From contig NZ_BATP01000056.1 in the NCBI RefSeq assembly GCF_000739615.1, forward strand, positions 1 through 64,000: a DNA stretch of 64,000 bases. Direction: 5' to 3'. The DNA is from Haloferula sp. BvORR071 (GTDB lineage: Bacteria > Verrucomicrobiota > Verrucomicrobiia > Verrucomicrobiales > Akkermansiaceae). Positions within the stretch are counted from its first letter, which is position 1, and each line of letters begins with the position of its first letter. The notes beneath the pieces were generated by a model. It worked only from the letters and a program-made list of their open reading frames with translations, was not told where the DNA came from and did not search any database. Position numbers and translations under genes: made by a program. Below, piece by piece: positions 1 through 64,000 of this stretch.

Positions 1-471
1 TCCTTGAAGGCATTGCCTTAAAGCCCGCCCTACCAACAGCCCACTGGGTGCGCCGGTCTTTAGCCGGCTTGGACAGTCGTGCGCACCACCCTACAGCTGC
101 CCCCCCTGCGTCTTTCCCTCCGCGGCGCAGCCGCCTTGGAGTGCGTGCAGCCCTGCTGCCGCTTTAGAGCAGGCAGCCTTGCTGCCGTGAAGGACCAAGC
201 GGTCCGCGGATTCATCTGCGTGTGCGGCGCCGTGAAACGCTGAGCCTCGTTTCTCGGCACGCGTGTGGTTGAAAGGAGCCTTGGGATCGCTGCACCCTAT
301 CACGGTAGGTGAAGAGGTAATCTCTCGGTGCTTCACGGCAACAGGGTTGCCCGCCGGAAAGCGGCAGCAGGGCTGCACGCACTCCAAGGCGGCTGCGCCC
401 CCGCCGAATCAAAATCTCCCCATCGCCCATTCTTTCCGTAACACTTCCGGGGAAACCGCTAAGGGCACCCT
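1..471. repeat. Gene-free leader region with inverted copies of dispersed repeat family A
   Basis: No convincing gene is seen here. Two copies of a GC-rich repeat (called family A below) lie in opposite orientation at about 121-190 and 328-400. Each contains a cgcagccgccttgga core, then a gctgccgcttt segment and a gttgccgtgaagcacc-like end. Further copies occur at 10954-11030, 29981-30053, 30236-30294, 30477-30535 and at the right edge of the window. Being inverted, the two copies could form a long imperfect hairpin just upstream of the kinase gene. The short ORFs in this stretch are only readings of the repeat. Confidence 0.7.
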
Positions 472-2817
472 GTGACCAACTCCACTTCCAGCTCCTGCCC
501 CGAGTGCGGCAAGCCCCTGCCTGAGGGGAAATCCCTCTGCCCCGCCTGCCTGCTGGCCCAAGCGATCGCCTCCCGCACGATCAGCGACCAAGCCCCGGCC
601 AACTCTCCCTCCACGCCGCTCACCCCGGAGGAAATCGCCGACAAGTTCCCGGCCTTCGAGATCCTCGAGTGCCTCGGACGCGGCGGCATGGGAGCGGTCT
701 ACAAGGCCCGCCAGAAATCCCTCAACCGCCTGGTCGCGATCAAGATCCTCGCGCCGGAACGCGAAAGGGATGCCCGCTTTGCCAGCCGCTTCGCCCGCGA
801 GGCCGAGCTGCTCGCGAAACTGAGCCACCCGCACATCGTCACCATCCACGATTTCGGCGAGACCGGCGGCCTCTACTACCTGGTCATGGAGTTCATCAAT
901 GGGGTGAACCTCCGCGACCTCCTGCGCGAGGGCAAGATGCCGCCGGAGCAAGCGCTCGCCATCGTCCCGCCCGTCTGCGAGGCGCTGCAATACGCCCACG
1001 AGCAGGGCATCGTCCACCGCGACATCAAGCCGGAGAATATCCTCCTGGATCGCGATGGCCGCGTGAAGATCGCCGACTTCGGCATCGCCAGCCTCGCCGG
1101 GGATGCCGGCGATCCCTCCGGCACGCCTGCCTACATGGCCCCGGAGCAGCAGAGCGTCGTCCGCATCGTCGATCACCGCGCGGACATCTATGCCCTTGGC
1201 GTCGTCCTATACGAAATGCTCACCGGCGAACGACCTACGGCACTTCCCGTAGCTCCTTCGCGCCGCATCCAGATCGATGTCCGCCTGGATGAAGTGGTGC
1301 TCCGCGCCTTGGCCCAGCAGCCCGAGCTGCGCTTCCAGACCGCCGGCGAATTCCGCACCGTGGTCGAGACCCTCGCGCATTCTCAGCAAGCGCCCGCGGA
1401 GTTCTCCTGGCAGCAGATGCGCCTCCATGGCGTGGACTACCGCTCGCGCCGCAAGTTCCTCGGCCTGCCGCTGGTCCACATCTGCTCCGGCATCGATCCC
1501 GGAACAGGCAAGCGCCGCATCGCCCGCGGCTGGATCGCGGTCGGCGATACCGCGATCGGCGGCTTCGCCATGGGTGGCCTGGCCTTCGGCGGCATTGCGA
1601 TCGGTGGCGTGGCCGGCGGTGTCCTCAGCTTTGGCGGACTCGCGCTTGGCATCCTGGCCTTCGGCGGGCTTTCACTCGGCCTTCTTATGGCCGTCGGCGG
1701 GCTGGCCGTGGGCGGCATCGCCATCGGCGGCATGGCCATCGGCTACTATGCGAATGGCGGCGGCGCGATGGGTGTCCACACCATGTCCGCCGCTGCCCGG
1801 GATCCCCAGGCCTACCGCTTCTTCCATCCCTGGGCCCTGAACTTGTTCAAGGGCATGGGCCTCTGGATGGCCACCGGGATGATCCTCATCTCCTCGATCA
1901 ACTTCTTCGCCTTCTGGTGGGCCGGCCAGCAGATGCAGAAGCTCCAGCAGAAGCGCAATGACAAGGACGACGATCCGCCGTCCGGCCCATCCGGCGGGGC
2001 AGGGGATAGCGGGCGCTTTCCCTTCCACCGCACGCTGCTGCACATGCTGCCGGTGCTCATCCTCTCGATCGTCTGGCTGACATCCGGCCTGGAGAAGGGC
2101 GCGGTGCTGATCCTCGGCGTCGTCCTCACGGCCTCCACCATCCTGCAGATGCTCGGCCCGCGGAAGGTCCGCATGAAGCGGCTCATCCCCTTGCTGATCG
2201 CTCTCACCTTGCTTGGCCTGGCCCCGCTCCTCTTCATCAAGCGCGACAAGTCAGGCTCCATCAACCGTCCCGCAGCTGACCGCGACGAAGCGATCAACCA
2301 TGGCAGGCGGGCCGCCGCCGCCTTGATGGAATTCGACAGCACCTACGGCAAGTTCCCCGACGCCAGCACCGCCGCCGCCGTCAAGGAAGCTACCGGCACG
2401 AATCTCAAGCTCGGCAGCGGCAGTTCGAATCAGCTCTTCCGCCAACTTCTCGTCCACGGTGCCAGTGAGGAAACTTTCTGGGCCAAGGGTTCACATTCCC
2501 CGAAGCGGCCTGACAATATCTGCTCCAGCGACGACACCGCGCTTGCTGCCGGCGAGTGCGGCTTCGTCTACATTGCCGGCCTCGATTCCAGGTGTGAACC
2601 AGGCACCCCTGTCCTCATCGCCCCGTGCGCCAAGGGCAAGCACGCCTTCGATCCCAAGGCCTACGGTGGCAAGGCCGTCGTAATCCTCTTCGGCGGCAGT
2701 AACCAAGTCTCAGAAATCGACGAGAATGGCCACATCAAGGCCAACGGCATGGATATCTTCGATCCCAAGCAACCTTTCTGGGGAGGTAAAGCGCCGGACG
2801 TGAAGTGGCCGGAGTAG
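472..2817 (+). CDS. Serine/threonine protein kinase with Gly-rich pentapeptide-repeat region and pseudopilin-like C-terminus
   Basis: The 781-aa protein starts at GTG. A zinc-ribbon-like tetracysteine knuckle (C9, C12, C23, C26) precedes a complete Hanks-type kinase domain at about residues 60-325: glycine loop GRGGMG at 69-74, lysine K91 in VAIKIL, catalytic HRDIKPEN at 182-189 and DFG at 202-204. It should phosphorylate Ser/Thr on partner proteins. From about residue 358 to 440 there are some fifteen pentapeptides of the form A-[IFLM]-G-G-x, then two or more hydrophobic membrane segments (about 475-595). The last 170 residues, with VYIAGL, VLIAPCA and VVILFGGS strings, recall the soluble domain of type II secretion pseudopilin-like proteins. 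The kinase call is firm; the roles of the Gly-rich zone and C-terminus are inference. It stands alone, so its substrate is unknown. Confidence 0.93.
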   Translation: MTNSTSSSCPECGKPLPEGKSLCPACLLAQAIASRTISDQAPANSPSTPLTPEEIADKFPAFEILECLGRGGMGAVYKARQKSLNRLVAIKILAPERERDARFASRFAREAELLAKLSHPHIVTIHDFGETGGLYYLVMEFINGVNLRDLLREGKMPPEQALAIVPPVCEALQYAHEQGIVHRDIKPENILLDRDGRVKIADFGIASLAGDAGDPSGTPAYMAPEQQSVVRIVDHRADIYALGVVLYEMLTGERPTALPVAPSRRIQIDVRLDEVVLRALAQQPELRFQTAGEFRTVVETLAHSQQAPAEFSWQQMRLHGVDYRSRRKFLGLPLVHICSGIDPGTGKRRIARGWIAVGDTAIGGFAMGGLAFGGIAIGGVAGGVLSFGGLALGILAFGGLSLGLLMAVGGLAVGGIAIGGMAIGYYANGGGAMGVHTMSAAARDPQAYRFFHPWALNLFKGMGLWMATGMILISSINFFAFWWAGQQMQKLQQKRNDKDDDPPSGPSGGAGDSGRFPFHRTLLHMLPVLILSIVWLTSGLEKGAVLILGVVLTASTILQMLGPRKVRMKRLIPLLIALTLLGLAPLLFIKRDKSGSINRPAADRDEAINHGRRAAAALMEFDSTYGKFPDASTAAAVKEATGTNLKLGSGSSNQLFRQLLVHGASEETFWAKGSHSPKRPDNICSSDDTALAAGECGFVYIAGLDSRCEPGTPVLIAPCAKGKHAFDPKAYGGKAVVILFGGSNQVSEIDENGHIKANGMDIFDPKQPFWGGKAPDVKWPE

Positions 2818-2935
2818 ATCTCCGCCTTCGCCGTTCCGGCGGGGCGATACATGTCCTTCCTGTTACCCACCAGTCAGCGAAATCTGCTCTTAGCGCCGGG
2901 AGGCGCGTCGCAAATCGGTCGCAATCGGAGGGGCC

Positions 2936-3012
2936 TATGGAGTGCGGTGGCACGACACCGCTTTGGCTGCGGGGGAACTTGGTCTCTTTCAGGTCGTGGC
3001 CGTTTCCCGTAG
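2936..3012. repeat. Partial copy of dispersed repeat family B
   Basis: The segment beginning tggagtgcggtggcacgaca matches the start of a repeat that recurs at 16382-16469, 19724-19810 and 19871-19953. Here the second half has diverged. It lies between the kinase stop and the end of the convergent phosphoesterase gene. Confidence 0.6.
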
Positions 3013-3026
3013 CGTCAACGAAGCGC

Positions 3027-3947
3027 TCATCGGAAAGCTAGCTTTTCCACCGGTAGATAGCTGCACTCGCTCCTCCCATCTGGCCAGAGCTTCAGGATCG
3101 CATAACCCATCGGAGTCCGCTTGTAGCCGCAGTCCTTTCGGTCGCCCGGTTCCCACCAGTAGCCGCTGAGCGAGCCATTGCAGTGAAAGCGGATATTCCA
3201 CAGCTCCTCGCTGCTGCGCAGGTGGATGTGACCGCTCAGCGCCACCACCGGAGCCTCCCGCGCCGCCAGCTTGTCGATCACCGCCTTCGCCCCGCTCATG
3301 TTCCCGCCGTCATAATCACCGGCCAGCGAGAACAATGGCAAGTGACCCGCGACTAACAGCGGCGCCTTCGCCGGCAGCGCATCGAGCTGTTGGAAGAGCC
3401 AGTCCTGCTGCCCCTTGCCCAGCGAGCCGCTGGAGTTCTCCAGCGTGAGGATCTCCCAGCCGCCCTGGCTCGTGCGTGTATAGGGCTCCGCGATGCCCAG
3501 GCGTTTGCAGACGTAAGGGACGCCGCGCATCGGATCGCCCTCCGGCCCCGCCCACCACGTGTCGTGATTGCCCACCGTGTGCAGCATCGGCAGGCCCTTG
3601 AGCTCGGGCATCACCACCTCATCCCAGAGCTTCCACTGCTCCTCCACGCGCTCGCGGGTGATGTTCTTGTAGTCCGCCGCGTAGATGCTGTCGCCGGTAT
3701 TGATCACCAGCCCGATGTCGCGGTGCCTCTGGCGGATCGCGCGGAGAATCTTCCCGCAGCGCGCCGGTGCATCGTATTCCGGGCGCAGGTGAATGTCCGT
3801 GATGTGCAGCACGGTTAGAAGCTTGGCACTGCTGGTGGCAGCCGGTGCTGCCAGCGCGCCCATCGGCAAGGCGGCGGCGCTCGCGGCACCCAGGCCCAGG
3901 AAGTTGCGGCGCTTGAGCGGAGAAGGGTTTGGAGCTGTCATCGACAT
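3027..3947 (-). CDS. Tat-exported calcineurin-like metallophosphoesterase
   Basis: This is a 306-aa protein. The N-terminus carries a twin-arginine signal (KRRNFLGLG at about 12-20) followed by an Ala-rich hydrophobic stretch, so export in folded form to the periplasm is likely. Metallophosphoesterase metal-binding motifs are in order: HITDIHLRP (DxH), NTGDS (GD), VGNHDTWW (GNHD), GHLPLF (GH) and LSGHIHLRS (GHxH). It should hydrolyse phosphomono- or diesters with a dinuclear metal centre; the substrate cannot be told. It is divergent from a second exported phosphoesterase across a 285-bp spacer, suggesting shared control, perhaps in phosphate scavenging. Confidence 0.9.
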   Translation of the reverse strand: MSMTAPNPSPLKRRNFLGLGAASAAALPMGALAAPAATSSAKLLTVLHITDIHLRPEYDAPARCGKILRAIRQRHRDIGLVINTGDSIYAADYKNITRERVEEQWKLWDEVVMPELKGLPMLHTVGNHDTWWAGPEGDPMRGVPYVCKRLGIAEPYTRTSQGGWEILTLENSSGSLGKGQQDWLFQQLDALPAKAPLLVAGHLPLFSLAGDYDGGNMSGAKAVIDKLAAREAPVVALSGHIHLRSSEELWNIRFHCNGSLSGYWWEPGDRKDCGYKRTPMGYAILKLWPDGRSECSYLPVEKLAFR

Positions 3948-4232
3948 CGCGATTGGATTGCAGATGAAACCGCGGATCGCGGGGGAATATTGCTGTCAAA
4001 ATCGCCGGGGATGGTGGCGATTTGGCAAGGCGGATGCTGCAGGGGCAGGGGTGGGGTTTGATGGTTTGCCGCGGTGACGAGGCGTCCGTGGGAAGCACCT
4101 TGTTAGGGGAGGCTCTCCCGAGGAAGCCGATATCAATGTTCCTAAACCTCATTTTGTCGGCCCTAAAGAATCTCCTGTTCCCCTCGTGATTAATATGCTC
4201 AGCTGAAAATTCCTCCAAAGCGTAGCGTCCGA
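3948..4232. other. Divergent intergenic region between two phosphoesterase genes
   Basis: A 285-bp spacer should hold both promoters. No Pho-box-like direct repeat, riboswitch or clear palindrome was recognised by eye. Confidence 0.5.
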
Positions 4233-5225
4233 ATGCCACCCACCCGCCGCCAAGTCCTTCACACCCTTGCCGCCACTTCCGTCTTCCCGCTGCCCTTGGG
4301 CGCGGCGGCGGAGGGCAATGCGCAGGCCTCGTCTAACAAACTCCGCATCGGCCTGATCACGGACATCCACAAGGATATCATCCACGATGCGGATGCGCGG
4401 CTCACCGCCTTCATCGACGCGATGCTGGCGGAGAAGGAGAAGGTGGATGCCATCATGCAGTTGGGCGACTTCTGCATCCCCAAGCCCGTGAACCGCGACT
4501 TCCTCGCGATCTTCAACCGCTTCCCCGGGCCGAAGTATCACGTGCTCGGCAATCACGACATGGATGGCGGCTTCAAGCGCGAGCAGGCCGTCGCCTTCCT
4601 CGGCATGCCCGCGCGCTACTACTCCTTCGATCTCGGCGGCTGCCACTTCATCGTGCTCGATGGCAACGACATGCCACCGGATTGGAAGGGCGGCTATCCC
4701 GCCTACCTCGCGGCGGACCAAGTGGCCTGGCTGGAGAAGGACCTCGCCGCCACGCAGCTCAATACCTTCATCATCTCCCACCAGAGCCTCGAGCATCCCT
4801 CCTGCATCGCGAACCAGGCCGAGGTCCGCAAACTCATCGCCGCGGCGCGCACCGCGGAGGGCAAGCCGAAGGTCGCCGCCTGCTTCAATGGCCACTGGCA
4901 CATTGATCATGCCCGGCGCATCGATGGCATCCCCTATGTGCATCTCAACTCCGCTTCCTACTTCTGGATGGGCAGCGAGTATCGCAGCGAGCGCCTGGAG
5001 CCGGAGCTGGCGAAGAAATTCCCGCACGTCTCCTCCACCGCGCCCTATGCCAAGCCGCTCTTCACCGTGCTGGAGATCGATCCCGCTGCCGGGAAGTTCT
5101 CCCTCCGCGCCGCACCCGGCGAATGGCTCAAGCCCGACCCTGCCGAACTGCACTATAGCAATCCGGTCATCGAGCCGGACTGGATCCGCCCCGAGATCCG
5201 CGCGGTGGATTCGGCGAGGGTGTAA
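4233..5225 (+). CDS. Tat-exported calcineurin-like metallophosphoesterase
   Basis: This is a 330-aa protein. A short twin-arginine signal (PPTRRQVLHTLAATS) opens the protein and gives an exported phosphoesterase. Metal-binding motifs are GLITDIHKD (DxH), MQLGDFC (GD), VLGNHDMDGG (GNHD), ISHQSLEHP (H) and FNGHWHIDH (GHxH). The fold matches the cyclic-nucleotide phosphodiesterase/acid-phosphatase-like branch, but the substrate is not readable. The residues between motifs differ strongly from the neighbouring 306-aa enzyme, so the two are not a recent duplication. Start ATG 4233 is kept because the RR motif follows directly. Confidence 0.9.
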   Translation: MPPTRRQVLHTLAATSVFPLPLGAAAEGNAQASSNKLRIGLITDIHKDIIHDADARLTAFIDAMLAEKEKVDAIMQLGDFCIPKPVNRDFLAIFNRFPGPKYHVLGNHDMDGGFKREQAVAFLGMPARYYSFDLGGCHFIVLDGNDMPPDWKGGYPAYLAADQVAWLEKDLAATQLNTFIISHQSLEHPSCIANQAEVRKLIAAARTAEGKPKVAACFNGHWHIDHARRIDGIPYVHLNSASYFWMGSEYRSERLEPELAKKFPHVSSTAPYAKPLFTVLEIDPAAGKFSLRAAPGEWLKPDPAELHYSNPVIEPDWIRPEIRAVDSARV

Positions 5226-5319
5226 GGCTTGGCTCCCAGCCTCCCACGCATCCCCACTCGCACTTTTTTAACCCCTCACTAAACTTTCCGGGACCAGCGG
5301 CAGTTACTGCCGGTCCGCA

Positions 5320-5862
5320 ATGACCCTCGGCCGCGACAATATCGATGAATTTGTGCAGGAACTGACTCACCACCAGGTGGATCTGTTCTACTTCATCCGT
5401 GCGCTCGTGGGCGATGCCCATGCCGCCTACGATATCCGCCAGCTGGTCAATATGGTCCTCTGGAAGAAGCGGGAGAGGTTCACCCCGGGTACCAGCTTCA
5501 AGAACTGGGCCTTCCAGATCGCCCAGCTGGAGGTGAAAAGCTACCTCCGCAAGCAGCGCCGCTCGCGGGTGGTCTCCTTCGACCACAAGCTCCTGGACAT
5601 GTTCGCCACCGAGTTCTCGGAGTTCTCCGATGAGCTGGCGGAACGCCGCCGCGCGCTGGCGAATTGCCTGCGCAAGGTCACCGCCAAGGACGAGGAGCTG
5701 CTCCGCCACCGCTACTGGACCGGCGGCTCGCTGGAGTCCTTTGCCGTCGCCACCGAGCGCAGCGTCGGCACCCTCAAAGCCCGCCTTCACCAGCTCCGCG
5801 CCTCCCTGCGCCGCTGCATCGAGAGCCAGCTCCAACCTGAACCGGAGCCCGATAGCCCATGA
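5320..5862 (+). CDS. ECF-type RNA polymerase sigma factor (sigma-70 family)
   Basis: This 180-aa protein has region 2 at about residues 10-95 (VDLFYFIRALVGD, FKNWAFQIAQLEVKSYLRK) and region 4 at about 125-175, ending in the helix-turn-helix TERSVGTLKARLHQLR. It resembles the Planctomycetes/Verrucomicrobia ECF groups that pair with FecR-like membrane proteins. The stop overlaps the start of the FecR-type gene by 4 nt (ATGA), so the two are translationally coupled. It should direct transcription of a small regulon, plausibly including the surface-protein gene downstream. No autoregulatory promoter motif was identified. Confidence 0.9.
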   Translation: MTLGRDNIDEFVQELTHHQVDLFYFIRALVGDAHAAYDIRQLVNMVLWKKRERFTPGTSFKNWAFQIAQLEVKSYLRKQRRSRVVSFDHKLLDMFATEFSEFSDELAERRRALANCLRKVTAKDEELLRHRYWTGGSLESFAVATERSVGTLKARLHQLRASLRRCIESQLQPEPEPDSP

Positions 5863-7313
5863 ACGCTTTCCCGCCCTCCCCGGAATCCGCTGACGAAAAG
5901 GACACCAACAAGCTGCTCCACGAGCTGCTGGATGGCACCATCGCCAAGGACGAGTTCGATCGCCTGGAGCAGACGCTTTTGGATGACCCGCAGGTGCGCC
6001 GCGATTACTTCGCGCTGATGAGCACCGACCAGATGCTCGCGGACAACTACGAGATCCCGGACCACCTGGCCATGCACGCCCAGCTCATCGCCGGGGCGGA
6101 TGCGGATGCCGGCGAGCGCCGCCGCCGCAATTGGTGGATCTGGGGCAGCTCGGCCGCTGCCGCTCTGGTCCTTCTGAGCGCCACCTGGTTCACCTTCTTC
6201 CGCGGTCCTGCGGATCCCGCCCGCGTGGCCGGTTCGGCAGACAGCTATTTCCTGATCGATGGCGCGGCTGTCGATGAAGGCTCATGGGGTCACGGCCAGC
6301 GCCTGGAAGTCAGCGATGGCGTGGTCGTCGCCCGCTTGAACAAGTTCACCGAGGCCTGCATCGATGGCCCCGCGCTGGTTTACATGGGCGAGAATGGCCG
6401 CGATCTCGATCTGCGCCGCGGTCGGGTTTACTTCCGCGTCGCTCCCGGCGCGCCGAAGTTCAAGATCTCCGCGGCCGGTGCCAGCATCCGCCACATCGGC
6501 ACCGAGTTCGGCGTGCGCGTGATGGAAGGCGGCTCCTGCGAGGTCCACGTGGTGAATGGCGCGGTCGAGATCGATCGCGGCATCCAGAAGGGCAAGTGGA
6601 CCCTCAAGGCCGGCGACTCCGCCTCATGGCTGAACCGCGGCAATACCAGCCTCGATCCCGTGGCCGCCACCGATTTCCGCAAGGCCCTGCCCGGCGAGGT
6701 GGTCGTCTTCCAGGATGACTTCAGCGAGCCCGGCGGCACCACCCTGAAGGGCAAGCAGCCGGATGTCGGCCAGCCATGGGATGTCCTGCTGGAGCGCAAT
6801 CTCACCACCACCGGCGGCGGCCTGCTGGATACCTCCGGCAGCGCGCGCAATCTGCGCGGCCGCTTCACCCAGGAGACCCAGCCGAATCACCGCCAGGTGG
6901 TGCTCATGTCCTTCAGCACCCGCCAGCCGAGCGCGATCCTGGACAAGCAGACACGCATGGGCGGCATCGAGAAGATCGTGCTGCAGGCCGCCGATGGCAC
7001 CGTGATCTGCTCCGTGCAGGCCCGGGCGAAGGACGGCCACCGCTGGCGCCTGCGCGATGAGGCCTCCAGCGAGGGCGGCACGGAGAGCGAGCTCACGAAT
7101 ATCTCCGCGCTCCAGGAGAATGAACTCACGCTGCGTTACGATGCGTTGGCCGGGAAAATCACCCTGCACAGCGGCACCTCCACCCAGGCCAAGCTGATCG
7201 CGGAGATCCCCGCCAGCAGCCGCGCCATCCCCACCTCCGTGACCATCTGGAATGACGATGGCGGCGACCTCGCCCTCAAGCGCCTCTCCGTGAAGGTGGT
7301 GGACTACCCCTGA
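5859..7313 (+). CDS. FecR-domain membrane protein, probable anti-sigma or sigma-regulating partner
   Basis: This 484-aa protein begins with a cytoplasmic anti-sigma-like segment (residues 15-80, with LLDGTIAKDEFDRLEQTL), then one transmembrane helix at about 92-113. A periplasmic FecR domain follows at about 150-260, containing LDLRRGRVYFRVAPG and IRHIGTEFGVRV. The last 220 residues look like a LamG/concanavalin-type beta sandwich (VFQDDFSEPG... LTLRYDALAGKITLHS). The ATGA overlap with the ECF sigma gene makes it the cognate regulator by position. The family transmits an envelope signal to its sigma factor; the signal here is unknown. Confidence 0.87.
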   Translation: MNAFPPSPESADEKDTNKLLHELLDGTIAKDEFDRLEQTLLDDPQVRRDYFALMSTDQMLADNYEIPDHLAMHAQLIAGADADAGERRRRNWWIWGSSAAAALVLLSATWFTFFRGPADPARVAGSADSYFLIDGAAVDEGSWGHGQRLEVSDGVVVARLNKFTEACIDGPALVYMGENGRDLDLRRGRVYFRVAPGAPKFKISAAGASIRHIGTEFGVRVMEGGSCEVHVVNGAVEIDRGIQKGKWTLKAGDSASWLNRGNTSLDPVAATDFRKALPGEVVVFQDDFSEPGGTTLKGKQPDVGQPWDVLLERNLTTTGGGLLDTSGSARNLRGRFTQETQPNHRQVVLMSFSTRQPSAILDKQTRMGGIEKIVLQAADGTVICSVQARAKDGHRWRLRDEASSEGGTESELTNISALQENELTLRYDALAGKITLHSGTSTQAKLIAEIPASSRAIPTSVTIWNDDGGDLALKRLSVKVVDYP

Positions 7314-7755
7314 TCCGGCGCGATCCGGCACGCTTCCTTTCCCAAACCCGAACCCGCTCCCACTCCCGCTTCCTTTTCCTTCCCTTCCCGTTGACCGCAA
7401 CCGCCCGGCGCAGGACTGAGCTCCCGCGTTCCTGGTCGGCCGGTTGACCTGCCTCCCCGCGCCACTGCGGGGATCCGCTCCGCCGGAGACCGCTCTCCGG
7501 AAGCCTCCTTCGCAGGCCCGCAAGGCCTGTATCACGGGAGGACTACGTACCCGCATTCCGACCTCGAAATCCGTATTCCCAAGCTGAATTACTACGCTTG
7601 CCGTAGTTGATCCATTGATTCCCCGGCCGCCGCTCCCGTTTGCGGTGGCAAAGCCCGCCGGATTCTTGCGTCCGGCATCCCTCCTTCGCAGGTCCGTCAA
7701 GCCTGCGGCACGCAAGAACTACGTACACGAACCAGACCCGAACGACCTCACGACG
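7314..7755. promoter_or_regulatory. Leader with two direct copies of a hairpin plus actacgtac box
   Basis: Two related blocks, offset by 176 bp, sit at 7503-7550 and 7681-7726. Each has ctccttcgcagg, a short hairpin, then actacgtac. In copy 1 the stem is CAGGCC/GGCCTG (7513-7518 with 7524-7529). In copy 2 it is CGCAGG/CCTGCG (7687-7692 with 7702-7707), so the bases differ while pairing is kept. An in-frame ORF extension runs through copy 2, but no signal peptide appears until 7756, so this is treated as 5' leader of the surface-protein gene. Confidence 0.4.
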
Positions 7756-10700
7756 ATGCAAACCCGTATCACGCACCCATCCGCCACTTCCCGCCGCTCG
7801 GCCTTGCTGCTGGCAGCCCTCGCTTCCGTCTGCTGCTGCGGCACCGCCGCCGCGGTGGATGCCACCTACCAGTACTACCGCTTCACGCCGATCAAGCTGC
7901 GCAATGACGGCACCGCGAATAGCATCCAGCTTGCCGAGTTCGCCTTTCTGAAGAGCGGCGCGGCAGTGCCCTTCACCGGTGCGACCGTCACGAATCCCGG
8001 CGGCAATCGCACCGCCGCGGAGATCCCGGCCAACCTGATCGATGGCCTTACCACCACCAAGTGGCTCGACTTCTACCGTAACCCCATCGTCTTCGCCTTC
8101 ACCGCGCCGGTCACCATCGATGGCTACCGCTTCTCCACCGCGAATGACGCCAGCGAGCGCGATCCCGTGCGCTGGATCCTGGAAGGCAGCGCCGATCAAA
8201 CGACATGGGTGCTGCTCGATCACACCGCGGCGGACTTCGCCACCCCCACCGCGCGCCAGACTACTTCCGGCGATATCCTGCTCGGTGCGACTCCCGTCGC
8301 CTATGCCAAGACCTGGAATGGCGGCGATCCCGCGAACTGGGACAGCACCACTCAGAATTGGGACAAGGGCGGTCCGGTCGCTTGGGACAATGCCAGCACG
8401 GATGTCGCGAGCTTCTCCGCCGGCACGCCTGCCAGCGTGAGCCTCGCCGCGCCGATCTCCGCGCGCATGCTCGACTTCACCGCGCCCGTCACCCTGCTGC
8501 AGAGGAATACGCTGACCCTCACCAATGTCACCCGCATCAGTCCGGGTGCGGACATGGAGATCTCCTCGGTGCTCGCCGGCAGCGTCGGCGTGATCAAGAC
8601 CGGGTCTAACAAACTCACGCTCTCCGGCGCGAATACCTACACCGGTCCCTTGCAGATCCGCGCTGGCAGCGCCGTGGTCAGCGGCACGAATGCCGCCACC
8701 GCCGCGACCCAGGTCTCTGGCGGCGCCACCCTGACCTTCACCGGTGCCGCCGCCAAGGGCACCGGCGTGCTGGAAGTCGGCAATGCCGCGGGCAATGGCA
8801 CCGTGATCTTCGAGCAGACCGGCACGCTCACCTTCAATGCCACACCGGTGGTCGGCACCGGCGCCATCGCCAGTGCAGGCGCCATCCGCCAGACCGCGGG
8901 CACCGTCACCTTCGCGCAGGACGGGCAATACATCACCCTCGGCAATACCACCGGCAGCTACGGCAGCTTCGAGCTCAGCGGCGGCACCGCCACCACCCCG
9001 ACCGGCGCTGGCGTCCGCGTCGGCTTCAATGGCACCGGCGTGCTGACCCAGACCGGCGGCACGCTCACCTCGAATCGTTGGTTCGCCATCGCCAATGCCA
9101 ATGGCCGCGGCGTCTATACCATCACCGGCGGCACCGCGGGGATCAATAGCGCCTCCTACCGCCTGATCGGTGGCGACTCCACCAATGGCATCGCGACGAT
9201 CAATATCGGCACCGCGCTCGGCGGCACCGGCAGCTTCAGCGCGATCCGCAATGCCGCCACCGCCAATGACGGCGCGGTCGTGCTCGGCGCGGCCGCTGGC
9301 ACCTCCGGCACGCTCAACCTGAACAGCGGCGTGCTGAAGATCTCCAGCCGCATCTTCCGCCAGAGCACGGTGACCAGCACCGGCATCGTGAACTTCAATG
9401 GCGGCACCCTCACCGCCGGCGCGAACAACATCGAACTGGCGACCAATTCGCTCACCGCAGTGCGGATGCTGCGCGGTGGCGCGACCATCAATACCGATGG
9501 CAATGCCTCGACCTTTGCGGCGCCGATCGTCGGCATGGGCGGCAATGGTCTCGCCTTCACCGGCCTGCCCGCGACTGTGGGCACCGGTGGCAGTGGCTAC
9601 CTCGGCGCACCGGCCGTGACTGTGACCACCAGCGGCACCGGCACCGGCGTCACGGCGATCGCGAATGTCAGCAATGGCGCGGTCACCGGCATCACCATTA
9701 CCAGCCCGGGCGATGGCTACGCGGTGGGTGATACCGTGACCTTCGACTTCGTGGCCGTGCCCGGAGCCACCGCCGCCACTGCGATCGCGCACACGCTGCT
9801 CGCGGAGGATCTCGCGCCGAACAACACCGGCACGCTCACCAAGAGCGGGGGAGGGGCCCTCACCCTGACCCAGCCCGCCACCTTCGTCGGCAATACGGCC
9901 GTGAGCGGCGGCAGCCTGGTGGTGAATACCTCCTTGAGCTCGGCCCAGGTGAATGTCGCCGCAGGCACGACCCTGACCGGCAGCATGAATCTGAGCGGCA
10001 CCGCGAATGTCGATGGCATCCTCGCTCCCGGCGTGGCCGTGGGCACTGCCACCGGCGCAGGCGCGCTGAACCTCAACGGCGGCTCAACCCTCGCCCTGCA
10101 GCTCACGGATTGGACCGGCGTCGCGGGCACCGGCTTCGATACCGTGGACTTCGGCAGCATCGCCACCACCGCCACCGCGCTGAACAAGCTGACCATTCAG
10201 GTGGATACCACCGGCCTGGTGAACTTCGCTGAAGGCACGCACAGCTTCGTCATCGGCACCGCGGATGCACCGCCCACCGGCTTCACCGCGGACAACTGGC
10301 AGGTGGCGGTCGCCGGCGGCTTCACCGGCACCAGCCCCTGGTCGCTCGGCGTGGCCGGCAACAACCTGGTGCTCACCTACGCGCCCGTGACTTCCGGCTA
10401 TGCTTCCTGGATCGGCAGCTTCCCCGGCCTCTCCGACACCAGCAGCGATGGTGACCCGGATGGCGATGGCGTGCCGAACGTGTTGGAATACGTGCTGAAC
10501 TCGAACCCCGGCACCGGCTCCGGCAGCGGCCTGCAACTCCCGGTCGCCGCGGCCACCGAGACGGATGTCACCTTCACCTTCGTCCGCCGCGCCGAGTCGA
10601 AGTCTGACACCACCCAGACCTTCCTCTACGGCCCGGCCTTCCCCGGCACCGAGGTCCCGGTTCCGGCCAGCAGCTCCGGCATCTTCACCATCACCCCGGA

Positions 10701-10791
10701 CAGCCCGGCCGTCGGTCTGGAGACCGTCGTCGTCACCGTCCCGCGCACCGATCCCCAGATCTTCGGCCGCCTGAAGGCGACCAAGCCCTGA
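7756..10791 (+). CDS. Secreted autotransporter-associated beta-strand repeat protein
   Basis: The start at ATG 7756 gives a good signal peptide (SALLLAALASVCCCGTAAA) and 1011 aa; the upstream in-frame extension is basic and non-signal-like. After a discoidin-like N-terminal module (about 40-170, DATYQYYRFTPIKLRNDG) comes a long Gly/Thr/Asn-rich region. It contains the autotransporter-associated repeat signature (LTKSGGGALTLT, VIKTGSNKLTLSGANTYTG) and many predicted short beta strands. Near the C-terminus is a calcium-binding-like segment (DGDPDGDGVPNVLEYVL), common in secreted Verrucomicrobiota proteins. There is no C-terminal outer-membrane barrel, so it is not a classical autotransporter. 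It lies downstream of the sigma/FecR pair, which may control it. Confidence 0.88.
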   Translation: MQTRITHPSATSRRSALLLAALASVCCCGTAAAVDATYQYYRFTPIKLRNDGTANSIQLAEFAFLKSGAAVPFTGATVTNPGGNRTAAEIPANLIDGLTTTKWLDFYRNPIVFAFTAPVTIDGYRFSTANDASERDPVRWILEGSADQTTWVLLDHTAADFATPTARQTTSGDILLGATPVAYAKTWNGGDPANWDSTTQNWDKGGPVAWDNASTDVASFSAGTPASVSLAAPISARMLDFTAPVTLLQRNTLTLTNVTRISPGADMEISSVLAGSVGVIKTGSNKLTLSGANTYTGPLQIRAGSAVVSGTNAATAATQVSGGATLTFTGAAAKGTGVLEVGNAAGNGTVIFEQTGTLTFNATPVVGTGAIASAGAIRQTAGTVTFAQDGQYITLGNTTGSYGSFELSGGTATTPTGAGVRVGFNGTGVLTQTGGTLTSNRWFAIANANGRGVYTITGGTAGINSASYRLIGGDSTNGIATINIGTALGGTGSFSAIRNAATANDGAVVLGAAAGTSGTLNLNSGVLKISSRIFRQSTVTSTGIVNFNGGTLTAGANNIELATNSLTAVRMLRGGATINTDGNASTFAAPIVGMGGNGLAFTGLPATVGTGGSGYLGAPAVTVTTSGTGTGVTAIANVSNGAVTGITITSPGDGYAVGDTVTFDFVAVPGATAATAIAHTLLAEDLAPNNTGTLTKSGGGALTLTQPATFVGNTAVSGGSLVVNTSLSSAQVNVAAGTTLTGSMNLSGTANVDGILAPGVAVGTATGAGALNLNGGSTLALQLTDWTGVAGTGFDTVDFGSIATTATALNKLTIQVDTTGLVNFAEGTHSFVIGTADAPPTGFTADNWQVAVAGGFTGTSPWSLGVAGNNLVLTYAPVTSGYASWIGSFPGLSDTSSDGDPDGDGVPNVLEYVLNSNPGTGSGSGLQLPVAAATETDVTFTFVRRAESKSDTTQTFLYGPAFPGTEVPVPASSSGIFTITPDSPAVGLETVVVTVPRTDPQIFGRLKATKP

Positions 10792-10808
10792 TCCGGCCTG
10801 AAGTACGA

Positions 10809-10831
10809 GATCCACCGTAGTGGAGTGGATC
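10809..10831 (+). terminator. Possible hairpin after the surface-protein gene
   Basis: GATCCAC and GTGGATC form a 7-bp stem with a 9-nt loop shortly after the stop codon. No U-tract follows immediately, so it may be a weak or Rho-assisted terminator, or an RNA-stability hairpin. Confidence 0.35.
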
Positions 10832-10953
10832 GCAGGAAAAAATTTCCGTGCAGACCGGGGTCTGGCTGCACGGGGGTTCACGGGAGCAGCCCGCATGGCG
10901 TTAGGAGCGTCGTGCGGGCTGCGATGTTTTCCGCCAGTCACAAATGCCTCTCC

Positions 10954-11030
10954 CCGCGGCGCAGCCGCCTTGGACTGCGCGCAGCCTGCTGCCGCTTTCC
11001 GGCAGGCAACCCTGTTGCCGTGCAGCACCG
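10954..11030. repeat. Dispersed repeat family A copy in a gene-free spacer
   Basis: This is the same repeat as at 121-190, in the same orientation, within the 372-bp spacer 10792-11163. Outside this copy and the hairpin just after the surface-protein stop, the spacer shows nothing recognisable. The short ORFs over it are translations of the repeat. Confidence 0.65.
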
Positions 11031-11163
11031 CCAAGCTCACCCTATGACCCTCCGTGAGCGGCCACGAAGTCACCGCCAAACTCTCATCCCAACCGTCAGC
11101 CCCCCGGCACACACCAAACCCATCCGCCATCACCTCGGATCGGAGCCCTACCACCCATCAAAA

Positions 11164-12099
11164 TCACCGCCGGTTCTTCACCACCGCCCAGCATCCCACT
11201 CCAACAATCCCCACTGCCCCCACAACCCAAATCCAATACGCAGACCCCGAAGCAACCGACCCCGCCCCCCGCTCACCGGACGCCTCTAACACCTCCGCCT
11301 TCCCTCCACCTCCATCCGAGGCTCCACCACGCGTCGGCCTGGGCTTTCTCCCCGCGCTGTCCGGAAGCGATGTCGCCACGATCTCCCGGGTGATCCCACT
11401 GAAAAGGTTCACCGCGATCTCGGGCGAGGCGTCCTCTGCCTGCTCCGGCCCGAATCTCTGATAGTAGTCCTCACCGCCTTTGATCGGCATCAGTTCCGTG
11501 CCTTCATCCAGTCCCGCCATCACCGCCACTTGGATCTCCAGTTGGGGATCGGCAAGGCGGACCACCGAGATGAGAGCTGTCCTGTTCCCCGGTTCCGTCA
11601 TCACCTTCAGGGTGGACGGTCTTTTCATCTCCTGAAGGTAGATTCCGCCTGCACTCGCCCCGTCGAACTTCATTGGACCGAGAGGACCTCTGCCGCCTTT
11701 GCTGATCGGTTTCGCGGGTGCTTCGGCTATCTTGCCCAGGATGCCACTCACCTTTTCCGTTAGAAGCGCCCCTTCGTCCGCCACGTAAACGATGATGGTA
11801 TTGAAGGTCCGCGGATCCCTCCCACCGATCCGGTAGGCGGCGCGCAGCTTCTGCGGGGGAGGGGACTCCATGACCCCCGATCTCCGCTCCTTCCCGTTTG
11901 GAGTCGCCCAGAGCTCGCGCTCCGCGGCAGTCACATCCTCAACCACCAGCTCACCGGCCGGATAGCCGAGGATGGAAGCCAGTGCCTCGCTCGATGGCGC
12001 GGCGTGTGCGGGATTCGCCCAAGCAATCCCAAGCCAGACGATCAGGCCAAGCCCTGTGCGTTTCAACCAAGTCACCTCCGCCGAATCGCACACTCCCAT
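11164..12099 (-). CDS. Exported protein of unknown function with C-terminal membrane anchor
   Basis: This is a 311-aa protein from ATG 12099. An alternative GTG at 12075 would place the signal peptide (KRTGLGLIVWLGIAWANPAHA) at the extreme N-terminus and may be the true start. The body (about 40-250) has no family I recognise; strings such as LRAAYRIGGRDPRTFNTIIV and LISVVRLADPQLEIQVAVM suggest an alternating alpha/beta domain. The C-terminus ends in one hydrophobic helix (YWIWVVGAVGIVGVGCWAVV) and a basic tail, so it is probably anchored in the inner membrane with a periplasmic domain. It is monocistronic, convergent with nothing obvious. Confidence 0.7.
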   Translation of the reverse strand: MGVCDSAEVTWLKRTGLGLIVWLGIAWANPAHAAPSSEALASILGYPAGELVVEDVTAAERELWATPNGKERRSGVMESPPPQKLRAAYRIGGRDPRTFNTIIVYVADEGALLTEKVSGILGKIAEAPAKPISKGGRGPLGPMKFDGASAGGIYLQEMKRPSTLKVMTEPGNRTALISVVRLADPQLEIQVAVMAGLDEGTELMPIKGGEDYYQRFGPEQAEDASPEIAVNLFSGITREIVATSLPDSAGRKPRPTRGGASDGGGGKAEVLEASGERGAGSVASGSAYWIWVVGAVGIVGVGCWAVVKNRR

Positions 12100-12179
12100 C
12101 CATCCACCCAGACCGGAATGCAGGCTTCACGGAGAATTCGCAGAGCGCTCATGCGCAGTGGAGAAGCTTCAAGGCAAGC

Positions 12180-12595
12180 TCACCCCTTCGCCACCATCCG
12201 ATCCACAAAGCTATGCCAGTAGAGCCACTCCGGATCGTGCGAATGCTTGATCTCGATCGGAAACCGCGGCTTCCCCGCAAGCAGCTCGTTCAGCTGCGCC
12301 ATGAACCCCTCATAGGAGCGCGCAAGTGCACCCACTCCTTGGAACCCAGGCCGGTGATCACCAGCGGCAAGCGGGCCATGCCCTCGTCCAGCAATGGGTC
12401 CAGCGCCTCTTCCAGCCCGTCCATCTCGGCGCGCAACTCATCCTCCGGCAGCTCCTTGCCGGGATACTTCCACACGATCGAGATCTCCTCCGGGAAGTCC
12501 TGCCAGTCATCGTCCTTGGGGTGGATGAAGCGGAAGATGGTCCTCCGCCCATCGCTGTTCTTGGCCTCGGCGATGAATCCTTCGCGTTTTCCCAT
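12180..12595 (-). pseudogene. DUF695-like gene with a frameshift (or sequencing error)
   Basis: From ATG 12595 the frame reads MGKREGFIAEAKNS, then GRRTIFRFIHPKDDDWQDF and an acidic helical segment to EWVHL. It then runs off into a stop near 12290. One frame over, beginning at about 12320, the expected C-terminus continues as RSYEGFMAQLNELL, FPIEIKHSHDPEWLYWHSF and stops at 12180. The join is at about 12315-12330, where one missing G in a cgcgc run would restore a single 138-codon frame. That length and the PEWLYW motif fit DUF695, a small cytoplasmic domain of unknown role. It follows the FadR-type regulator on the same strand, 38 bp downstream. Confidence 0.65.
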
Positions 12596-12633
12596 CACAG
12601 GTGCATAACCCGCGCGTCCGTGGCGAGGCAAGC

Positions 12634-13326
12634 CTACGCCTTCGCACCCCCATGCTCCAGATCCACGAAGTGCCTCCGCGAGGACAGCAGGTGCTTCCGC
12701 ATCGCATCCGCCGCGCGTTCCGGCACGCCGGCTTCGATCGCTTCCAGGATCGCGCGGTGACCATCGATCACCGGCGTCGACCAATCGCCATCGCCGCGGT
12801 TTGCCTGGGCATAGGCGATGCAGCGCTTCTCCAGCGCGCCTAACAAAATCGAGTAGATGCTGTTCCCGGAGCCGCGGGCGATCGCCAGGTGGAAGGCGAT
12901 GTCCGCCTTGCTGAACTTGTCCTTGGCCGCGCCCATCTTCTCCATGGACTCGAGGATCCGCTTCAGCTCGCGGATCACCTGCTCGCCGGCATGCGTGGCG
13001 GCCAGGCGCGCGCACTCGGTCTCGATCAGGATCCGGAAGTCGATCAGCTCCAGGAAATCGCTCTCCTCCGCCAGCACCGAGTAGCTCTCCACCGCCTGCC
13101 CCAGCGATTCCAGGCTGGGGTCGGCAATGTAGGTGCCGGAGCCCTTCAGGGTCCGCAGCAAGCCGCGGCCGCGGAGCTGCTGGATCGCCTCGCGGATCAC
13201 CGTCCGGCTCACCTTGAAGCGCTCGCAGAGCTTCTCCTCCGATGGCAGGCGGTCGCCCGGCGGCAGCTTGCCCCCCAGGATTTCCTGTTCCAGTTCACCG
13301 GCGATTTGAGCGCTGCGTCGTTGCAC
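12634..13326 (-). CDS. FadR-subfamily GntR transcriptional regulator
   Basis: This is a 230-aa protein. The N-terminal winged helix (about 8-70) contains LPPGDRLPSEEKLCERFKVS and RTVIREAIQQLRGRGLL, the GntR recognition element. The C-terminal all-helical FCD domain (about 85-215) has the DIAFHLAIARGSGN and VIDGHRAILEAI segments that carry the metal/ligand-binding residues. Such proteins repress sugar-acid or sugar catabolic genes and release DNA on binding a pathway metabolite. It is divergent from the mutarotase/epimerase/dehydrogenase genes, so these are the likely targets. A matching palindrome lies in its own upstream region. Confidence 0.9.
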   Translation of the reverse strand: MQRRSAQIAGELEQEILGGKLPPGDRLPSEEKLCERFKVSRTVIREAIQQLRGRGLLRTLKGSGTYIADPSLESLGQAVESYSVLAEESDFLELIDFRILIETECARLAATHAGEQVIRELKRILESMEKMGAAKDKFSKADIAFHLAIARGSGNSIYSILLGALEKRCIAYAQANRGDGDWSTPVIDGHRAILEAIEAGVPERAADAMRKHLLSSRRHFVDLEHGGAKA

Positions 13327-13807
13327 ATCTGCACGTTAGACCGCCTGTTTCAATTATCGCCAGTGGAAAGCTCGCTCACCCTTACAAGGTTGTAATACAA
13401 GACGGCAGCGGAGCGCGGAGGCAGGCGAATCGCCGCTTGCCTGCCATGAAGGGGAAAAAACCGCGAACGGACGCCAATGGACGCGAATTTGGAAGAAGAG
13501 CTGAGGGGGATTTTCGGCGCTGCTACCCACTCGGGTTATCCATCTCCCGGCTGTTTCATTCGCGGTGCAAAAACTCCCCTTCCTCGAATGGGACCAAGAT
13601 GGATGGGATGAATAGGATGGGATTGGAATACAGGGGAAGCCGGAGCCGGGATCTCAAATATCCCATTCATCCCGGTCCTGCTTCGATTCGTTAGATTCGT
13701 CCGATTCGTGGTGCCTCCCATCCCCCTGCCTTTCTCAGCGTTGTGTCATCCCATTTCCGATTTTCTGCGTTTCTGTCCGAATTCCCCGGTGACGCCCGCC
13801 GCCCGGT
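13327..13807. other. Divergent control region of the sugar locus, with dispersed repeats
   Basis: Next to the regulator gene lies a GntR-type palindrome. Further right, at about 13458-13500, is a family C element (ccgcgaacggacgcc, ggacgcgaattt). At 13590-13715 there is an imperfect inverted repeat (gatgggatgaatagg, then tcccattcatcc, then gattcgtccgattcgtggt). No gene was recognised. Confidence 0.55.
13390..13400. promoter_or_regulatory. Predicted FadR/GntR operator (TTGTAATACAA)
   Basis: The 11-bp palindrome fits the FadR-subfamily consensus T-N-G-T-N3-A-C-N-A at every fixed position. It lies 64 bp upstream of the GntR-family start codon, inside the divergent promoter region, so autoregulation plus control of the sugar genes is likely. 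Confidence 0.55.
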
Positions 13808-14212
13808 ATGCATCATCCCGGCATGCTCCAGTCCGGCATCCTGAACCCACAGGTCCTTCATCTCCTCGCCCGCATCCGCCACACGAATACCCTAGTCATC
13901 GCCGACTGGGCCTTTCCCTACTGGCCCGGGATCGAGACCGTGGACATCTCGCTGACCGCCGGCATCCCCACCGTCCTGCAGGTGCTGGACCTGATCACGC
14001 CGAACTTCAAGATCGGCCGGATCTGGCAGGCGGAGGAATTCCTCACCGTGAACCCGCAGGAGAAGGTCAACGAATTCGCCAAGTCTTTCGGCAAGATCCC
14101 GCTCACCCGCGAGCCGCATCTCCAATTCAAGACCCGCGTGCCCCACGCCATCGGCCTGATCCGCACCGGCGACCCTACCCCTTACGGGAATATCATCCTC
14201 GAGTCCGAGTGA
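13808..14212 (+). CDS. RbsD/FucU-family sugar mutarotase or pyranase
   Basis: The 134-aa protein has the family's N-terminal pocket (ARIRHTNTLVIADWAFPYW, with H25 and D33) and the diagnostic C-terminal IRTGDPTPYGNIIL. The family interconverts sugar anomers or ring forms: RbsD acts on ribose, FucU on fucose. The context of a ketose-epimerase-like enzyme and a polyol/sugar-acid dehydrogenase favours a deoxyhexose or uronate-type sugar, but the sequence does not decide. Translation could also begin at ATG 13823 (MLQSGILNPQ), which matches the usual family start better. Confidence 0.82.
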   Translation: MHHPGMLQSGILNPQVLHLLARIRHTNTLVIADWAFPYWPGIETVDISLTAGIPTVLQVLDLITPNFKIGRIWQAEEFLTVNPQEKVNEFAKSFGKIPLTREPHLQFKTRVPHAIGLIRTGDPTPYGNIILESE

Positions 14213-14231
14213 GTTAGAAAAGGCCAAGGCA

Positions 14232-14333
14232 ACCACGAATGAACACGGATCAACACGAATGAAGACCCGCTTCCAGCAGTCTTCCCTGCCTTTCATCCGT
14301 GTAAATCCGTGCCATCCGTGGTTCCTCCTGCCT
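14232..14333. repeat. Dispersed repeat family C, imperfect inverted pair
   Basis: The left arm has ccacgaatgaacacgg and aacacgaatgaa; the right arm has ttcatccgtgtaaatcc and catccgtggt. The arms are imperfectly complementary over about 32 bp with a spacer of about 30 bp. Related elements are at 13458-13500, 35307-35515 and 49731-49770. It separates the mutarotase from the epimerase-like gene. Confidence 0.65.
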
Positions 14334-14348
14334 TTGAATTGAGTTGAG

Positions 14349-15167
14349 ATGCCGATGAAAACCGCCGTTACCCTCTGCCGCGTGCCCGAGATGGCCGCCG
14401 GCCCCTTCGTCTTCCACGATGAGCTCGACGTCGTCTTCGCCAAGGCCGCGGCCTGCGGCTACGATGCCGTCGAGCTCTTCTTCGGCGGGCCGGATGAAGT
14501 GCCGGCCGAAACCATCCGCTCGCTGTGTGAGAAGTTCGGCCTCAGCGTCGCCGCCATCGGCAGCGGCGCGGGCATGGTCAAGCACGGCCTTTCGCTCACC
14601 GATTGCTCACAGGACAAGCGCCGCGAGGCGCAGGACTTCATCCTGCGCATGATCGACTTCGGCGGCCAGCTCGGCGCGCCCGTCATCCTCGGCTCCATGC
14701 AGGGCAAGTGGGGAGGGGAAGTCTCCCGCGAGCGCGCGCTGGAACTCCTGTCCGGCGCCTTCACCACCATCGACAAGGCCGCGGCCGATGCCGGTGTGCC
14801 CTTCATCTACGAGCCCCTGAACCGCTACGAGACGAACCTCTTCAACCGCCTGCTCCCCGCCGCCGAATTCCTCTGTGGCCATGGCTTCGCGCATATCGTC
14901 CTGCTCGCCGACCTCTTCCACATGAACATCGAGGAAGCGGACATCGCGCAGGCCATCCGCGATGCCGGCTCCAAGATCGGCCACGTCCACTGGGCCGACT
15001 CGAACCGCCTGGCGATGGGCAGCGGCCACACCGATTCAGCAGCAATCGCCGCGGCACTACGGGACATCTCGTACCAAGGCTACATCTCCGCCGAGATCTT
15101 CACTAACGGCGACCCCGAAGCAGCCGCCCGCCAGACCCTCGCGTCCATCCGCAAGGTAGGCTTGTAG
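14349..15167 (+). CDS. Ketose 3-epimerase-like sugar isomerase/epimerase (xylose-isomerase-type TIM barrel)
   Basis: This is a 272-aa protein. Metal ligands characteristic of the D-tagatose/D-psicose 3-epimerase family are all present: E155 in FIYEPLNRYETN, D188 in LLADLFHMNIEE, H214 in GHVHWADSNR and E249 in ISAEIF. The string GSGHTD also matches. It should epimerise or isomerise a free or modified ketose through an enediolate using a divalent metal. It is cytoplasmic, as no signal is seen. It lies between the mutarotase and the Zn dehydrogenase on the same strand, making a short catabolic set under the divergent GntR regulator. Start could be the second Met (14355). Confidence 0.87.
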   Translation: MPMKTAVTLCRVPEMAAGPFVFHDELDVVFAKAAACGYDAVELFFGGPDEVPAETIRSLCEKFGLSVAAIGSGAGMVKHGLSLTDCSQDKRREAQDFILRMIDFGGQLGAPVILGSMQGKWGGEVSRERALELLSGAFTTIDKAAADAGVPFIYEPLNRYETNLFNRLLPAAEFLCGHGFAHIVLLADLFHMNIEEADIAQAIRDAGSKIGHVHWADSNRLAMGSGHTDSAAIAAALRDISYQGYISAEIFTNGDPEAAARQTLASIRKVGL

Positions 15168-15198
15168 CTTTATGAGCACGGCCCGACTTCAGTGGTAT

Positions 15199-15223
15199 GT
15201 AGTCCCGCCTTTAGGCGGACGAA
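15199..15223. repeat. Dispersed repeat family D (cgcctttaggcg hairpin)
   Basis: gtagtcccgcctttaggcgg followed by acgaa contains the palindrome CGCCTTTAGGCG. Related copies occur at 34299-34326 and, inverted, at 34460-34488. It lies in the 172-bp spacer before the dehydrogenase gene. Confidence 0.55.
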
Positions 15224-15339
15224 GCACGGGAAGAGCGCGCCCACCCGAGGGCCCCCGGGAGAATGCGGCACTTCCGGGGCCATTCAGCCGGGGGTGAGTC
15301 TCGCTCCTCTCTTCTTTCCTCCATCTTCTCTCTTATCTC

Positions 15340-16371
15340 ATGCAGGCCATCCAATTCACCCGCCCCGAAGAGATCAACCTCATCGATCTCCCTGAGCCCT
15401 CTCTACCCGGTCCCGGCGAAGCCCTCGTCCGCACCCACCGCATGGGCATCTGCGGAACCGATCTCTCCGGCTACCTCGGCAAGATGCCCTTCTTCTCCTA
15501 CCCGCGCATCCCCGGCCACGAGCTTGGCCTCGAGGTCCTCGCGGTTGGCGATGGCGTCTCTAACATCCGCCCCGGCGACAAGGCCTCGCTCGAACCCTAC
15601 GTCAACGATCCCGCCAGTCCCACCAGCCTCAAGGGCTCGTCGAACTGCTGCCCCGGCGTGCAGGTGTTAGGCGTTCATACCGATGGCGGCCTGCGCGATT
15701 CCTGGATCGTGCCTGCCCGCAAGCTCCATCCCGGCAATCACCTTTCCTACGACCAGCTCGCCCTGGTCGAGACCCTCGCGATCGGCTACCACGCCGTGCA
15801 ACGCGGCAATCCCCAGCCGGGCGAGACCGTGCTGGTCATCGGTGCTGGCCCCATCGGCCTCGCCTGCCTGGAATTCCTCAAGCTGATGGATGTCCGCGTG
15901 GTCATCATGGACATGGTCCAGGGCCGCCTCGACTTCGTGCGCGAGAAGCTCGGCCTCTCGAACGGCATCCTCGTCCGCGGCGATGGCAGCGGCTCGGAGC
16001 TGGCCGAACTCGAAGCCCTCACCGGCGGCCAACTGGCAGACGTCATCATCGATGCCACCGGCTCCGCGGCCTCCATGTCCACCTGCTTTCAATACGCCGC
16101 CTTCACCGGCCGCGTCGTCTATGTGGGCATCACCACCCAGGAACTGAAGTTCCCGCACGCCCCCGTCTTCCACCGTCGTGAACTCACCCTCCTCGCCTCC
16201 CGCAATGCCCTGCCCAAGGACTTCGGCGAGATCATCAAGCTCATCGGCGAAGGCAAGATCGACACCGACGCCTGGATCACCCATCGCCTGCCCTTCGCCG
16301 AAGTCCCCACCGGCTTCGCCAAGTTCACCGACCCCAAGCTCGGCGCCATCAAGGTGATCATCGACCTCTAA
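15340..16371 (+). CDS. Zinc-type alcohol/polyol dehydrogenase (MDR superfamily)
   Basis: The 343-aa protein has a GroES-like catalytic domain and a Rossmann domain. Catalytic zinc ligands are C38 (GICGTD), H60 and E61 (PGHELG). The NAD(P) motif is VIGAGPIGLACLE at about 166-178. The structural-zinc lobe, normally four cysteines in a CGxCxxC-x-C pattern, is degenerate here (VNDPASPTSLKGSSNCC), with only the last cysteines kept. So the second zinc is probably absent. Relatives oxidise sugar alcohols, aldonates or threonine. In this locus it probably oxidises a product of the epimerase/mutarotase set. Confidence 0.85.
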   Translation: MQAIQFTRPEEINLIDLPEPSLPGPGEALVRTHRMGICGTDLSGYLGKMPFFSYPRIPGHELGLEVLAVGDGVSNIRPGDKASLEPYVNDPASPTSLKGSSNCCPGVQVLGVHTDGGLRDSWIVPARKLHPGNHLSYDQLALVETLAIGYHAVQRGNPQPGETVLVIGAGPIGLACLEFLKLMDVRVVIMDMVQGRLDFVREKLGLSNGILVRGDGSGSELAELEALTGGQLADVIIDATGSAASMSTCFQYAAFTGRVVYVGITTQELKFPHAPVFHRRELTLLASRNALPKDFGEIIKLIGEGKIDTDAWITHRLPFAEVPTGFAKFTDPKLGAIKVIIDL

Positions 16372-16381
16372 CAGGACACCC

Positions 16382-16469
16382 TGTGGAGTGCGGTGGCACG
16401 ACACCGCTTTGGCTGGGTGTGAAGCCGCTTCACTCCAACCCGTGGCCGTTGACCATCGCATGAACTTCC
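16382..16469. repeat. Dispersed repeat family B, full copy
   Basis: It begins tggagtgcggtggcacgaca and ends gaccatcgcatgaacttcc. Two near-identical copies lie at 19724-19810 and 19871-19953 and a diverged one at 2936-3012. It precedes the 38-bp tandem array. Confidence 0.75.
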
Positions 16470-16471
16470 AA

Positions 16472-16618
16472 TGCCCCCAAAGGGCAAACGCAAATAGCCC
16501 GGCCTCCAATGCCCCAAAAGGGCAAACGTCGAAAGCCCGGCCTCCAATGCCCCAAAGGGGCAAACGTCGAAAGCCCGGCCTCCAATGCCCCAAAGGGGCA
16601 AACGTCGATAGCCCAGGG
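16472..16618. repeat. Tandem array of a 38-bp unit, about four copies
   Basis: Units start at 16472, 16510, 16548 and 16586. Each opens with the small palindrome TGCCCCAAAGGGGCA or a one-base variant and ends agcccggcctccaa; the last unit changes to agcccagggtaagc. No spacers of unrelated sequence are present, so it is not a CRISPR array. Shorter versions of the same unit appear at 19805-19870 and 19958-20030, in the duplicated flank. Confidence 0.8.
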
Positions 16619-16867
16619 TAAGCAAGCGAAGCGCAGCGCAACCCTGGGTCAGCGCGGCCGAACTGGAATGCCCCCTGAAGGGGGGCACGTGGGCCACGCA
16701 TGCGGACACGCGGTGTATTGCCGCACTACGTGTGCCCCTTCAGGGCACGTTCTCCTTCGGTCAGGAACCCAGGGTTGCGCTCCGCTTACCCTGGGCTATC
16801 AACCTGCGCCCCTTTGGGGCTGGAGAGTCGCTCTCACCACACGCCCCTTCGGGGGTTGAGAGACACC
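16619..16867. repeat. Composite repeat flank downstream of the first FG-GAP gene
   Basis: The segment contains aagcaagcgaagcgcagcgc, gccccctgaaggggggcacg and a gcatgcggacacgcgg block. The same order recurs at about 20030-20130 beside the second FG-GAP gene. The ORFs over it are repeat translations, and no gene is seen. Confidence 0.65.
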
Positions 16868-19411
16868 TCACCTCACCACCGGCAGCTCCCCAGGCCACGC
16901 CACTTCCTTCACCTTCAGCGGCCGGCGCTTGCCGCCATCCGCCTGGGGATTCCGCAGGATGATCGTCGGCTGGCTGCCACCGCCGAGCAGGAAGTCCGTG
17001 TCGCGATCACCGTCGATGTCCAGGCCAGCGGCAAACCACTGTCCTGTTAGATCGATGAAGTGGTTGGTGAAGTCATACGCCTCGGAGAGCAGCGGGCCGC
17101 TGCGGGTCGGCTTGAGATAGCCCGAGGGGCTGAGCCATTCGCCGATGCCCTTCTTCAAGTTCACCGCCTTCAGGTCACCATCAAAATCCCCGAAGGCGAC
17201 ACCCGGCGCGACCTTCCCGGGCTGCAAGGCATGCGTGACCCACGCGCTCATATCACGCGCCGCGCGGCGGCCGGGATTGCTCAGCCAGCGCTCGGTGATG
17301 ATGGGATTGCCCAGCCCATCGCTGCTGCCGGACTCGCGGACCCACAGATCCAGGCGCTTGTCGGCATTCAGGTCTGCCAGCACCGCGGTGCCAGCCACCG
17401 TCGGATTCCCCAGGAAGTCATAGCGGGCGATTTGGATTGGCAGTTCCGCGGTTTCCTCGATGCCGCCGCGGCCGTCGTTGAAGGCGACCAGCATCGTCTT
17501 CGGCGGCTCGCTGCCCACGCCCGCACCATAGACCAGCGAGATGATGTCCGGCGCGCGGTCACCATCCAGATCACCCACGATCGTGCCACCGATGGTGGCC
17601 GGATTGCCGAGGAAATCCTCCATGCTTCCCAGGCCGACCAAGGTCCGCTGGCCCGGCGGGAAGCTGCCCTTCACATTCTCGAACCACTGGCCCCAGGCGA
17701 TCAGGTCGAGATCGCCATCACGATCCCAGTCGATGAAATCGTTGCTGCTGCCCGGGCCCACCCCGCTGTCGAAGGCCAGGCCGGGAGTATAGACCAGGCC
17801 TCCAGCCGGGATCACCGGCGGGATGAAAGAGCCATCCTTGCGCCCGCGCACCACCACCAGCGCGCTCTTGGGATTGGCCGGATCCGCGGGCAGGGGAGTG
17901 TAGCGGCAGACCAGATCGGGATACTTGTCCTTGTCGATCGGGACCGCGCCCAGGATCCGCAGCGTGGTGCCGGGGATCTGCAGCCCATTGATCACCACAC
18001 CCTCATCCGGGCCGGCGGCACCGCGATTGAAGTGAATGCGGTAGTCGCCGCTGGCATACGGCCCGCTGACCAGGTCCGGGCAGTGGTCCTGATTGAAGTC
18101 CGCGCTGAAGACCTGATACGCCGCGCCCGGGCCTTCCCACACCGTCTGCCCCGCCAGGAAGCCGGACGGCGAACCCCAGGCGATCGAGATAGTACGAGAT
18201 CCACCGTAGAAGGAGCCGGCAGCGGAGCTGGAATACACCAGGTCCTGCTGGCCGTCGCCATCCACATCGCCCAGATGAAGGAAGACCGTGGAGCCATCGG
18301 CGGCTCCTGGCAAGGGCTGGCGGGAGAGCGGCTCGGCGGAATCGAAAGCGATGCTGACCAGCTCATAGCCGCTCTGGTCCTCCGTGGGCACGATCGCATG
18401 CAGCAGCGCCGATTGCCCCGCACGCGCGACCACCTTGTGGTAGGTCGGATACTGCAAGTCGACCAGCGCCGCGGGCGTCTCCTGCGGGCTGAAATTCCAG
18501 CCGCCGAGGTTCTTCTGCCAGCTGAAATCCGAACTCAGGATATCGGTCCGGCCATCGCCATCCAGATCCAGCCACTGGGTCTTGGCATAGACATCCTGCA
18601 GGATCCGCGGCGTGCCGCTATAGGTCTGGTGCGTCAGCCGCTCGTAGAATCGCACCTTGTCATCGCGGGTCTCCACACAGAGGTCGTAATCACCGTCGCC
18701 ATCGATGTCGTGGGACTCCACATGATTGATCTCCGCCGTATCGAAGTAGGAAGCATTGATCACGAATGCTTCCAGGAAGCGCTGGCCCACGGTGCCGCCA
18801 TTGCGCTTGTAGATCGACATCGTGGCGGTGCCAGCACCCTCGGCGTCGAAGGCCTGGAAGAGATAAGTCTGCCCGGTGCCTTCGAGATCGACCCGCTGCC
18901 ACGGCGAGTTCGCGAAGCCCCTGAGCTCAAGCGGCACGACCGGAGCGGCGTTACCATCGTCCAGCAAGTCAGGGGTGAGGGCGAGCGGCAGGTAGAGGCT
19001 TTGCTGCGGCGAGTAGCGGCGGCTCACGAAGATCTCCGGCTTCGAATCGCCGGTGAGATTCACCACCGCCGCGGAATCCTCCAGGGTTTGTCCGGCATCG
19101 GTGGGAGCGAGATGAACAAGCCGCAGCCTGCCGAATTGGCGGCCGCCTTGATTCTCGATCCAGTAGGCGTGCGGATCCCCCGGCACGGCCGTGCTGTTAT
19201 TCGGCAGGTGGACCAGGTCCAGATTTCCATCGCCATCCAGATCGGCCACCGTGAAATAGGTGGCATGCGTGGAGAAGTCACTTGAGGGGCTGATGAAATC
19301 GATCCGCGGTGGCGTGGTGTAGTCCGTGTCACCACCGGCTGCCCAAGTGGACGCGGGGAATGTCAGGACGAGGAAGGATAGAGGAAGGGCCCGGGGGTAG
19401 AGGAGCGGCAT
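16868..19411 (-). CDS. Secreted FG-GAP/VCBS beta-propeller protein, copy 1
   Basis: The 847-aa protein starts with a signal peptide (ALPLSFLVLTFPASTWAAGG). Throughout there are FG-GAP/EF-like calcium loops of the DxDGDxxxDL type, for example VADLDGDGNLDLVHL, GDVDGDGQQDLVYS, DWDRDGDLDLIAW, GDLDGDRAPDIISL and DIDGDRDTDFLLGG. This predicts an extracellular, calcium-stabilised beta-propeller pair; the family includes adhesins, lyases and secreted proteins of unknown role. It has the same length as, and aligns block by block with, the gene at 20171-22714, so it belongs to a tandem duplication. No catalytic domain is visible. Confidence 0.85.
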   Translation of the reverse strand: MPLLYPRALPLSFLVLTFPASTWAAGGDTDYTTPPRIDFISPSSDFSTHATYFTVADLDGDGNLDLVHLPNNSTAVPGDPHAYWIENQGGRQFGRLRLVHLAPTDAGQTLEDSAAVVNLTGDSKPEIFVSRRYSPQQSLYLPLALTPDLLDDGNAAPVVPLELRGFANSPWQRVDLEGTGQTYLFQAFDAEGAGTATMSIYKRNGGTVGQRFLEAFVINASYFDTAEINHVESHDIDGDGDYDLCVETRDDKVRFYERLTHQTYSGTPRILQDVYAKTQWLDLDGDGRTDILSSDFSWQKNLGGWNFSPQETPAALVDLQYPTYHKVVARAGQSALLHAIVPTEDQSGYELVSIAFDSAEPLSRQPLPGAADGSTVFLHLGDVDGDGQQDLVYSSSAAGSFYGGSRTISIAWGSPSGFLAGQTVWEGPGAAYQVFSADFNQDHCPDLVSGPYASGDYRIHFNRGAAGPDEGVVINGLQIPGTTLRILGAVPIDKDKYPDLVCRYTPLPADPANPKSALVVVRGRKDGSFIPPVIPAGGLVYTPGLAFDSGVGPGSSNDFIDWDRDGDLDLIAWGQWFENVKGSFPPGQRTLVGLGSMEDFLGNPATIGGTIVGDLDGDRAPDIISLVYGAGVGSEPPKTMLVAFNDGRGGIEETAELPIQIARYDFLGNPTVAGTAVLADLNADKRLDLWVRESGSSDGLGNPIITERWLSNPGRRAARDMSAWVTHALQPGKVAPGVAFGDFDGDLKAVNLKKGIGEWLSPSGYLKPTRSGPLLSEAYDFTNHFIDLTGQWFAAGLDIDGDRDTDFLLGGGSQPTIILRNPQADGGKRRPLKVKEVAWPGELPVVR

Positions 19412-19516
19412 GCGTGAGCGAGTTATCTTGTTCTGGCGGTGAGCTTGGGAGGGGAGGGGACTGCGTCAATGCTTTCCGGGCCGTGGAAGGGCGCAGATCT
19501 CCCGATTCATCCGGAC

Positions 19517-19550
19517 TTCTTTGCCTTTTCATCCGGAATTCAAAGTTCAG
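19517..19550. promoter_or_regulatory. Conserved upstream block of FG-GAP copy 1
   Basis: ttctttgccttttcatccgg followed by attcaaagttcag closely matches 22807-22841 upstream of copy 2. The position (about 105 bp before the start codon) and its conservation inside an otherwise diverged spacer suggest a promoter or operator element on the minus strand. Confidence 0.45.
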
Positions 19551-19597
19551 CCTGAAGCGGTTGGGCGAGCTGGCGCGCCTTTCGCGGGAGATGCTAC

Positions 19598-19786
19598 TTG
19601 CCGTTTCCTCTTCTCCTCCTGCTGCTCACCTTCCTGCTTTGGCTCGCCGCCCTGGCATGGCGCGCCCGGCGCCTGAGCAAGCTCGAACGAGCTGAGGCCC
19701 CAATTCCCCAAAAGGGCAAAACTGTGGAGTGCGGTGGCACGACACTGCTTTGGCTTGGTGTGAAGCCGCTTCACTCCAACCCGTGA
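19598..19786 (+). CDS. Possible small membrane protein running into a repeat
   Basis: From TTG 19598 a 62-aa frame begins with a very hydrophobic helix (PFPLLLLLLTFLLWLAALAW) and a basic stretch, then enters repeat family B at about 19724. The N-terminal 40 residues look like a real single-pass protein; the rest is repeat translation. It may be a truncated gene whose 3' end was replaced by the repeat, or chance. Confidence 0.25.
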   Translation: MPFPLLLLLLTFLLWLAALAWRARRLSKLERAEAPIPQKGKTVECGGTTLLWLGVKPLHSNP

Positions 19787-20170
19787 CCGTTGACCATCGC
19801 ATGAACTTCCCAATGCCCCAAAAGGTCAAACGCGATAGCCCGGCCTTCAATGCCCCAAAGGGGCAAAACTGTGGAGTGCGGTGGCACGACACCGCTTTGG
19901 CTTGGTGTGAAGCCGCTTCACTCCAACCCGTGGCCGTTGACCATCGCATGAACTTCCCAATGCCCAAAAGGGCAAACGCGATGGCCCGGCCTTCAATGCC
20001 CCAAAGGGGCAAACGTGAATAGCCCAGGGTGAGCAAGCGAAGCGCAGCGCAACCCTGGGTTACAGGCACCCGATGACCATGCCCCCTGAAGGGGGGCACG
20101 TAGGTCGCGCATGCGGACGCGCGGAGTTTACTCCAACCACCTGCACCCCTTTTGATGCCGAAGAACCACC
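19724..20170. repeat. Composite repeat flank between the two FG-GAP genes
   Basis: This holds two full family B copies (19724-19810 and 19871-19953), each followed by a truncated 38-bp unit, then the aagcgaagcgcagcgcaacc and gccccctgaaggggggcacg blocks. The order mirrors 16382-16867, showing that non-coding flank was copied with the gene. No gene is seen. Confidence 0.75.
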
Positions 20171-22714
20171 TCACCTCACCACCGGCAGGCTCCCCAGCCA
20201 CTCCACTGCCTTTGCCTTCACGGGCTTGCGTTTGCCGGCTTCCGCGGAGGGATTGTAGAGGACGACCTCCGGGAAGCCTCCACCGCCGAAAATGAAATCC
20301 GTGTCCCGATCCCCATCGATGTCCACGCCGCCATCAAAGCCGGCCTTGGTCAGGTTGAGGAACCCATTCGTGAAATCATAGGGCCCGGAGAAGATTGGTC
20401 CAGGTTTGGTGGACTGCAGGTAGCCCCAGGGGCTGAGCCACTCACCGCTGTTCTTCTTCAGGTTCACCGCCTTGCGGTCGCCATCGAAGTCGCCGAAAGC
20501 CACGCCGGGCGTTACCTTGTCGCCGCCGGCGGGCAGCTTTGAGGCTACCCAAGTGTTCATCGCTCGCGCCGTGCGGCGGCCGGGATTGCGCAGCCAGCGG
20601 TCCTTGGTGACGGGATTGCCAAGGCTGTCCGCGCCAGTGACCTCGCGCACCCATAGGTCCAGGCGTTTGTCGGCGTTCAGGTCCGCGAGAACAGCAGTGC
20701 CCGTCATCGTCGGATTGCCCAGAAAATCATAGTTGGCCAATTGGATCGGCAGCTCGATGGTTTCCTCGATGCCGCCGCGGCCATCGTTGAAGGCGACCAG
20801 CATGTGATCCGGCGCTTGATTCCCCGTGCCCGTGCCATGCACCAGCGAGATGATGTCGAGTGCGCGATCCCCATCAATATCGCCGGTGATGGTGCCCCCG
20901 ATGGTGGCGGGGTTGCCTAGGAAATCCGGGATCGTACCCAGCTCCACCAGCAGGCGGTGGCCCGCGGGGAAGCTGCCATTCACATTCTCATGCCACTGGC
21001 CCCAGGAGACGAGGTCGAGGTCTCCATCGCGGTCCCAATCGACGAAGTTCTCGTTTTGCATGCCGCCACCGTCCAGCATCTGGCCCGGCGTGAAGACCAG
21101 GCCGCCAGCCGGGACGACCGGGGCGATGAAGGAGCCGTCCTTCCGGCCGCGCACGACCACGATGGCTTGCTCCGGGCCATCCTCGTCCACGGGCAGGCGC
21201 GTGTAGCTGCACACCAGATCGGGATACTTGTCCTTGTCGATGCGCGCGGAGCCGAGGATGCGGAGCTCGGTGCCGGGGATTTCCAGTCCATTGATCAGCT
21301 CGCCGTCTTCCAAGGGACTGTTGCTCACGCCGGCATTGTAGCGAATGCGGTAGCTGCCCAGCGCGTCCGGCCCGCTGACGAGATCCGGGAGCATGTCCCC
21401 ATTGAAGTCCGCGGCGAAGGTGCGGCTGTAGGGCGAGGGCCCGACATATACCTGCTGCGGCGCGGAGAAGCCGGAGGCAGAACCCCAAGCGGTCACGATG
21501 ATACGGGAACCGTAGTAGGAAGGATACCCCGCGGAATAGGCATACACCAGGTCCACGTGGCCGTCCCCATCCAGATCGCCATAGTGAAGGGTCGTCGGGA
21601 AGCGATTCGGGTCACCCGGCGCGGTCTCGCGGATGAGCGGCGTGGCGGAGTCGAAGGGGACCACGATTCGCTCGTAGGCGGTCTGGTCTTCATTCAGGAC
21701 GATGGCATGCACCAGGGCCGATTGCCCCGCGCGCGGCACCACTTTCTCAAAAGAGGCGTAGGCCAGCAGCTCATGCGCGGGTGAGGGCTCGTGCAGGGTG
21801 AAGTTCCAGTTGCCGAGGTTCTCGTGCCAACTGTAGTCGGGCTGCAGGATGTCGCGGCGGCCGTCGCCATTCACATCGATCCAGGTGGAGTGGGAATCCA
21901 CACCCGGGAAGAGCCGCGGCTCGAACTGGGAGCTGCCGAGGTATTCGCGCTCGAAGATCCGCATTACGTCGTCGCTGCAAGCCACGCAGAGATCGCCGTC
22001 ACCGTCGCCATCCACATCGCTGGCATCGAAATCAACCACGTCCTGGGGATCGAAATACCGGGAGGTGACCTCCCATGCCTGCTGGAAGGGATCGCCGACG
22101 GATCCCCCATTGCGCTTGTAGGCTCTCACCGTGGTTTGATCTGCCCCGGCGGCACCGTTGATCGAGACGATATAGGGATTCCCCGTGCCATCGAAATCGA
22201 CCAGATCCCAAGGGATGGACGAGGCACCGGCGACGCGCGTGGGCACGATGGGTGCAGGGGCATCCTCAGTTAGGCCGGGCGAAAGCGCGAACGGCGTGTA
22301 GGAGCTGATGGACGGGAGCATGCGGCGGCTTACGAAGATCTCCGGCTTGGAGTCGCCGATCATATCCCACACCACCGCTCCCTCCAGGGTCTGTCCGGAA
22401 TCGGTGGGCCCGAGATGAATGAGCCGCAGCGGCCCGAACTGGCGATTGCCAAGGTTCTCGATCCAGTAGGCATGCGGATCGCCCTCCTGATCGCTGCCGC
22501 CTTGAGGCTGGTGGACCAGGTCCTGGTCACCATCATCATCGAGATCGGCCGCGGTGAATTGGCTGGAAGCAGTCGAGAAGGTCCGCGAAGGGCTGAGCAG
22601 ATCGATCCGCGGCGGGGTCGTGACGTCGGTATCCGCGGCCGGGGCCAGCCTCGCGTAGGTAAAACTCAGGGCAAAGAGGGATAGGGGAAACGCGCGAGGG
22701 TGGGGGAACGGCAT
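20171..22714 (-). CDS. Secreted FG-GAP/VCBS beta-propeller protein, copy 2
   Basis: The 847-aa protein has a signal peptide (FPLSLFALSFTYARLAPAAD) and the same series of DxDGDG loops as copy 1 (AADLDDDGDQDLVHQ, GDLDGDGHVDLVYA, DWDRDGDLDLVSW, GDIDGDRALDIISL, DIDGDRDTDFIFGG). It is probably an extracellular calcium-binding propeller. The two copies share an identical length, near-identical C-terminal half and more variable first 400 residues, which suggests diversification of one face after duplication. The first gene downstream of its promoter in the other direction is gluconokinase, which is unlikely to be functionally linked. Confidence 0.85.
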   Translation of the reverse strand: MPFPHPRAFPLSLFALSFTYARLAPAADTDVTTPPRIDLLSPSRTFSTASSQFTAADLDDDGDQDLVHQPQGGSDQEGDPHAYWIENLGNRQFGPLRLIHLGPTDSGQTLEGAVVWDMIGDSKPEIFVSRRMLPSISSYTPFALSPGLTEDAPAPIVPTRVAGASSIPWDLVDFDGTGNPYIVSINGAAGADQTTVRAYKRNGGSVGDPFQQAWEVTSRYFDPQDVVDFDASDVDGDGDGDLCVACSDDVMRIFEREYLGSSQFEPRLFPGVDSHSTWIDVNGDGRRDILQPDYSWHENLGNWNFTLHEPSPAHELLAYASFEKVVPRAGQSALVHAIVLNEDQTAYERIVVPFDSATPLIRETAPGDPNRFPTTLHYGDLDGDGHVDLVYAYSAGYPSYYGSRIIVTAWGSASGFSAPQQVYVGPSPYSRTFAADFNGDMLPDLVSGPDALGSYRIRYNAGVSNSPLEDGELINGLEIPGTELRILGSARIDKDKYPDLVCSYTRLPVDEDGPEQAIVVVRGRKDGSFIAPVVPAGGLVFTPGQMLDGGGMQNENFVDWDRDGDLDLVSWGQWHENVNGSFPAGHRLLVELGTIPDFLGNPATIGGTITGDIDGDRALDIISLVHGTGTGNQAPDHMLVAFNDGRGGIEETIELPIQLANYDFLGNPTMTGTAVLADLNADKRLDLWVREVTGADSLGNPVTKDRWLRNPGRRTARAMNTWVASKLPAGGDKVTPGVAFGDFDGDRKAVNLKKNSGEWLSPWGYLQSTKPGPIFSGPYDFTNGFLNLTKAGFDGGVDIDGDRDTDFIFGGGGFPEVVLYNPSAEAGKRKPVKAKAVEWLGSLPVVR

Positions 22715-22806
22715 CGGGGAGCGTGTTATGTATCTGGAAGAGAGCTGAGGGGAGCGCTGGAGCTCGTCAACGCTATACGGGGCGGGGGAGGTCGGTTAAC
22801 CGGGCG

Positions 22807-22841
22807 TTTCTTTGACTTTTCATCCGGTCTTCACAGTTCAG
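22807..22841. promoter_or_regulatory. Conserved upstream block of FG-GAP copy 2
   Basis: ttctttgacttttcatccgg followed by tcttcacagttcag is the counterpart of 19517-19550. It lies about 95 bp upstream of the copy 2 start and also just ahead of the divergent gluconokinase gene. Confidence 0.45.
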
Positions 22842-22863
22842 AGTCCGGCCTGAGAATTTCCCC

Positions 22864-23340
22864 ATGAGAATCATCCTCGCCGGCGTCAGCGGCAGCGGCA
22901 AAACCACCATCGGCACCTTGCTGGCCGAAGCGCTCCACTGCCCCTTCGCCGATGCCGATGGCTTCCACCCGCCGGAGAATATCGCGAAGATGAGCGCTGG
23001 CATCCCGCTCACCGATGAAGACCGCGCCGCCTGGCTCGATGCCCTCGGTGACTATCTCGTCACGCACGATCCGATCATCCTCGCCTGCTCCGCGCTGAAG
23101 AAGAAATACCGCGATCAGCTCCGCGCCTTCACCGCCCCCGAGCCCATCCGCTTCATCGTCCTCACCGCCGCGCCCTCCGTCCTCCGTGAGCGCCTCGACG
23201 AACGCGCCGCAGAAGGCGAACACTTCATGCCCGCCAGCCTGCTAGACTCGCAACTCGCGACGCTCGAACTCGGCGACGACGTCGAGATCATCGATAACAC
23301 CGCCACCCCGGAAGACGTGGTGACGCGGATCTTCACCTAG
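22864..23340 (+). CDS. gntK: Gluconokinase
   Basis: The 158-aa protein has the family's usual length. Walker A is GVSGSGKTT at 7-15; the substrate region DADGFHPPENIAKMSAGIPL and the ACSALKKKYRDQLR helix are diagnostic of GntK-type kinases. It phosphorylates D-gluconate with ATP to 6-phosphogluconate, feeding the pentose phosphate or Entner-Doudoroff pathway in the cytoplasm. No gluconate permease or dehydratase is adjacent. Its stop codon TAG lies within the 18-bp repeat that bounds the island on its right, so an insertion has landed precisely at the 3' end of the gene without breaking it. Confidence 0.93.
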   Translation: MRIILAGVSGSGKTTIGTLLAEALHCPFADADGFHPPENIAKMSAGIPLTDEDRAAWLDALGDYLVTHDPIILACSALKKKYRDQLRAFTAPEPIRFIVLTAAPSVLRERLDERAAEGEHFMPASLLDSQLATLELGDDVEIIDNTATPEDVVTRIFT

Positions 23341-23353
23341 CAGCCTGTTGAAA
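23336..23353 (+). mobile_element. Left terminal inverted repeat of the island (18 bp)
   Basis: CCTAGCAGCCTGTTGAAA is the exact reverse complement of 26616-26633. The CTAGCAGCCTGTTGAAA type of end resembles termini of IS1182-family elements, and the fragment of such a transposase lies just inside it. Confidence 0.7.
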
Positions 23354-23467
23354 AACTCGCCATCCGGTTTAGGCGCAGTAGTGTCGGCGATTTTTCTCAG
23401 ATCGGAGCATGAGGTGCGGGGAGCCGCCTCACCTGGCGGACGGCGACCGGATCGAAGCCGATCCATG

Positions 23468-23682
23468 TCAATAGCAGGCGCATGGCGCATGCACGGCGGC
23501 ATATGCCGCCGCCAGCCACTGCTTCGGCGTGCCATGTCCCGTGAGGCGACGCATCAGCAGCGACAGGTTGTAAGCCAGCACCTCGCCGAGCTTGCGGTCA
23601 GGTTCTCGCGGCCGCGCAACGTCGCCCGCCTCAAGCTCCCATGGTCGAGCACATGGCAAAAGCTCCGTTCGAGAGCCGCTCT
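23468..23682 (-). pseudogene. Decayed C-terminal fragment of an IS1182-like transposase
   Basis: Reading the minus strand, one frame gives LERSFCHVLDHGSLRRATLR then GRENLT. A neighbouring frame continues with LGEVLAYNLSLLMRRLTG and HGTPKQWLAA before a stop at 23468. Together these match the conserved C-terminal end of IS1182-type transposases (E-R-x-F...RG-x-EN...N-L-x-L-L-M-R...G-T-P). A frameshift at about 23595-23610 splits the fragment and the N-terminal catalytic part is missing, so it is inactive. It sits about 115 bp inside the left terminal repeat, as a transposase C-terminus should. Confidence 0.7.
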
Positions 23683-23822
23683 GCGCCTTTCTCTGCAGCT
23701 TGTTGGACGAAGTTCTCACGGCGGGCGGACTTTTATCCGCAGGCGGAGGCGCTATCCATGGAGTGACGGCGGATTATCGCAGAAACCGGGCGCTATAGGC
23801 CCGAAAGGGATATCAGTAAGGG

Positions 23823-24287
23823 TCAATCCGCTGCGTCGGAATTTCTTAAGCGAAAGCGGAATTCAGGGGTATCGCAACATGCTGCACAATATCCATTTTG
23901 AATATCCAGGAGTTCCTCGGAGCGGTTGGTGTCAATCAAATTGATCCAGTGGGGCGCATTGCGCCGTGCTTCAAGGTAAGTCTCCCGATCTGTAATGACA
24001 TGCCGCGGATTAAAGTCCGTAAGGAAATCGACATAATTCTCCCTTAGCCATTGGAGATCCCAAGGGTATCCCTCGAACTGAGCCGTGAAATTTGAAAGTG
24101 GAGTGAAACCGATGCCTCTTTGGGCCATAGCATCTTCCAGTCTCCTGCCAACCAGCTTTCCCTTACCCTCCTCCAAGGTGGCATAGCTATACCGTGCCAG
24201 TCCCGGACAAATAGGAAGTTTTGTGGTGGTGCGGCAGCTCGGGAAGCAAAGGATCGAGACGGCAGCGAGGATCGAGTGGATCTTCAT
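23823..24287 (-). CDS. Putative lipoprotein of unknown function in the island
   Basis: The 154-aa protein has a short signal peptide with a lipobox-like CFPSC (acylated Cys at 18), so it is probably an envelope lipoprotein. The remainder is mixed and has no family I recognise; WINLIDTNRSEELLDIQNGY near the C-terminus is a useful search string. It begins 6 bp after the stop of the 516-aa gene, so the two form an operon. Codon usage is less GC-biased than the genes around the island, consistent with horizontal acquisition. Confidence 0.6.
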   Translation of the reverse strand: MKIHSILAAVSILCFPSCRTTTKLPICPGLARYSYATLEEGKGKLVGRRLEDAMAQRGIGFTPLSNFTAQFEGYPWDLQWLRENYVDFLTDFNPRHVITDRETYLEARRNAPHWINLIDTNRSEELLDIQNGYCAACCDTPEFRFRLRNSDAAD

Positions 24288-24293
24288 TGACTT

Positions 24294-25844
24294 TCAGGGT
24301 TCGCCCTTAAATGGCTCCTTCAAAGCGTTTGCGTTTGGCCCGGGTTCGCTGATTGGGAGTTGCTCCTCAAACAAGTTGAAGCCGGAGTGCTTCTTGACGA
24401 CATATCCCGCGAAGCGGATGGTTTCGTCGCCGTCTTGGAACGATAGTTGGGTGTCGGCCTGATCGACCTGGTGCTCTTTGGTGTCGTTTTCGTAGCTTCC
24501 TTTAGCACCGAAACCTACTCCGAAGACACTGAATCCTCCCCCGGCAGCCGCCGAAAAGTGCCGTTTGTAGTCATATTCCCATTTCTGACTGTTCTTGAAG
24601 CTCGCCGAAAAGCCGCGGATAAGAATCAAGCCAGTTGGATAATACAAAAGTGAACCCTTGGGCCCCAAAAACTGCATGAATTCGCGTTTGTTTTCCAATA
24701 CTCGTTTGTTGTTGAACAGGTTAGGCTGGAACCACGCAGGATATACTATGGAGACTTTGAATGCGGCCTTCGCTCCTAGCTTGAGTTCCGTCATTGTTCG
24801 GAAGTCTTCGGCAATATGAATCTGTTCCTCGGCGCTGCAGTTTGCGGAAACTACAAAGTAGCTAGCGCTGACCGACGTTCCCCAATCTGAGTCCATCTGA
24901 TTGCTCTTGGAAGTAGTCCGATTGAAGAACACATCGAATCCACCGGCGGGAGTTGTTTTGATCGTGTCAATCGCCATGTTCCAAGTGGTAGTTCGGCGGT
25001 CATCAAATAGACCGGTGGAGCCGGCAGGGAGGCGGGCTAAATAATCCAAGGTGAACTTGTCACCGTCGGTGTAAAGAAAGTCCGGGAACATGGGCCAGCG
25101 CAAACGCATTTGTTCCATGCGATACGCTCTGTCGGCCTTCACGATCTCTTCGTCTGCTGGATCCGCGTACTTTCTTGCCAAGAGCTTATCGATCTCGAAA
25201 TTCGCGTCATTTATCTGATTGACCTCTCGGCTGATTTCTTGCTGATAACCGTTGTTGACAGACCATTGAAGGTAGTAGACTTGGTCGCCCGGTTTCACGC
25301 TGTAGGCTTCACAATGCTCAAGCCATTCCTTTCTCTCAAGCTTTTGATAATCCTTCATGCGAGTTCTGCATTCTTGAATGATGAGGGTGAAATGAGCCAC
25401 TTGCGCTTGTTCCTGGTGGTCCAATTCTCGGACGATTGCTAATCTTCTCAATCTGTCCATAAAGGTGCCGTAAACCTCGTTAAGTTTAGTGGATGACATA
25501 ACGATGGTTCCCGAGACGGGTTCGGGCTCCACCGACAAGTCACTTCGATTGAGGAGGCCGTACATCGAGTAGTACTTGTACCTCGCGGATAGGTCGACAG
25601 GGTCCGCGACGAGCTTGAGCTGGACGAATTCATCGGCGTTCAAGCTGCCAACTTTCAATTTTAGGAGATCGTAATAGTTGCTGAGCGTGAACTGTAGGGC
25701 TCCGCTAATTGGAATTGGCCTTACTTGAGAGCTTGCGTGAAATCTGGCTTCGGTAGGTTTTTGTTCCAAAGGGGACGCCTCTGGCGCTCCGATCAGAGTA
25801 GTAGTCGCAACGGCGAAGGAAAGTAAGTTGGCTATCGACTTCAT
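24294..25844 (-). CDS. Exported protein of unknown function, AT-rich island gene
   Basis: I place the start at ATG 25844 (MKSIANLLSFAVATTTLIGA, a signal peptide), giving 516 aa; the longer frame adds 18 non-signal residues. The central part (about 130-240) is strongly helical and charged. The C-terminal part has LLYYPTGLILIRGFSASF, then the Gly/Ala/Phe-rich HFSAAAGGGFSVFGVGFG, then alternating beta-like strands (DTQLSFQDGDETIRFAGYVV). I recognise no family. The amphipathic Gly-rich segment could be a membrane-inserting or pore-like region, but that is speculation. It is visibly AT-richer than the chromosome around it and co-transcribed with the lipoprotein gene. Confidence 0.65.
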   Translation of the reverse strand: MKSIANLLSFAVATTTLIGAPEASPLEQKPTEARFHASSQVRPIPISGALQFTLSNYYDLLKLKVGSLNADEFVQLKLVADPVDLSARYKYYSMYGLLNRSDLSVEPEPVSGTIVMSSTKLNEVYGTFMDRLRRLAIVRELDHQEQAQVAHFTLIIQECRTRMKDYQKLERKEWLEHCEAYSVKPGDQVYYLQWSVNNGYQQEISREVNQINDANFEIDKLLARKYADPADEEIVKADRAYRMEQMRLRWPMFPDFLYTDGDKFTLDYLARLPAGSTGLFDDRRTTTWNMAIDTIKTTPAGGFDVFFNRTTSKSNQMDSDWGTSVSASYFVVSANCSAEEQIHIAEDFRTMTELKLGAKAAFKVSIVYPAWFQPNLFNNKRVLENKREFMQFLGPKGSLLYYPTGLILIRGFSASFKNSQKWEYDYKRHFSAAAGGGFSVFGVGFGAKGSYENDTKEHQVDQADTQLSFQDGDETIRFAGYVVKKHSGFNLFEEQLPISEPGPNANALKEPFKGEP

Positions 25845-26453
25845 GTTATAGGGGGCGGTTCCATCGAGAGGAATATAGGATGCTTCCGAGTTACGCAAGG
25901 AGTTTTGTGCGATTAAGATTAAGCGGGGTGGTGTAGTTAACTATTTAGTGTCGTGGAAGTTTGTGTGATATGCATTAATGCGGTCGATATTGCCTATTAA
26001 GGTCGCTAAGCTAACGCTTGCTCGCGCATGATCGTGGCTTGGCACATCCGGCGCTCCGCTGCGGTTTCCCGGTTTCAAATCCCCGCCACTCCAACCTGAT
26101 CCGTAAAGCATGATCATTCCAAGCTTTCCAGCAGCTCGCCACCGCTTAGTTTAGCCCGTCAGTGGCCGACCTTTGGGGGTAGCGCATTCGTCATGTTCGG
26201 GACGCAATGTTCGAGAATAGGAGCAAGAACCCATGATCTTCTATTGGAACTATTTATTGCTGCGTCGGGGACGTGAGAAAGCGATGAAGCTGACGGCGGC
26301 AGATCTTGTCCGCGAGTGTCTCAGCTCGCTTCGTGAGAACGCGGTGAGGTATTGGGGCCTTTTATCAGGCGCACCCCGTTGGACTCAAGGGACAGGAATC
26401 CCGCACGCCGCTACCGGGTCATGTTGCGTGCGCAATAGGGATTGCAATCGGAG
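25845..26453. other. Gene-free AT-richer stretch upstream of the island operon
   Basis: No gene is supported. A 74-aa frame at 26233-26457 lacks a plausible start context and family. At 26071-26093 the sequence ggtttcaaatccccgccact followed by cca resembles the T-loop plus acceptor end of a tRNA or tmRNA, but the stem pairing is poor. The promoter of the two-gene island operon should lie close to 25845. Confidence 0.5.
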
Positions 26454-26632
26454 CTAACAGCCTCTCGAAATACCCGGAAGGCAGCCGCCAAGGATGGCAT
26501 TCACGGCTGACTCGGGCGAAGACGCAGATCCAAAACCGCGAGGAATCAAACTTTCGGAAATCAGGAACCTCGTTCGCAGCGTCCAAATATGCCGTGGATG
26601 TGGGTCATCCCGGTATTTCAACAGGCTGCTAG
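26454..26632. mobile_element. MITE-like element with imperfect terminal inverted repeats
   Basis: The left end ctaacagcctctcgaaatac and the reverse complement of the right end (ctagcagcctgttgaaatac) agree at 17 of 20 positions. Inner segments also pair (cattcacggc against catccacggc). The element is about 179 bp and codes for nothing convincing. Its right end is the same 18-bp repeat that bounds the island. Confidence 0.55.
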
Positions 26633-26633
26633 G
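26616..26633 (-). mobile_element. Right terminal inverted repeat of the island (18 bp)
   Basis: TTTCAACAGGCTGCTAGG is the exact reverse complement of 23336-23353. Normal GC-rich genes resume within 100 bp to the right. Confidence 0.7.
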
Positions 26634-26714
26634 ATTCACCCAAGCGGCATCGACAACTTTGGATCGAGCCGCTTATCTCCGCCCTATGACCCGCAGGTCT
26701 GCTCCTCTCCTGCC

Positions 26715-28217
26715 ATGAAACTCCTCGCCCCCGGGCTCAGCATTGTGGTCGGTCTCACCGCCGGTGCCCTGGTGAGTCGTGCGCTGCATCCGCCTGCCAC
26801 CCTCACGGCCACACTCGCACCAGCGAAAGTCGCGGAGCGCCCGCAGATCGCCGCGCCCGCCTTGCTTCCTAGCAGCGATACGGTCGAAACTCTCAAGGAC
26901 CCCGATCTCCCGGATCGCCCCGCGCGTCTCGCCATCTGGCTGCCGCACGCCACCTTGCCGGAGATCGAGGCCCTCTGGGAGCAGCTCCTCGCGAATCAGC
27001 CAATTCCGCAGCCCTTGGCCACCCTTGTCATCGCGCGCTGGGTGGTGCTCGACCCGCAAGGCGCCATGGCCGGGAACCTCAAGCTCGGCGGCACTCTTGG
27101 CGCATGGGAGGCTTGGGCCGCCGTGGACCCGCGCGCCGCGGAAGCCGCCGCCCGTGCCAGCAATGAAAGGGGCGCGCTCTACATGGTCCTCCAGGGCATC
27201 GCCGGCCGCGATCCCGATTATGTCGCAAAGCTGATCGAGCAGGATCTCGGCCTCGCCCAACTCGGGTCCAATGTGGTCGATGGCTTCATCGCCCAGCGCC
27301 GCTTCGACAAGGCCTTGGACTTCACCTTGCGCCTTGGCAGTTCGACCAACTCCCGCGCCAAGGACAAGCTTCTCCGCGAGTGGAGCAAGGATGACCCCGA
27401 GCAGTTGCTGCTATGGGGCGCGCGCAGCCCGCGGCTCCTCACCAGCGTCGGCGAGGAACTCACCAGCGCGATCGCCCGCGAGCAGATCGACAAGATGCCC
27501 GGCATCCTCGCCAAGATGCCCACCGGCGAGGTCAAGGGACGGCTGCGCCAGGCCTACGCCACCGCCCTTGCCGAGAAGGATCCCGCCGCTGCCATCCGCT
27601 TCGCGGAGAGCGAGGAAGCACCGCTGGCCGCCGCGGCCCTGTTAGGGAATCTGGGGCGCAAGTTCACCACCACCCAGCCCGCCATGGCCGTGGAGGTCCT
27701 GGGCAAGATTCTGGAGAGCGGCCGTGCGCTCGATGAGTATCCCGTGGCCGTGTTCTTCCTGGAGGGTCAGCGCGAGGGCTGGCACAGCACGGATACACCT
27801 TTCCCCGGCTTTGCGGAAGACCTCATCAAGAACATGCCGGAGCTGGCCATGGATGCCGTCATGGCCTCCGATGACAAGCCTGCCTATCAGGCCGCCGCCC
27901 GCCAACTGGCCAATGACTGGATGGAGAAAGACGAGTGGGACTTCGGCGTCTGGCTCAAGCGCCAGCCTGCCGGTGCCCTGCGGGATGATCTCGCGCTCAA
28001 GTATTCCAGCCAGCTCGCGAATGGCGACAAGCCCGCGTATGATCAGGCGCTCAGCTGGACCGGCAGCGTCGCGGATGCCAAGCAGCGCGACAGCCAGATC
28101 GATCAGCTTTTGCTGCAGTGGCAGGGCAGGGACCCCGCCGCCCTCCGCAGCTACCTTTCCGCCTCCGGCACCCCGGAGATCATCCGCAGCCGCGCCAAGC
28201 AAATGGACGAACGATGA
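26715..28217 (+). CDS. Membrane-anchored helical-repeat protein, family member 1
   Basis: The start at ATG 26715 puts a hydrophobic anchor (APGLSIVVGLTAGALVSRAL) at the N-terminus and gives 500 aa; the upstream frame is spurious. After a Pro/Ala-rich linker the rest is all-helical. It has irregular repeats of about 35-45 residues built on W..(R)LP.G..R and DP.AA..W (VWLKRQPAGALRDDLALKYS; LLQWQGRDPAALRSYLSASG). No catalytic motif is seen, and a periplasmic scaffold role is a guess. The stop overlaps the next paralogue by 4 nt, so they are coupled. Related genes are at 28214, 46357, 59840 and 61096. Confidence 0.7.
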   Translation: MKLLAPGLSIVVGLTAGALVSRALHPPATLTATLAPAKVAERPQIAAPALLPSSDTVETLKDPDLPDRPARLAIWLPHATLPEIEALWEQLLANQPIPQPLATLVIARWVVLDPQGAMAGNLKLGGTLGAWEAWAAVDPRAAEAAARASNERGALYMVLQGIAGRDPDYVAKLIEQDLGLAQLGSNVVDGFIAQRRFDKALDFTLRLGSSTNSRAKDKLLREWSKDDPEQLLLWGARSPRLLTSVGEELTSAIAREQIDKMPGILAKMPTGEVKGRLRQAYATALAEKDPAAAIRFAESEEAPLAAAALLGNLGRKFTTTQPAMAVEVLGKILESGRALDEYPVAVFFLEGQREGWHSTDTPFPGFAEDLIKNMPELAMDAVMASDDKPAYQAAARQLANDWMEKDEWDFGVWLKRQPAGALRDDLALKYSSQLANGDKPAYDQALSWTGSVADAKQRDSQIDQLLLQWQGRDPAALRSYLSASGTPEIIRSRAKQMDER

Positions 28218-29950
28218 AGCGCCCGCTCCAGATCCTGCTCTGCTTCGTGCCTGCCTTCGCCGTCGGGTGGATGCTGGTGTCTTCCGCAAGTACGAAGGAT
28301 TCCGTACCAGTGAAGACACCCGTGCCCTCGGCGCCGAATCCCACGGATGAGGCGATGGCCCCGCTGCGTGCCACGAAGGACCGCTGGACTGCCATCCATG
28401 CCGCCATCCAGCTCGCCCGCGGCATCCCGCCCCGTGAGCGCCAGGCATGGCTCGATGGCACGCGCTTCCGCCACGCCGATCCGCTGGTGGTCCAGATGTT
28501 CACCGTGGAGCTGGAGGAGCTGCTCTTCCAGGAAGACCCCTATGCCCTCGTCACCGCGCAGATCGCTGGCGACAAGCGCGGCTCCGCTTCCAGGAACTTG
28601 GCCCGTCTTGCCAAGCTCGATCCCGAAAAGCTGATCGCCTTCGGCAAGACCGCCGCGAATCCCGATCATGGCCGCCGCATGATCTTCGCGGCCATGGAGG
28701 AACTCGTCGGCCGCGATCCCGCCACCGTCTTGAAATTGGCGCTGGAATTCCCGCCGCCCGCCGATGGCCAGGCGCTGTCGAAGGACATGGTCCGCCTCCT
28801 CGCCAAGGGCGCGGTCAACGATCCGGAGAAGCTCCTCGACCTGGCGGATGCCCGCGGGGATCGCTGGCGCGCCCTGCTGCGTGCCGCCGCCGCGCAGGCG
28901 GTCGTGGCCAAGGACTTCACCAGTGGCGTGAAATGGCTGGCTGCACAGCCGGATGGCGGTGCCCTCTACCAGGCCATCTTCGGGATCGGCGGCGTGTCGA
29001 TGGAAGAGAGCAAGGTCAATGCCCGCAAGATCGCGGAAAACCTCAGCTTGTTCACCCCGGACTTCGTCGCCTCCCTGCAGCGCTCGTCCTTTGCGAACTC
29101 TTGGCCGATGACCTATGACATGATCGGCTCGGAGGAGCTGTGGCTCTCCGCCGACCTCGGGCGTCTCGGCTTCAGCTCGCAGGAACAAGGCAAGCTCCGC
29201 TTCGAGGCAATCGAGGCGATCTCCCGCCGTGATGCGGCTGCGGCCATCAAGTATCTCACGGATCCGGCGATGGGGATCACAGCGGAGCTGCGCCGCGCCC
29301 TCCTGCTGGGCATGCGCTCCACCCAACTGAGCATGGGCAAGGAGATCCCGCCCGAGATGCTTGCCATCCTCACCGAGGCCGAGCTGACGGCACTCAAGAG
29401 CCAGGAGGCCAAGTTCCAACAGAACCAAGCCACGCCCAAGAAGCCCCTCAGCATCCCCGAGCAGTTCGCCGAGGTCTTCAATGAACCCAACTCCGACTCG
29501 ATGCTGATGCGCTCGGAGAATTGGGGCCCCGATCAAATCCAGGAAGCGCTCACCTTTGTCCGCAATGCCAAGCCCGAGGTGCTGGCGGATATGGTCAAGC
29601 GCATGCAACACACCGGCGCGCCGCTGCTCGATCTCTCCGCGGAGATCTATCGCCTCGCCTTGGTGAACAACCTCGCCACCAAGAAGGTCCGCGAGGAACT
29701 CATCGAGACTGCCATCCACTGGGGTTCCCGCGAGCCCGACAAGGCCTCCGCCTGGGTCCTCACCCTCCCCGCCGGTCCCGAGCGCCTCTGCTCGATCCAA
29801 AACATCGCCGCCCAATGGAGCTCCGGTGATCCCAACGGCGCCGCCAAGTGGATCGCCACCCTCAAGGATCCCGCCGAAGCCGCCGCCGCCAAGGAAGCCA
29901 TCCGCCTCTACAACGAGAAGACCAAGCAGCAGAAGCGGGAGGGGGAGTAG
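28214..29950 (+). CDS. Membrane-anchored helical-repeat protein, family member 2
   Basis: The start at ATG 28214 (ATGA overlap with the previous gene) gives MKRPLQILLCFVPAFAVGWM, a single anchor helix, and 578 aa. The body is all-helical with the family's repeat, clearest at the C-terminus: ASAWVLTLPAGPERLCSIQN, IAAQWSSGDPNGAAKWIATL. A Lys/Gln-rich segment at about 395-410 looks like a linker. Function is unknown. The tandem, coupled arrangement of two non-identical members suggests they work as a pair, as do members 4 and 5. Confidence 0.7.
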   Translation: MKRPLQILLCFVPAFAVGWMLVSSASTKDSVPVKTPVPSAPNPTDEAMAPLRATKDRWTAIHAAIQLARGIPPRERQAWLDGTRFRHADPLVVQMFTVELEELLFQEDPYALVTAQIAGDKRGSASRNLARLAKLDPEKLIAFGKTAANPDHGRRMIFAAMEELVGRDPATVLKLALEFPPPADGQALSKDMVRLLAKGAVNDPEKLLDLADARGDRWRALLRAAAAQAVVAKDFTSGVKWLAAQPDGGALYQAIFGIGGVSMEESKVNARKIAENLSLFTPDFVASLQRSSFANSWPMTYDMIGSEELWLSADLGRLGFSSQEQGKLRFEAIEAISRRDAAAAIKYLTDPAMGITAELRRALLLGMRSTQLSMGKEIPPEMLAILTEAELTALKSQEAKFQQNQATPKKPLSIPEQFAEVFNEPNSDSMLMRSENWGPDQIQEALTFVRNAKPEVLADMVKRMQHTGAPLLDLSAEIYRLALVNNLATKKVREELIETAIHWGSREPDKASAWVLTLPAGPERLCSIQNIAAQWSSGDPNGAAKWIATLKDPAEAAAAKEAIRLYNEKTKQQKREGE

Positions 29951-29994
29951 GGGAGCTATCCCGCGTGCTACCCGATAACCGCGGCGCAGCCGCC

Positions 29995-30686
29995 TTGGAC
30001 TGCGTGCAGCCCGCTGCCGCTTTCGGCCGGCAACCCTGTTGCCGTGAAGCACCGGGAGACTTCGGCTTCACAAGTGATCCTCCCCGAGCCCACCCCAGCG
30101 GCGCCTATTACCTGAAGCCCTCTTCCTGGGAGCGCGGAGGCACCCGCCCCGCAGAACGGTCCCCGGCAGCTGTCCACTTCTCGCGCCCTCCACCAAAAGC
30201 GCCGCCGCTCCTCTGCCTGCTCCCCGGCGAAGCCCTTGGACTGCGTGCAGCCTGCTGCCGCTTTCTGCAGGCAACCCTGTTGCCGTGAAGCACCGGGCGA
30301 TCTCCACCTCACCGGAGATCCTCCCCAAGCCCACCCCGGCGGCACCTATCACCAGAAGGCCTCTTCACCGGGTGCGCGGAGCCTCCGCCTCGCAGCATGG
30401 TCCCTTACAGCTGTCCACTTCTCGCGCCCTCCACCAAAATCGCCGCCGCTCCTCTGCCTGCTCCCCGGCGAAGCCCTTGGACTGCGTGCAGCCTGCTGCC
30501 GCTTTCGGCAGGCAACCCTGTTGCCGTGAAGCACCGGGCGATCTCCACCTCACCGGAGATCCTCCCCAAGCCCACCCCGGCGGCGTCTATTACCTGAAGC
30601 CCTCTTCCTGGGAGCGCGGAGGCACCCGCCCCGCAGAACGGTCCCCGGCAGCTTTCTGCTTCTCGCGCTCTCCATCAGAAACGCCG
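29995..30686. repeat. Tandem repeat of a 241-bp unit (three copies, last one partial)
   Basis: Units begin with ttggactgcgtgcagcc at 29995, 30236 and 30477, an exact 241-bp period. Each carries the second half of family A, then a Pro-rich-coding stretch with ggagatcctccccaagccca and cacttctcgcgccctccacc. The third copy breaks off at about 30690, at the end of the convergent membrane-protein gene. The long ORFs here are repeat translations. Confidence 0.8.
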
Positions 30687-31253
30687 TCACGATTCTGCCA
30701 TCCTATCCTCGCAGCCGAACGCAGCTTCATCCTTCACGTCGCTACAAAGCCTCCTCCGCAACCTACGAGACCTCCAGTAGATCAGCCCCACCCAAACCCC
30801 CACCACCCCCAGCAACACACACCAATACGGGACAAACAGCAGCCACTCGCCAGGGTAGATATCCTCCGGCGCCGCATAGTAGTAGCGGATCACCGCATCC
30901 GGCCTGCGGCCGTCCAGCATCCCGGTGTAGGCGAGCTGCCGCCTGGTCTCCAGATCCAGATAGCCGCCGAAATCCGGCTGGCCGAAGCGCAGGCTGTCCA
31001 GCTCGCCGAATCTCGGGTCCATACGGCCAATGATGACCTCATTGCGCCTGACCAGCGCTGGGAGCAGGGCGGGCCTCGCGGGATGAAAGATCGAAATACC
31101 GCAACTCTTGCTGGTGATGGAAAGCGGGCCCCCTCCCACCGTGCTCCAGTTCCGCGCCGAATCCTGCCAAGCCCACAACGTGAAAACGACGGCCAGCACC
31201 CCACCCCAGAAGGTCAGCGAACGGATCAGCGAAGGGCGGGGGAGCGTGGTCAT
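30687..31253 (-). CDS. Small two-pass membrane protein of unknown function
   Basis: The 188-aa protein has one transmembrane helix near the N-terminus (SLTFWGGVLAVVFTLWAW) and one near the C-terminus (WLLFVPYWCVLLGVVGVWVG), with a basic tail RSRRLRRRL. The roughly 95-residue loop between them would be periplasmic. No family is recognised. It is divergent from fabG across a 74-bp spacer, and its 3' end abuts the 241-bp repeat array, which may have replaced its original terminator. Confidence 0.6.
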   Translation of the reverse strand: MTTLPRPSLIRSLTFWGGVLAVVFTLWAWQDSARNWSTVGGGPLSITSKSCGISIFHPARPALLPALVRRNEVIIGRMDPRFGELDSLRFGQPDFGGYLDLETRRQLAYTGMLDGRRPDAVIRYYYAAPEDIYPGEWLLFVPYWCVLLGVVGVWVGLIYWRSRRLRRRLCSDVKDEAAFGCEDRMAES

Positions 31254-31327
31254 GCGGATGCCACGGACTCTCGCACACCCCGATTGATGATTGGAAGATT
31301 GGTGATTGGTGATTTGCTTCCCCCCAC

Positions 31328-32050
31328 ATGACCATCCTCATCACCGGTGCCAACGGCGGCCTCGGCCTCGGCATCGCCCGCTACTTCCTGGAAAAAGAGC
31401 CGGAGGCCAGACTCTGGCTCGGCGTCCGCGCGAACCGCTCGAATGCTGAATCTCTCGTAGGGGAATTCCCCGACCGCGCCCGCCTCGTCGACCTCGACGT
31501 GACCTCCCGGGAAAGCTGGGACGCCGCCGTGGCCACCATCACCACCGCCGATGGCCGCCTGGACGTGCTGGTCAACAACGCCGGGATGCACCGCGATGGC
31601 CTGCTCGCCACCATGGAGGATGAGGCCTGGTCCTCGGTGATCTCCGCGAACTTGGATTCCGTCTTCCTCGGCTGCCGCGCGGTCATTAGGCCTATGATGA
31701 CCAATCGCTTCGGACGAATCATCAATATCGCCTCGCTCAGCGCCATCCTCCCGCCACTGGGCCAGACGAACTACGCCGCCGCCAAGGCCGGGGTCGTCGC
31801 CCTGACCCAGACCCTCGCCAAGGAGGTCGCCCGCGCCGGAATCACCGTAAATGCGATCCTCCCGGGCTACATCCAGACCGAGGCCCTGGCCCACATGGAC
31901 GAGGAAGCGGCCAAGAAGGCCAAGGCCGGCATCCCGATGCGCCGTTTCGGCACCCCGGCGGAGGTGGCGGCTGCGGTGCGGTTTCTCGCTTGCCACGATG
32001 CCGCTTACGTCACAGGGTCCGCCCTGAAGATCGACGGCGGAATCTTCTAA
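31328..32050 (+). CDS. fabG: 3-oxoacyl-ACP reductase-like short-chain dehydrogenase
   Basis: This 240-aa classical SDR has the cofactor motif TGANGGLGLG at 6-15, NNAG at 83-86, catalytic N108, S136, Y149 and K153 (YAAAK). The PG-motif region NAILPGYIQTEAL also matches FabG. It would reduce a 3-oxoacyl-ACP to the 3-hydroxy form with NADPH. It is followed after 13 bp by a dedicated acyl carrier protein, so it probably serves a specialised acyl chain and not only the housekeeping fatty acid synthase. Other fab genes are not in the window. The symbol denotes family, not proven role. Confidence 0.85.
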   Translation: MTILITGANGGLGLGIARYFLEKEPEARLWLGVRANRSNAESLVGEFPDRARLVDLDVTSRESWDAAVATITTADGRLDVLVNNAGMHRDGLLATMEDEAWSSVISANLDSVFLGCRAVIRPMMTNRFGRIINIASLSAILPPLGQTNYAAAKAGVVALTQTLAKEVARAGITVNAILPGYIQTEALAHMDEEAAKKAKAGIPMRRFGTPAEVAAAVRFLACHDAAYVTGSALKIDGGIF

Positions 32051-32063
32051 CAAGTTCACAATC

Positions 32064-32324
32064 ATGGCACAAGGCGAGGAACTGCGGCGCAAAATCAAAG
32101 AGGTGATGGTCGACGAGCTGATGCTCGATTTCGATGCGGCAGAGATTGCCGATCAGACCGCCATCTTCGGCGCCGGTGGCCTCGGCCTCGATTCCGTGGA
32201 TGCGCTCCAGCTCGTCGTCGCCATCGAGAAGCACTTCGGCCTGAAAATCGCCGATGCCGAGAAGGCCAAGGGCGTGCTCCAGAGCGTCGAGACGATTGCC
32301 CAGGCGATCGAGACGAAGGGCTGA
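32064..32324 (+). CDS. Acyl carrier protein (secondary type)
   Basis: The 86-aa protein has the phosphopantetheine site GLDSVDALQL with Ser44. It is slightly longer than housekeeping AcpP and has GAGGLGLDS, not the usual DLGADSLD, ahead of the site. This marks it as a specialised carrier such as those in lipid or polyketide loci. It would hold acyl chains acted on by the upstream FabG-like reductase, and its product might be used by the type III PKS 5 kb downstream or by a lipid acyltransferase; this link is inference. Confidence 0.9.
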   Translation: MAQGEELRRKIKEVMVDELMLDFDAAEIADQTAIFGAGGLGLDSVDALQLVVAIEKHFGLKIADAEKAKGVLQSVETIAQAIETKG

Positions 32325-32335
32325 TTCATCGGTGG

Positions 32336-33355
32336 ATGAAAAAGTGGCTGCTCTTCCTGCTCAAGCTGGGCCTGACCATCGGCTGCCTCTACTGGGTGCT
32401 GAACCAGGATGAGCTGCGGCAGAAGATCAATCAGTCCACCTCCCTCTGGCCCGCGCACCCGCAATGGGAGTGGGTCGCCATCGGCATTCTCTTCGGCGGG
32501 GGCACGATCTTCATCTCGGCGCTGCGCTGGTGGATCCTGCTGCGCGCGCAGGATGTGCAGGTCAGCCTGCGCCGCATCGTCGAGCTCACCCTGATCGGGA
32601 ATCTCTTCAACTTCGCCACCGTCGTCGGCGGGGATGCGGCGAAGATCTTCCTGCTGATCCGCGACCACAAGGACAAGAAGCTCACGATCACCATGTCCGT
32701 CATGGTCGATCACCTCGCCGGCCTGGTCTCCATGGCGGTTACCTTCCTGGTGCTCACCGCCGGCCGCTTCAAGATGCTGGAGGAGCACACCGCGCTGGAG
32801 CACAAAGCGTTGACCTTCGCGTGGTTCTACTTCGTCGGCGGCCTCGTCTTCGTTGGCCTGCTCTTCCTGATGGCCAGCCCCTGGGTCCACGGCCGGATCC
32901 ACAAGCCGGGCAAGAAGATGCGCTTCGAAATCCTGCGCCGCGTCCCGGAGATCTACGATATCTACCGTAAGAAGTGGCCGCAGGGACTGGTCGCGCTGGC
33001 CGTCAGCTTCCTGATGCTCCCGGTCTACTACGCCACCTTCTGGTGCGGCGTGAGGTTCGGCGGAGAAGCGGCCAGCTTCATGCAGGTCTTCACCGTCATG
33101 CCGGTGGTGGATGCGATCAGCGGCATGCCCTTCTCCATCCAGGGCATCGGCGTGCGGGAACTCTTCTTCGCGGAGCTCATGCGCGGCCTCTACGGCACCG
33201 CCACGGAGGTCTCCGTCCTCGGCTCCCTGATCGGCTTCGCCTGCAGTCTTGTCTGGGCCGCCGTCGGTGGCATACTCTTCCTGCGTCCTTCCGACCGCAC
33301 CACGGTGAAGGAAATCGAGGACGTCACCCACGCCGATGAGCCGTCTATCAACTGA
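32336..33355 (+). CDS. LPG-synthase-TM/UPF0104-type integral membrane protein
   Basis: The 339-aa protein has about seven or eight hydrophobic helices and the family landmarks: LRWWILLRAQDVQVSLRRIV, NLFNFATVVGGDAAK, RIPEIYDIY-like cytoplasmic loop and IQGIGVRELFFAEL near the C-terminus. This domain forms the membrane half of lysyl-phosphatidylglycerol synthase (flippase) and occurs alone in many lipid and polysaccharide loci, where it is thought to move or modify lipids. It lies 11 bp after the ACP gene and overlaps the patatin gene by 20 nt, so it is part of one operon. Confidence 0.85.
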   Translation: MKKWLLFLLKLGLTIGCLYWVLNQDELRQKINQSTSLWPAHPQWEWVAIGILFGGGTIFISALRWWILLRAQDVQVSLRRIVELTLIGNLFNFATVVGGDAAKIFLLIRDHKDKKLTITMSVMVDHLAGLVSMAVTFLVLTAGRFKMLEEHTALEHKALTFAWFYFVGGLVFVGLLFLMASPWVHGRIHKPGKKMRFEILRRVPEIYDIYRKKWPQGLVALAVSFLMLPVYYATFWCGVRFGGEAASFMQVFTVMPVVDAISGMPFSIQGIGVRELFFAELMRGLYGTATEVSVLGSLIGFACSLVWAAVGGILFLRPSDRTTVKEIEDVTHADEPSIN

Positions 33356-34205
33356 GACCGGACAAGATCCGGGACTGGCCGTCTGCCTGTCCTCATCCTT
33401 CTTCGGCTACTACGCCCACCTCGGCCTGCTGGCGGGCATGGAGGAACTGGGATTGCGCCCCGGGCGCATCTCCGGGGCCTCCGCCGGTGCCATGGCCGGT
33501 GGCCTCTGGGCCGCGGGCCTCCGCGGCGAACCCCTGGAGAAGCTCATCTACGACTTCCACTTTCTGCGCTCATTCTTTGATCTCGGCGCCTTTTACCGCT
33601 GGCCCTTCATCCTCACCGGCTGCGCAGGCACCGGCCTGCTCTCCGGCGTCCGCCTGCGCCGCTACCTCTCGCTCCGCATCGGCAGCGAACGCCGCATCGA
33701 GGACCTGAGCCCGCGTCTCGAAATCGCCGTCGCCAATCTCACCACCCAGCGCGGCGAGATCCGCGCCAGCGGCCCGCTGATCGATTTCATCATCGCCAGC
33801 TGCTCCATGCCGGTGCTCTTCAAGCCCCAGCGCATCGATGGCGAGGAGTTCCTCGATGGCGGCGTCTCGAATGAAACGCCCTTCGACCATTGGCTGGAGG
33901 ATCCCTCCATTCACACCATCGTCGTCCACCGCATCCGCCACAGCTCCCGCATGGGCGGCCCGCAGTGGAAGACCCCCAATGGCATCCTCGGCGAATGCCA
34001 CACCATCGCCGCGAATGAACTCTGCCGCCGCCGCCGCGTGCAGGCGCAGGAGATGGGCAAGAAGGTGATCTACCTCGAGACCCACCACGATCACCCCGGC
34101 CTGCTCCACGGGAAGAAATCCCGCGGCTTCTTCCAGGCCGGCATGGACACCGCCTTCGCCCAGTGGCGCACGCAGAAGCAGCCTCAGGCGGCCGCCGAGC
34201 GCTAG
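33336..34205 (+). CDS. Patatin-like phospholipase
   Basis: The 289-aa protein has the Ser-Asp dyad of patatins: nucleophile S49 in SGASAGAMAG and D174 in FLDGGVSNE. It would hydrolyse an acyl ester, such as phospholipid or glycolipid. No signal peptide is seen, so it probably acts at the inner face of the membrane. The start overlaps the preceding membrane-protein gene by 20 nt (the upstream frame continues past it), giving a fabG-ACP-flippase-lipase operon for making, moving and recycling a lipid. Substrate is unknown. Confidence 0.88.
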   Translation: MSRLSTETGQDPGLAVCLSSSFFGYYAHLGLLAGMEELGLRPGRISGASAGAMAGGLWAAGLRGEPLEKLIYDFHFLRSFFDLGAFYRWPFILTGCAGTGLLSGVRLRRYLSLRIGSERRIEDLSPRLEIAVANLTTQRGEIRASGPLIDFIIASCSMPVLFKPQRIDGEEFLDGGVSNETPFDHWLEDPSIHTIVVHRIRHSSRMGGPQWKTPNGILGECHTIAANELCRRRRVQAQEMGKKVIYLETHHDHPGLLHGKKSRGFFQAGMDTAFAQWRTQKQPQAAAER

Positions 34206-34285
34206 ACGCCCTGAACCCAGGCCCGCTTGGGAGGGCGAAGGCTCCTGCCTCGCTTGGATGGTCGGGCGAACTTACCTTCGAGGCG

Positions 34286-34500
34286 CGCCATCAAGGGCAC
34301 GTAGTCCCGTCCTTTAGGCGGACGAACGGTCCCTGACTGCCCGCTTCACCAAGTGCCCTCGGGTGGATGCTGAATCCAGAAGCCGTTCACGCGGCCCAAA
34401 GTCACCCGTGCGACCGCATCTCCCAGAGTTCTCTGGTGTGGATCAGCCACAAGAACTGCTTCGTCCGCCTAAAGGACGGGACTACGTACCCTTGATGGCG
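34286..34500. repeat. 41-bp inverted repeat between convergent genes (family D core)
   Basis: The arms 34286-34326 and 34460-34500 are reverse complements with one mismatch over 41 bp, separated by 133 bp. Each arm contains a CGCCTttaGGCG-like core and a gtagtcccg stretch shared with 15199-15223. It lies in the 321-bp spacer between the patatin stop and the convergent lipoprotein gene. The loop holds nothing recognisable. It could act as a bidirectional terminator when transcribed. Confidence 0.7.
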
Positions 34501-34526
34501 GCACCGGAGAAAAGCTCCGAGCTACA

Positions 34527-35279
34527 TTACCCCGCCTCCGCATCCATCACCCGCTTCATCCGCAAGCGCGTCCGCCACTTCCACACCGCTCTCGCCAGCG
34601 CGGTGATCGCCACTAGCACCAAAGCCAAGCCATACCACACCGTCGGCGGAATCGGCATGCTTGCGCGGAAGCTCGTGACCAGCGGCTTCTTCATCGCTTC
34701 CCCCAGCGTTGCCTCCCATTTCAGCGTCTTGCCGTCATCCTCCGTCGTCATCGCGTTGGACTCCTTCGCCGGCTTCGGGAGGTGCAGGATGTAGATCAGT
34801 TTGCGCTTCTCGCGATCATCCTTGCTCACTCCGAACGATGCCAGGCCCAGCGCCTCCCTCACCTTGACCGTCCGCGCGAAGTCGACATCCAGCCCGATCA
34901 GGCGCACATCGAAATTTCCCGCCAGGTCCATCGCGGCCCCCGGTAATTCCCGCCCGCCCGCATTCTTCTTCAGGTCGAGCAGCGCCAGCAGCGAGTCCGT
35001 GGAAATCCGCGCCGCCACCCGCACCCCCGACTCCGTCTCCTTCACCTCCAGCGCATCCAGCCGTAGCTTCGGCTGCGTCGCCATCATGTCGCGGATCTTC
35101 TTCTCCAGGCCTTCCGTCCCGCCTGCCACAAGTAGCGCCGAGGCCGGGATCACATAGGTCAGCTCCGCCTTCCCCGAGCCATCGCTGTGGACCCACAGCT
35201 CCTCCTTGATGTCGAAGCAGCCCGCCAGCAGCAGGCAGGCAAGCAGGCCGGAGAAAACACGAAGGAAAAGGCGGAGCAT
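34527..35279 (-). CDS. LppM-like lipoprotein with C-terminal membrane helix
   Basis: The 250-aa protein starts with a lipobox signal (FSGLLACLLLAGCFDIKEEL, Cys21 acylated). The body (about 22-190) has the shape of LppM-type domains (WVHSDGSGKAELTYVIPASA). A single transmembrane helix (YGLALVLVAITALARAVW) and a basic C-terminus follow, so the protein would be tethered at both ends in the inner membrane. It interrupts the lipid locus on the opposite strand. I see no direct reason to link it to that pathway. Confidence 0.65.
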   Translation of the reverse strand: MLRLFLRVFSGLLACLLLAGCFDIKEELWVHSDGSGKAELTYVIPASALLVAGGTEGLEKKIRDMMATQPKLRLDALEVKETESGVRVAARISTDSLLALLDLKKNAGGRELPGAAMDLAGNFDVRLIGLDVDFARTVKVREALGLASFGVSKDDREKRKLIYILHLPKPAKESNAMTTEDDGKTLKWEATLGEAMKKPLVTSFRASMPIPPTVWYGLALVLVAITALARAVWKWRTRLRMKRVMDAEAG

Positions 35280-35618
35280 TCAGGAAAGAGGGGCAGAAGG
35301 ATTTCAACCGCGAAGAGACGCGGATGGACGCGAATTTAGAAGAAGAGAATGGGACAACCAGAGCACACAGATCGGGGTCTTCATGCTTTTATTTGCGTCC
35401 ATTCGCGGTTGAAAAGTCCAAGCATCGATACCCCCGCCACGCGGAGGGAAGCCAAGGCAAGTGCACCCCAGCCCACTCTAAATCCGTGTCCATCTGTGTT
35501 CATCCGTGGTTCAAGACCCTTCCCATCCAAGCGTCTCCGCCGGATGGAATTTCCTGCCTATTTTCCATGTTGGCCGGGGCTTGCACATGAGAAAGCCGGA
35601 TACCAGCATCTAACCGCG
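35280..35618. repeat. Gene-free spacer carrying dispersed repeat family C
   Basis: At 35307-35340 lies aaccgcgaagagacgcggat and ggacgcgaattta; at about 35388-35415 is the partly complementary tttgcgtccattcgcggttg. A further element atccgtgtccatctgtgttc atccgtgg is at 35480-35512. This is the same family as 14232-14333. The annotated frame through this spacer is not treated as coding; translation of the methyltransferase starts at 35619. Confidence 0.65.
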
Positions 35619-36263
35619 ATGCAGCGCCTTGTAGAGCCCGAAATCATCGACCAACTCCCACCCGATCATCCGGATGTGGTCCGCAGCCGCAGGGACCTGA
35701 AGATGATCAACTTCCTCATGGGCAACGAACGCTGGATTGCCCGCAAGATCCGCGCCTTTCCCGCTGCCCTTGGCCGCGGCGTCATCGAGATTGGTGCAGG
35801 GGAGGGGACCTTGCTCGCGAGCCTTGCCCGCAAGCATCCCGGGATTTCCCTGCGCGGCTGCGACCTCGCCCCGCGCCCCGCCGGCCTCCCCGCCGCCATC
35901 GCCTGGGACCAGCGCGATGTCTTCGAGGTCCTCTCCGAAGTGAGCGGCGGCGGAGTCCTTGCAGGGAATCTCTTCCTCCACCATTTCGAGGATCACGAGC
36001 TGCCGCGCTTCACCCCGCTGCTGCAGAAGTTCGAGGTTCTCGCCTTCAATGAGCCCTTCCGCACCCAGCAGACCATCCGGGACGCCACCATGATGCTTCC
36101 CTTGGTCGGCCGCGCCACCAAGCACGACATGCTGGTCAGCATCCGCGCCGGCTTCACCCACGGCGAATTGCCACGCCTGCTAGGCCTCGATCCCGCACAA
36201 TGGCGGATCAGCGAGGAAACCACATGGCGCGGCGGCATCCGCATGCTAGCTTCCCGGACTTGA
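35619..36263 (+). CDS. Class I SAM-dependent methyltransferase
   Basis: The start at ATG 35619 gives 214 aa; upstream sequence is repeat-derived. SAM-binding motif I is VIEIGAGEGTLLASLA at 55-70, followed by the acidic end of beta-2 (RGCDLAPRP) and GNLFLHHFED, a post-motif II segment. It is a small-molecule methyltransferase by context: it is directly ahead of an FAD oxidoreductase and a type III PKS. This order recalls the Streptomyces griseus srs locus (PKS, methyltransferase, flavoprotein) that makes methylated phenolic-lipid quinones. Whether it methylates carbon or oxygen cannot be read. Confidence 0.82.
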   Translation: MQRLVEPEIIDQLPPDHPDVVRSRRDLKMINFLMGNERWIARKIRAFPAALGRGVIEIGAGEGTLLASLARKHPGISLRGCDLAPRPAGLPAAIAWDQRDVFEVLSEVSGGGVLAGNLFLHHFEDHELPRFTPLLQKFEVLAFNEPFRTQQTIRDATMMLPLVGRATKHDMLVSIRAGFTHGELPRLLGLDPAQWRISEETTWRGGIRMLASRT

Positions 36264-37300
36264 AAGACACGGTGACCATCGCGGGCGGCGGATTGGCGGG
36301 GCTGTCCCTGGCCAGTGGCCTGCGCCTGCGTGGCGTGCCCGTCACCGTGCATGAAGCCGGCAGCTACCCGCGCCACCGGGTCTGCGGCGAATTCATCTCC
36401 GGCGTCTCAGCGGACAGCCTCGATGCCCTCGGTATCCGCGACGTCTTCCACGATGCCCGCTTGCTGGAGTCCGTCGCTTGGTTCTCCCGGGGCCGCAAGA
36501 TCCACAGCGACAGCCTGCCCGAGCCTGCCTATGGCATCTCCCGCTATCGACTCGATGAACGCCTGCGCGATCTCGCCCTCGAGCACGGAGCCGTCGTCCA
36601 CGAGAAATCCCGCCTGCCGCGTGAGCCGGTCCCCGGCCAAGTCTGGGCCACCGGCCGGCGCCCGGATCCGCTCTTCCCAAAGTTCCGGGTCTGGATGGGC
36701 CTGAAGTGCCACTTCCAAGGACTGCCCTTGGAGGCCGATCTCGAAATGCACCTCGGCCGCGATGGCTACATCGGCCTCGCCCGCATCGAGGACGGCCGCG
36801 TGAATGTCTGCGGCCTCTTCCTCAAGGGTCATGGCGGACGCCTGAGCAAGATCGAGCTGCTCCTCGACTACATCTCTCGTACTGGCAATGAGGCCTTGGT
36901 GAAACGCCTGCGCGCGGCCGAGCCGGACCTAGGCTCCTTCCTCGGCGTCGCCGACTTCAAGCTCGGCGAGCGCAGCGCCTCCGATGATGACCTCGGCCTC
37001 TGCGAAATCGGCGATGCCGACCGCATGATCCCGCCCTTCACCGGCAATGGCATGTCCATGGCCTTCCAAGGCGCAGAACTCGCGCTCGATCCCCTCGAAC
37101 GCTGGAGCAGCGGCCGCATCTCCTGGGACGAATGCCGCAGCGCTCTCCGCTCCGCGCTCGATGGCAAGTTCCACCGCCGCATGCAGACCGCCTCGCTCAT
37201 CCACCCCTTGCTGCTCCGCTCCGCCTACCGCCGCCTCATCGAGTCCCTCGGTATCAGCGGCCTCCTGCCCTTCCGTCCGCTCCTTTCCCTCGTCCGCTGA
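36260..37300 (+). CDS. FAD-dependent oxidoreductase (geranylgeranyl reductase/aromatic hydroxylase-like)
   Basis: The N-terminal dinucleotide fold TVTIAGGGLAGLSLASGL and the later GD motif (GDADRMIPPFTGNGMSMAF) define the family of geranylgeranyl reductases and aromatic hydroxylases. A TTG at 36260 overlaps the methyltransferase stop by 4 nt (TTGA) and places the GxGxxG at residues 8-13, so I prefer it; an ATG at 36200 would add 20 residues and a 64-nt overlap. The position between methyltransferase and PKS suggests it reduces or hydroxylates the polyketide lipid. Start uncertain, family firm. Confidence 0.8.
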   Translation: MKDTVTIAGGGLAGLSLASGLRLRGVPVTVHEAGSYPRHRVCGEFISGVSADSLDALGIRDVFHDARLLESVAWFSRGRKIHSDSLPEPAYGISRYRLDERLRDLALEHGAVVHEKSRLPREPVPGQVWATGRRPDPLFPKFRVWMGLKCHFQGLPLEADLEMHLGRDGYIGLARIEDGRVNVCGLFLKGHGGRLSKIELLLDYISRTGNEALVKRLRAAEPDLGSFLGVADFKLGERSASDDDLGLCEIGDADRMIPPFTGNGMSMAFQGAELALDPLERWSSGRISWDECRSALRSALDGKFHRRMQTASLIHPLLLRSAYRRLIESLGISGLLPFRPLLSLVR

Positions 37301-37334
37301 TCGACGCTTACCTCCTTCCGCTTACCGCCTGCCG

Positions 37335-38357
37335 ATGTTCCTCGAAGCGCTCCATACCGCCGTCCCGCCGCACCGCTACACCCAGCAGCAGTGCCTGGCC
37401 GCATTGCGGGAAACGCCTGCCTACGCCGCGCTCAAGCCGCGCTCGCAGGGGCTGATGGAGAAGATCCTCGGCAATGGCGTCTCCGGCATCGCCACTCGCA
37501 GCTTCTGCCTGCCGGAGATCGGCCCCGGCGTCGCACGCGATGCCCAGGAGCTGAATGAAACCTTCGAGCGTGAAGCCCCGCGCCTCGCCATCGCCGCCCT
37601 GCAGCCTGCGCTGGAAAAGGCTGGCATCGCCGCCGTGGATCTCGATGCCCTCTTCATCTGCACCTGCACCGGCTACCTCTGCCCCGGCGTGACCAGCCAT
37701 GTCGCGGAGCTGCTGGAGCTACGGGACACGGCGTACTTGCAGGACCTCGTTGGCCTCGGCTGCGGTGCCGCCATCCCCATGTTGCGCTCCGCAGAGGGCT
37801 TCCTCGCTGCTCACCCGGGCGCAAAGGTCGCCACCGTCGCCGTGGAAGTCTGCTCCGCCGCCTTCTTCGCCGATGACGATCCGGGCGTGCTCATCTCCCT
37901 CTGCCTCTTCGGCGATGGCGCCGCCGCCGCCGTCTGGTCCGATGCCGCTGAGCCTAACAAATGGCAGGTCGGCCGCTTCACCACCGTCCACAAGCCGCAG
38001 CAGCGCGAGAAGATCCGTTTCGTCAATGCCGGCGGCAAGCTCCGCAACCAGCTCGACAAGGCCGTCCCCGGCCTCGCCGCCGAAGCCGTCGCCGAGCTCT
38101 ACGCCCAGCGCAGCGCCGACCCCGACCGCATCCTCAGCCACTCCGGCGGCCGCGACGTCATCGATGCCCTCGAAGCCGTCCTCCCGCAGACCCTCGACGA
38201 CACCCGCGAAGTCCTGCGCCACCACGGCAACATGAGCAGCCCCTCCGTCCTCTTCGCCCTCGACCGCGCCCTCGCCACCGCCAATGGCGACCGCCACTGG
38301 TGGCTCACCGCCTTCGGCGCCGGCTTCGCCGCGCATGCTTGTGAGATGTGGAAGTAG
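37335..38357 (+). CDS. Type III polyketide synthase (chalcone synthase superfamily)
   Basis: The start at ATG 37335 gives 340 aa, near the family's 350-390. The catalytic triad is intact: C143 (LVGLGCGAAIPML), H269 (ILSHSGGRDVI) and N299 (HHGNMSSPS). The protein would extend an acyl-CoA or acyl-ACP starter with malonyl-CoA to an alkylresorcinol, alkylpyrone or similar ring. The size and shape of the starter pocket cannot be read by eye. It closes the methyltransferase-oxidoreductase-PKS set and lies 35 bp after the oxidoreductase. Together they probably make a modified phenolic or pyrone lipid. Confidence 0.9.
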   Translation: MFLEALHTAVPPHRYTQQQCLAALRETPAYAALKPRSQGLMEKILGNGVSGIATRSFCLPEIGPGVARDAQELNETFEREAPRLAIAALQPALEKAGIAAVDLDALFICTCTGYLCPGVTSHVAELLELRDTAYLQDLVGLGCGAAIPMLRSAEGFLAAHPGAKVATVAVEVCSAAFFADDDPGVLISLCLFGDGAAAAVWSDAAEPNKWQVGRFTTVHKPQQREKIRFVNAGGKLRNQLDKAVPGLAAEAVAELYAQRSADPDRILSHSGGRDVIDALEAVLPQTLDDTREVLRHHGNMSSPSVLFALDRALATANGDRHWWLTAFGAGFAAHACEMWK

Positions 38358-38461
38358 CGCAACTTTGAAAGTTGCGGATGGGGGAGTGCACCCGGAAACC
38401 GAAAGTTCGCAGCACGGGGATCATTCACCCCTCCACAACTCGCAAGGTTGTGCTACTTGGC

Positions 38462-41400
38462 TCACGGCACAATCCGGATCCGGAAGAACTTCTTCCATGC
38501 GTCCACCGGCATCGGACGCGTCATTGACCCGCCCGTCCCGACGAATTCCTCCAGCGCCGTCCAGTTCGACAAATCGGCCGAGCCTTCCACGCGGTATTTC
38601 ACCCCGGTGATCGTCTCGATGGACAGATCCACGCGATTTCCGCTGGAACTTTGCGAGAAGCCGCTCAGCGCCAATTTCCCATTCGCGCCACCCGGCAAGA
38701 TCGCCACCACCCGGGTCACCATCGGATCGCTGCCATCGGGATCAGCTGAGGTCCCCTTGAAGGTTCCGCCGGTGGCCAAAGCCCCTCGCTGATTGCCCGC
38801 TTGGAATCGTATCGTCACCGTTGCATTGCCACCTGCGGGCATGTCCGACAATGGCACTGTTAGAGTCTGCTGATTCAGCGTTCCTGCCGGAGTCGAGCCC
38901 AATAAGTTCGCGCCCGCCGGCACGATCCCCTCGAAGATCGCGCCCGTCACCGCGGCCGGGCCTGCATTGCCCAGCGTGTAAGTCAGCGCGATCTCCTCGC
39001 CGAAGCCCACTGCCACCGGTCCCGCCACGCCCAGCGTGCGGTCACTCGCACCCGGATCCGCCACGACCGTGAAGCCGAAGTCATTGCCCGTCGCCTGGCC
39101 ATCGCCATTCGCCTGATAGGTCACCTGCAGCGCTAGCGCCCCGCCGGGCAGAGGAATGAGTGCGCCCTCCGGCAGATCCTGGAAGGTCCCGGAGATCGGG
39201 CCCGCACCATTCAAAAGCACCAGATAGCTCTGCCCCAGCGCGAAGCCCGAGGCAGCGGAAACATCGAAATGGCTGCCAGGCGCGATCGAGATCCCTGCGT
39301 CCACCTTCACCTGCGGATGCTGCGATCCTGCGAGCGGCCCTTGGCCATTCCATTTGAGATTTGCACCGAGCGTCAGCGCCCCCGTGATCTGCAAGGTGCC
39401 ACCGGTGGTCGGCTTCAGGATTCCCGCTGGCAGAGTGACGGAACCCTCGATCAGGCCGTGGCCCTCAGTCAGTTCCGGTGCCCGGATGCTGCCGGTGATC
39501 GTGCCATCTACTTTCAGCGCGCCGGTTCCGAGGATTCCCAGATCCTCCACCGATCCGCTTACATCGAGCTGACTCCCCGCGGCCACCGTCAGGCTCTGGA
39601 TTGCCGTCAGCGTGCTGCCCGGCCCATCCAGGAAGAGCCACTTGCCTTGCTCGAGCGACATTATCGCAAAGCGCTCGCTTGTGAAGCGGGTCGTGCCCGC
39701 GCCCTTCTGGATCACCGTGATCGCACCACTGTTCTCGGCCGCGAGCTCCAGCGCGCCGGCACCGTTGATCTCCAGCGTCGCGGACTTCAATGGATCGGTG
39801 ACTGTCAGGTTGCCTGCGAGCTTCGCATCGATCGCGGCAGGTCCATCGTTCACGAAGAGTTTGCAAAGCTGGCTCGCCGCGGCCGCGCCATTGTGAAGCT
39901 CCAGCCCGTTTGCCAGCGTCAGCGTGTGCGTGCCACTGGAGCTGCCGAGATAAAGCCCGCCCACTGTGCCGGACTTGTTCAAGAAGGCCGGCGCTGCCTG
40001 CCCCCAGGTCAAGGCCGTGCCCGCTCCTCCTACGCTTACCGTACGATCCGCACCGTAGGCCGCCCAGCCGCCGCCGATGTCGCTGGCGATCTCGAATTGC
40101 CCCGCGCCCGTGCCCAGTGAGCGGGTGAAGTCAGCATTCCCCAGTTCCAGCACCGCCCCGCGGTCGAAGCCTAGTTTCCCAGCTGGCAAGCTCGCGCTGC
40201 CGCGCAAGGCGAGGCGATGCCCCGTGCCATGGTCCGCCACCTGCACGCTGGTGGTGGATGCAAAGTTCGTAGGGAAGCCCAGCAAAAGGCTGCCCGTGCC
40301 GCTGGTGCTACCTGTCACGATGGTCGCGCCGGTGCCGAAGCAAGCACTCGCGCCACTGCCCCAGTCCAAGCTGCCGCTGAAAGTCGTTCCGTCCACTGCG
40401 TCGCTGCGGATCGCCCCGCCATTCACCGTGAAAGCCACGTTGCGCGCCAGAGCCAGCGGCGTGGTCGTGAGCAAGCAGCCGCCATCGATCGACAGCGGTA
40501 GGTTGCCGTCGCCCAGCGAGCTGGGATCCGCGATCTCCAGGAAGCCGCGCTTGATCACGGTCGCGCCGCTGTAGCTGTTGCCCGCCGCAAGCTTCAGCCT
40601 GCCATCGCCGGTCTTCTGCAGGGCGAAAGTACTGGCTCCATCGTTGATCGTGCCACTGAGGGCCAGTGTCGCCGTGCGGGTCTTGCTGGTGGTCCCGTTG
40701 GTCACCTCCACCGCCAGCGTCTTCTGCAGGGTGATGCCGCCGCTGAGTTCCAGCGTCGAGAAGACCGGACCCGAATAGCTCAGCCCGGAAGTCCCCGCGC
40801 CGCCGATCGTGATATTGTTGGGGACCGGGCTGCTGGGGAAGTTGCTGTTGAAGTCGATCCCCGCCGCAACTCCGGCTGCATTCGCCAGCACCACCGGGCC
40901 GTTGCCCAGGCAATTTCCACCGCCCGCTGCGCGGACAATGCCCTCGTTGATCTGAATCCCGCCCGCAAAGCTGTTTGCCGGATTCGTCAGGTAGAGCCGC
41001 CTCGGCCCGGTCTTGATGATGCTGCCGTTGATGATCTTTGTCTCGATCGACGCGTCGCAGCGGTCGACATTGCCGTCGGTCACCGTGGTCGCCACCCGGA
41101 TGGTCCGCGCCGCGCCGCCGAGGTCCAAAGTGCCATCGCTCGTGCTGAAGCCCGTGATCGTACCGGAGCCGGTGATTACGACTCTTCGTTCATTGAACAA
41201 CTGGGGTGAGCTGAAGTTGTTGTTGAGGGAGATATTGCCATTCATCACCAAGATGCCGTTTGCCCCGGTCCGGACGATCGCCCCGCTGGAGGATTGGCTG
41301 CTGTGCGCTTGGGTGATCGTGAGATTGCCGATGGTTTCGGTGAAACCAGCCAGGTCCACGGTGGCTTGAAAGGTCGAGTCCACAGTCACCGCCGCACTAT

Positions 41401-44400
41401 CGTGGATCTGCTGCGAGCCAACCGAGACGACGAAGCCGGTTTGCGGCGAGCCGATGTTGGGGCGCAGGGTCAGGCCACCGCTGCCGATCGCGTCGCCGCT
41501 GGTCTTGGCCAGTTGGAGCCCGCCTTGGCTCACCGTTACGAGGCCGGGCTCGGTGTTGCTGGTATTCCCGGTGAGCCGCAGGGTTCCGGCACCGGTCTTG
41601 ATCAGCGAGCATCCCGCGCTGCCGGAGATCGTCCCGTCGATCGTCAGTCCGTAGGGCAGGATGTTGTGGGTGCCTACCGAGACATTATGCGCCACGCCGC
41701 CCAGATCCAGCTTGCCGCTGAACAGTCCGGCTGCCGTCCCGCCTGCATTTTTCCAGGAAATGTCGTTCGCCAAGGTCAGCATACCGCTGGCACCCATCGA
41801 CAGCTTCGGGCCGAGAACGGATTCCGCGCCGCCGAACTCCAAATAATTCGCCGCGTGGTTCAGGCCGCTCATGTCCAGAGTCCCGTCGCGCACGGCAATC
41901 CCGTCCTTGAAGCCGTTGAGCGTGGGGCCAAGCTGCACCGTGCCGGCGCCGGTCTTGAAAAGGGCTGAGCCTGAGCTTCCGACCATTGATGGAATCTCGA
42001 TATCGCCGCTGCCTCCGAAGCTCAGCGATGAGGTGGCCCCCACGGCAGCGAGTTCCAGTGGGACAGTGTTGTTGTTATTGAAGGTTCCGCCCCCTGTCAG
42101 TTGGACTTGGTTCACCCGCAATCCGTAACCGTGGTCACCGGTTACATTGAGGGTGCCATCTCTCCCCGTGACCTTGGCGATCTCGTGGATGCCTCCGCTT
42201 CCCGAGCCGCCGGGGGCCCGATCCACATGGACTGTGCCCCAACCGCCGGACTCGATGGTGGTGCCAAAGTTCGTGGCGGCATCAGCGGCGAGATCAAGGC
42301 AGGCCGTCGTGGTCGAAGTGCCGTATAATTGCACCGGTCCGGTGGCACTCAGGTTCTGGGGCGACTGAAGCCGCACGGTACCGCTGTAGAGGTAAGTCGG
42401 CGCGGAACCGCGGCCACTGTTATCCACCCCGGGCGCGATGCTCAGGGTGCCATTGCCCGTTTTCCACAAGCGTTCCGCGCCGGCGAGGGGAGACAGGAGC
42501 GATAGTTCCTTGCCTGCTGCCACATCGATCTGGGTGTTTCCCCCGCTCAGTGTGATCTTCCGGGCGCTGGCGAAGCTGCCGTCGATTCCCAAACGTGCTC
42601 CCTGGAGCAAGGTCACGCCGTTGGCCGGGTTTCCCAGCATCGCATCGGAGGCGATGCCCAAGCGGCTGCCATTGTCGATTAGCACACTCGCCGGGCCACC
42701 GCTGCCGAAGCTGTTGCTCGCGTTTGTCAGGACGACTTGGCCCTCACCGGCCGTGTGCAAGGTGCCCGGTCCTGAAATCACGCCCGTGATCGTGGTGATG
42801 GCGTTCGTGGCGGTGCTTCTGAAGATGAGATCGTCCTCCAGGCTGATATTGCCATTCCAAATCAGGCTACCCTGTGAGAGCTCTATCGCGATATCGTTCC
42901 CCCCGCCATTCTTCGTGACCAGTGGATTCGCAATCGTGAGGCCGGGCGAGAAGCTGGCGGCGGTCGTCCCCCCCTCGTTGGTCGAATACAAGGTCAGCGG
43001 TCCGCTGCCGAGGCCGCCAGAGTGGGTCACGGATAGCAGCCCCTTCATCACATCGGTGCCGCCACTGTAGCTATTCGCGCCGTCCAGCGTGAGCAGGTAG
43101 CCCTTCTTGATCACCTTCCGCGGCTGCCCGTCTTCCGTGACCGCATGCAGCTTCAGGCCGCTCAAGTCGAAGGTGATGTCGCCCGCCAGGCTGACGCTGT
43201 CGAACTGCGGCACCGCGTTGCCGCTAGACTGGTTGACGCTAGCAGTCAGCGTCGAGTTCCCCGCGACATGGAGCGACGGGAAGCTGAACAAGGCGCTGAA
43301 GTTCGGATGGCCATTGTCCACGCCGAGGTCGAAACTGCCATTCAAGGTGAGTGCCCCGACGGGCACCGTGACATTCGCGCTGCTGTCGACGCTCAGTCTG
43401 CCGCCACTGGCCGTCAGTGGCAGGCCCGCCAAGGCGTTGAGGTCGCGGACCACCAGATAGCCGCCTTGCACGCTCAGGCCGCCGGGGATGGTCGTGCCTT
43501 GGTTCACCGTCAAGGTCCCGCCCGTGAGCAATACCGGACCGCTGCCAAGTGCGGCGGGAGCATTCAAGACCACCCTGCTGCCGCTGATCGTTGTGCCGCC
43601 GCCGTAGCTGCTGCTGCCATTGATGGACAGACCCAGCGTGCTCACGCTGCCCTCGGTGATGCTGAGCTTGCTGGTCGGTCCACCGCTCACCCCGCCGTTC
43701 AGGATCAATCCGCCGGTGCTATAAATGTCCGCGTTGCCACTCAGGGTCGCATCGCCTTGCAGCAGCAGCGGGTTGGGCAGCCGGAAGCCATAGCCGCTCG
43801 AGTTACCCCCTGCCACGTGCATCGTGGCACCCGGCGCGAGCGTTACGCTCGGAAGCTCGAGGGTCTTGTTCGCTTCATTGACGCCATTGGGATCGGCGGC
43901 GAGACCGGCATTACCCGCCAGACTGATCGCGTTCGGCACGATGAAGGTCTGCGCCGCGCTGGTGCCAGAGCCGCTCGTACGAAAGCGCAGCGTGCTGTCC
44001 GTCATCGTGATCGTGCTGCTTCCGAGCGGATGCTGGACTGCGCTCACCGTGACCGTGGATGCCGCTCCCAGATTCGGGAAGATCAGGCTGACATCCCCTC
44101 CGCCGCTGGCCGCGAAGCTGGATCCCGCCGCCAGCGAGGTCGCCGCAGCGGAAAATGTTAGATTGCCGCTGCCGGTCTTCGTGATGCTGCGGGGCGAGGC
44201 ACCGCCCGCGAGCGCGCCCAGCGTCAGCGTGGCCTGCGGGCCTAAGGACTGATTGCCTACCGCGAACACCGGATTGCCTGTCAGCGTGACGGGCCCGAAC
44301 TTAACATTGGAGTAAGACCCGTTCGGCGGCGGATACGGATGCACGTGTAGCGTGTGGAAGCCTATCGACACCTCGCCGAATTGCGGATCGATGCTCATGT

Positions 44401-45361
44401 AGTTGGCACCACCATCAGCGATGATCTCGCTAGCGTCGCCAGCGAGGATCAGATGGTTTCCCGGGCCGGTGGTAAAGTTGCCGGTGCTGCTGCTACCCCG
44501 CGTGATCAGCGTGGCGTCATGGAGCGTGAGGCTGGCACCGGTCGCCGTTCCCAAGCACTGGGCGCGTTCCACTTCCAGATGCGCGCCCCCGCTCACATAC
44601 CACGAGCCGGCATAAGTGGTGGGGAATGGGATCCGCACCTTGCCCGCGCCACCGATCTCGATCTGCGTGGTCGTGGAGCCGCCGCTCAGATCGCCGAGGC
44701 CATTGCCCAAGGTGAAGACCTCACCCGCGGAAATCGAATCGATATTTACCAGCGCGGCGGCGGGATCGATTGTCACGTTCTCGGTGGTGGCCACGTTGCC
44801 GATACCCGCCAGCGTGCCTCCGTTCAGAAGTTGCAGCGGTCGCTGCAGCGTAATGCCCTCCAGCTCGAGGCGGCCCGACACCGCGCTCGTGCCCGTGCTG
44901 CCGAGCGCGCCGGGATGAGTCAGCCGCAAGCTGCTGCTAGCGCCGACACTTGCCCCCGGAATCGTGTTGCTGCCCTGAAGGACCAGCGAGCCACCGCCCA
45001 ACAACATCAGCACGGAGGGACTGCTGAGCGTGCTGCCGATGCTGACGCTGCGCCCTCCCTGGATTACGACGTTGCTAGCACTGAGATTGAGGCTGCCACC
45101 TCTCAAGGTGTAGTCGCCCGCCACTTGCAAGCTGCGTGCGGATTCAGCGGCCGCCAGCGTGATCGTGCCTCCCGGGCTCGCGAGCAGGAAGGCATCCGTG
45201 TTGGCATCCGGCTCCCCCCCGTTCCAGTTCGCGGGTGTGGACCACAGGCTGTCAGCGCTTGAGTTATTCCAAGTCGTCGCGCTCCACGCGGGACTGACCG
45301 CCGCCGCGAGCATCAGGGACACTCTCGTAACATCGCAAACCGGGAAAAATCGATACCTCAT
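38462..45361 (-). CDS. Giant secreted autotransporter-associated beta-strand repeat protein
   Basis: The 2299-aa protein has a signal peptide (RVSLMLAAAVSPAWSATTWN) and more than 1900 residues of Gly/Ser/Thr/Asn-rich beta repeats, with many copies of IxKTGxGTLxL and NSYSGATxIxxGxL (KTGAGTLRLTG, KTGDGRLKLAA, RGFLEIADPSSLG). These should form a long right-handed beta helix at the cell surface. Near the C-terminus are a CARDB/DUF11-like domain (LTYTLGNAGPAAVTGAIF) and a short terminal domain (YRVEGSADLSNWTALEEF then FFRIRIVP) seen in secreted Verrucomicrobiota proteins. No outer-membrane barrel is present, so export must use another anchor. It may act in adhesion or as a surface layer. Confidence 0.88.
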   Translation of the reverse strand: MRYRFFPVCDVTRVSLMLAAAVSPAWSATTWNNSSADSLWSTPANWNGGEPDANTDAFLLASPGGTITLAAAESARSLQVAGDYTLRGGSLNLSASNVVIQGGRSVSIGSTLSSPSVLMLLGGGSLVLQGSNTIPGASVGASSSLRLTHPGALGSTGTSAVSGRLELEGITLQRPLQLLNGGTLAGIGNVATTENVTIDPAAALVNIDSISAGEVFTLGNGLGDLSGGSTTTQIEIGGAGKVRIPFPTTYAGSWYVSGGAHLEVERAQCLGTATGASLTLHDATLITRGSSSTGNFTTGPGNHLILAGDASEIIADGGANYMSIDPQFGEVSIGFHTLHVHPYPPPNGSYSNVKFGPVTLTGNPVFAVGNQSLGPQATLTLGALAGGASPRSITKTGSGNLTFSAAATSLAAGSSFAASGGGDVSLIFPNLGAASTVTVSAVQHPLGSSTITMTDSTLRFRTSGSGTSAAQTFIVPNAISLAGNAGLAADPNGVNEANKTLELPSVTLAPGATMHVAGGNSSGYGFRLPNPLLLQGDATLSGNADIYSTGGLILNGGVSGGPTSKLSITEGSVSTLGLSINGSSSYGGGTTISGSRVVLNAPAALGSGPVLLTGGTLTVNQGTTIPGGLSVQGGYLVVRDLNALAGLPLTASGGRLSVDSSANVTVPVGALTLNGSFDLGVDNGHPNFSALFSFPSLHVAGNSTLTASVNQSSGNAVPQFDSVSLAGDITFDLSGLKLHAVTEDGQPRKVIKKGYLLTLDGANSYSGGTDVMKGLLSVTHSGGLGSGPLTLYSTNEGGTTAASFSPGLTIANPLVTKNGGGNDIAIELSQGSLIWNGNISLEDDLIFRSTATNAITTITGVISGPGTLHTAGEGQVVLTNASNSFGSGGPASVLIDNGSRLGIASDAMLGNPANGVTLLQGARLGIDGSFASARKITLSGGNTQIDVAAGKELSLLSPLAGAERLWKTGNGTLSIAPGVDNSGRGSAPTYLYSGTVRLQSPQNLSATGPVQLYGTSTTTACLDLAADAATNFGTTIESGGWGTVHVDRAPGGSGSGGIHEIAKVTGRDGTLNVTGDHGYGLRVNQVQLTGGGTFNNNNTVPLELAAVGATSSLSFGGSGDIEIPSMVGSSGSALFKTGAGTVQLGPTLNGFKDGIAVRDGTLDMSGLNHAANYLEFGGAESVLGPKLSMGASGMLTLANDISWKNAGGTAAGLFSGKLDLGGVAHNVSVGTHNILPYGLTIDGTISGSAGCSLIKTGAGTLRLTGNTSNTEPGLVTVSQGGLQLAKTSGDAIGSGGLTLRPNIGSPQTGFVVSVGSQQIHDSAAVTVDSTFQATVDLAGFTETIGNLTITQAHSSQSSSGAIVRTGANGILVMNGNISLNNNFSSPQLFNERRVVITGSGTITGFSTSDGTLDLGGAARTIRVATTVTDGNVDRCDASIETKIINGSIIKTGPRRLYLTNPANSFAGGIQINEGIVRAAGGGNCLGNGPVVLANAAGVAAGIDFNSNFPSSPVPNNITIGGAGTSGLSYSGPVFSTLELSGGITLQKTLAVEVTNGTTSKTRTATLALSGTINDGASTFALQKTGDGRLKLAAGNSYSGATVIKRGFLEIADPSSLGDGNLPLSIDGGCLLTTTPLALARNVAFTVNGGAIRSDAVDGTTFSGSLDWGSGASACFGTGATIVTGSTSGTGSLLLGFPTNFASTTSVQVADHGTGHRLALRGSASLPAGKLGFDRGAVLELGNADFTRSLGTGAGQFEIASDIGGGWAAYGADRTVSVGGAGTALTWGQAAPAFLNKSGTVGGLYLGSSSGTHTLTLANGLELHNGAAAASQLCKLFVNDGPAAIDAKLAGNLTVTDPLKSATLEINGAGALELAAENSGAITVIQKGAGTTRFTSERFAIMSLEQGKWLFLDGPGSTLTAIQSLTVAAGSQLDVSGSVEDLGILGTGALKVDGTITGSIRAPELTEGHGLIEGSVTLPAGILKPTTGGTLQITGALTLGANLKWNGQGPLAGSQHPQVKVDAGISIAPGSHFDVSAASGFALGQSYLVLLNGAGPISGTFQDLPEGALIPLPGGALALQVTYQANGDGQATGNDFGFTVVADPGASDRTLGVAGPVAVGFGEEIALTYTLGNAGPAAVTGAIFEGIVPAGANLLGSTPAGTLNQQTLTVPLSDMPAGGNATVTIRFQAGNQRGALATGGTFKGTSADPDGSDPMVTRVVAILPGGANGKLALSGFSQSSSGNRVDLSIETITGVKYRVEGSADLSNWTALEEFVGTGGSMTRPMPVDAWKKFFRIRIVP

Positions 45362-45527
45362 TGGAGGCCCCGGAGCTATCAGCAGCTAGGGAGGGGGAGA
45401 AGTCGTAACTTCCCGTATCCCCCGGGCCATCGTGAAGGCCCCGTGAATTTTCCGAGGAGTGATGTCTTCGCGCCGGCACTGCTGCGATCTTCATGTGACA
45501 GATCCCTCAGAGTCGTAGTGCCAGTCG

Positions 45528-46274
45528 CTACTCTTCCTTCAATCCCGCCTCTTGCTTCTGCCGCGCGATCTCTGCGGTCACCTCGCTCGAGCTGCGGCCT
45601 CTCAAAATCAGTATCTTCACATACGCCGCCTCGATCGCGGCCTCCCCGGCGTTCTTGCCCGTGCGTGCGTGGTAGCGATAGATCGTGGAGACCGCGCGGC
45701 GATGGGTCGCCTCGGCATCATCCAGCCGGCCTTGCTTCGCCAGCAACTCGGCCAAGCGCGAATACTGGAGCGCCACGAAGGCCTCCCTGTCCGCCATCGC
45801 CGGATCATCGCGGATCTGCTTCTCCGCGATCGAAATCGAGCGCCGCAGCGCGATCTCCGCCTCGGTCGACTTGCCCTCCGCGCTCAGCAAGACCGCCAGC
45901 GCGTCCAGACTGGCGATCAGCGAGGGATCTTCGCGCCCCACCGTGCTCTCCAGCACCAGCACGATCCGCTGCCGGACCTGCTCCGCCAGTGCCAGATCAC
46001 TGCGCGTCTCCAGCGCCTTCGCCACGGTCGCCAGATTCACCGACTCCAGCATGGCCACCTCCTTGCTCACCGGCATCGGCGCATCCACCGCCTGCTGGAT
46101 CACCGGAATCGCGCCTTCGTAATCCCGCATCGCCATCCGCTCCATCGCCGCGGTGGCATAATCTTTCCCAATCTCGGCCCCCGGCTGATTGCGATAAGCA
46201 CGCACTCCCGCCCACACCAAAAGCCCGGCCACGGGGAGAATCAACCACTGCAACTGCAAGCGCTTCTTTGCCAT
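45528..46274 (-). CDS. Membrane-anchored tetratricopeptide-like protein
   Basis: The start at ATG 46274 gives MAKKRLQLQWLILPVAGLLV, an N-terminal anchor, and 248 aa. Helix pairs follow with TPR spacing: AMERMAMRDYEGAIPVIQQA, LALAEQVRQRIVLVLES, TEAEIALRRSISIAEKQ, RLDDAEATHRRAVSTIYRYH. This is a protein-interaction scaffold, probably facing the periplasm. It is the last of three minus-strand genes here (Sel1-repeat, helical-repeat, TPR), all membrane-anchored or exported repeat proteins, but the spacers (82 and 129 bp) leave the operon question open. Confidence 0.75.
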   Translation of the reverse strand: MAKKRLQLQWLILPVAGLLVWAGVRAYRNQPGAEIGKDYATAAMERMAMRDYEGAIPVIQQAVDAPMPVSKEVAMLESVNLATVAKALETRSDLALAEQVRQRIVLVLESTVGREDPSLIASLDALAVLLSAEGKSTEAEIALRRSISIAEKQIRDDPAMADREAFVALQYSRLAELLAKQGRLDDAEATHRRAVSTIYRYHARTGKNAGEAAIEAAYVKILILRGRSSSEVTAEIARQKQEAGLKEE

Positions 46275-46356
46275 TGAACTGACCCAAGCCAAACACGAAC
46301 CCGCCCATCCGGCGAGCGAGAATGGCGTATCGATTCACGCCCATGCGGTTTCCCTG

Positions 46357-47574
46357 TTAGCGCGCTTCTATCGCCTGCCGGATCTCCTCCATCTGGCTTT
46401 CCGTGAGATTCCAGGAGGGCGTGCCGTTCTTCACCGCCTCGAAGGCCTTGGGCCCATGCAGTCCCTTCAGGATGCCGATGCGCTGCTCCATCGGCAGATC
46501 CGATATCAGTGAAGCGATCCCGAATTGTCCGTTGCCCCGTTCCACTCCGAGTTGCAGGGTCTCCCGCATCCATGCTGAGGATTCTTCCGGCGTGGCTCCC
46601 TCGCGGAGGAGGTCGCGGAGGCCCGGCATATTCACCGCGCCCGCAGCGAGGATGAAGTTCCCTCGCTCGCCTTCTTCCAGGCCACGCAGCACACCGAGAG
46701 TCCATTCCTCGGTCGCCGCTCTTCCCTTCTCTTGCGAGATCGCGCCTCTCATCTCGCTCCACGCGTCACGGATATCCTCCGCCGTCTTCGCGCGATTGAT
46801 GACGTAGTCGAGCGCGGCCTCCGGGTCCGTCTTGGTCCAAGCGGCGATGACCCCGGTAGGATTGATCGGCCGCGCCATGCTGCTTCCCAACTCCCGGTCC
46901 ATTGCTTGTTGCAGTGCAAGGAAGTCGGTGCCGGGTCCGGGGTCCGCCTGGACGCCCATGAACGAATTCACGGAATCCTTCGCAAGCGGGAACCTCTTCC
47001 AGAACTCCACGAACTTCTCGGGACTCTGCGAGAGACTCTCCTTGGATAGATTCTGCACTAGGGTCATCAGTCTCCCGTCCCTGATCGCCCAGCCAAACTC
47101 ACCGTTGGATACCAGGCAATCGTAGGCACGATGCGGGTCGCTTTCCGCCAGTGATCCGGCGATTGCCGTGATGATGAACTGGCGTGTCGCCGGCTGCTGG
47201 ATGCTGTTTGCCCAGCTCCATGCGGAATCGAAATCCTCGGCCACCCAGGCATCGATCAGCGCCCATGCCTTGTTCACCGTCGCACTATCGAGACCGCCGA
47301 TTCCATAGGAATCAAACCACGCTTCGATCGATGGCCCCAGATCCTTGCGTGGGATCTCATGAGCCATCGCTCCCATGTCTGAGAAGGGGCGATCATCCAG
47401 CTTCGTGCCCCAGTTCTTCCTGCCGGCGTTCCGTTCGGGTGGTGCTGGCGGATTCGTCGCGCCCGCACCCGTGGAGGACGATGCTTGCACGGGATGAGAC
47501 ATGGACGCCCTCCCGGAAAACCATCCAGTGGCCAAGGCTCCCAATACGACAAGACTCCACCAACGCGACTTCAT
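46357..47574 (-). CDS. Membrane-anchored helical-repeat protein, family member 3
   Basis: The start at ATG 47574 gives MKSRWWSLVVLGALATGWFS, an anchor helix, and 405 aa; the longer frame adds a non-hydrophobic leader. After a Gly/Asn-rich linker the body is all-helical with the family repeat: AWSWANSIQQPATRQFIITA, IAGSLAESDPHRAYDCLVSN. It lacks recognisable active-site motifs. This is the only member in the window not sitting beside another. Its neighbours are a TPR and a Sel1 protein, consistent with a general role in protein scaffolding at the membrane. Confidence 0.7.
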   Translation of the reverse strand: MKSRWWSLVVLGALATGWFSGRASMSHPVQASSSTGAGATNPPAPPERNAGRKNWGTKLDDRPFSDMGAMAHEIPRKDLGPSIEAWFDSYGIGGLDSATVNKAWALIDAWVAEDFDSAWSWANSIQQPATRQFIITAIAGSLAESDPHRAYDCLVSNGEFGWAIRDGRLMTLVQNLSKESLSQSPEKFVEFWKRFPLAKDSVNSFMGVQADPGPGTDFLALQQAMDRELGSSMARPINPTGVIAAWTKTDPEAALDYVINRAKTAEDIRDAWSEMRGAISQEKGRAATEEWTLGVLRGLEEGERGNFILAAGAVNMPGLRDLLREGATPEESSAWMRETLQLGVERGNGQFGIASLISDLPMEQRIGILKGLHGPKAFEAVKNGTPSWNLTESQMEEIRQAIEAR

Positions 47575-47703
47575 CCATGGGATGCCTAGCCTAACTCTGG
47601 ATGCGTCCCCAACCCTATTCTTCGGGGAACTGCGATCATGTCCTTTCCGAGTCGTGGCATGGAAGGCGGCCTGCTTCGGGGGATCTGGTGGCATTCATAC
47701 CCC

Positions 47704-49353
47704 TCACGGCAGCACCGGCGCCACCACCCTCCGCAGCTCCTGTAGCAGCGCCGCATCCGCACCTTTCTTCTTTAACTCCGCCATCATCCCGGGATCCACC
47801 AGGCCCGAGTAACCGCGCTTCCTCAGCTCCGCCACGATCTCCACCGCTGCCACCTTCGCGTCCAGATCCTGCTCGATCTCCTCGCGCGTCATCGGCTTCA
47901 CCGTCACCGCCACTGGCCTCGGCCTCGCGCTTTCTTCTTTCTTGAGCATGGCCAGTGCCGACACCGAACTCGGATCGCCCAAATCGGCTCCCGTCTGCAG
48001 CCAAAACTCCGCCGCATTCAAATCCACCGGCACACCCTTGCCATCCCGGTAAGCCAGGCCCAGCGCGTGCAGCGAGGGACCATAGCCTTGGTTCGCGGCC
48101 TTGCGATACCACGCCACCGATTCCTCCGCGTTTGGAGTCGTTCCGCGCCCCTCGCTGGCCAATGCCCAGCCCAGATTGTGCTGCGCCATCGCCACGCCTT
48201 GCTCGGCGGCCTTCCGCCACCAGCTCACCGCTTCGTGCAGCTCCTTCTTCACGCCATGGCCGCCGTAGTAGAAGAGACCCATGTAGGCTTCCGCCATTGG
48301 ATTGCCCTGCGCCACCGACTTGCGGGTGAGATCCAGCGCTTTGACCAGATCCACCGGCCCCCCTTGGCCATTGTAGTAGATCATCGCCAGCTCCACCTGC
48401 GCCTGCGCATCACCGCGGGCCGCGGATTGCTCCAGCCTCGCGACCGGATAGCGTTGCTGCAGGGCCTTCAATTCCAGCTTCTTTGCTTGGGCCTGCTGGT
48501 TCCCGTTTGCCGCCGCCTTCGCATACCACACTGCGGCTTCGGCGGGATCCGTCTTCTCTAACAAATTGGCATAGTAGATCCCCGCCTTCGGATGATCTTG
48601 CTCCGCCGCCCGGCGCAACCACTGCGCCGCTTCAACAGGCTTCTCCCCGCCATCGCTGCCGGTAAGCAAGTCGTAGCCGAGACAGAATTGCGCCTCTGCG
48701 TTCCCACTCGTGGCCGCCCTTTCCAGGATCTCCCTGCGGCTCAGCCGCCGGTATTGCCGTGCCTCCACTTCCTCCGCTGCCGCCACGCTACCCAGATCCG
48801 CCGCCTCGACCATGCTGTCCCGCGCCTCCCACGGCTGCTTCGTCGTGCCGAAGCCAAACTCGCGGCTGATCGCGAGATTGTAGAGCCCCTCCGCGTTCCT
48901 CAGCGCTGCCGCCGCGGCGAAGAGCTTGGCAGCCTGCGCCGGCTCCTGCTCCACCCCGCTGCCGCGCGCGTAGCAGACCCCCAGATCGACCATTGCCTCC
49001 GCATCCTTTTGCAGGGCGGCGGCCTCCAGCCACGGGATCGCTGCCGCCGCATCCTTCTCCACCCCGTAGCCCTGCAGCCACATCATCCCGTAGCGGTGCT
49101 GCGCCGCCGGCTCTCCGGCCTCCGCCTCATTCTTGATGCGCCGCACCAGGGCAGGGGATTTTCCATCCTTCAGCCGCCAATCCGCCCGCGCCCCCGGCGA
49201 GTCCACGAGCTTATCCGCCGCCCGCTGCTCATCCGCAGTGAGCGCCCGCAGTGGCGGCACCAACAGCACCGCAAACACGAGCGTCACCAACGAGGACACC
49301 ACGCGCGCCGGGGCGCGCCCACACGTATGAGAACAAGAACACAGAGATTTCAT
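47704..49353 (-). CDS. Exported Sel1-repeat protein
   Basis: The start at ATG 49353 places a signal peptide (ARVVSSLVTLVFAVLLVPPL) near the N-terminus and gives 549 aa. At least eight Sel1-like repeats follow, for example AQHRYGMMWLQGYGVEKDAA, AMVDLGVCYARGSGVEQEPA, AYMGLFYYGGHGVKKELHEA and SLHALGLAYRDGKGVPVDLN. Sel1 repeats form alpha-solenoids that bind other proteins, often in envelope stress or signalling. A C-terminal helical tail (EEIEQDLDAKVAAVEIVAEL) is outside the repeats. The partner is unknown. Confidence 0.85.
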   Translation of the reverse strand: MKSLCSCSHTCGRAPARVVSSLVTLVFAVLLVPPLRALTADEQRAADKLVDSPGARADWRLKDGKSPALVRRIKNEAEAGEPAAQHRYGMMWLQGYGVEKDAAAAIPWLEAAALQKDAEAMVDLGVCYARGSGVEQEPAQAAKLFAAAAALRNAEGLYNLAISREFGFGTTKQPWEARDSMVEAADLGSVAAAEEVEARQYRRLSRREILERAATSGNAEAQFCLGYDLLTGSDGGEKPVEAAQWLRRAAEQDHPKAGIYYANLLEKTDPAEAAVWYAKAAANGNQQAQAKKLELKALQQRYPVARLEQSAARGDAQAQVELAMIYYNGQGGPVDLVKALDLTRKSVAQGNPMAEAYMGLFYYGGHGVKKELHEAVSWWRKAAEQGVAMAQHNLGWALASEGRGTTPNAEESVAWYRKAANQGYGPSLHALGLAYRDGKGVPVDLNAAEFWLQTGADLGDPSSVSALAMLKKEESARPRPVAVTVKPMTREEIEQDLDAKVAAVEIVAELRKRGYSGLVDPGMMAELKKKGADAALLQELRRVVAPVLP

Positions 49354-49768
49354 CACCGGGGGATGATTGGAGTTCCGGCGTCCCGAAATGGGGAATGGGG
49401 GACGAGACGCCAATTGACTTAAACCACTCGATTCGCCTCTCCGCAATGTCCATTTGCAGGGCCACTGATGCGCCCAACAACGGACCGCCCCGCTTGGACA
49501 GACGGGTGAGCCAAGCATCACTGCCCGCCACATGCCTGCCCGCCGGGGGCGCGGAGGCTCTGCCTCGCAGAACGGCCGCTCCAAGCGCTCAGCATGAAAG
49601 GCCCCCAACCGCGCCACGGCTCTATCGATTCATCGCGTGAACTGATGTCTGCCGTTGCGGTCGCTTCTGCGGGCCGGGTGGCTCCGCGCTCCCAGGAAAA
49701 GCATCCCCGGATACAAGCGCTCCTGCCTTTCATCCGTGCCCATCCGTGTAAATCCGTGGTTCAAATCT
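49354..49768. repeat. Gene-free spacer with dispersed repeats
   Basis: Family C is at about 49731-49766 (ctttcatccgtgcccatccg, then tgtaaatccgtggttcaaat). A second element at about 49548-49580 (cgcggaggctctgcctcgca, then gaacggccgct) recalls pieces of the 241-bp repeat. No gene is supported. Confidence 0.55.
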
Positions 49769-51007
49769 TCAATTCACCCCGGCCGTCTCCAGCTCCTGCT
49801 TCGGCCCGAAGAACTCGAAGTGCACCTGCGATCCCGGAATCCCCCAGGCCAGCAGCTGCCGGTAGATCGATGCCATGAAGGGCTTCGGCCCGCAGAAGTA
49901 GTAGTCGCAGTCCCGCTGCGGCACCAAGCGCTCGATCAACTCCGCATCGATGAAGCCCTCGCTGTCATACCAGAGCTCATCGCGGCCCCAGTCCGCCTGC
50001 TCCGCCTCGCTGTAGCGCACATGCACCTTCAGCTTCGGCTGTCCTGCTGCGAGTTCCTTCAGCTTGTCCCGGAAGGCATGGGTCCGCCCGTTCAGCGCAC
50101 CATGGATGAAGATCACCTCGCGCTCCGGCTGCTCCTTCAGCACGGCCTCCAGCATCGCCAGCACCGGCGTGATTCCCACACCCGCGGAGAGCAGGACCAG
50201 CGGCCGCTGGTGATGTTCCGTTAGATCCAGGAAGAAGTCTCCGCATGGCGGCCCCACCTGCAGCTCCGCACCTTCCGGCAGCCCGTGCAGATAGCCGGAT
50301 ACCGCCCCCTGCGGCTCCGCCTTCACGCTGATCCGGAAGTGCTCCGCATGCGGCGCGCTGGAGAGGCTGTAGTTGCGCATCGTCGTGCTGTTAGAGTCGA
50401 AGGGCACCTGCACCGTCAGATACTGCCCCGGCTTGTAGGCCGGCACCTTGCTGCCATCCACCGGTTGCAGATACAGCGAGGTGATCACCTCGCTCTCCAC
50501 CACCTTGCGCGCGATCCGGAAGGGCTTGAAGCCATTCCAGCCGTGCTCCGCCTTCGCCTGACCCTGATAGATCTGCCCCTCGCGGCCGATCAGGATATTC
50601 GCGAGGAAGCCATAGGCCTCCGCCCACGCATCGATGATCTCATCCGTCGCCGCCGCACCCAGCACCTCGCGGATCGAGGCCAGCAGGTTCGCGCCCACGA
50701 TCGGATAATGTTCCGGCAGGATCCGCAGGCCGGCATGCTTCTGCGCGATCGTCTCCACCGCCGCACCCAGCACCTCGAGCTGATCCACATTCGCGGCAAA
50801 GGCACAGATCGCTCCCGCCAGCGCTCGCTGCTGCGTGCCCGCGTGCTGGTTCGAGCGGTTGAACAAGGGCGCCACCTCCGGATTCTCGCGGAACATCCGA
50901 TTGTAGAAGTGGCGGGTCAGGAGTTCGCCGTTCTGCTCCAGTACCGGGGCGGTGCTCTTCACCACCGCGATTGTCTTGTCACTCAGTCCGAAGTTTTCTG
51001 TGCTCAT
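49769..51007 (-). CDS. hmp: Flavohaemoglobin, nitric oxide dioxygenase
   Basis: The start at ATG 51007 (MSTENFGLSDKTIAVVKSTA) gives 412 aa, close to the 395-400 of the family. The globin domain (1-140) carries the proximal haem region IAQKHAGLRILPEHY. The FAD domain has RNYSLSSAP and the NAD domain has LVLLSAGVGITPVLAML and YFCGPKPFM. It converts NO and O2 to nitrate using NAD(P)H in the cytoplasm, and protects against nitrosative stress. It is divergent from a Crp/Fnr regulator with a matching palindrome between them. Confidence 0.95.
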   Translation of the reverse strand: MSTENFGLSDKTIAVVKSTAPVLEQNGELLTRHFYNRMFRENPEVAPLFNRSNQHAGTQQRALAGAICAFAANVDQLEVLGAAVETIAQKHAGLRILPEHYPIVGANLLASIREVLGAAATDEIIDAWAEAYGFLANILIGREGQIYQGQAKAEHGWNGFKPFRIARKVVESEVITSLYLQPVDGSKVPAYKPGQYLTVQVPFDSNSTTMRNYSLSSAPHAEHFRISVKAEPQGAVSGYLHGLPEGAELQVGPPCGDFFLDLTEHHQRPLVLLSAGVGITPVLAMLEAVLKEQPEREVIFIHGALNGRTHAFRDKLKELAAGQPKLKVHVRYSEAEQADWGRDELWYDSEGFIDAELIERLVPQRDCDYYFCGPKPFMASIYRQLLAWGIPGSQVHFEFFGPKQELETAGVN

Positions 51008-51066
51008 CAGTGTGCGGATAGCCAAGGGCGGCTCCTTTCCATGGACAACCCCGCGGCCACCGCGAA

Positions 51067-51082
51067 TTTGACCTGCGTCAAA
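51067..51082. promoter_or_regulatory. FNR/DNR-like operator TTTGACCTGCGTCAAA in the hmp promoter
   Basis: The palindrome has half-sites TTGAC and GTCAA separated by 4 bp. This is the FNR-type spacing and a one-base variant of TTGAT-N4-ATCAA. It lies between the divergent hmp and Crp/Fnr genes and has a twin upstream of the truncated haemoglobin. Confidence 0.75.
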
Positions 51083-51099
51083 TCTCCTCCACATCCGCC

Positions 51100-51822
51100 A
51101 TGACCGACGTCGATACGATCCGCACCGCAGCCCTCGCCCAAGAGCTCCAAGCCTGCTCGATCTTCTCCGGCTTGGGCACCAGCGAGCTCAGCCAGATTGC
51201 CGGCTACTGCGAGCGCATCCCCCTCGTGAAGGATGAGATCCTCTTCCGCGAGGGCGACCCCGTGATCGGCTTCTACATCGTGCTCAAGGGCTGCATCAAA
51301 GCCTACCGCATCGGCGAAGGTGGCAAGGAGCAGGTCATCCACCTCATCCACCCGAATGGCTCCTTCGCCGAGCCCGCCGTGGCCGGGCTGCCCGGCTACC
51401 CCGCGCATACGAAGGCTCTCGAAGCCAGCGAAGTCGTGCTGGTGAAGTCGGCGCCCTTCCTCGAGCACCTGCGCGTCAATTCCGAGCTCGCGCTGCGCAT
51501 CCTCGCCTCACTCAGCCGCCACCTCCACGAGCTGGTCAGCACCATCGATAGCTACCGTCTCCGCAATGCCGAGACGCGCCTGCTCCACTGGCTGCTCCAG
51601 CGCGCTGGCAATGCCACCTCGGGAATCTCCTTCGAGCTCAGCATTCCAAAATCCGTCCTCGCCTCCGAACTCGGCACCCGCCAGGAAACGCTCTCGCGGC
51701 TCTTCGCCACCTTGCGACGCAAGAACATCGTCAAGGTCAAGGGCAAGACCATCACCATCAGCGACCCGGCGGCACTGAAGGCTCTCTTCGACGATAATCT
51801 GCGTAAGAGCGGCCCGGAATAG
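51100..51822 (+). CDS. Crp/Fnr-family regulator of the nitric oxide response (DNR/NNR-like)
   Basis: The 240-aa protein has an N-terminal cyclic-nucleotide-type beta barrel (about 20-130) and a C-terminal winged helix (about 175-225). The recognition helix RQETLSRLFATLR carries the E-x-x-S-R pattern of FNR proteins, which contacts TTGA half-sites. The N-terminal cysteines (19, 37, 65) are not spaced as in the FNR iron-sulfur cluster, so it is more like NO-sensing DNR/NNR proteins that bind haem. The divergent hmp, a nearby truncated haemoglobin and the shared palindromes make them its likely targets. Confidence 0.88.
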   Translation: MTDVDTIRTAALAQELQACSIFSGLGTSELSQIAGYCERIPLVKDEILFREGDPVIGFYIVLKGCIKAYRIGEGGKEQVIHLIHPNGSFAEPAVAGLPGYPAHTKALEASEVVLVKSAPFLEHLRVNSELALRILASLSRHLHELVSTIDSYRLRNAETRLLHWLLQRAGNATSGISFELSIPKSVLASELGTRQETLSRLFATLRRKNIVKVKGKTITISDPAALKALFDDNLRKSGPE

Positions 51823-52237
51823 CGGGCAGGGGAGTGATCGCCGCAGCTTGCAGCCGCGAGTGGATCACATTCGCCATGTCCGCCGCCACCCGCTTGATGT
51901 GCTCCGCATTCTCGCCCGCGAAGTCCGCGTCCACCGCCTGCTTGAAGAGCAGCAGCCAGCCATCGAACATCGCGCGATCCATCGTGGCATCGCGGGTCAG
52001 CGCGAAGTGCGCCGCCAGCGGGTTGCCCTTGTAGCCACCCGTGCGGAACAACACCGTTTCCCAGAAATCGCATAGCTTGGGAATGTGCTCATCCCAATTC
52101 ACCCGCGCGATCACATCGAAGACCGGTCCCAGCACCGCATCCTGCCGCACCATCGCATAGAAACGATCCACCAGGATCTCGATCTCCGGTCGGCCCAGGA
52201 TGTCGCCCTTCAAGTTCACGCAAGCTTGCGTTTCCAT
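51758..52237 (-). CDS. Truncated haemoglobin, group III type
   Basis: The 159-aa protein matches the group III (P-type) truncated haemoglobins: VDRFYAMVRQDAVLGPVF, NWDEHIPKLCDFWETVLF, YKGNPLAAHFALT with the proximal His at about 77, and FDGWLLLFKQAV. It binds O2 or NO; group III members are linked to NO and reactive-oxygen handling, though the reaction is less settled than for Hmp. The last 20 residues overlap the 3' end of the convergent regulator gene by 65 nt, which is unusual. It has its own copy of the hmp-type palindrome upstream. Confidence 0.87.
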   Translation of the reverse strand: METQACVNLKGDILGRPEIEILVDRFYAMVRQDAVLGPVFDVIARVNWDEHIPKLCDFWETVLFRTGGYKGNPLAAHFALTRDATMDRAMFDGWLLLFKQAVDADFAGENAEHIKRVAADMANVIHSRLQAAAITPLPAIPGRSYADYRRREPSVPPGR

Positions 52238-52290
52238 GGCCGGATACTCGCGCCCGCTCCGCCCCGCCGCCAGCCATCCCTTCCCGGGAA

Positions 52291-52304
52291 TTGACCCAAG
52301 TCAA
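52291..52304. promoter_or_regulatory. FNR/DNR-like operator TTGACCCAAGTCAA ahead of the truncated haemoglobin
   Basis: The half-sites TTGAC and GTCAA with a 4-bp spacer are the same as in the hmp promoter. It lies 54 bp upstream of the haemoglobin start codon, within a normal promoter range. A forward gene starts at 52389, so the site could also affect that promoter. Confidence 0.75.
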
Positions 52305-52388
52305 AACGCCGGGCTCTTCGGCTCACTCCCGGCACCCGCAGAGATCCGCCCGCTATCCCACCTCCGCCACCATGGTACCCTTCCAACC

Positions 52389-53150
52389 ATGAATTCAAAT
52401 TGGCGCAACGATGGCAGCACCCGCAGAGACCTCCGACCCATCAACGACCCCGCAACCGCCGCCGGCCTGCGCAATGTCCACCGAGGCATGCGCGGCAACG
52501 TGATCGGCGGCTACACTGCCGAGGGGCAGCCGCTCGGCACCAAGCGTAGAAGCAATGCATTCGTATCACCTGCGGCATCAACAACGACTCCAGCCGCGCC
52601 CGCCCAGCCCCAGCCACCGACATCAGCGCCCGGTCCTGCATCCAACACGAAGACCACGTCTGCCAATCCGTCGTGGACACCTGCTTTCGTCGGTCCACCG
52701 GACCCGAAGCAACAGGCCGAGATGATCGCGAGGCGCGATGCGGAAGCGAAGCAGGCGAAGCAAAGGACAGAGGAGCGGCAGGCCGCTGGCCGCCCCAGCG
52801 AACAGGCCATCACGGCAGCCCGCAACAAGGGCATCAATCCCCTGACCGGCATGCGCTTCGGAGTTGGTCCTGGTGACGATGGCTACGATGCGGCTTGGTA
52901 TGATCGCTACAAGAAGACCGGCTACGGCCTGGATGAACCGACCTCAAAGGAAGGTTTCGACAAGTTCCGCCACGCGGCCGGAGAGCTTGCCTCGAAGGCC
53001 ATGCAAACGGTTGGCAATGCGGCAGGCACAGTCGCTCGCGGCGCCCTCCGGGGCTTCGGTGCTTTTGCTCCCGCCCTATCCGCTGTGGTCAAAGGCATTC
53101 AGGCCAATCCGCCGGTGGATCCCAAGAAAACCAAAACGCCGCGTTCTTGA
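52389..53150 (+). CDS. Protein of unknown function with Pro/Ala/Thr-rich linker
   Basis: The start at ATG 52389 (MNSNWRNDGSTRRDLRPIND) gives 253 aa; the upstream frame is shadow of the haemoglobin gene. After a short N-terminal segment (about 1-60) comes a Pro/Ala/Thr-rich disordered region (61-105). A charged helix (KQQAEMIARRDAEAKQAKQR) follows, then a small hydrophobic/Ala-Gly-rich tail (AMQTVGNAAGTVARGALRGF). No signal peptide and no family are seen. The composition resembles phage or contractile-system structural proteins or repeat linkers, but nothing around it supports that. Function is not assigned. Confidence 0.55.
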   Translation: MNSNWRNDGSTRRDLRPINDPATAAGLRNVHRGMRGNVIGGYTAEGQPLGTKRRSNAFVSPAASTTTPAAPAQPQPPTSAPGPASNTKTTSANPSWTPAFVGPPDPKQQAEMIARRDAEAKQAKQRTEERQAAGRPSEQAITAARNKGINPLTGMRFGVGPGDDGYDAAWYDRYKKTGYGLDEPTSKEGFDKFRHAAGELASKAMQTVGNAAGTVARGALRGFGAFAPALSAVVKGIQANPPVDPKKTKTPRS

Positions 53151-53268
53151 TAGAGATCGCCCCCGGGCTCCCCGGGACCTCGAGGGCTCCTGCCTCGCTT
53201 CACCGTTCGGGGAGCCCGGAATCTAGCAGCGTCCTTCAGGCGGCTTGGCGCGGGCACGTCGCCCAAAC

Positions 53269-53303
53269 AAAAAAGCCGGCCCCGAGAAACGGAAGCCGGC
53301 TTT
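53269..53303 (-). terminator. Rho-independent terminator for rpoD
   Basis: On the minus strand AAAGCCGGC, a 14-nt loop and GCCGGCTTT form a 9-bp stem that is followed by a T-run (forward aaaaaa at 53269-53274). It begins about 27 bp after the rpoD stop. The hairpin also follows the forward gene ending at 53150 and could stop both. Confidence 0.85.
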
Positions 53304-53329
53304 CTTGAAAAGGGTCACGCAACTTTGAA

Positions 53330-55339
<2,010 letters not shown>

Positions 55340-55446
55340 TGGACAGCTTAAAGATGGAGGTCGAATTCAGGCAAAATTCTCCCATTATAGCGCAAACGGA
55401 CGCAGGTCCGCAGCGGGCGGGAATATTCGGGTCACTTTCGCTACCG

Positions 55447-57363
55447 TCAAGGATTGTTTTGTGGCCTTGATCCTGAGTCGCTTCTGCGGAAAAATGGCTT
55501 CTTCACGATCTTCTTTTCCGGGGCGTGGCGATCGTTCCACATGAATCGTACCTTTAGGCCCGAGAGCAGCTCGCCGACCTTCTTCACCTCCGCCAATAAA
55601 CGGAGCTTTTCCGCGAAGTCCACATCGGGTCGCTCCAGCTGGGATCTCAGGTGTGCGTCCTTGCGCAGCAACGCCTTCGCACTGACCCCGGCCACGGCCT
55701 CCTCCGTCGCCTTCATCCAGTCCTCCGGCGGGTCATGGTGGAAGGTCGGGTCCGCATACAGCGCCAGTTGCTGGGCCTCATTCAGGCCGGCGACAAAGGC
55801 ATTCACGGAGGCCGGTTGCTCCGGGTCCGGCCGCGCGGAAAGGATCATCTCCAGCAGCGGCACACCCTCGATGTACTCGGCCGCCTCGTGGAGCACCTCA
55901 TACTGCTCGCCCAGCCACTCCTGCGCCGGTGCGCAGTGCAGCGCCAGCGCGCACAGATAACCCACGCCCGGGTCCAGCGCCATCGGCTCCATTTTCACCG
56001 GCGCCTGCTCGGCCTCGCCATCCCGCGTCCGCTCGGCACGCCCCGCCGGCTTGTTCTTCGCGAAGCGGATCTCACGCGCCACCGCATTGTGCAGATCCAG
56101 TGTGTTGACGGCCAGGCGCGTGGCCACGCGTTGGATCATGTCCTCGCGGAGCATGGCATCTGGCACCAGCGCGAGCAGGCCCGCGCACTTCTTCGCGCAA
56201 GCATTCCGCGATTGCAGATCGGTCAGGCCCTTCTCCGCGGTCTCGCGCTCGATCAGGAAATCGAAGAAGTCCACCGCCTTGCCCAAGCTTTCGCGGAAGG
56301 CATCCGGCCCGTGCTTGCGCATGTAGGAGTCCGGGTCCTCGCCCTCCGGCATCTTCACCACCCGCACCGGCAGGCCTTCGGGTGCCAGCACCCGGAAGCC
56401 CTTCTCCGTGGCATCCATGCCCGGCCCGTCGGCATCGTAGCACATCACCGCACTCTTTGCGTAGCGCCGCAGTAGCTTCGCATGCTGCTCGGTCAGCGCT
56501 GTGCCCAGTGATGCCACCGCATGACTGATGCCCTGCTCATGGCAGCAGATCACATCGAGCTGGCCCTCGCAGACCAGCACCGAGTTCTGCTTCATGATCT
56601 CCTTGCGCGCCTTCTCCAGCGCGAAGAGCACATTCGATTTCTTGAACACCACCGTCTCCGGCGAGTTGATGTATTTCCCGCCGCTCTGGCCTTCCCGGAT
56701 ATGTCTTCCGGAGAAGCCGATCACATCGCCGTGATCATTGCGGATTGGGAACATCAGCCGGTCCATGAAGCGCACATAGATCCCACCGCGCTCCTTCTGC
56801 ACGAAGAAGCCTGCGTCCACCATCTCGCGCCCGGTGAATTTCTTCTCCCGCACCCAGTCCTTGAAGATGTCCTCGCGGTCAGGCATCCAGCCCACCATCC
56901 AGCGCTCCGCCATCTCTTTCCCGAAGCCGCGCGACTTCATGTATTCCCGCGCCGGCGTCGCCGCCTTGGTGAAAAGCATCTTGTGCAGGAAGCCCGCGAT
57001 CTCCCGGTGGATGTCGAGCTGCCGCCCGCGCTGCCGCCGGGCCCGGTCCTCCTTCGGATCGAAGGCCTCCTCCTCCACCGTGATTCCGGCCCGCGATGCC
57101 AGCTTCTTGACCGCGTCGGAGAAGGTCAGGTTCTCGTAATCCCGTACGAAGGTGATCGCATCACCCCCTTTTTGGCAGCCGAAGCACTTGAAGGTCTGCC
57201 GCTGCGGATTGACCTGGAAGGAGGCCGTCTTCTCGTTGTGGAAGGGGCACAGCGCCTTGTAAACCGCGCCCGCCCGCTTGAGATTCAGGTACGACTCGAT
57301 CACCGACACGATATCCGTGGCGGCTAGGATCTTCTCAGTGGTCTCCCGCGAAATCTGGGGCAC
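55447..57363 (-). CDS. dnaG: DNA primase
   Basis: The 638-aa protein has the CHC2 zinc finger (C39, H42, C60, C63: CPFHNEKTASF and FKCFGCQKGGD). The RNA polymerase core follows at about 120-240 (FSGRHIREGQSGGKYINSPE), then the Toprim domain (VLVCEGQLDV, VMCYDADGPGMDA). The helical C-terminal DnaB-binding part comes after about residue 430. It synthesises RNA primers at the replication fork. The motif EGQLDV replaces the common EGYMDV, so Tyr and Met become Gln and Leu beside the catalytic Glu. It lies 107 bp upstream of rpoD, probably co-transcribed. Confidence 0.96.
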   Translation of the reverse strand: MPQISRETTEKILAATDIVSVIESYLNLKRAGAVYKALCPFHNEKTASFQVNPQRQTFKCFGCQKGGDAITFVRDYENLTFSDAVKKLASRAGITVEEEAFDPKEDRARRQRGRQLDIHREIAGFLHKMLFTKAATPAREYMKSRGFGKEMAERWMVGWMPDREDIFKDWVREKKFTGREMVDAGFFVQKERGGIYVRFMDRLMFPIRNDHGDVIGFSGRHIREGQSGGKYINSPETVVFKKSNVLFALEKARKEIMKQNSVLVCEGQLDVICCHEQGISHAVASLGTALTEQHAKLLRRYAKSAVMCYDADGPGMDATEKGFRVLAPEGLPVRVVKMPEGEDPDSYMRKHGPDAFRESLGKAVDFFDFLIERETAEKGLTDLQSRNACAKKCAGLLALVPDAMLREDMIQRVATRLAVNTLDLHNAVAREIRFAKNKPAGRAERTRDGEAEQAPVKMEPMALDPGVGYLCALALHCAPAQEWLGEQYEVLHEAAEYIEGVPLLEMILSARPDPEQPASVNAFVAGLNEAQQLALYADPTFHHDPPEDWMKATEEAVAGVSAKALLRKDAHLRSQLERPDVDFAEKLRLLAEVKKVGELLSGLKVRFMWNDRHAPEKKIVKKPFFRRSDSGSRPQNNP

Positions 57364-57439
57364 GCGGGTAGCCTAGATCACCCGCGCCGCGCACCAAGTG
57401 CCAACCGGAGAAATCCGAAAATCTCCCCATGTTTCCCTC

Positions 57440-58126
57440 CTATTTCGGCGCAGGCGCAGGCGCTAGCGCTTGGCGATATCGGCTCAGCGTAGCCTGCAGT
57501 CCTGCCTTGCTGCTGGGTTCAGGCCCCAAGGTCGCGATAAGCAGCGCTTCGAAGCCATCGTCGCGTTTCAATTCCCGCCGCCAGCGGGTCACCAGGTCCG
57601 TCACCGCCTTGCCATCCTCGCTGCCTTCGAGCTGCGCTTGCAGTTTGTCGAGGTAAGCTCCCACTCGGGCATCGCTCGCGGCCTGATCGGGGTCGCCCGC
57701 TTGCTCGAGTTCCTTTGCGAGTCGCAGCCATGCCATCACCATGCTGGGATGGACGGGCCCCATCCCTGCCTGCCGCAAGGCCTTGAAGTCGTCGAGCCGG
57801 GCCTGCAAGCGGGCTTTGGCCGCCTCGTCGGCGTCGCGCCCATATTGCTCCATCGTCAGCTCGGCCCTCGCCATCAGGTTGTTGCGCAAGCCCTCCGGAT
57901 CCAGAGGCGCGGCGTCGCGGTGGGCTTCCAGCGGCGGCCGCTCGGTCTTGCCCGCTGCCTGGCGAGTACTGTCAGGAGCCGCCGCAGCACCTCCCTCCGC
58001 CGGAGCGATGGAAGCTGCCGCCGCCCCGCCGCCTGTGCCCTTAGCGCTATTTTTGCCCTGCCAACGGAAGGCCAGAAAGGCTCCGAGGACGATCACCAGC
58101 ACCAGTGCGGCAGTTTTAGATTTCAT
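57440..58126 (-). CDS. Membrane-anchored helical protein of unknown function
   Basis: The start at ATG 58126 (MKSKTAALVLVIVLGAFLAF) gives an N-terminal membrane anchor and 228 aa; the longer frame adds no useful residues. A Gly/Ala-rich linker follows (about 25-60), then an all-helical charged region (MEQYGRDADEAAKARLQARL, VMAWLRLAKELEQAGDPDQA) that could be coiled-coil or TPR-like. The organisation matches the helical-repeat family elsewhere in the window, but the W-LP-G repeat is absent. It is on the dnaG side of the chromosome, same strand, no clear link. Confidence 0.6.
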   Translation of the reverse strand: MKSKTAALVLVIVLGAFLAFRWQGKNSAKGTGGGAAAASIAPAEGGAAAAPDSTRQAAGKTERPPLEAHRDAAPLDPEGLRNNLMARAELTMEQYGRDADEAAKARLQARLDDFKALRQAGMGPVHPSMVMAWLRLAKELEQAGDPDQAASDARVGAYLDKLQAQLEGSEDGKAVTDLVTRWRRELKRDDGFEALLIATLGPEPSSKAGLQATLSRYRQALAPAPAPK

Positions 58127-58267
58127 CGATTTTGTTAGAGCTAGACCGCCTTGCCCGTCGCCGTCTTTCAACTCTCAAATTCTCCGGGCCGCCATCTACG
58201 AATCGTTTCCATTCAAGCAGAAGCCGCACGGATCGCTGCCCACGGGCCACCTGGCTCTTCCCCCGGC

Positions 58268-58285
58268 ATCCGACTAAAGTCGGAT
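58268..58285. repeat. Short palindrome ATCCGACTAAAGTCGGAT
   Basis: This is a perfect 8-bp stem with a 2-nt loop in the 288-bp spacer 58127-58414. It may be a hairpin in the leader of the minus-strand gene or a REP-like unit; the rest of the spacer shows nothing recognisable. Confidence 0.4.
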
Positions 58286-58414
58286 ACGCTGCCGCATTTT
58301 TCGGATGCGCGAAACAAAACCCCGCGCGACGGTCGCTCAACTGATGGAAAAACCATCGTTTGAATTCTTAGAAAACAAGCGCTGCCGATCCACCAACCGA
58401 CAACGAATAAGACC

Positions 58415-58588
58415 ATGAAAGTCGTCCGTAAGACCCCCAAAGGCGAAACCCGCGAGCTACTGCTCAAGGAGTATTTCCTGAATGCCTACCTCATCGCTGC
58501 GCTCAAGGGCATGGGTGAGCAAGTCGCCCGCCACACCCGCGGCGCGCTCTCCACCCGGCAAGCCGTCCGCGTCCGCGCCGGATCCTGA
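58415..58588 (+). CDS. Small basic protein of unknown function (57 aa)
   Basis: The ATG at 58415 opens a 57-residue frame MKVVRKTPKGETRELLLKEY, a hydrophobic helix (FLNAYLIAALKGMG) and a basic end (RQAVRVRAGS) before TGA. Third codon positions are strongly GC, as in the real genes around it. Small DNA- or membrane-associated proteins of this form are common, but no family is assigned. It stands in front of the GNAT gene with a 137-bp gap. Confidence 0.55.
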   Translation: MKVVRKTPKGETRELLLKEYFLNAYLIAALKGMGEQVARHTRGALSTRQAVRVRAGS

Positions 58589-58725
58589 TTGGGAGGCAAT
58601 TGTCCATGACTAGGCACTATTTCGGAACGGATCGGTGTCGCAGGGAGGATTGGCCTCGCCACAGTGGCTGCGCCCTGTGGTTCGTCGCAGATCAGTTTGA
58701 GAATTAGTGCTTAGGAACTAGTAAG

Positions 58726-59217
58726 TTGATTGCTCCAGTAACTCGCCTCGACGCGCCGCGGCCTGCGGACTTCGAGGTGCTACTCCGCCTCTTCACCGAG
58801 CCCGCCGTGCGGGCCCACCTCGGTGGTCCCTTGTCGCCAGCGGATGCAGAGCGCCGCGTGAATGGCATCCTCGCCGACCGCACCGGCGAAGTGCAGACAG
58901 TCCGCGCCTCGCAGGAGCCTGACGCCGAAGCCATTGGCCTCGTCTGGCTCGCCCCGCATCACGAAGAAGCGGATCTCGAGTTTTCAATCCTCCTGCTCCC
59001 CGAATGGCAGGGCAGGGGGCACGGCTTCCGCTCCGGCACCCAGGTGCTGCGGCGCGCCTTCAGGGAATTCCGCCTTCTCCGCGTGGTCGCTGAGACCCGC
59101 TCGGCAAATGCGCCCTGCATCGCTCTTCTCGAGCGCCTCGGCATGCGTTTCGACCGCAGCTTCCAGCGCTTCGGTGCGGAACAATCGCTCTACGCCATCT
59201 CGAATCCCGCGTTCTGA
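58726..59217 (+). CDS. GNAT-family N-acetyltransferase
   Basis: The 163-aa protein has the GNAT fold: beta-4/alpha-3 region LEFSILLLPEWQGRGHGFRS, whose QGRGHG is the acetyl-CoA pyrophosphate loop (Q/R-x-x-G-x-G/A), and RVVAETRSANAPCIALLERL before the last strand. It resembles the RimJ/RimL group, which acetylates protein N-termini or small molecules. The start is TTG 58726; no better ATG lies in frame. It is followed after 80 bp by a small TPR gene. Substrate unknown. Confidence 0.85.
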   Translation: MIAPVTRLDAPRPADFEVLLRLFTEPAVRAHLGGPLSPADAERRVNGILADRTGEVQTVRASQEPDAEAIGLVWLAPHHEEADLEFSILLLPEWQGRGHGFRSGTQVLRRAFREFRLLRVVAETRSANAPCIALLERLGMRFDRSFQRFGAEQSLYAISNPAF

Positions 59218-59297
59218 CCCCCACGCTTCCCCCCGATTGGGAAGTGGCGGCTTCTTCTAGGTTGCTACTCCGGCCCTTATCCCCTAGCGTACGGGCA

Positions 59298-59765
59298 ATG
59301 GAAGACCTCCGCATTATGAGGTCCGCTCTGGGCTGGCTTGAACTGGGTTTACCAGAGGAAGCCTTGTCTGAACTCACCGGCCTCTCCGCCCGCGACCGCA
59401 TGCGCAAGCATGCCCTCGAGCTCCGCCTGCTCGCGGAAATGGAATCCCGGCGCTGGAATGCCGCCGCAGACACCGGCCGCCTGCTCTGCATGAAGGAGCC
59501 CAAGGAAGCCCGCTTCTTCATCCACGCCGCCTACTGCCTCCACGAGACCGGCGACACCCTCGCCGCCCGCGATTGGCTCCTGCGCGGCCCCGCCACCCTC
59601 ATCGAGGACCCGCTCTTCCACTACAATATCGCCTGCTACCTCGCCGTCCTCGGCGACCGCAAGCGCGCGGAATCGCACCTCGAGCGCGCCTTCGAAATGG
59701 ACGCCTCCCTCCGGGTGACCGCCCAGGAAGACACCGATCTGGCGGCGCTGCGGAAGGAGGACTGA
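59298..59765 (+). CDS. Small tetratricopeptide-repeat protein
   Basis: The start at ATG 59298 (MEDLRIMRSALGWLELGLPE) gives 155 aa. It has about three TPR-like helix pairs: ALGWLELGLPEEALSELTGL, FFIHAAYCLHETGDTLAARD and HYNIACYLAVLGDRKRAESH. There is no signal or membrane helix, so it would be cytoplasmic. It is an adaptor by fold; the partner is unknown. Position after the GNAT gene on the same strand could mean co-transcription. Confidence 0.75.
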   Translation: MEDLRIMRSALGWLELGLPEEALSELTGLSARDRMRKHALELRLLAEMESRRWNAAADTGRLLCMKEPKEARFFIHAAYCLHETGDTLAARDWLLRGPATLIEDPLFHYNIACYLAVLGDRKRAESHLERAFEMDASLRVTAQEDTDLAALRKED

Positions 59766-59839
59766 AGTAGTCCGCACAGTCCTCTGTGCGGACGAGCGGT
59801 CCCCGGCAGCCCGCTCCACGGACGGCCCCTTGGCAGCCC

Positions 59840-61099
59840 TTATCTCTTCCTGACCTCCCAATCCCTCTTCCTCTCCTCTGCCCTCCGCCTGATCTCGGCA
59901 TCTGAAATCTCTTCAACCACCGCCTCCCAATCTCCGCCCTTCTTCAGTGTCTCCTGCGCCAGGGCGGCGTATCCCTCATCCCTCTGCCAACTCCCTTCCG
60001 GCAGGCTCTCCAGCCATGCCCGGCCCGCTTCGGGATCTTTCGTGAGCTTCGGCAGGATCGCATCCGCGAAATAGCCTCCTACTTCCTCGCGATGCGGCAG
60101 CGTCAGCGCCCACTGCGCCAGTTCCTCCGGCTCGCCTTTCATCAACTGCGAGCTGAAGTACTCCGCTCCGCCATTGTCCCGCAGGGTCTGCCACTGGCCT
60201 CCCTCGATCGCGCGATCGACCGCGAATCTGATTCCCGGCAATTGCTTGCCCACTTGATTCAGAAGCAAGCGCGCCGCCTGCGCCCGGTCCGCCGTCGGTA
60301 TCTTCTCCCATTCAGCGCCGATCGTTGCAGGATCTTGGTAGCGCAGGCCACTGGCCCAACCGGTCATCGCATGTAGGCGTTCCGTCCCCGCGGGCAAATC
60401 CAGCCAGCCATCGACCCGCACGCGGTCTTCGGGCAACAGCGGTGCACTCAGCCAAGCCTGCCGCAGGTGCATTTCCATCTCCTCCTCGCTGGCGTCGATC
60501 CGCAGCACCTTCTCCTTCAGCTTGTTTGCGGCTTCATCGCTGTCCACATCCTCGAACAGGAAGCCCGCCGCATCCCTCCGCAGCCGCGGCGGCATCTCCC
60601 CGAGCACCGCTATCATCGCATCGGGATCCTTCAGCGCGACCATCTGTGCCCAGCGTGTGGTCAGCTCCATCGATCCCAGGCCCAGCTTTCTCAGCGCGGT
60701 CCACGATTCCCGGGGATTCGCCATGAAGGCCTCGTCGAAGGCCCCGCTCGAATTGAGGAATCCTTCCTCCTTGGCTGCCGTCAGAGCACCTTCGATATCC
60801 ACCATTGCCCACGCCTTGAGCAGTCGCCACTGGATGTCAGCGCGGCGTGAGGCACTCATCGTCTCCTCGGCGAGGTCGTCCCAAGCCTGGCGATATTCAT
60901 CGGCCCGGGTCTTCCCGCCGCCTCGCGCGGCGCTGCGGTTAGCGGCCTCTGCTCCGGTATTCGTAGTACTTCGTGCCGGCCCCTTGCCTGGGACTTCCGT
61001 CTTCGTTCCGCCGCGCGATGCCAACGCAGCCAAGCCCAGGCCGGCCAGCAAAGCCAGCACGTGGGTGAAAACCCGGGGCAGATGCGAACTCGTCTTCAT
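59840..61099 (-). CDS. Membrane-anchored helical-repeat protein, family member 4
   Basis: The 419-aa protein has an N-terminal anchor (FTHVLALLAGLGLAALASRG), a linker and an all-helical body with the family repeat: ELAQWALTLPHREEVGGYFA, LTKDPEAGRAWLESLPEGSW, VDGWLDLPAGTERLHAMTGW. Its start overlaps the stop of the upstream paralogue by 4 nt (ATGA on the minus strand), so the two are translationally coupled. No catalytic residues are seen. Role unknown. Confidence 0.72.
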   Translation of the reverse strand: MKTSSHLPRVFTHVLALLAGLGLAALASRGGTKTEVPGKGPARSTTNTGAEAANRSAARGGGKTRADEYRQAWDDLAEETMSASRRADIQWRLLKAWAMVDIEGALTAAKEEGFLNSSGAFDEAFMANPRESWTALRKLGLGSMELTTRWAQMVALKDPDAMIAVLGEMPPRLRRDAAGFLFEDVDSDEAANKLKEKVLRIDASEEEMEMHLRQAWLSAPLLPEDRVRVDGWLDLPAGTERLHAMTGWASGLRYQDPATIGAEWEKIPTADRAQAARLLLNQVGKQLPGIRFAVDRAIEGGQWQTLRDNGGAEYFSSQLMKGEPEELAQWALTLPHREEVGGYFADAILPKLTKDPEAGRAWLESLPEGSWQRDEGYAALAQETLKKGGDWEAVVEEISDAEIRRRAEERKRDWEVRKR

Positions 61100-62595
61100 G
61101 GCTGCGAAGGGGAGGGGATTCGTTGCTTCAATTCCGCATCCGTGATCTGCGCGCGCAGGCTCTCAGCCAAGTCCGGATACCTCCCCGCGACCACGCGTGC
61201 CAAACTGAACAGGGCCATCTCGCGATCGATCCCCGGTGGCAACGCCTGCACCCAAGTAGTGTAGTTTTCGCGCTCTTCCTCATCGTTCTGCCAACTGCGG
61301 CGGTTCCAAGCATCCAGCCGTGCCTCCCGATCCGCCTCTGTATCCGCGGGCACCTGCTGCAGCAGTTCCAGAAAGCGGTCGGGCTCCGCGTGGTCGAACT
61401 CCCGGAGCGCGGTGTGCAGTACCCGCGCGTTGCGTTCAGCCGCCGGCAAGTCCGCCAGCAAGATCATCGCTCCGGCGGGATCTTCACCCACCAGCCGCTC
61501 GAAGACGCGATCCCGCAGCGCTTCCGGACTGGCCGCCGCCAGCTCCGGCGTGGCCGCCCGCACTGCCTCCAGAACTTCCTGCGCCGTCGCCTCGCCACGG
61601 CGGAAGGCGCGCGGCCAATCGTGGTCATTGCCCAGCACCTGATCCACATCATGCCGGCAGATCTCCGCGCGTGACTGCGCGTCGTCCTGCTTGCCGGCAT
61701 AGGCTAGCCGCTCCTCCAGGCTCAGCGTGGTGTCACTCGCCAAGGTCTCCTGGAGTTTCGGATTGGTCCGGATGCCCTCACGGAATTCAGCGGGTAAACT
61801 CTCGTCCGCCATCAGCTCCCGCAACCACTCGGCGCGGGGCTTTCCGGGATTGAAGTAGGTCAGAAGTCCCGGCTTGTTCTCCGCCGCCGCCAGCTTCGCG
61901 AACTCGGCGCGACGTTCCGCCGGCCAAGTCTGGTAGAGGCTACCGATAAACTCATTCCAGCTCTCCTTGCTCGCGCTCGACTTCACCTTCGCGATCAAGT
62001 CCAGATCCGCTTCAAGCGCCACGACACGGGCGAAGCTGTTCGCCACGCTCCGTCCCATGCCGGTCTTCTCTGCGCTCGCCAGCATCGGCAGCAGCGCGGC
62101 GGCGCCTTTTGCTTTCAACTGCAACTCAACCGCTTTCCAAAACTGCTGCCGCACCATCGTGCCGGTCGGGCCGTCCAGCGACTTCGCCCATTGGAAGAAC
62201 TCCTCCGGATCCTTCCCCAGCCAGTGATAAATCAAGGCCACCGCCTCCGGGGAGTCCGGTCGATCTCCAGCCGGCTCGACCACATATGACAGCGCCAGCG
62301 TATCCAGCGCCGCCGCGATGTCCGCCGGGGGGCTCATCGACCCGATCCGCTTCATCGCCTCTGTCCTCGCTTCCTGCTTCAGCCCGGGCACGAAGGTCTC
62401 ATCCGCCGCAGCCTTCGCCGCAGCCAAAACCTTTGCCGCTCCCGCTGAAAGCTCATTCCTCCGCTCTGCCCCGGAGACTTGCGATTCCGGGGCGGGTTTC
62501 CTGTCGCCATCGCTCGTCCCGCCGGCTTGGTAGATCGCCCAACCCGCACCCAGCGCCAGAGCGTGGGTCAAGATGTTACGGAGAGGATGGCTCAT
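61096..62595 (-). CDS. Membrane-anchored helical-repeat protein, family member 5
   Basis: The 499-aa protein starts with an anchor (NILTHALALGAGWAIYQAGG) almost identical in design to member 4. The repeat is visible in EEFFQWAKSLDGPTGTMVRQ, FLELLQQVPADTEADREARL and YTTWVQALPPGIDREMALFS. The body is alpha-helical and acidic. It is the first gene of the coupled pair with 59840-61099. The upstream spacer of 116 bp should hold their promoter, divergent from the secreted unknown protein. Confidence 0.72.
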   Translation of the reverse strand: MSHPLRNILTHALALGAGWAIYQAGGTSDGDRKPAPESQVSGAERRNELSAGAAKVLAAAKAAADETFVPGLKQEARTEAMKRIGSMSPPADIAAALDTLALSYVVEPAGDRPDSPEAVALIYHWLGKDPEEFFQWAKSLDGPTGTMVRQQFWKAVELQLKAKGAAALLPMLASAEKTGMGRSVANSFARVVALEADLDLIAKVKSSASKESWNEFIGSLYQTWPAERRAEFAKLAAAENKPGLLTYFNPGKPRAEWLRELMADESLPAEFREGIRTNPKLQETLASDTTLSLEERLAYAGKQDDAQSRAEICRHDVDQVLGNDHDWPRAFRRGEATAQEVLEAVRAATPELAAASPEALRDRVFERLVGEDPAGAMILLADLPAAERNARVLHTALREFDHAEPDRFLELLQQVPADTEADREARLDAWNRRSWQNDEEERENYTTWVQALPPGIDREMALFSLARVVAGRYPDLAESLRAQITDAELKQRIPSPSQP

Positions 62596-62711
62596 CCCAA
62601 TCCCCTAACAGGCCGCGCGCCGTCCGGGGAAGAGAAGATTGAAGACTTCATCTCTTCTTCACAGACCTGCTCTAAGATTTGCACTTGGTGACTGGTAATT
62701 CTCATCACGCC

Positions 62712-63929
62712 ATGTTCGCTCGCTTTCTTTTCCCTTTTCTGGCGCTTCCCCTCTTCGCGGAGGAGGCTGCGCCAGCCCAATCGATCAGCCACTGGCAAAA
62801 CCCTGCCGGCACCGTCACCGTCACCTGCTCCGACTCGAAGGTCGAAACCCTCATCCAAGACCAAAAGCGCGAGCTCGATCACCAATGCTGGCTCGTCAAT
62901 GGCCAGCCCGTTGTCTGGAACACCGTTCCCGCTATCGACCGCGAGATGCACTTCATCGGCTTCCCGCTCGCCGCCGGGGACCAGAGCTACTGGCTGGACG
63001 ACCGCTTCCTCGTCTTCACCACCGCCGCGGCATCGAGCGCTGCCGGGCAGGAAAGCGTCGCCGTCATCGATAGCCAGACCCGCGAGGTCCTCGTCTCCAA
63101 CTACGTCGCCAGTTGCAGCACCGCTCCCGATCGCAAGAGCTGGGCCGCCATCGCCTACCGCTCCGCGCCCCGCCGGGAAAGCCGCACCGGCAAGGAAATG
63201 GACACCCTCTACCTGATCGAGCCCGCCGCCATGGCCCGCGATCTCGCGAAGGTCGTTGCTTACTCGAGCCCCTCGGCCCACATCCCCGCCGTCCAGCTCT
63301 ACTCCCTGGCGATGACCAAGCCGCTCTGGACGCCCGATGGCAAAAACATCCTGCTCATCCTCTGCAAGCCCGATGGAGCGATGCAAGCGGCCCGCATCGA
63401 CGTCGCGGCACGCAGCATCGCCAGGCTCATCCCATTGTCCTCGCTCCAGGCCAGCTACGAGGACCGCACCGCCTACGACATCACCGCGGAGATCGACGCC
63501 CGCTACCAGCCAGCCCTTCGAGCCGTGCGGGAGCAGCTCCTGCTGCCCGGTCCCGCGCCGCTCATCGAAGAAATTTGGCCGGCGATTTACAATCCCACGG
63601 ACTCCAGCCCGCGTCGCGACGGAGGACCGCCTGAACCGGAGATCTACGAGGACAGCGCCAAATTCATCGCCCACTTCCACCAGCGCAAGGATCCCGGCTT
63701 CATCACCGCGAACGATGCCAGCGCAAACCTGCAATGGCGTGCCGAGCACGTGATTATCATCAATGCGGATCTCGTCTCCGTCTCCATGTCGGAAGGCCAC
63801 ATCGACGTCACCGGCATCTATCAGCGCAACCACAGCGGCAAGTCCTGGGACCTCATCGCCGAGCAAGGCGGCAAATTCCGCGACCGCAGCCTCAAGGATC
63901 TCCCGCAGGAAGCCCAGCCAGCCAAGTAG
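62712..63929 (+). CDS. Secreted beta-propeller-like protein of unknown function
   Basis: The start at ATG 62712 (MFARFLFPFLALPLFAEEAA) gives a signal peptide cleaved after about residue 16 and 405 aa; the upstream in-frame TTG is not preferred. The body contains strand-rich segments with WLDDRFLVFTT, TLYLIEPAAM, LWTPDGKNILLILCKPDG, and a late domain with NADLVSVSMSEGHIDVTGIY. PDGKNILL recalls WD40/TolB-like propeller repeats, but too few are clear to call the family. Probably periplasmic. Divergent from the helical-repeat pair. Confidence 0.65.
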   Translation: MFARFLFPFLALPLFAEEAAPAQSISHWQNPAGTVTVTCSDSKVETLIQDQKRELDHQCWLVNGQPVVWNTVPAIDREMHFIGFPLAAGDQSYWLDDRFLVFTTAAASSAAGQESVAVIDSQTREVLVSNYVASCSTAPDRKSWAAIAYRSAPRRESRTGKEMDTLYLIEPAAMARDLAKVVAYSSPSAHIPAVQLYSLAMTKPLWTPDGKNILLILCKPDGAMQAARIDVAARSIARLIPLSSLQASYEDRTAYDITAEIDARYQPALRAVREQLLLPGPAPLIEEIWPAIYNPTDSSPRRDGGPPEPEIYEDSAKFIAHFHQRKDPGFITANDASANLQWRAEHVIIINADLVSVSMSEGHIDVTGIYQRNHSGKSWDLIAEQGGKFRDRSLKDLPQEAQPAK

Positions 63930-63957
63930 CGAAACTAACCTTCGTGTTGCCCCATGC

Positions 63958-64000
63958 CCGCGGCGCAGCCGCCTTCGGACTGCTGGGATCATTCACAGCT
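63958..64000. repeat. Dispersed repeat family A, truncated by the window edge
   Basis: ccgcggcgcagccgcctt matches the start of the family A unit found at 121, 10954 and 29981. The window ends before the rest can be seen. Confidence 0.6.

Follow-up and report, generated by a model that had tools for sequence, protein, structure and literature searches.

The closest known layout to that of the locus described here is the NssR regulon of Campylobacter jejuni, in which, going by the accessible parts of the two reports, a Crp/Fnr protein likewise stands over two globins, one of them truncated (Cgb and Ctb), with an FNR-like palindrome (PMC1274295, PMC4601167). For NssR the published motif is TTAAC-N4-GTTAA, with A180/Q181 as the residues at the specificity positions (PMC1274295, accessible part), whereas the present regulator carries ETLSR and is paired with TTGAY-N4-RTCAA. 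The second globin differs as well, being a flavohaemoglobin here and a single-domain globin in the NssR regulon. The NssR-type arrangement of a Crp/Fnr regulator with sites at two globins, one truncated, is found in our locus without the NssR motif. Among solved structures the closest relative is DNR of Pseudomonas, which shares the E-T-x-S-R helix (ETFSR in DNR) and an FNR-box-like site. Predicted or known targets of DNR include nir and nor and, in a single instance, hmp, as far as the accessible part of the source goes (PMC1274295). Its published consensus is TTGAT-N4-ATCAA (PMC1274295), compared with a fifth base of C or T here, and in our set NO-reductase-like or nirK-like neighbours stand at distant orthologues only. 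HcpR of delta-proteobacteria and cyanobacteria has the same core, published as wyTTGACnnnnGTCAArw, and in two cyanobacteria it is divergent from its target, hcp or norB (PMC1274295); our regulator is divergent from hmp. HcpR controls hcp, whereas a search of the genome studied here found no Prismane (Hcp) match, and in this respect the locus is not of the HcpR type. NsrR and NorR also exert NO-related control of hmp, but they are other regulators with other motifs (PMC1274295, accessible part). Searches of the open-access literature, judged by titles and abstract openings, listed no description of such an NO-defence regulon in the order to which our organism belongs. We regard the NO-defence regulon as very probably real and of a known kind, a new example and not a new type of switch.

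The locus lies in Haloferula sp. BvORR071 within the window, by which we mean the whole 64,000-nucleotide stretch of DNA that was analysed. The reading that we favour, with a probability of roughly 0.8, is that it is part of a small regulon against nitrosative stress, controlled by a Dnr-like Crp/Fnr protein. The features are collected in Table 1. The preliminary description of this DNA had placed two palindromes here and had reported a tail-to-tail overlap of 65 nt between the regulator and globin genes; the palindromes stand at exactly the positions claimed, and the two open reading frames overlap as described.

Table 1. Coordinates of the features of the hmp, regulator and globin locus in the window.
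Feature	Position	Strand	Remarks
hmp, flavohaemoglobin (NO dioxygenase), 412 aa from ATG 51007	49769..51007	-	NF009805 and Pfam globin, FAD and NAD domains
TTG, candidate -35 element	51046..51048	-	On the hmp side of the palindrome, 20-22 nt from it
Palindrome TTGACCTGCGTCAA	51068..51081	no strand	Between hmp and the regulator gene; predicted regulator site common to both divergent genes
Crp/Fnr-family regulator, 240 aa, Dnr-like	51100..51822	+	Pfam HTH_Crp_2 and cNMP_binding above cut-off
Regulator/truncated-globin tail-to-tail overlap, 65 nt	51758..51822	no strand	From the ORF coordinates
Group III truncated haemoglobin, 159 aa	51758..52237	-	Sole solved relative 2ig3
Palindrome TTGACCCAAGTCAA	52291..52304	no strand	Centre 60 nt upstream of the truncated-globin start

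The hmp product scores 544.3 bits against the NCBIfam model NF009805, "NO-inducible flavohemoprotein" (cut-off 432), and the alignments of its close homologues start at residues 4-8, numbered from ATG 51007. Its frame is open up to ATG 51094, an extension within which the palindrome lies, and translation might alternatively begin at an in-frame TTG at 51026, which an AGGAG precedes by 6 nt (starts were judged by eye). For TTGACCTGCGTCAA to be intergenic, the hmp start must be ATG 51007 or TTG 51026 and not ATG 51094; for TTGACCCAAGTCAA to be so, the gene to the right of the globin, whose frame is open from 52200, must start at the in-frame ATG 52389. For the globin, the search for solved relatives gave a single entry at E <= 0.01, namely 2ig3 (E 7.4e-12, "Group III truncated haemoglobin"), which we take to be Campylobacter Ctb; the protein matches Pfam Bac_globin with 20.5 bits, slightly below the cut-off of 21. 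The overlap with the regulator gene starts at about globin residue 139, and homologues mostly align only to residues 127-143, some to 150-157. We found no functional sign of this overlap; the globin is far from the regulator gene in the genomes that we designate G036, G132 and G272.

The regulator has the sensor and helix-turn-helix domains of the Crp/Fnr superfamily, with 56.6 bits for PF00027 and 57.8 bits for PF13545, both over cut-off, and no NCBIfam regulator model scored above its cut-off. Its best solved relative is Pseudomonas DNR (3dkw, E 1.5e-29 with the single sequence). A PDB search with a profile of eight orthologues returned DNR at 7.5e-36 and the next match at 5.1e-30, FNR structures being among the next matches. 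The genome encodes one HTH_Crp_2 protein over cut-off, along with three weaker matches under it, and no second homologue of the regulator at E <= 0.001.

Exact matches to TTGAC-N4-GTCAA in the window are TTGACCTGCGTCAA and TTGACCCAAGTCAA only, against 0.02 expected, and two or more were reached in 0 of 100 shuffles. The whole genome (7,795,129 bases) holds three exact matches compared with two for a reversed control pattern, and 71 with one mismatch compared with 77 for the control. By count, then, the exact motif is not enriched, and its distinctive feature is placement: all three exact sites are centred a short distance upstream of a probable gene start, 67 nt for hmp, 60 nt for the globin and 42 nt for a third gene. 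In the genome-wide scan that the preliminary description had called for, each exact site does lie shortly upstream of a gene, and the number of sites is unremarkable. The broader pattern TTGAY-N4-RTCAA occurs 16 times in this genome, against 6 for its control; 13 of these are sites other than the exact three, and 10 of the 13 fall within predicted coding sequence according to a simple codon-usage caller. Pattern and control counts were 12/2, 8/5 and 5/2 in three genomes without the regulator (G009, G003 and G007), and 6/7, 7/12 and 2/5 in three with it (G132, G264 and G122). Enrichment by genome-wide count was accordingly rejected as an indicator, since these counts do not track the presence of the regulator.

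Comparison across the order links motif and regulator. Of 386 genomes of the order, 19 have a regulator orthologue at E <= 1e-35, and of 57 relatives 7 have one at E <= 1e-10, with our own genome counted in both surveys; the combined set is 21 loci in 20 genomes. A genome "without regulator" is one with none at E <= 1e-35 (1e-10 in the 57-genome set), where weaker homologues may exist. The orthologues are patchily distributed in the order. TTGAY-N4-RTCAA is present within 250 nt upstream of the regulator gene at 17 of the 21 loci, our own included, compared with 0.14 expected from the remainder of the same loci. The reversed control gave zero matches inside or outside the upstream windows of these loci and is little informative. 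The loci with no exact site within 250 nt are those of G122 (one mismatch), G288, G202 and G046.

The target genes behave in the same manner. At E <= 1e-90, 21 of the 386 genomes have a flavohaemoglobin gene. Wherever hmp stands beside a regulator orthologue a site is present (8/8), centred 62-67 nt upstream of start codons that in the relatives are alignment projections (the alignment of the G297 hmp begins at residue 49); seven of these sites match TTGAY-N4-RTCAA exactly and that of G122 has one mismatch. Where no regulator is adjacent the site is absent (0/13), the best match showing 3-4 mismatches to TTGAC-N4-GTCAA. At E <= 1e-20 the globin is present in 71 of the 386 genomes, and from these genomes the copies at 30 loci and five more were scored. 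Of the 25 globin loci that belong to genomes without regulator none has a site; of the 10 copies in regulator-bearing genomes four do. The four are our own globin and its three closest relatives (G036, G132 and G272; 64-71% identity), with the site at -53 to -60; in the three relatives it is at -53 to -56, though the globin is far from the regulator gene. The other six copies, without a good site of their own, belong to G013, G122 (two copies), G202, G053 and G065. The G013 globin has a degenerate TTGATCGCAATCTC with two mismatches at -54, and in G053 a site is found ahead of a radical-SAM gene, the globin being the next gene downstream. A distant relative (28%) in an Accumulibacter MAG, excluded from the counts, shows no match with up to one mismatch in 10.6 kb.

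The regulator and the palindromes therefore belong together, as had been proposed from the window, and the palindromes keep a conserved position. If the two sites in the window were a coincidence in a GC-rich genome, the closeness of the genome counts to the reversed control would be expected, but the contrast between 8/8 and 0/13 at hmp and the excess of sites at the regulator loci would not, and we give this explanation almost no weight; for the globin, the contrary support comes from four genomes.

FNR proteins carry a recognition helix of the E-x-x-S-R type. The pattern had been claimed for our regulator and is there, as ETLSR; it reads the same in 19 of 21 orthologues, with ETFSR in G046 and ATLSR in G288. 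The G288 locus is also among those that lack the upstream site. The helix and the TTGA-type half-sites, both features of FNR/DNR-type specificity, are present, and binding of the one to the other is predicted. The preliminary description had further suggested that the C at the fifth half-site position defines a variant specificity of the group. This suggestion fails. Orthologous promoters use C or T at this position, including perfect FNR boxes at the G272 and G132 globins (TTGATCCGGATCAA) and at the G264 hmp (TTGATCCCCATCAA), and the helix is conserved as ETLSR, with ETFSR in DNR; the C is thus not a group-specific specificity. Moreover, TTGAC-N4-GTCAA was already published for HcpR in 2005 (PMC1274295). 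Mixed TTGAC and TTAAC half-sites are reported at Fnr/Dnr sites in Dinoroseobacter, in the accessible part of that work (PMC5398030).

The cysteines of the regulator (19, 37 and 65) are not conserved among the 21 orthologues, and G036, 69% identical, has none at all. The commonest cysteine of the family, at position 169 in the C-terminal part, occurs in 17 of 21 sequences and is absent from our protein and from G036. In FNR the cluster cysteines follow the pattern C-x2-C-x5-C; no such pattern was noticed in the 21 orthologue rows, nor is there a cysteine common to the eight closest orthologues. This lack of conservation argues against an FNR-type cluster and bears out the earlier remark that the regulator has none. 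An oxygen-sensing FNR with a [4Fe-4S] cluster, with the globins as low-oxygen genes, would account for the FNR-type recognition helix, for the perfect FNR boxes among the sites and for the FNR structures among the next PDB matches. It is nevertheless a very improbable reading, given the unconserved cysteines, the cysteine-free G036 protein and the NO genes in the neighbourhood.

The relationship to DNR points instead to sensing of NO through haem. The DNR-HcpR group is described as NO sensors that use metal cofactors such as haem, and the key haem-binding residues as poorly conserved between HcpR and DNR, in the accessible part of the source (PMC12750200); the poor conservation counts against the haem reading. 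In our family, His141 is invariant in 21 of 21 orthologues. The regulator could also respond to something other than NO via haem, for example to a ligand of the cNMP fold, or could bind DNA constitutively; NssR binds DNA tightly regardless of NO, its sensing mechanism being given as unknown in the part of the report that is accessible (PMC4601167). With DNR as the best solved relative, and with no cysteine shared by the eight closest orthologues, we consider this unlikely, although it is the strongest of the competing readings.

The architecture of the hmp promoters bears on the direction of control. Seven of the eight hmp promoters have a TTG at a fixed offset, 20-22 nt past the palindrome (6 of 7 if the close relatives G272 and G132 are counted once), a number reached in 0 of 5000 shuffles. 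The spacing from palindrome to ATG is exactly 55 nt in six of the eight, 56 in G010 and 60 in our genome. Only one of four globin promoters, that of G272, has TTG and ATG at hmp-type offsets, and no canonical -10 box was found by eye in the promoters inspected. The fixed 55-nt spacing, together with a TTG where a -35 element would stand, hints, with less firmness than the points above, at class I activation from near -61.5 and an almost leaderless hmp mRNA; alternatively, activation may be of class II, with a 20-nt leader. An NsrR-like repressor, which would cover the promoters until released by NO, has in its favour that the palindrome ends 18 nt before the start codon of the regulator, where repression of its own gene is plausible, and that repression of some genes has been considered for HcpR too (PMC1274295, accessible part). 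However, the fixed distance at hmp, with the TTG placed as a -35 element and the palindrome at -61.5, suits an activator, and DNR and NssR are described as activators in the accessible parts of the reports (PMC1274295; PMC4601167). Repression is in our estimate improbable.

For the Dnr-like regulator we infer that it binds DNA, that it activates and does not repress, and that its signal is NO and its cofactor haem. A dimer of the regulator, probably carrying haem, would be activated by NO and bind TTGAY-N4-RTCAA through its ETLSR recognition helix. The bound regulator would activate hmp, for the NO dioxygenase, and the gene for the group III truncated haemoglobin; the site shared by hmp and the regulator gene would probably feed back on the regulator itself.

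Thirteen more distant regulator loci show other neighbours. Three adjoin NO-reductase-like operons (G047, G199 and G202), which were recognised by their COX1-family genes and, in one of them, also by a scanned cytochrome c gene, and whose genes presumably correspond to norB, norC, norQ and norD. The orthologues of G301 and G330 adjoin hcp (Prismane, E about 1e-166), and that of G065 adjoins a nirK-like gene over the TIGR02376 cut-off. A look for an NO source in our own genome gave no NirK over cut-off, with two matches far below it, and no Hcp. One G053 locus lies beside the radical-SAM/globin pair, and the G291 locus lies beside a relative of the c-type protein described next, itself a partial match. 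No obvious NO gene was noticed at G352, G288, G046, G191 and the second G053 locus, where the Pfam scan covered one neighbour, an HlyD-type protein in G352.

The third exact palindrome of the genome lies outside the window, 42 nt before the gene L004:7538-8785:-. Its product is an uncharacterised mono-haem c-type protein of 415 aa with one CxxCH, and its family is widespread in the order (237 of 386 genomes at E <= 1e-30). A single-sequence search with our own protein gave no Pfam, NCBIfam, PHROGs or PDB match; 13 family members show a weak resemblance to NapB around the haem motif (PDB E 0.032; Pfam in 1 of 13, E 0.0084). As a conserved target the third site was rejected. Among 29 close orthologues, which include those of the regulator-bearing G010 and G013, none has a match with up to one mismatch anywhere in its locus, some of these loci ending at contig ends; two-mismatch matches within 400 nt upstream were seen at L075 (-384) and L088 (-33).

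Members of the family nevertheless occur in 7 of the 72 hmp, globin and regulator loci scanned, several of the 72 being the same place twice. A member is transcribed divergently from the globin gene in G132 and G272, and the intervening DNA contains the site. Four genomes in which no regulator was found (G051, G082, G160 and G257) have a member downstream of hmp on its strand, and the relative at G291 was noted above. On the strength of these occurrences we retain, tentatively and at somewhat less than even odds, a third arm of the regulon in which this apparently secreted mono-haem c-type family would take part in NO handling outside the cytoplasmic membrane.

These results provide a testable NO-defence regulon for a bacterial order. 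They also add an independent example of a Crp/Fnr protein that apparently couples a flavohaemoglobin to a group III truncated haemoglobin, an apparent pairing that supports a role of group III truncated globins in NO defence, and they put forward an unnamed family of haem proteins as a further candidate for NO defence.

Which start codon of hmp, the flavohaemoglobin gene, applies in Haloferula sp. BvORR071 is uncertain around 51024-51094 (reverse strand), where three candidates can be considered. Comparison with the orthologues suggests a predicted ATG start approximately 55 nt from the palindrome, the putative binding site of the Dnr-like regulator.

Candidate hmp starts and the c-type protein gene downstream of the third exact palindrome of the genome
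Feature	Location	Strand	Remark
Candidate hmp start	ATG 51007	-	
Candidate hmp start	TTG 51026, in frame	-	AGGAG 6 nt before TTG
Candidate hmp start	ATG 51094	-	upstream of palindrome
Uncharacterised mono-haem c-type protein, apparently secreted	L004:7538-8785 (G000:C63), outside window	-	

The family of this mono-haem protein is present in 237 of the 386 genomes of the order, and in seven genomes a member adjoins hmp, the regulator gene or that of the truncated globin. Elsewhere in the Haloferula genome, TTGACACAGATCAA occurs at contig position 306715 (locus L169, G000:C45:304200-309200), outside predicted coding sequence. The long ORF that follows 72 nt after its center (816 codons, truncated by the limits of that stretch) is possibly a weak further regulon target.

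In one relative, an exact TTGACCCGCGTCAA is found at 4920-4933 of locus L034, with a 642-aa ORF following after approximately 33 nt, on the same small contig (G046:C364) as a regulator orthologue. In a second relative (G053:C86, L033:10975-12534) a radical-SAM/SPASM gene is followed by a truncated globin; this pair and the regulator gene are divergently oriented, and an exact palindrome lies between them.

The same-genus relative G010, which carries the regulator and hmp, encodes elsewhere in its genome a copper nitrite reductase scoring over the NCBIfam cut-off (L178, G010:C1:1176070-1176951). This enzyme may be an internal source of NO.
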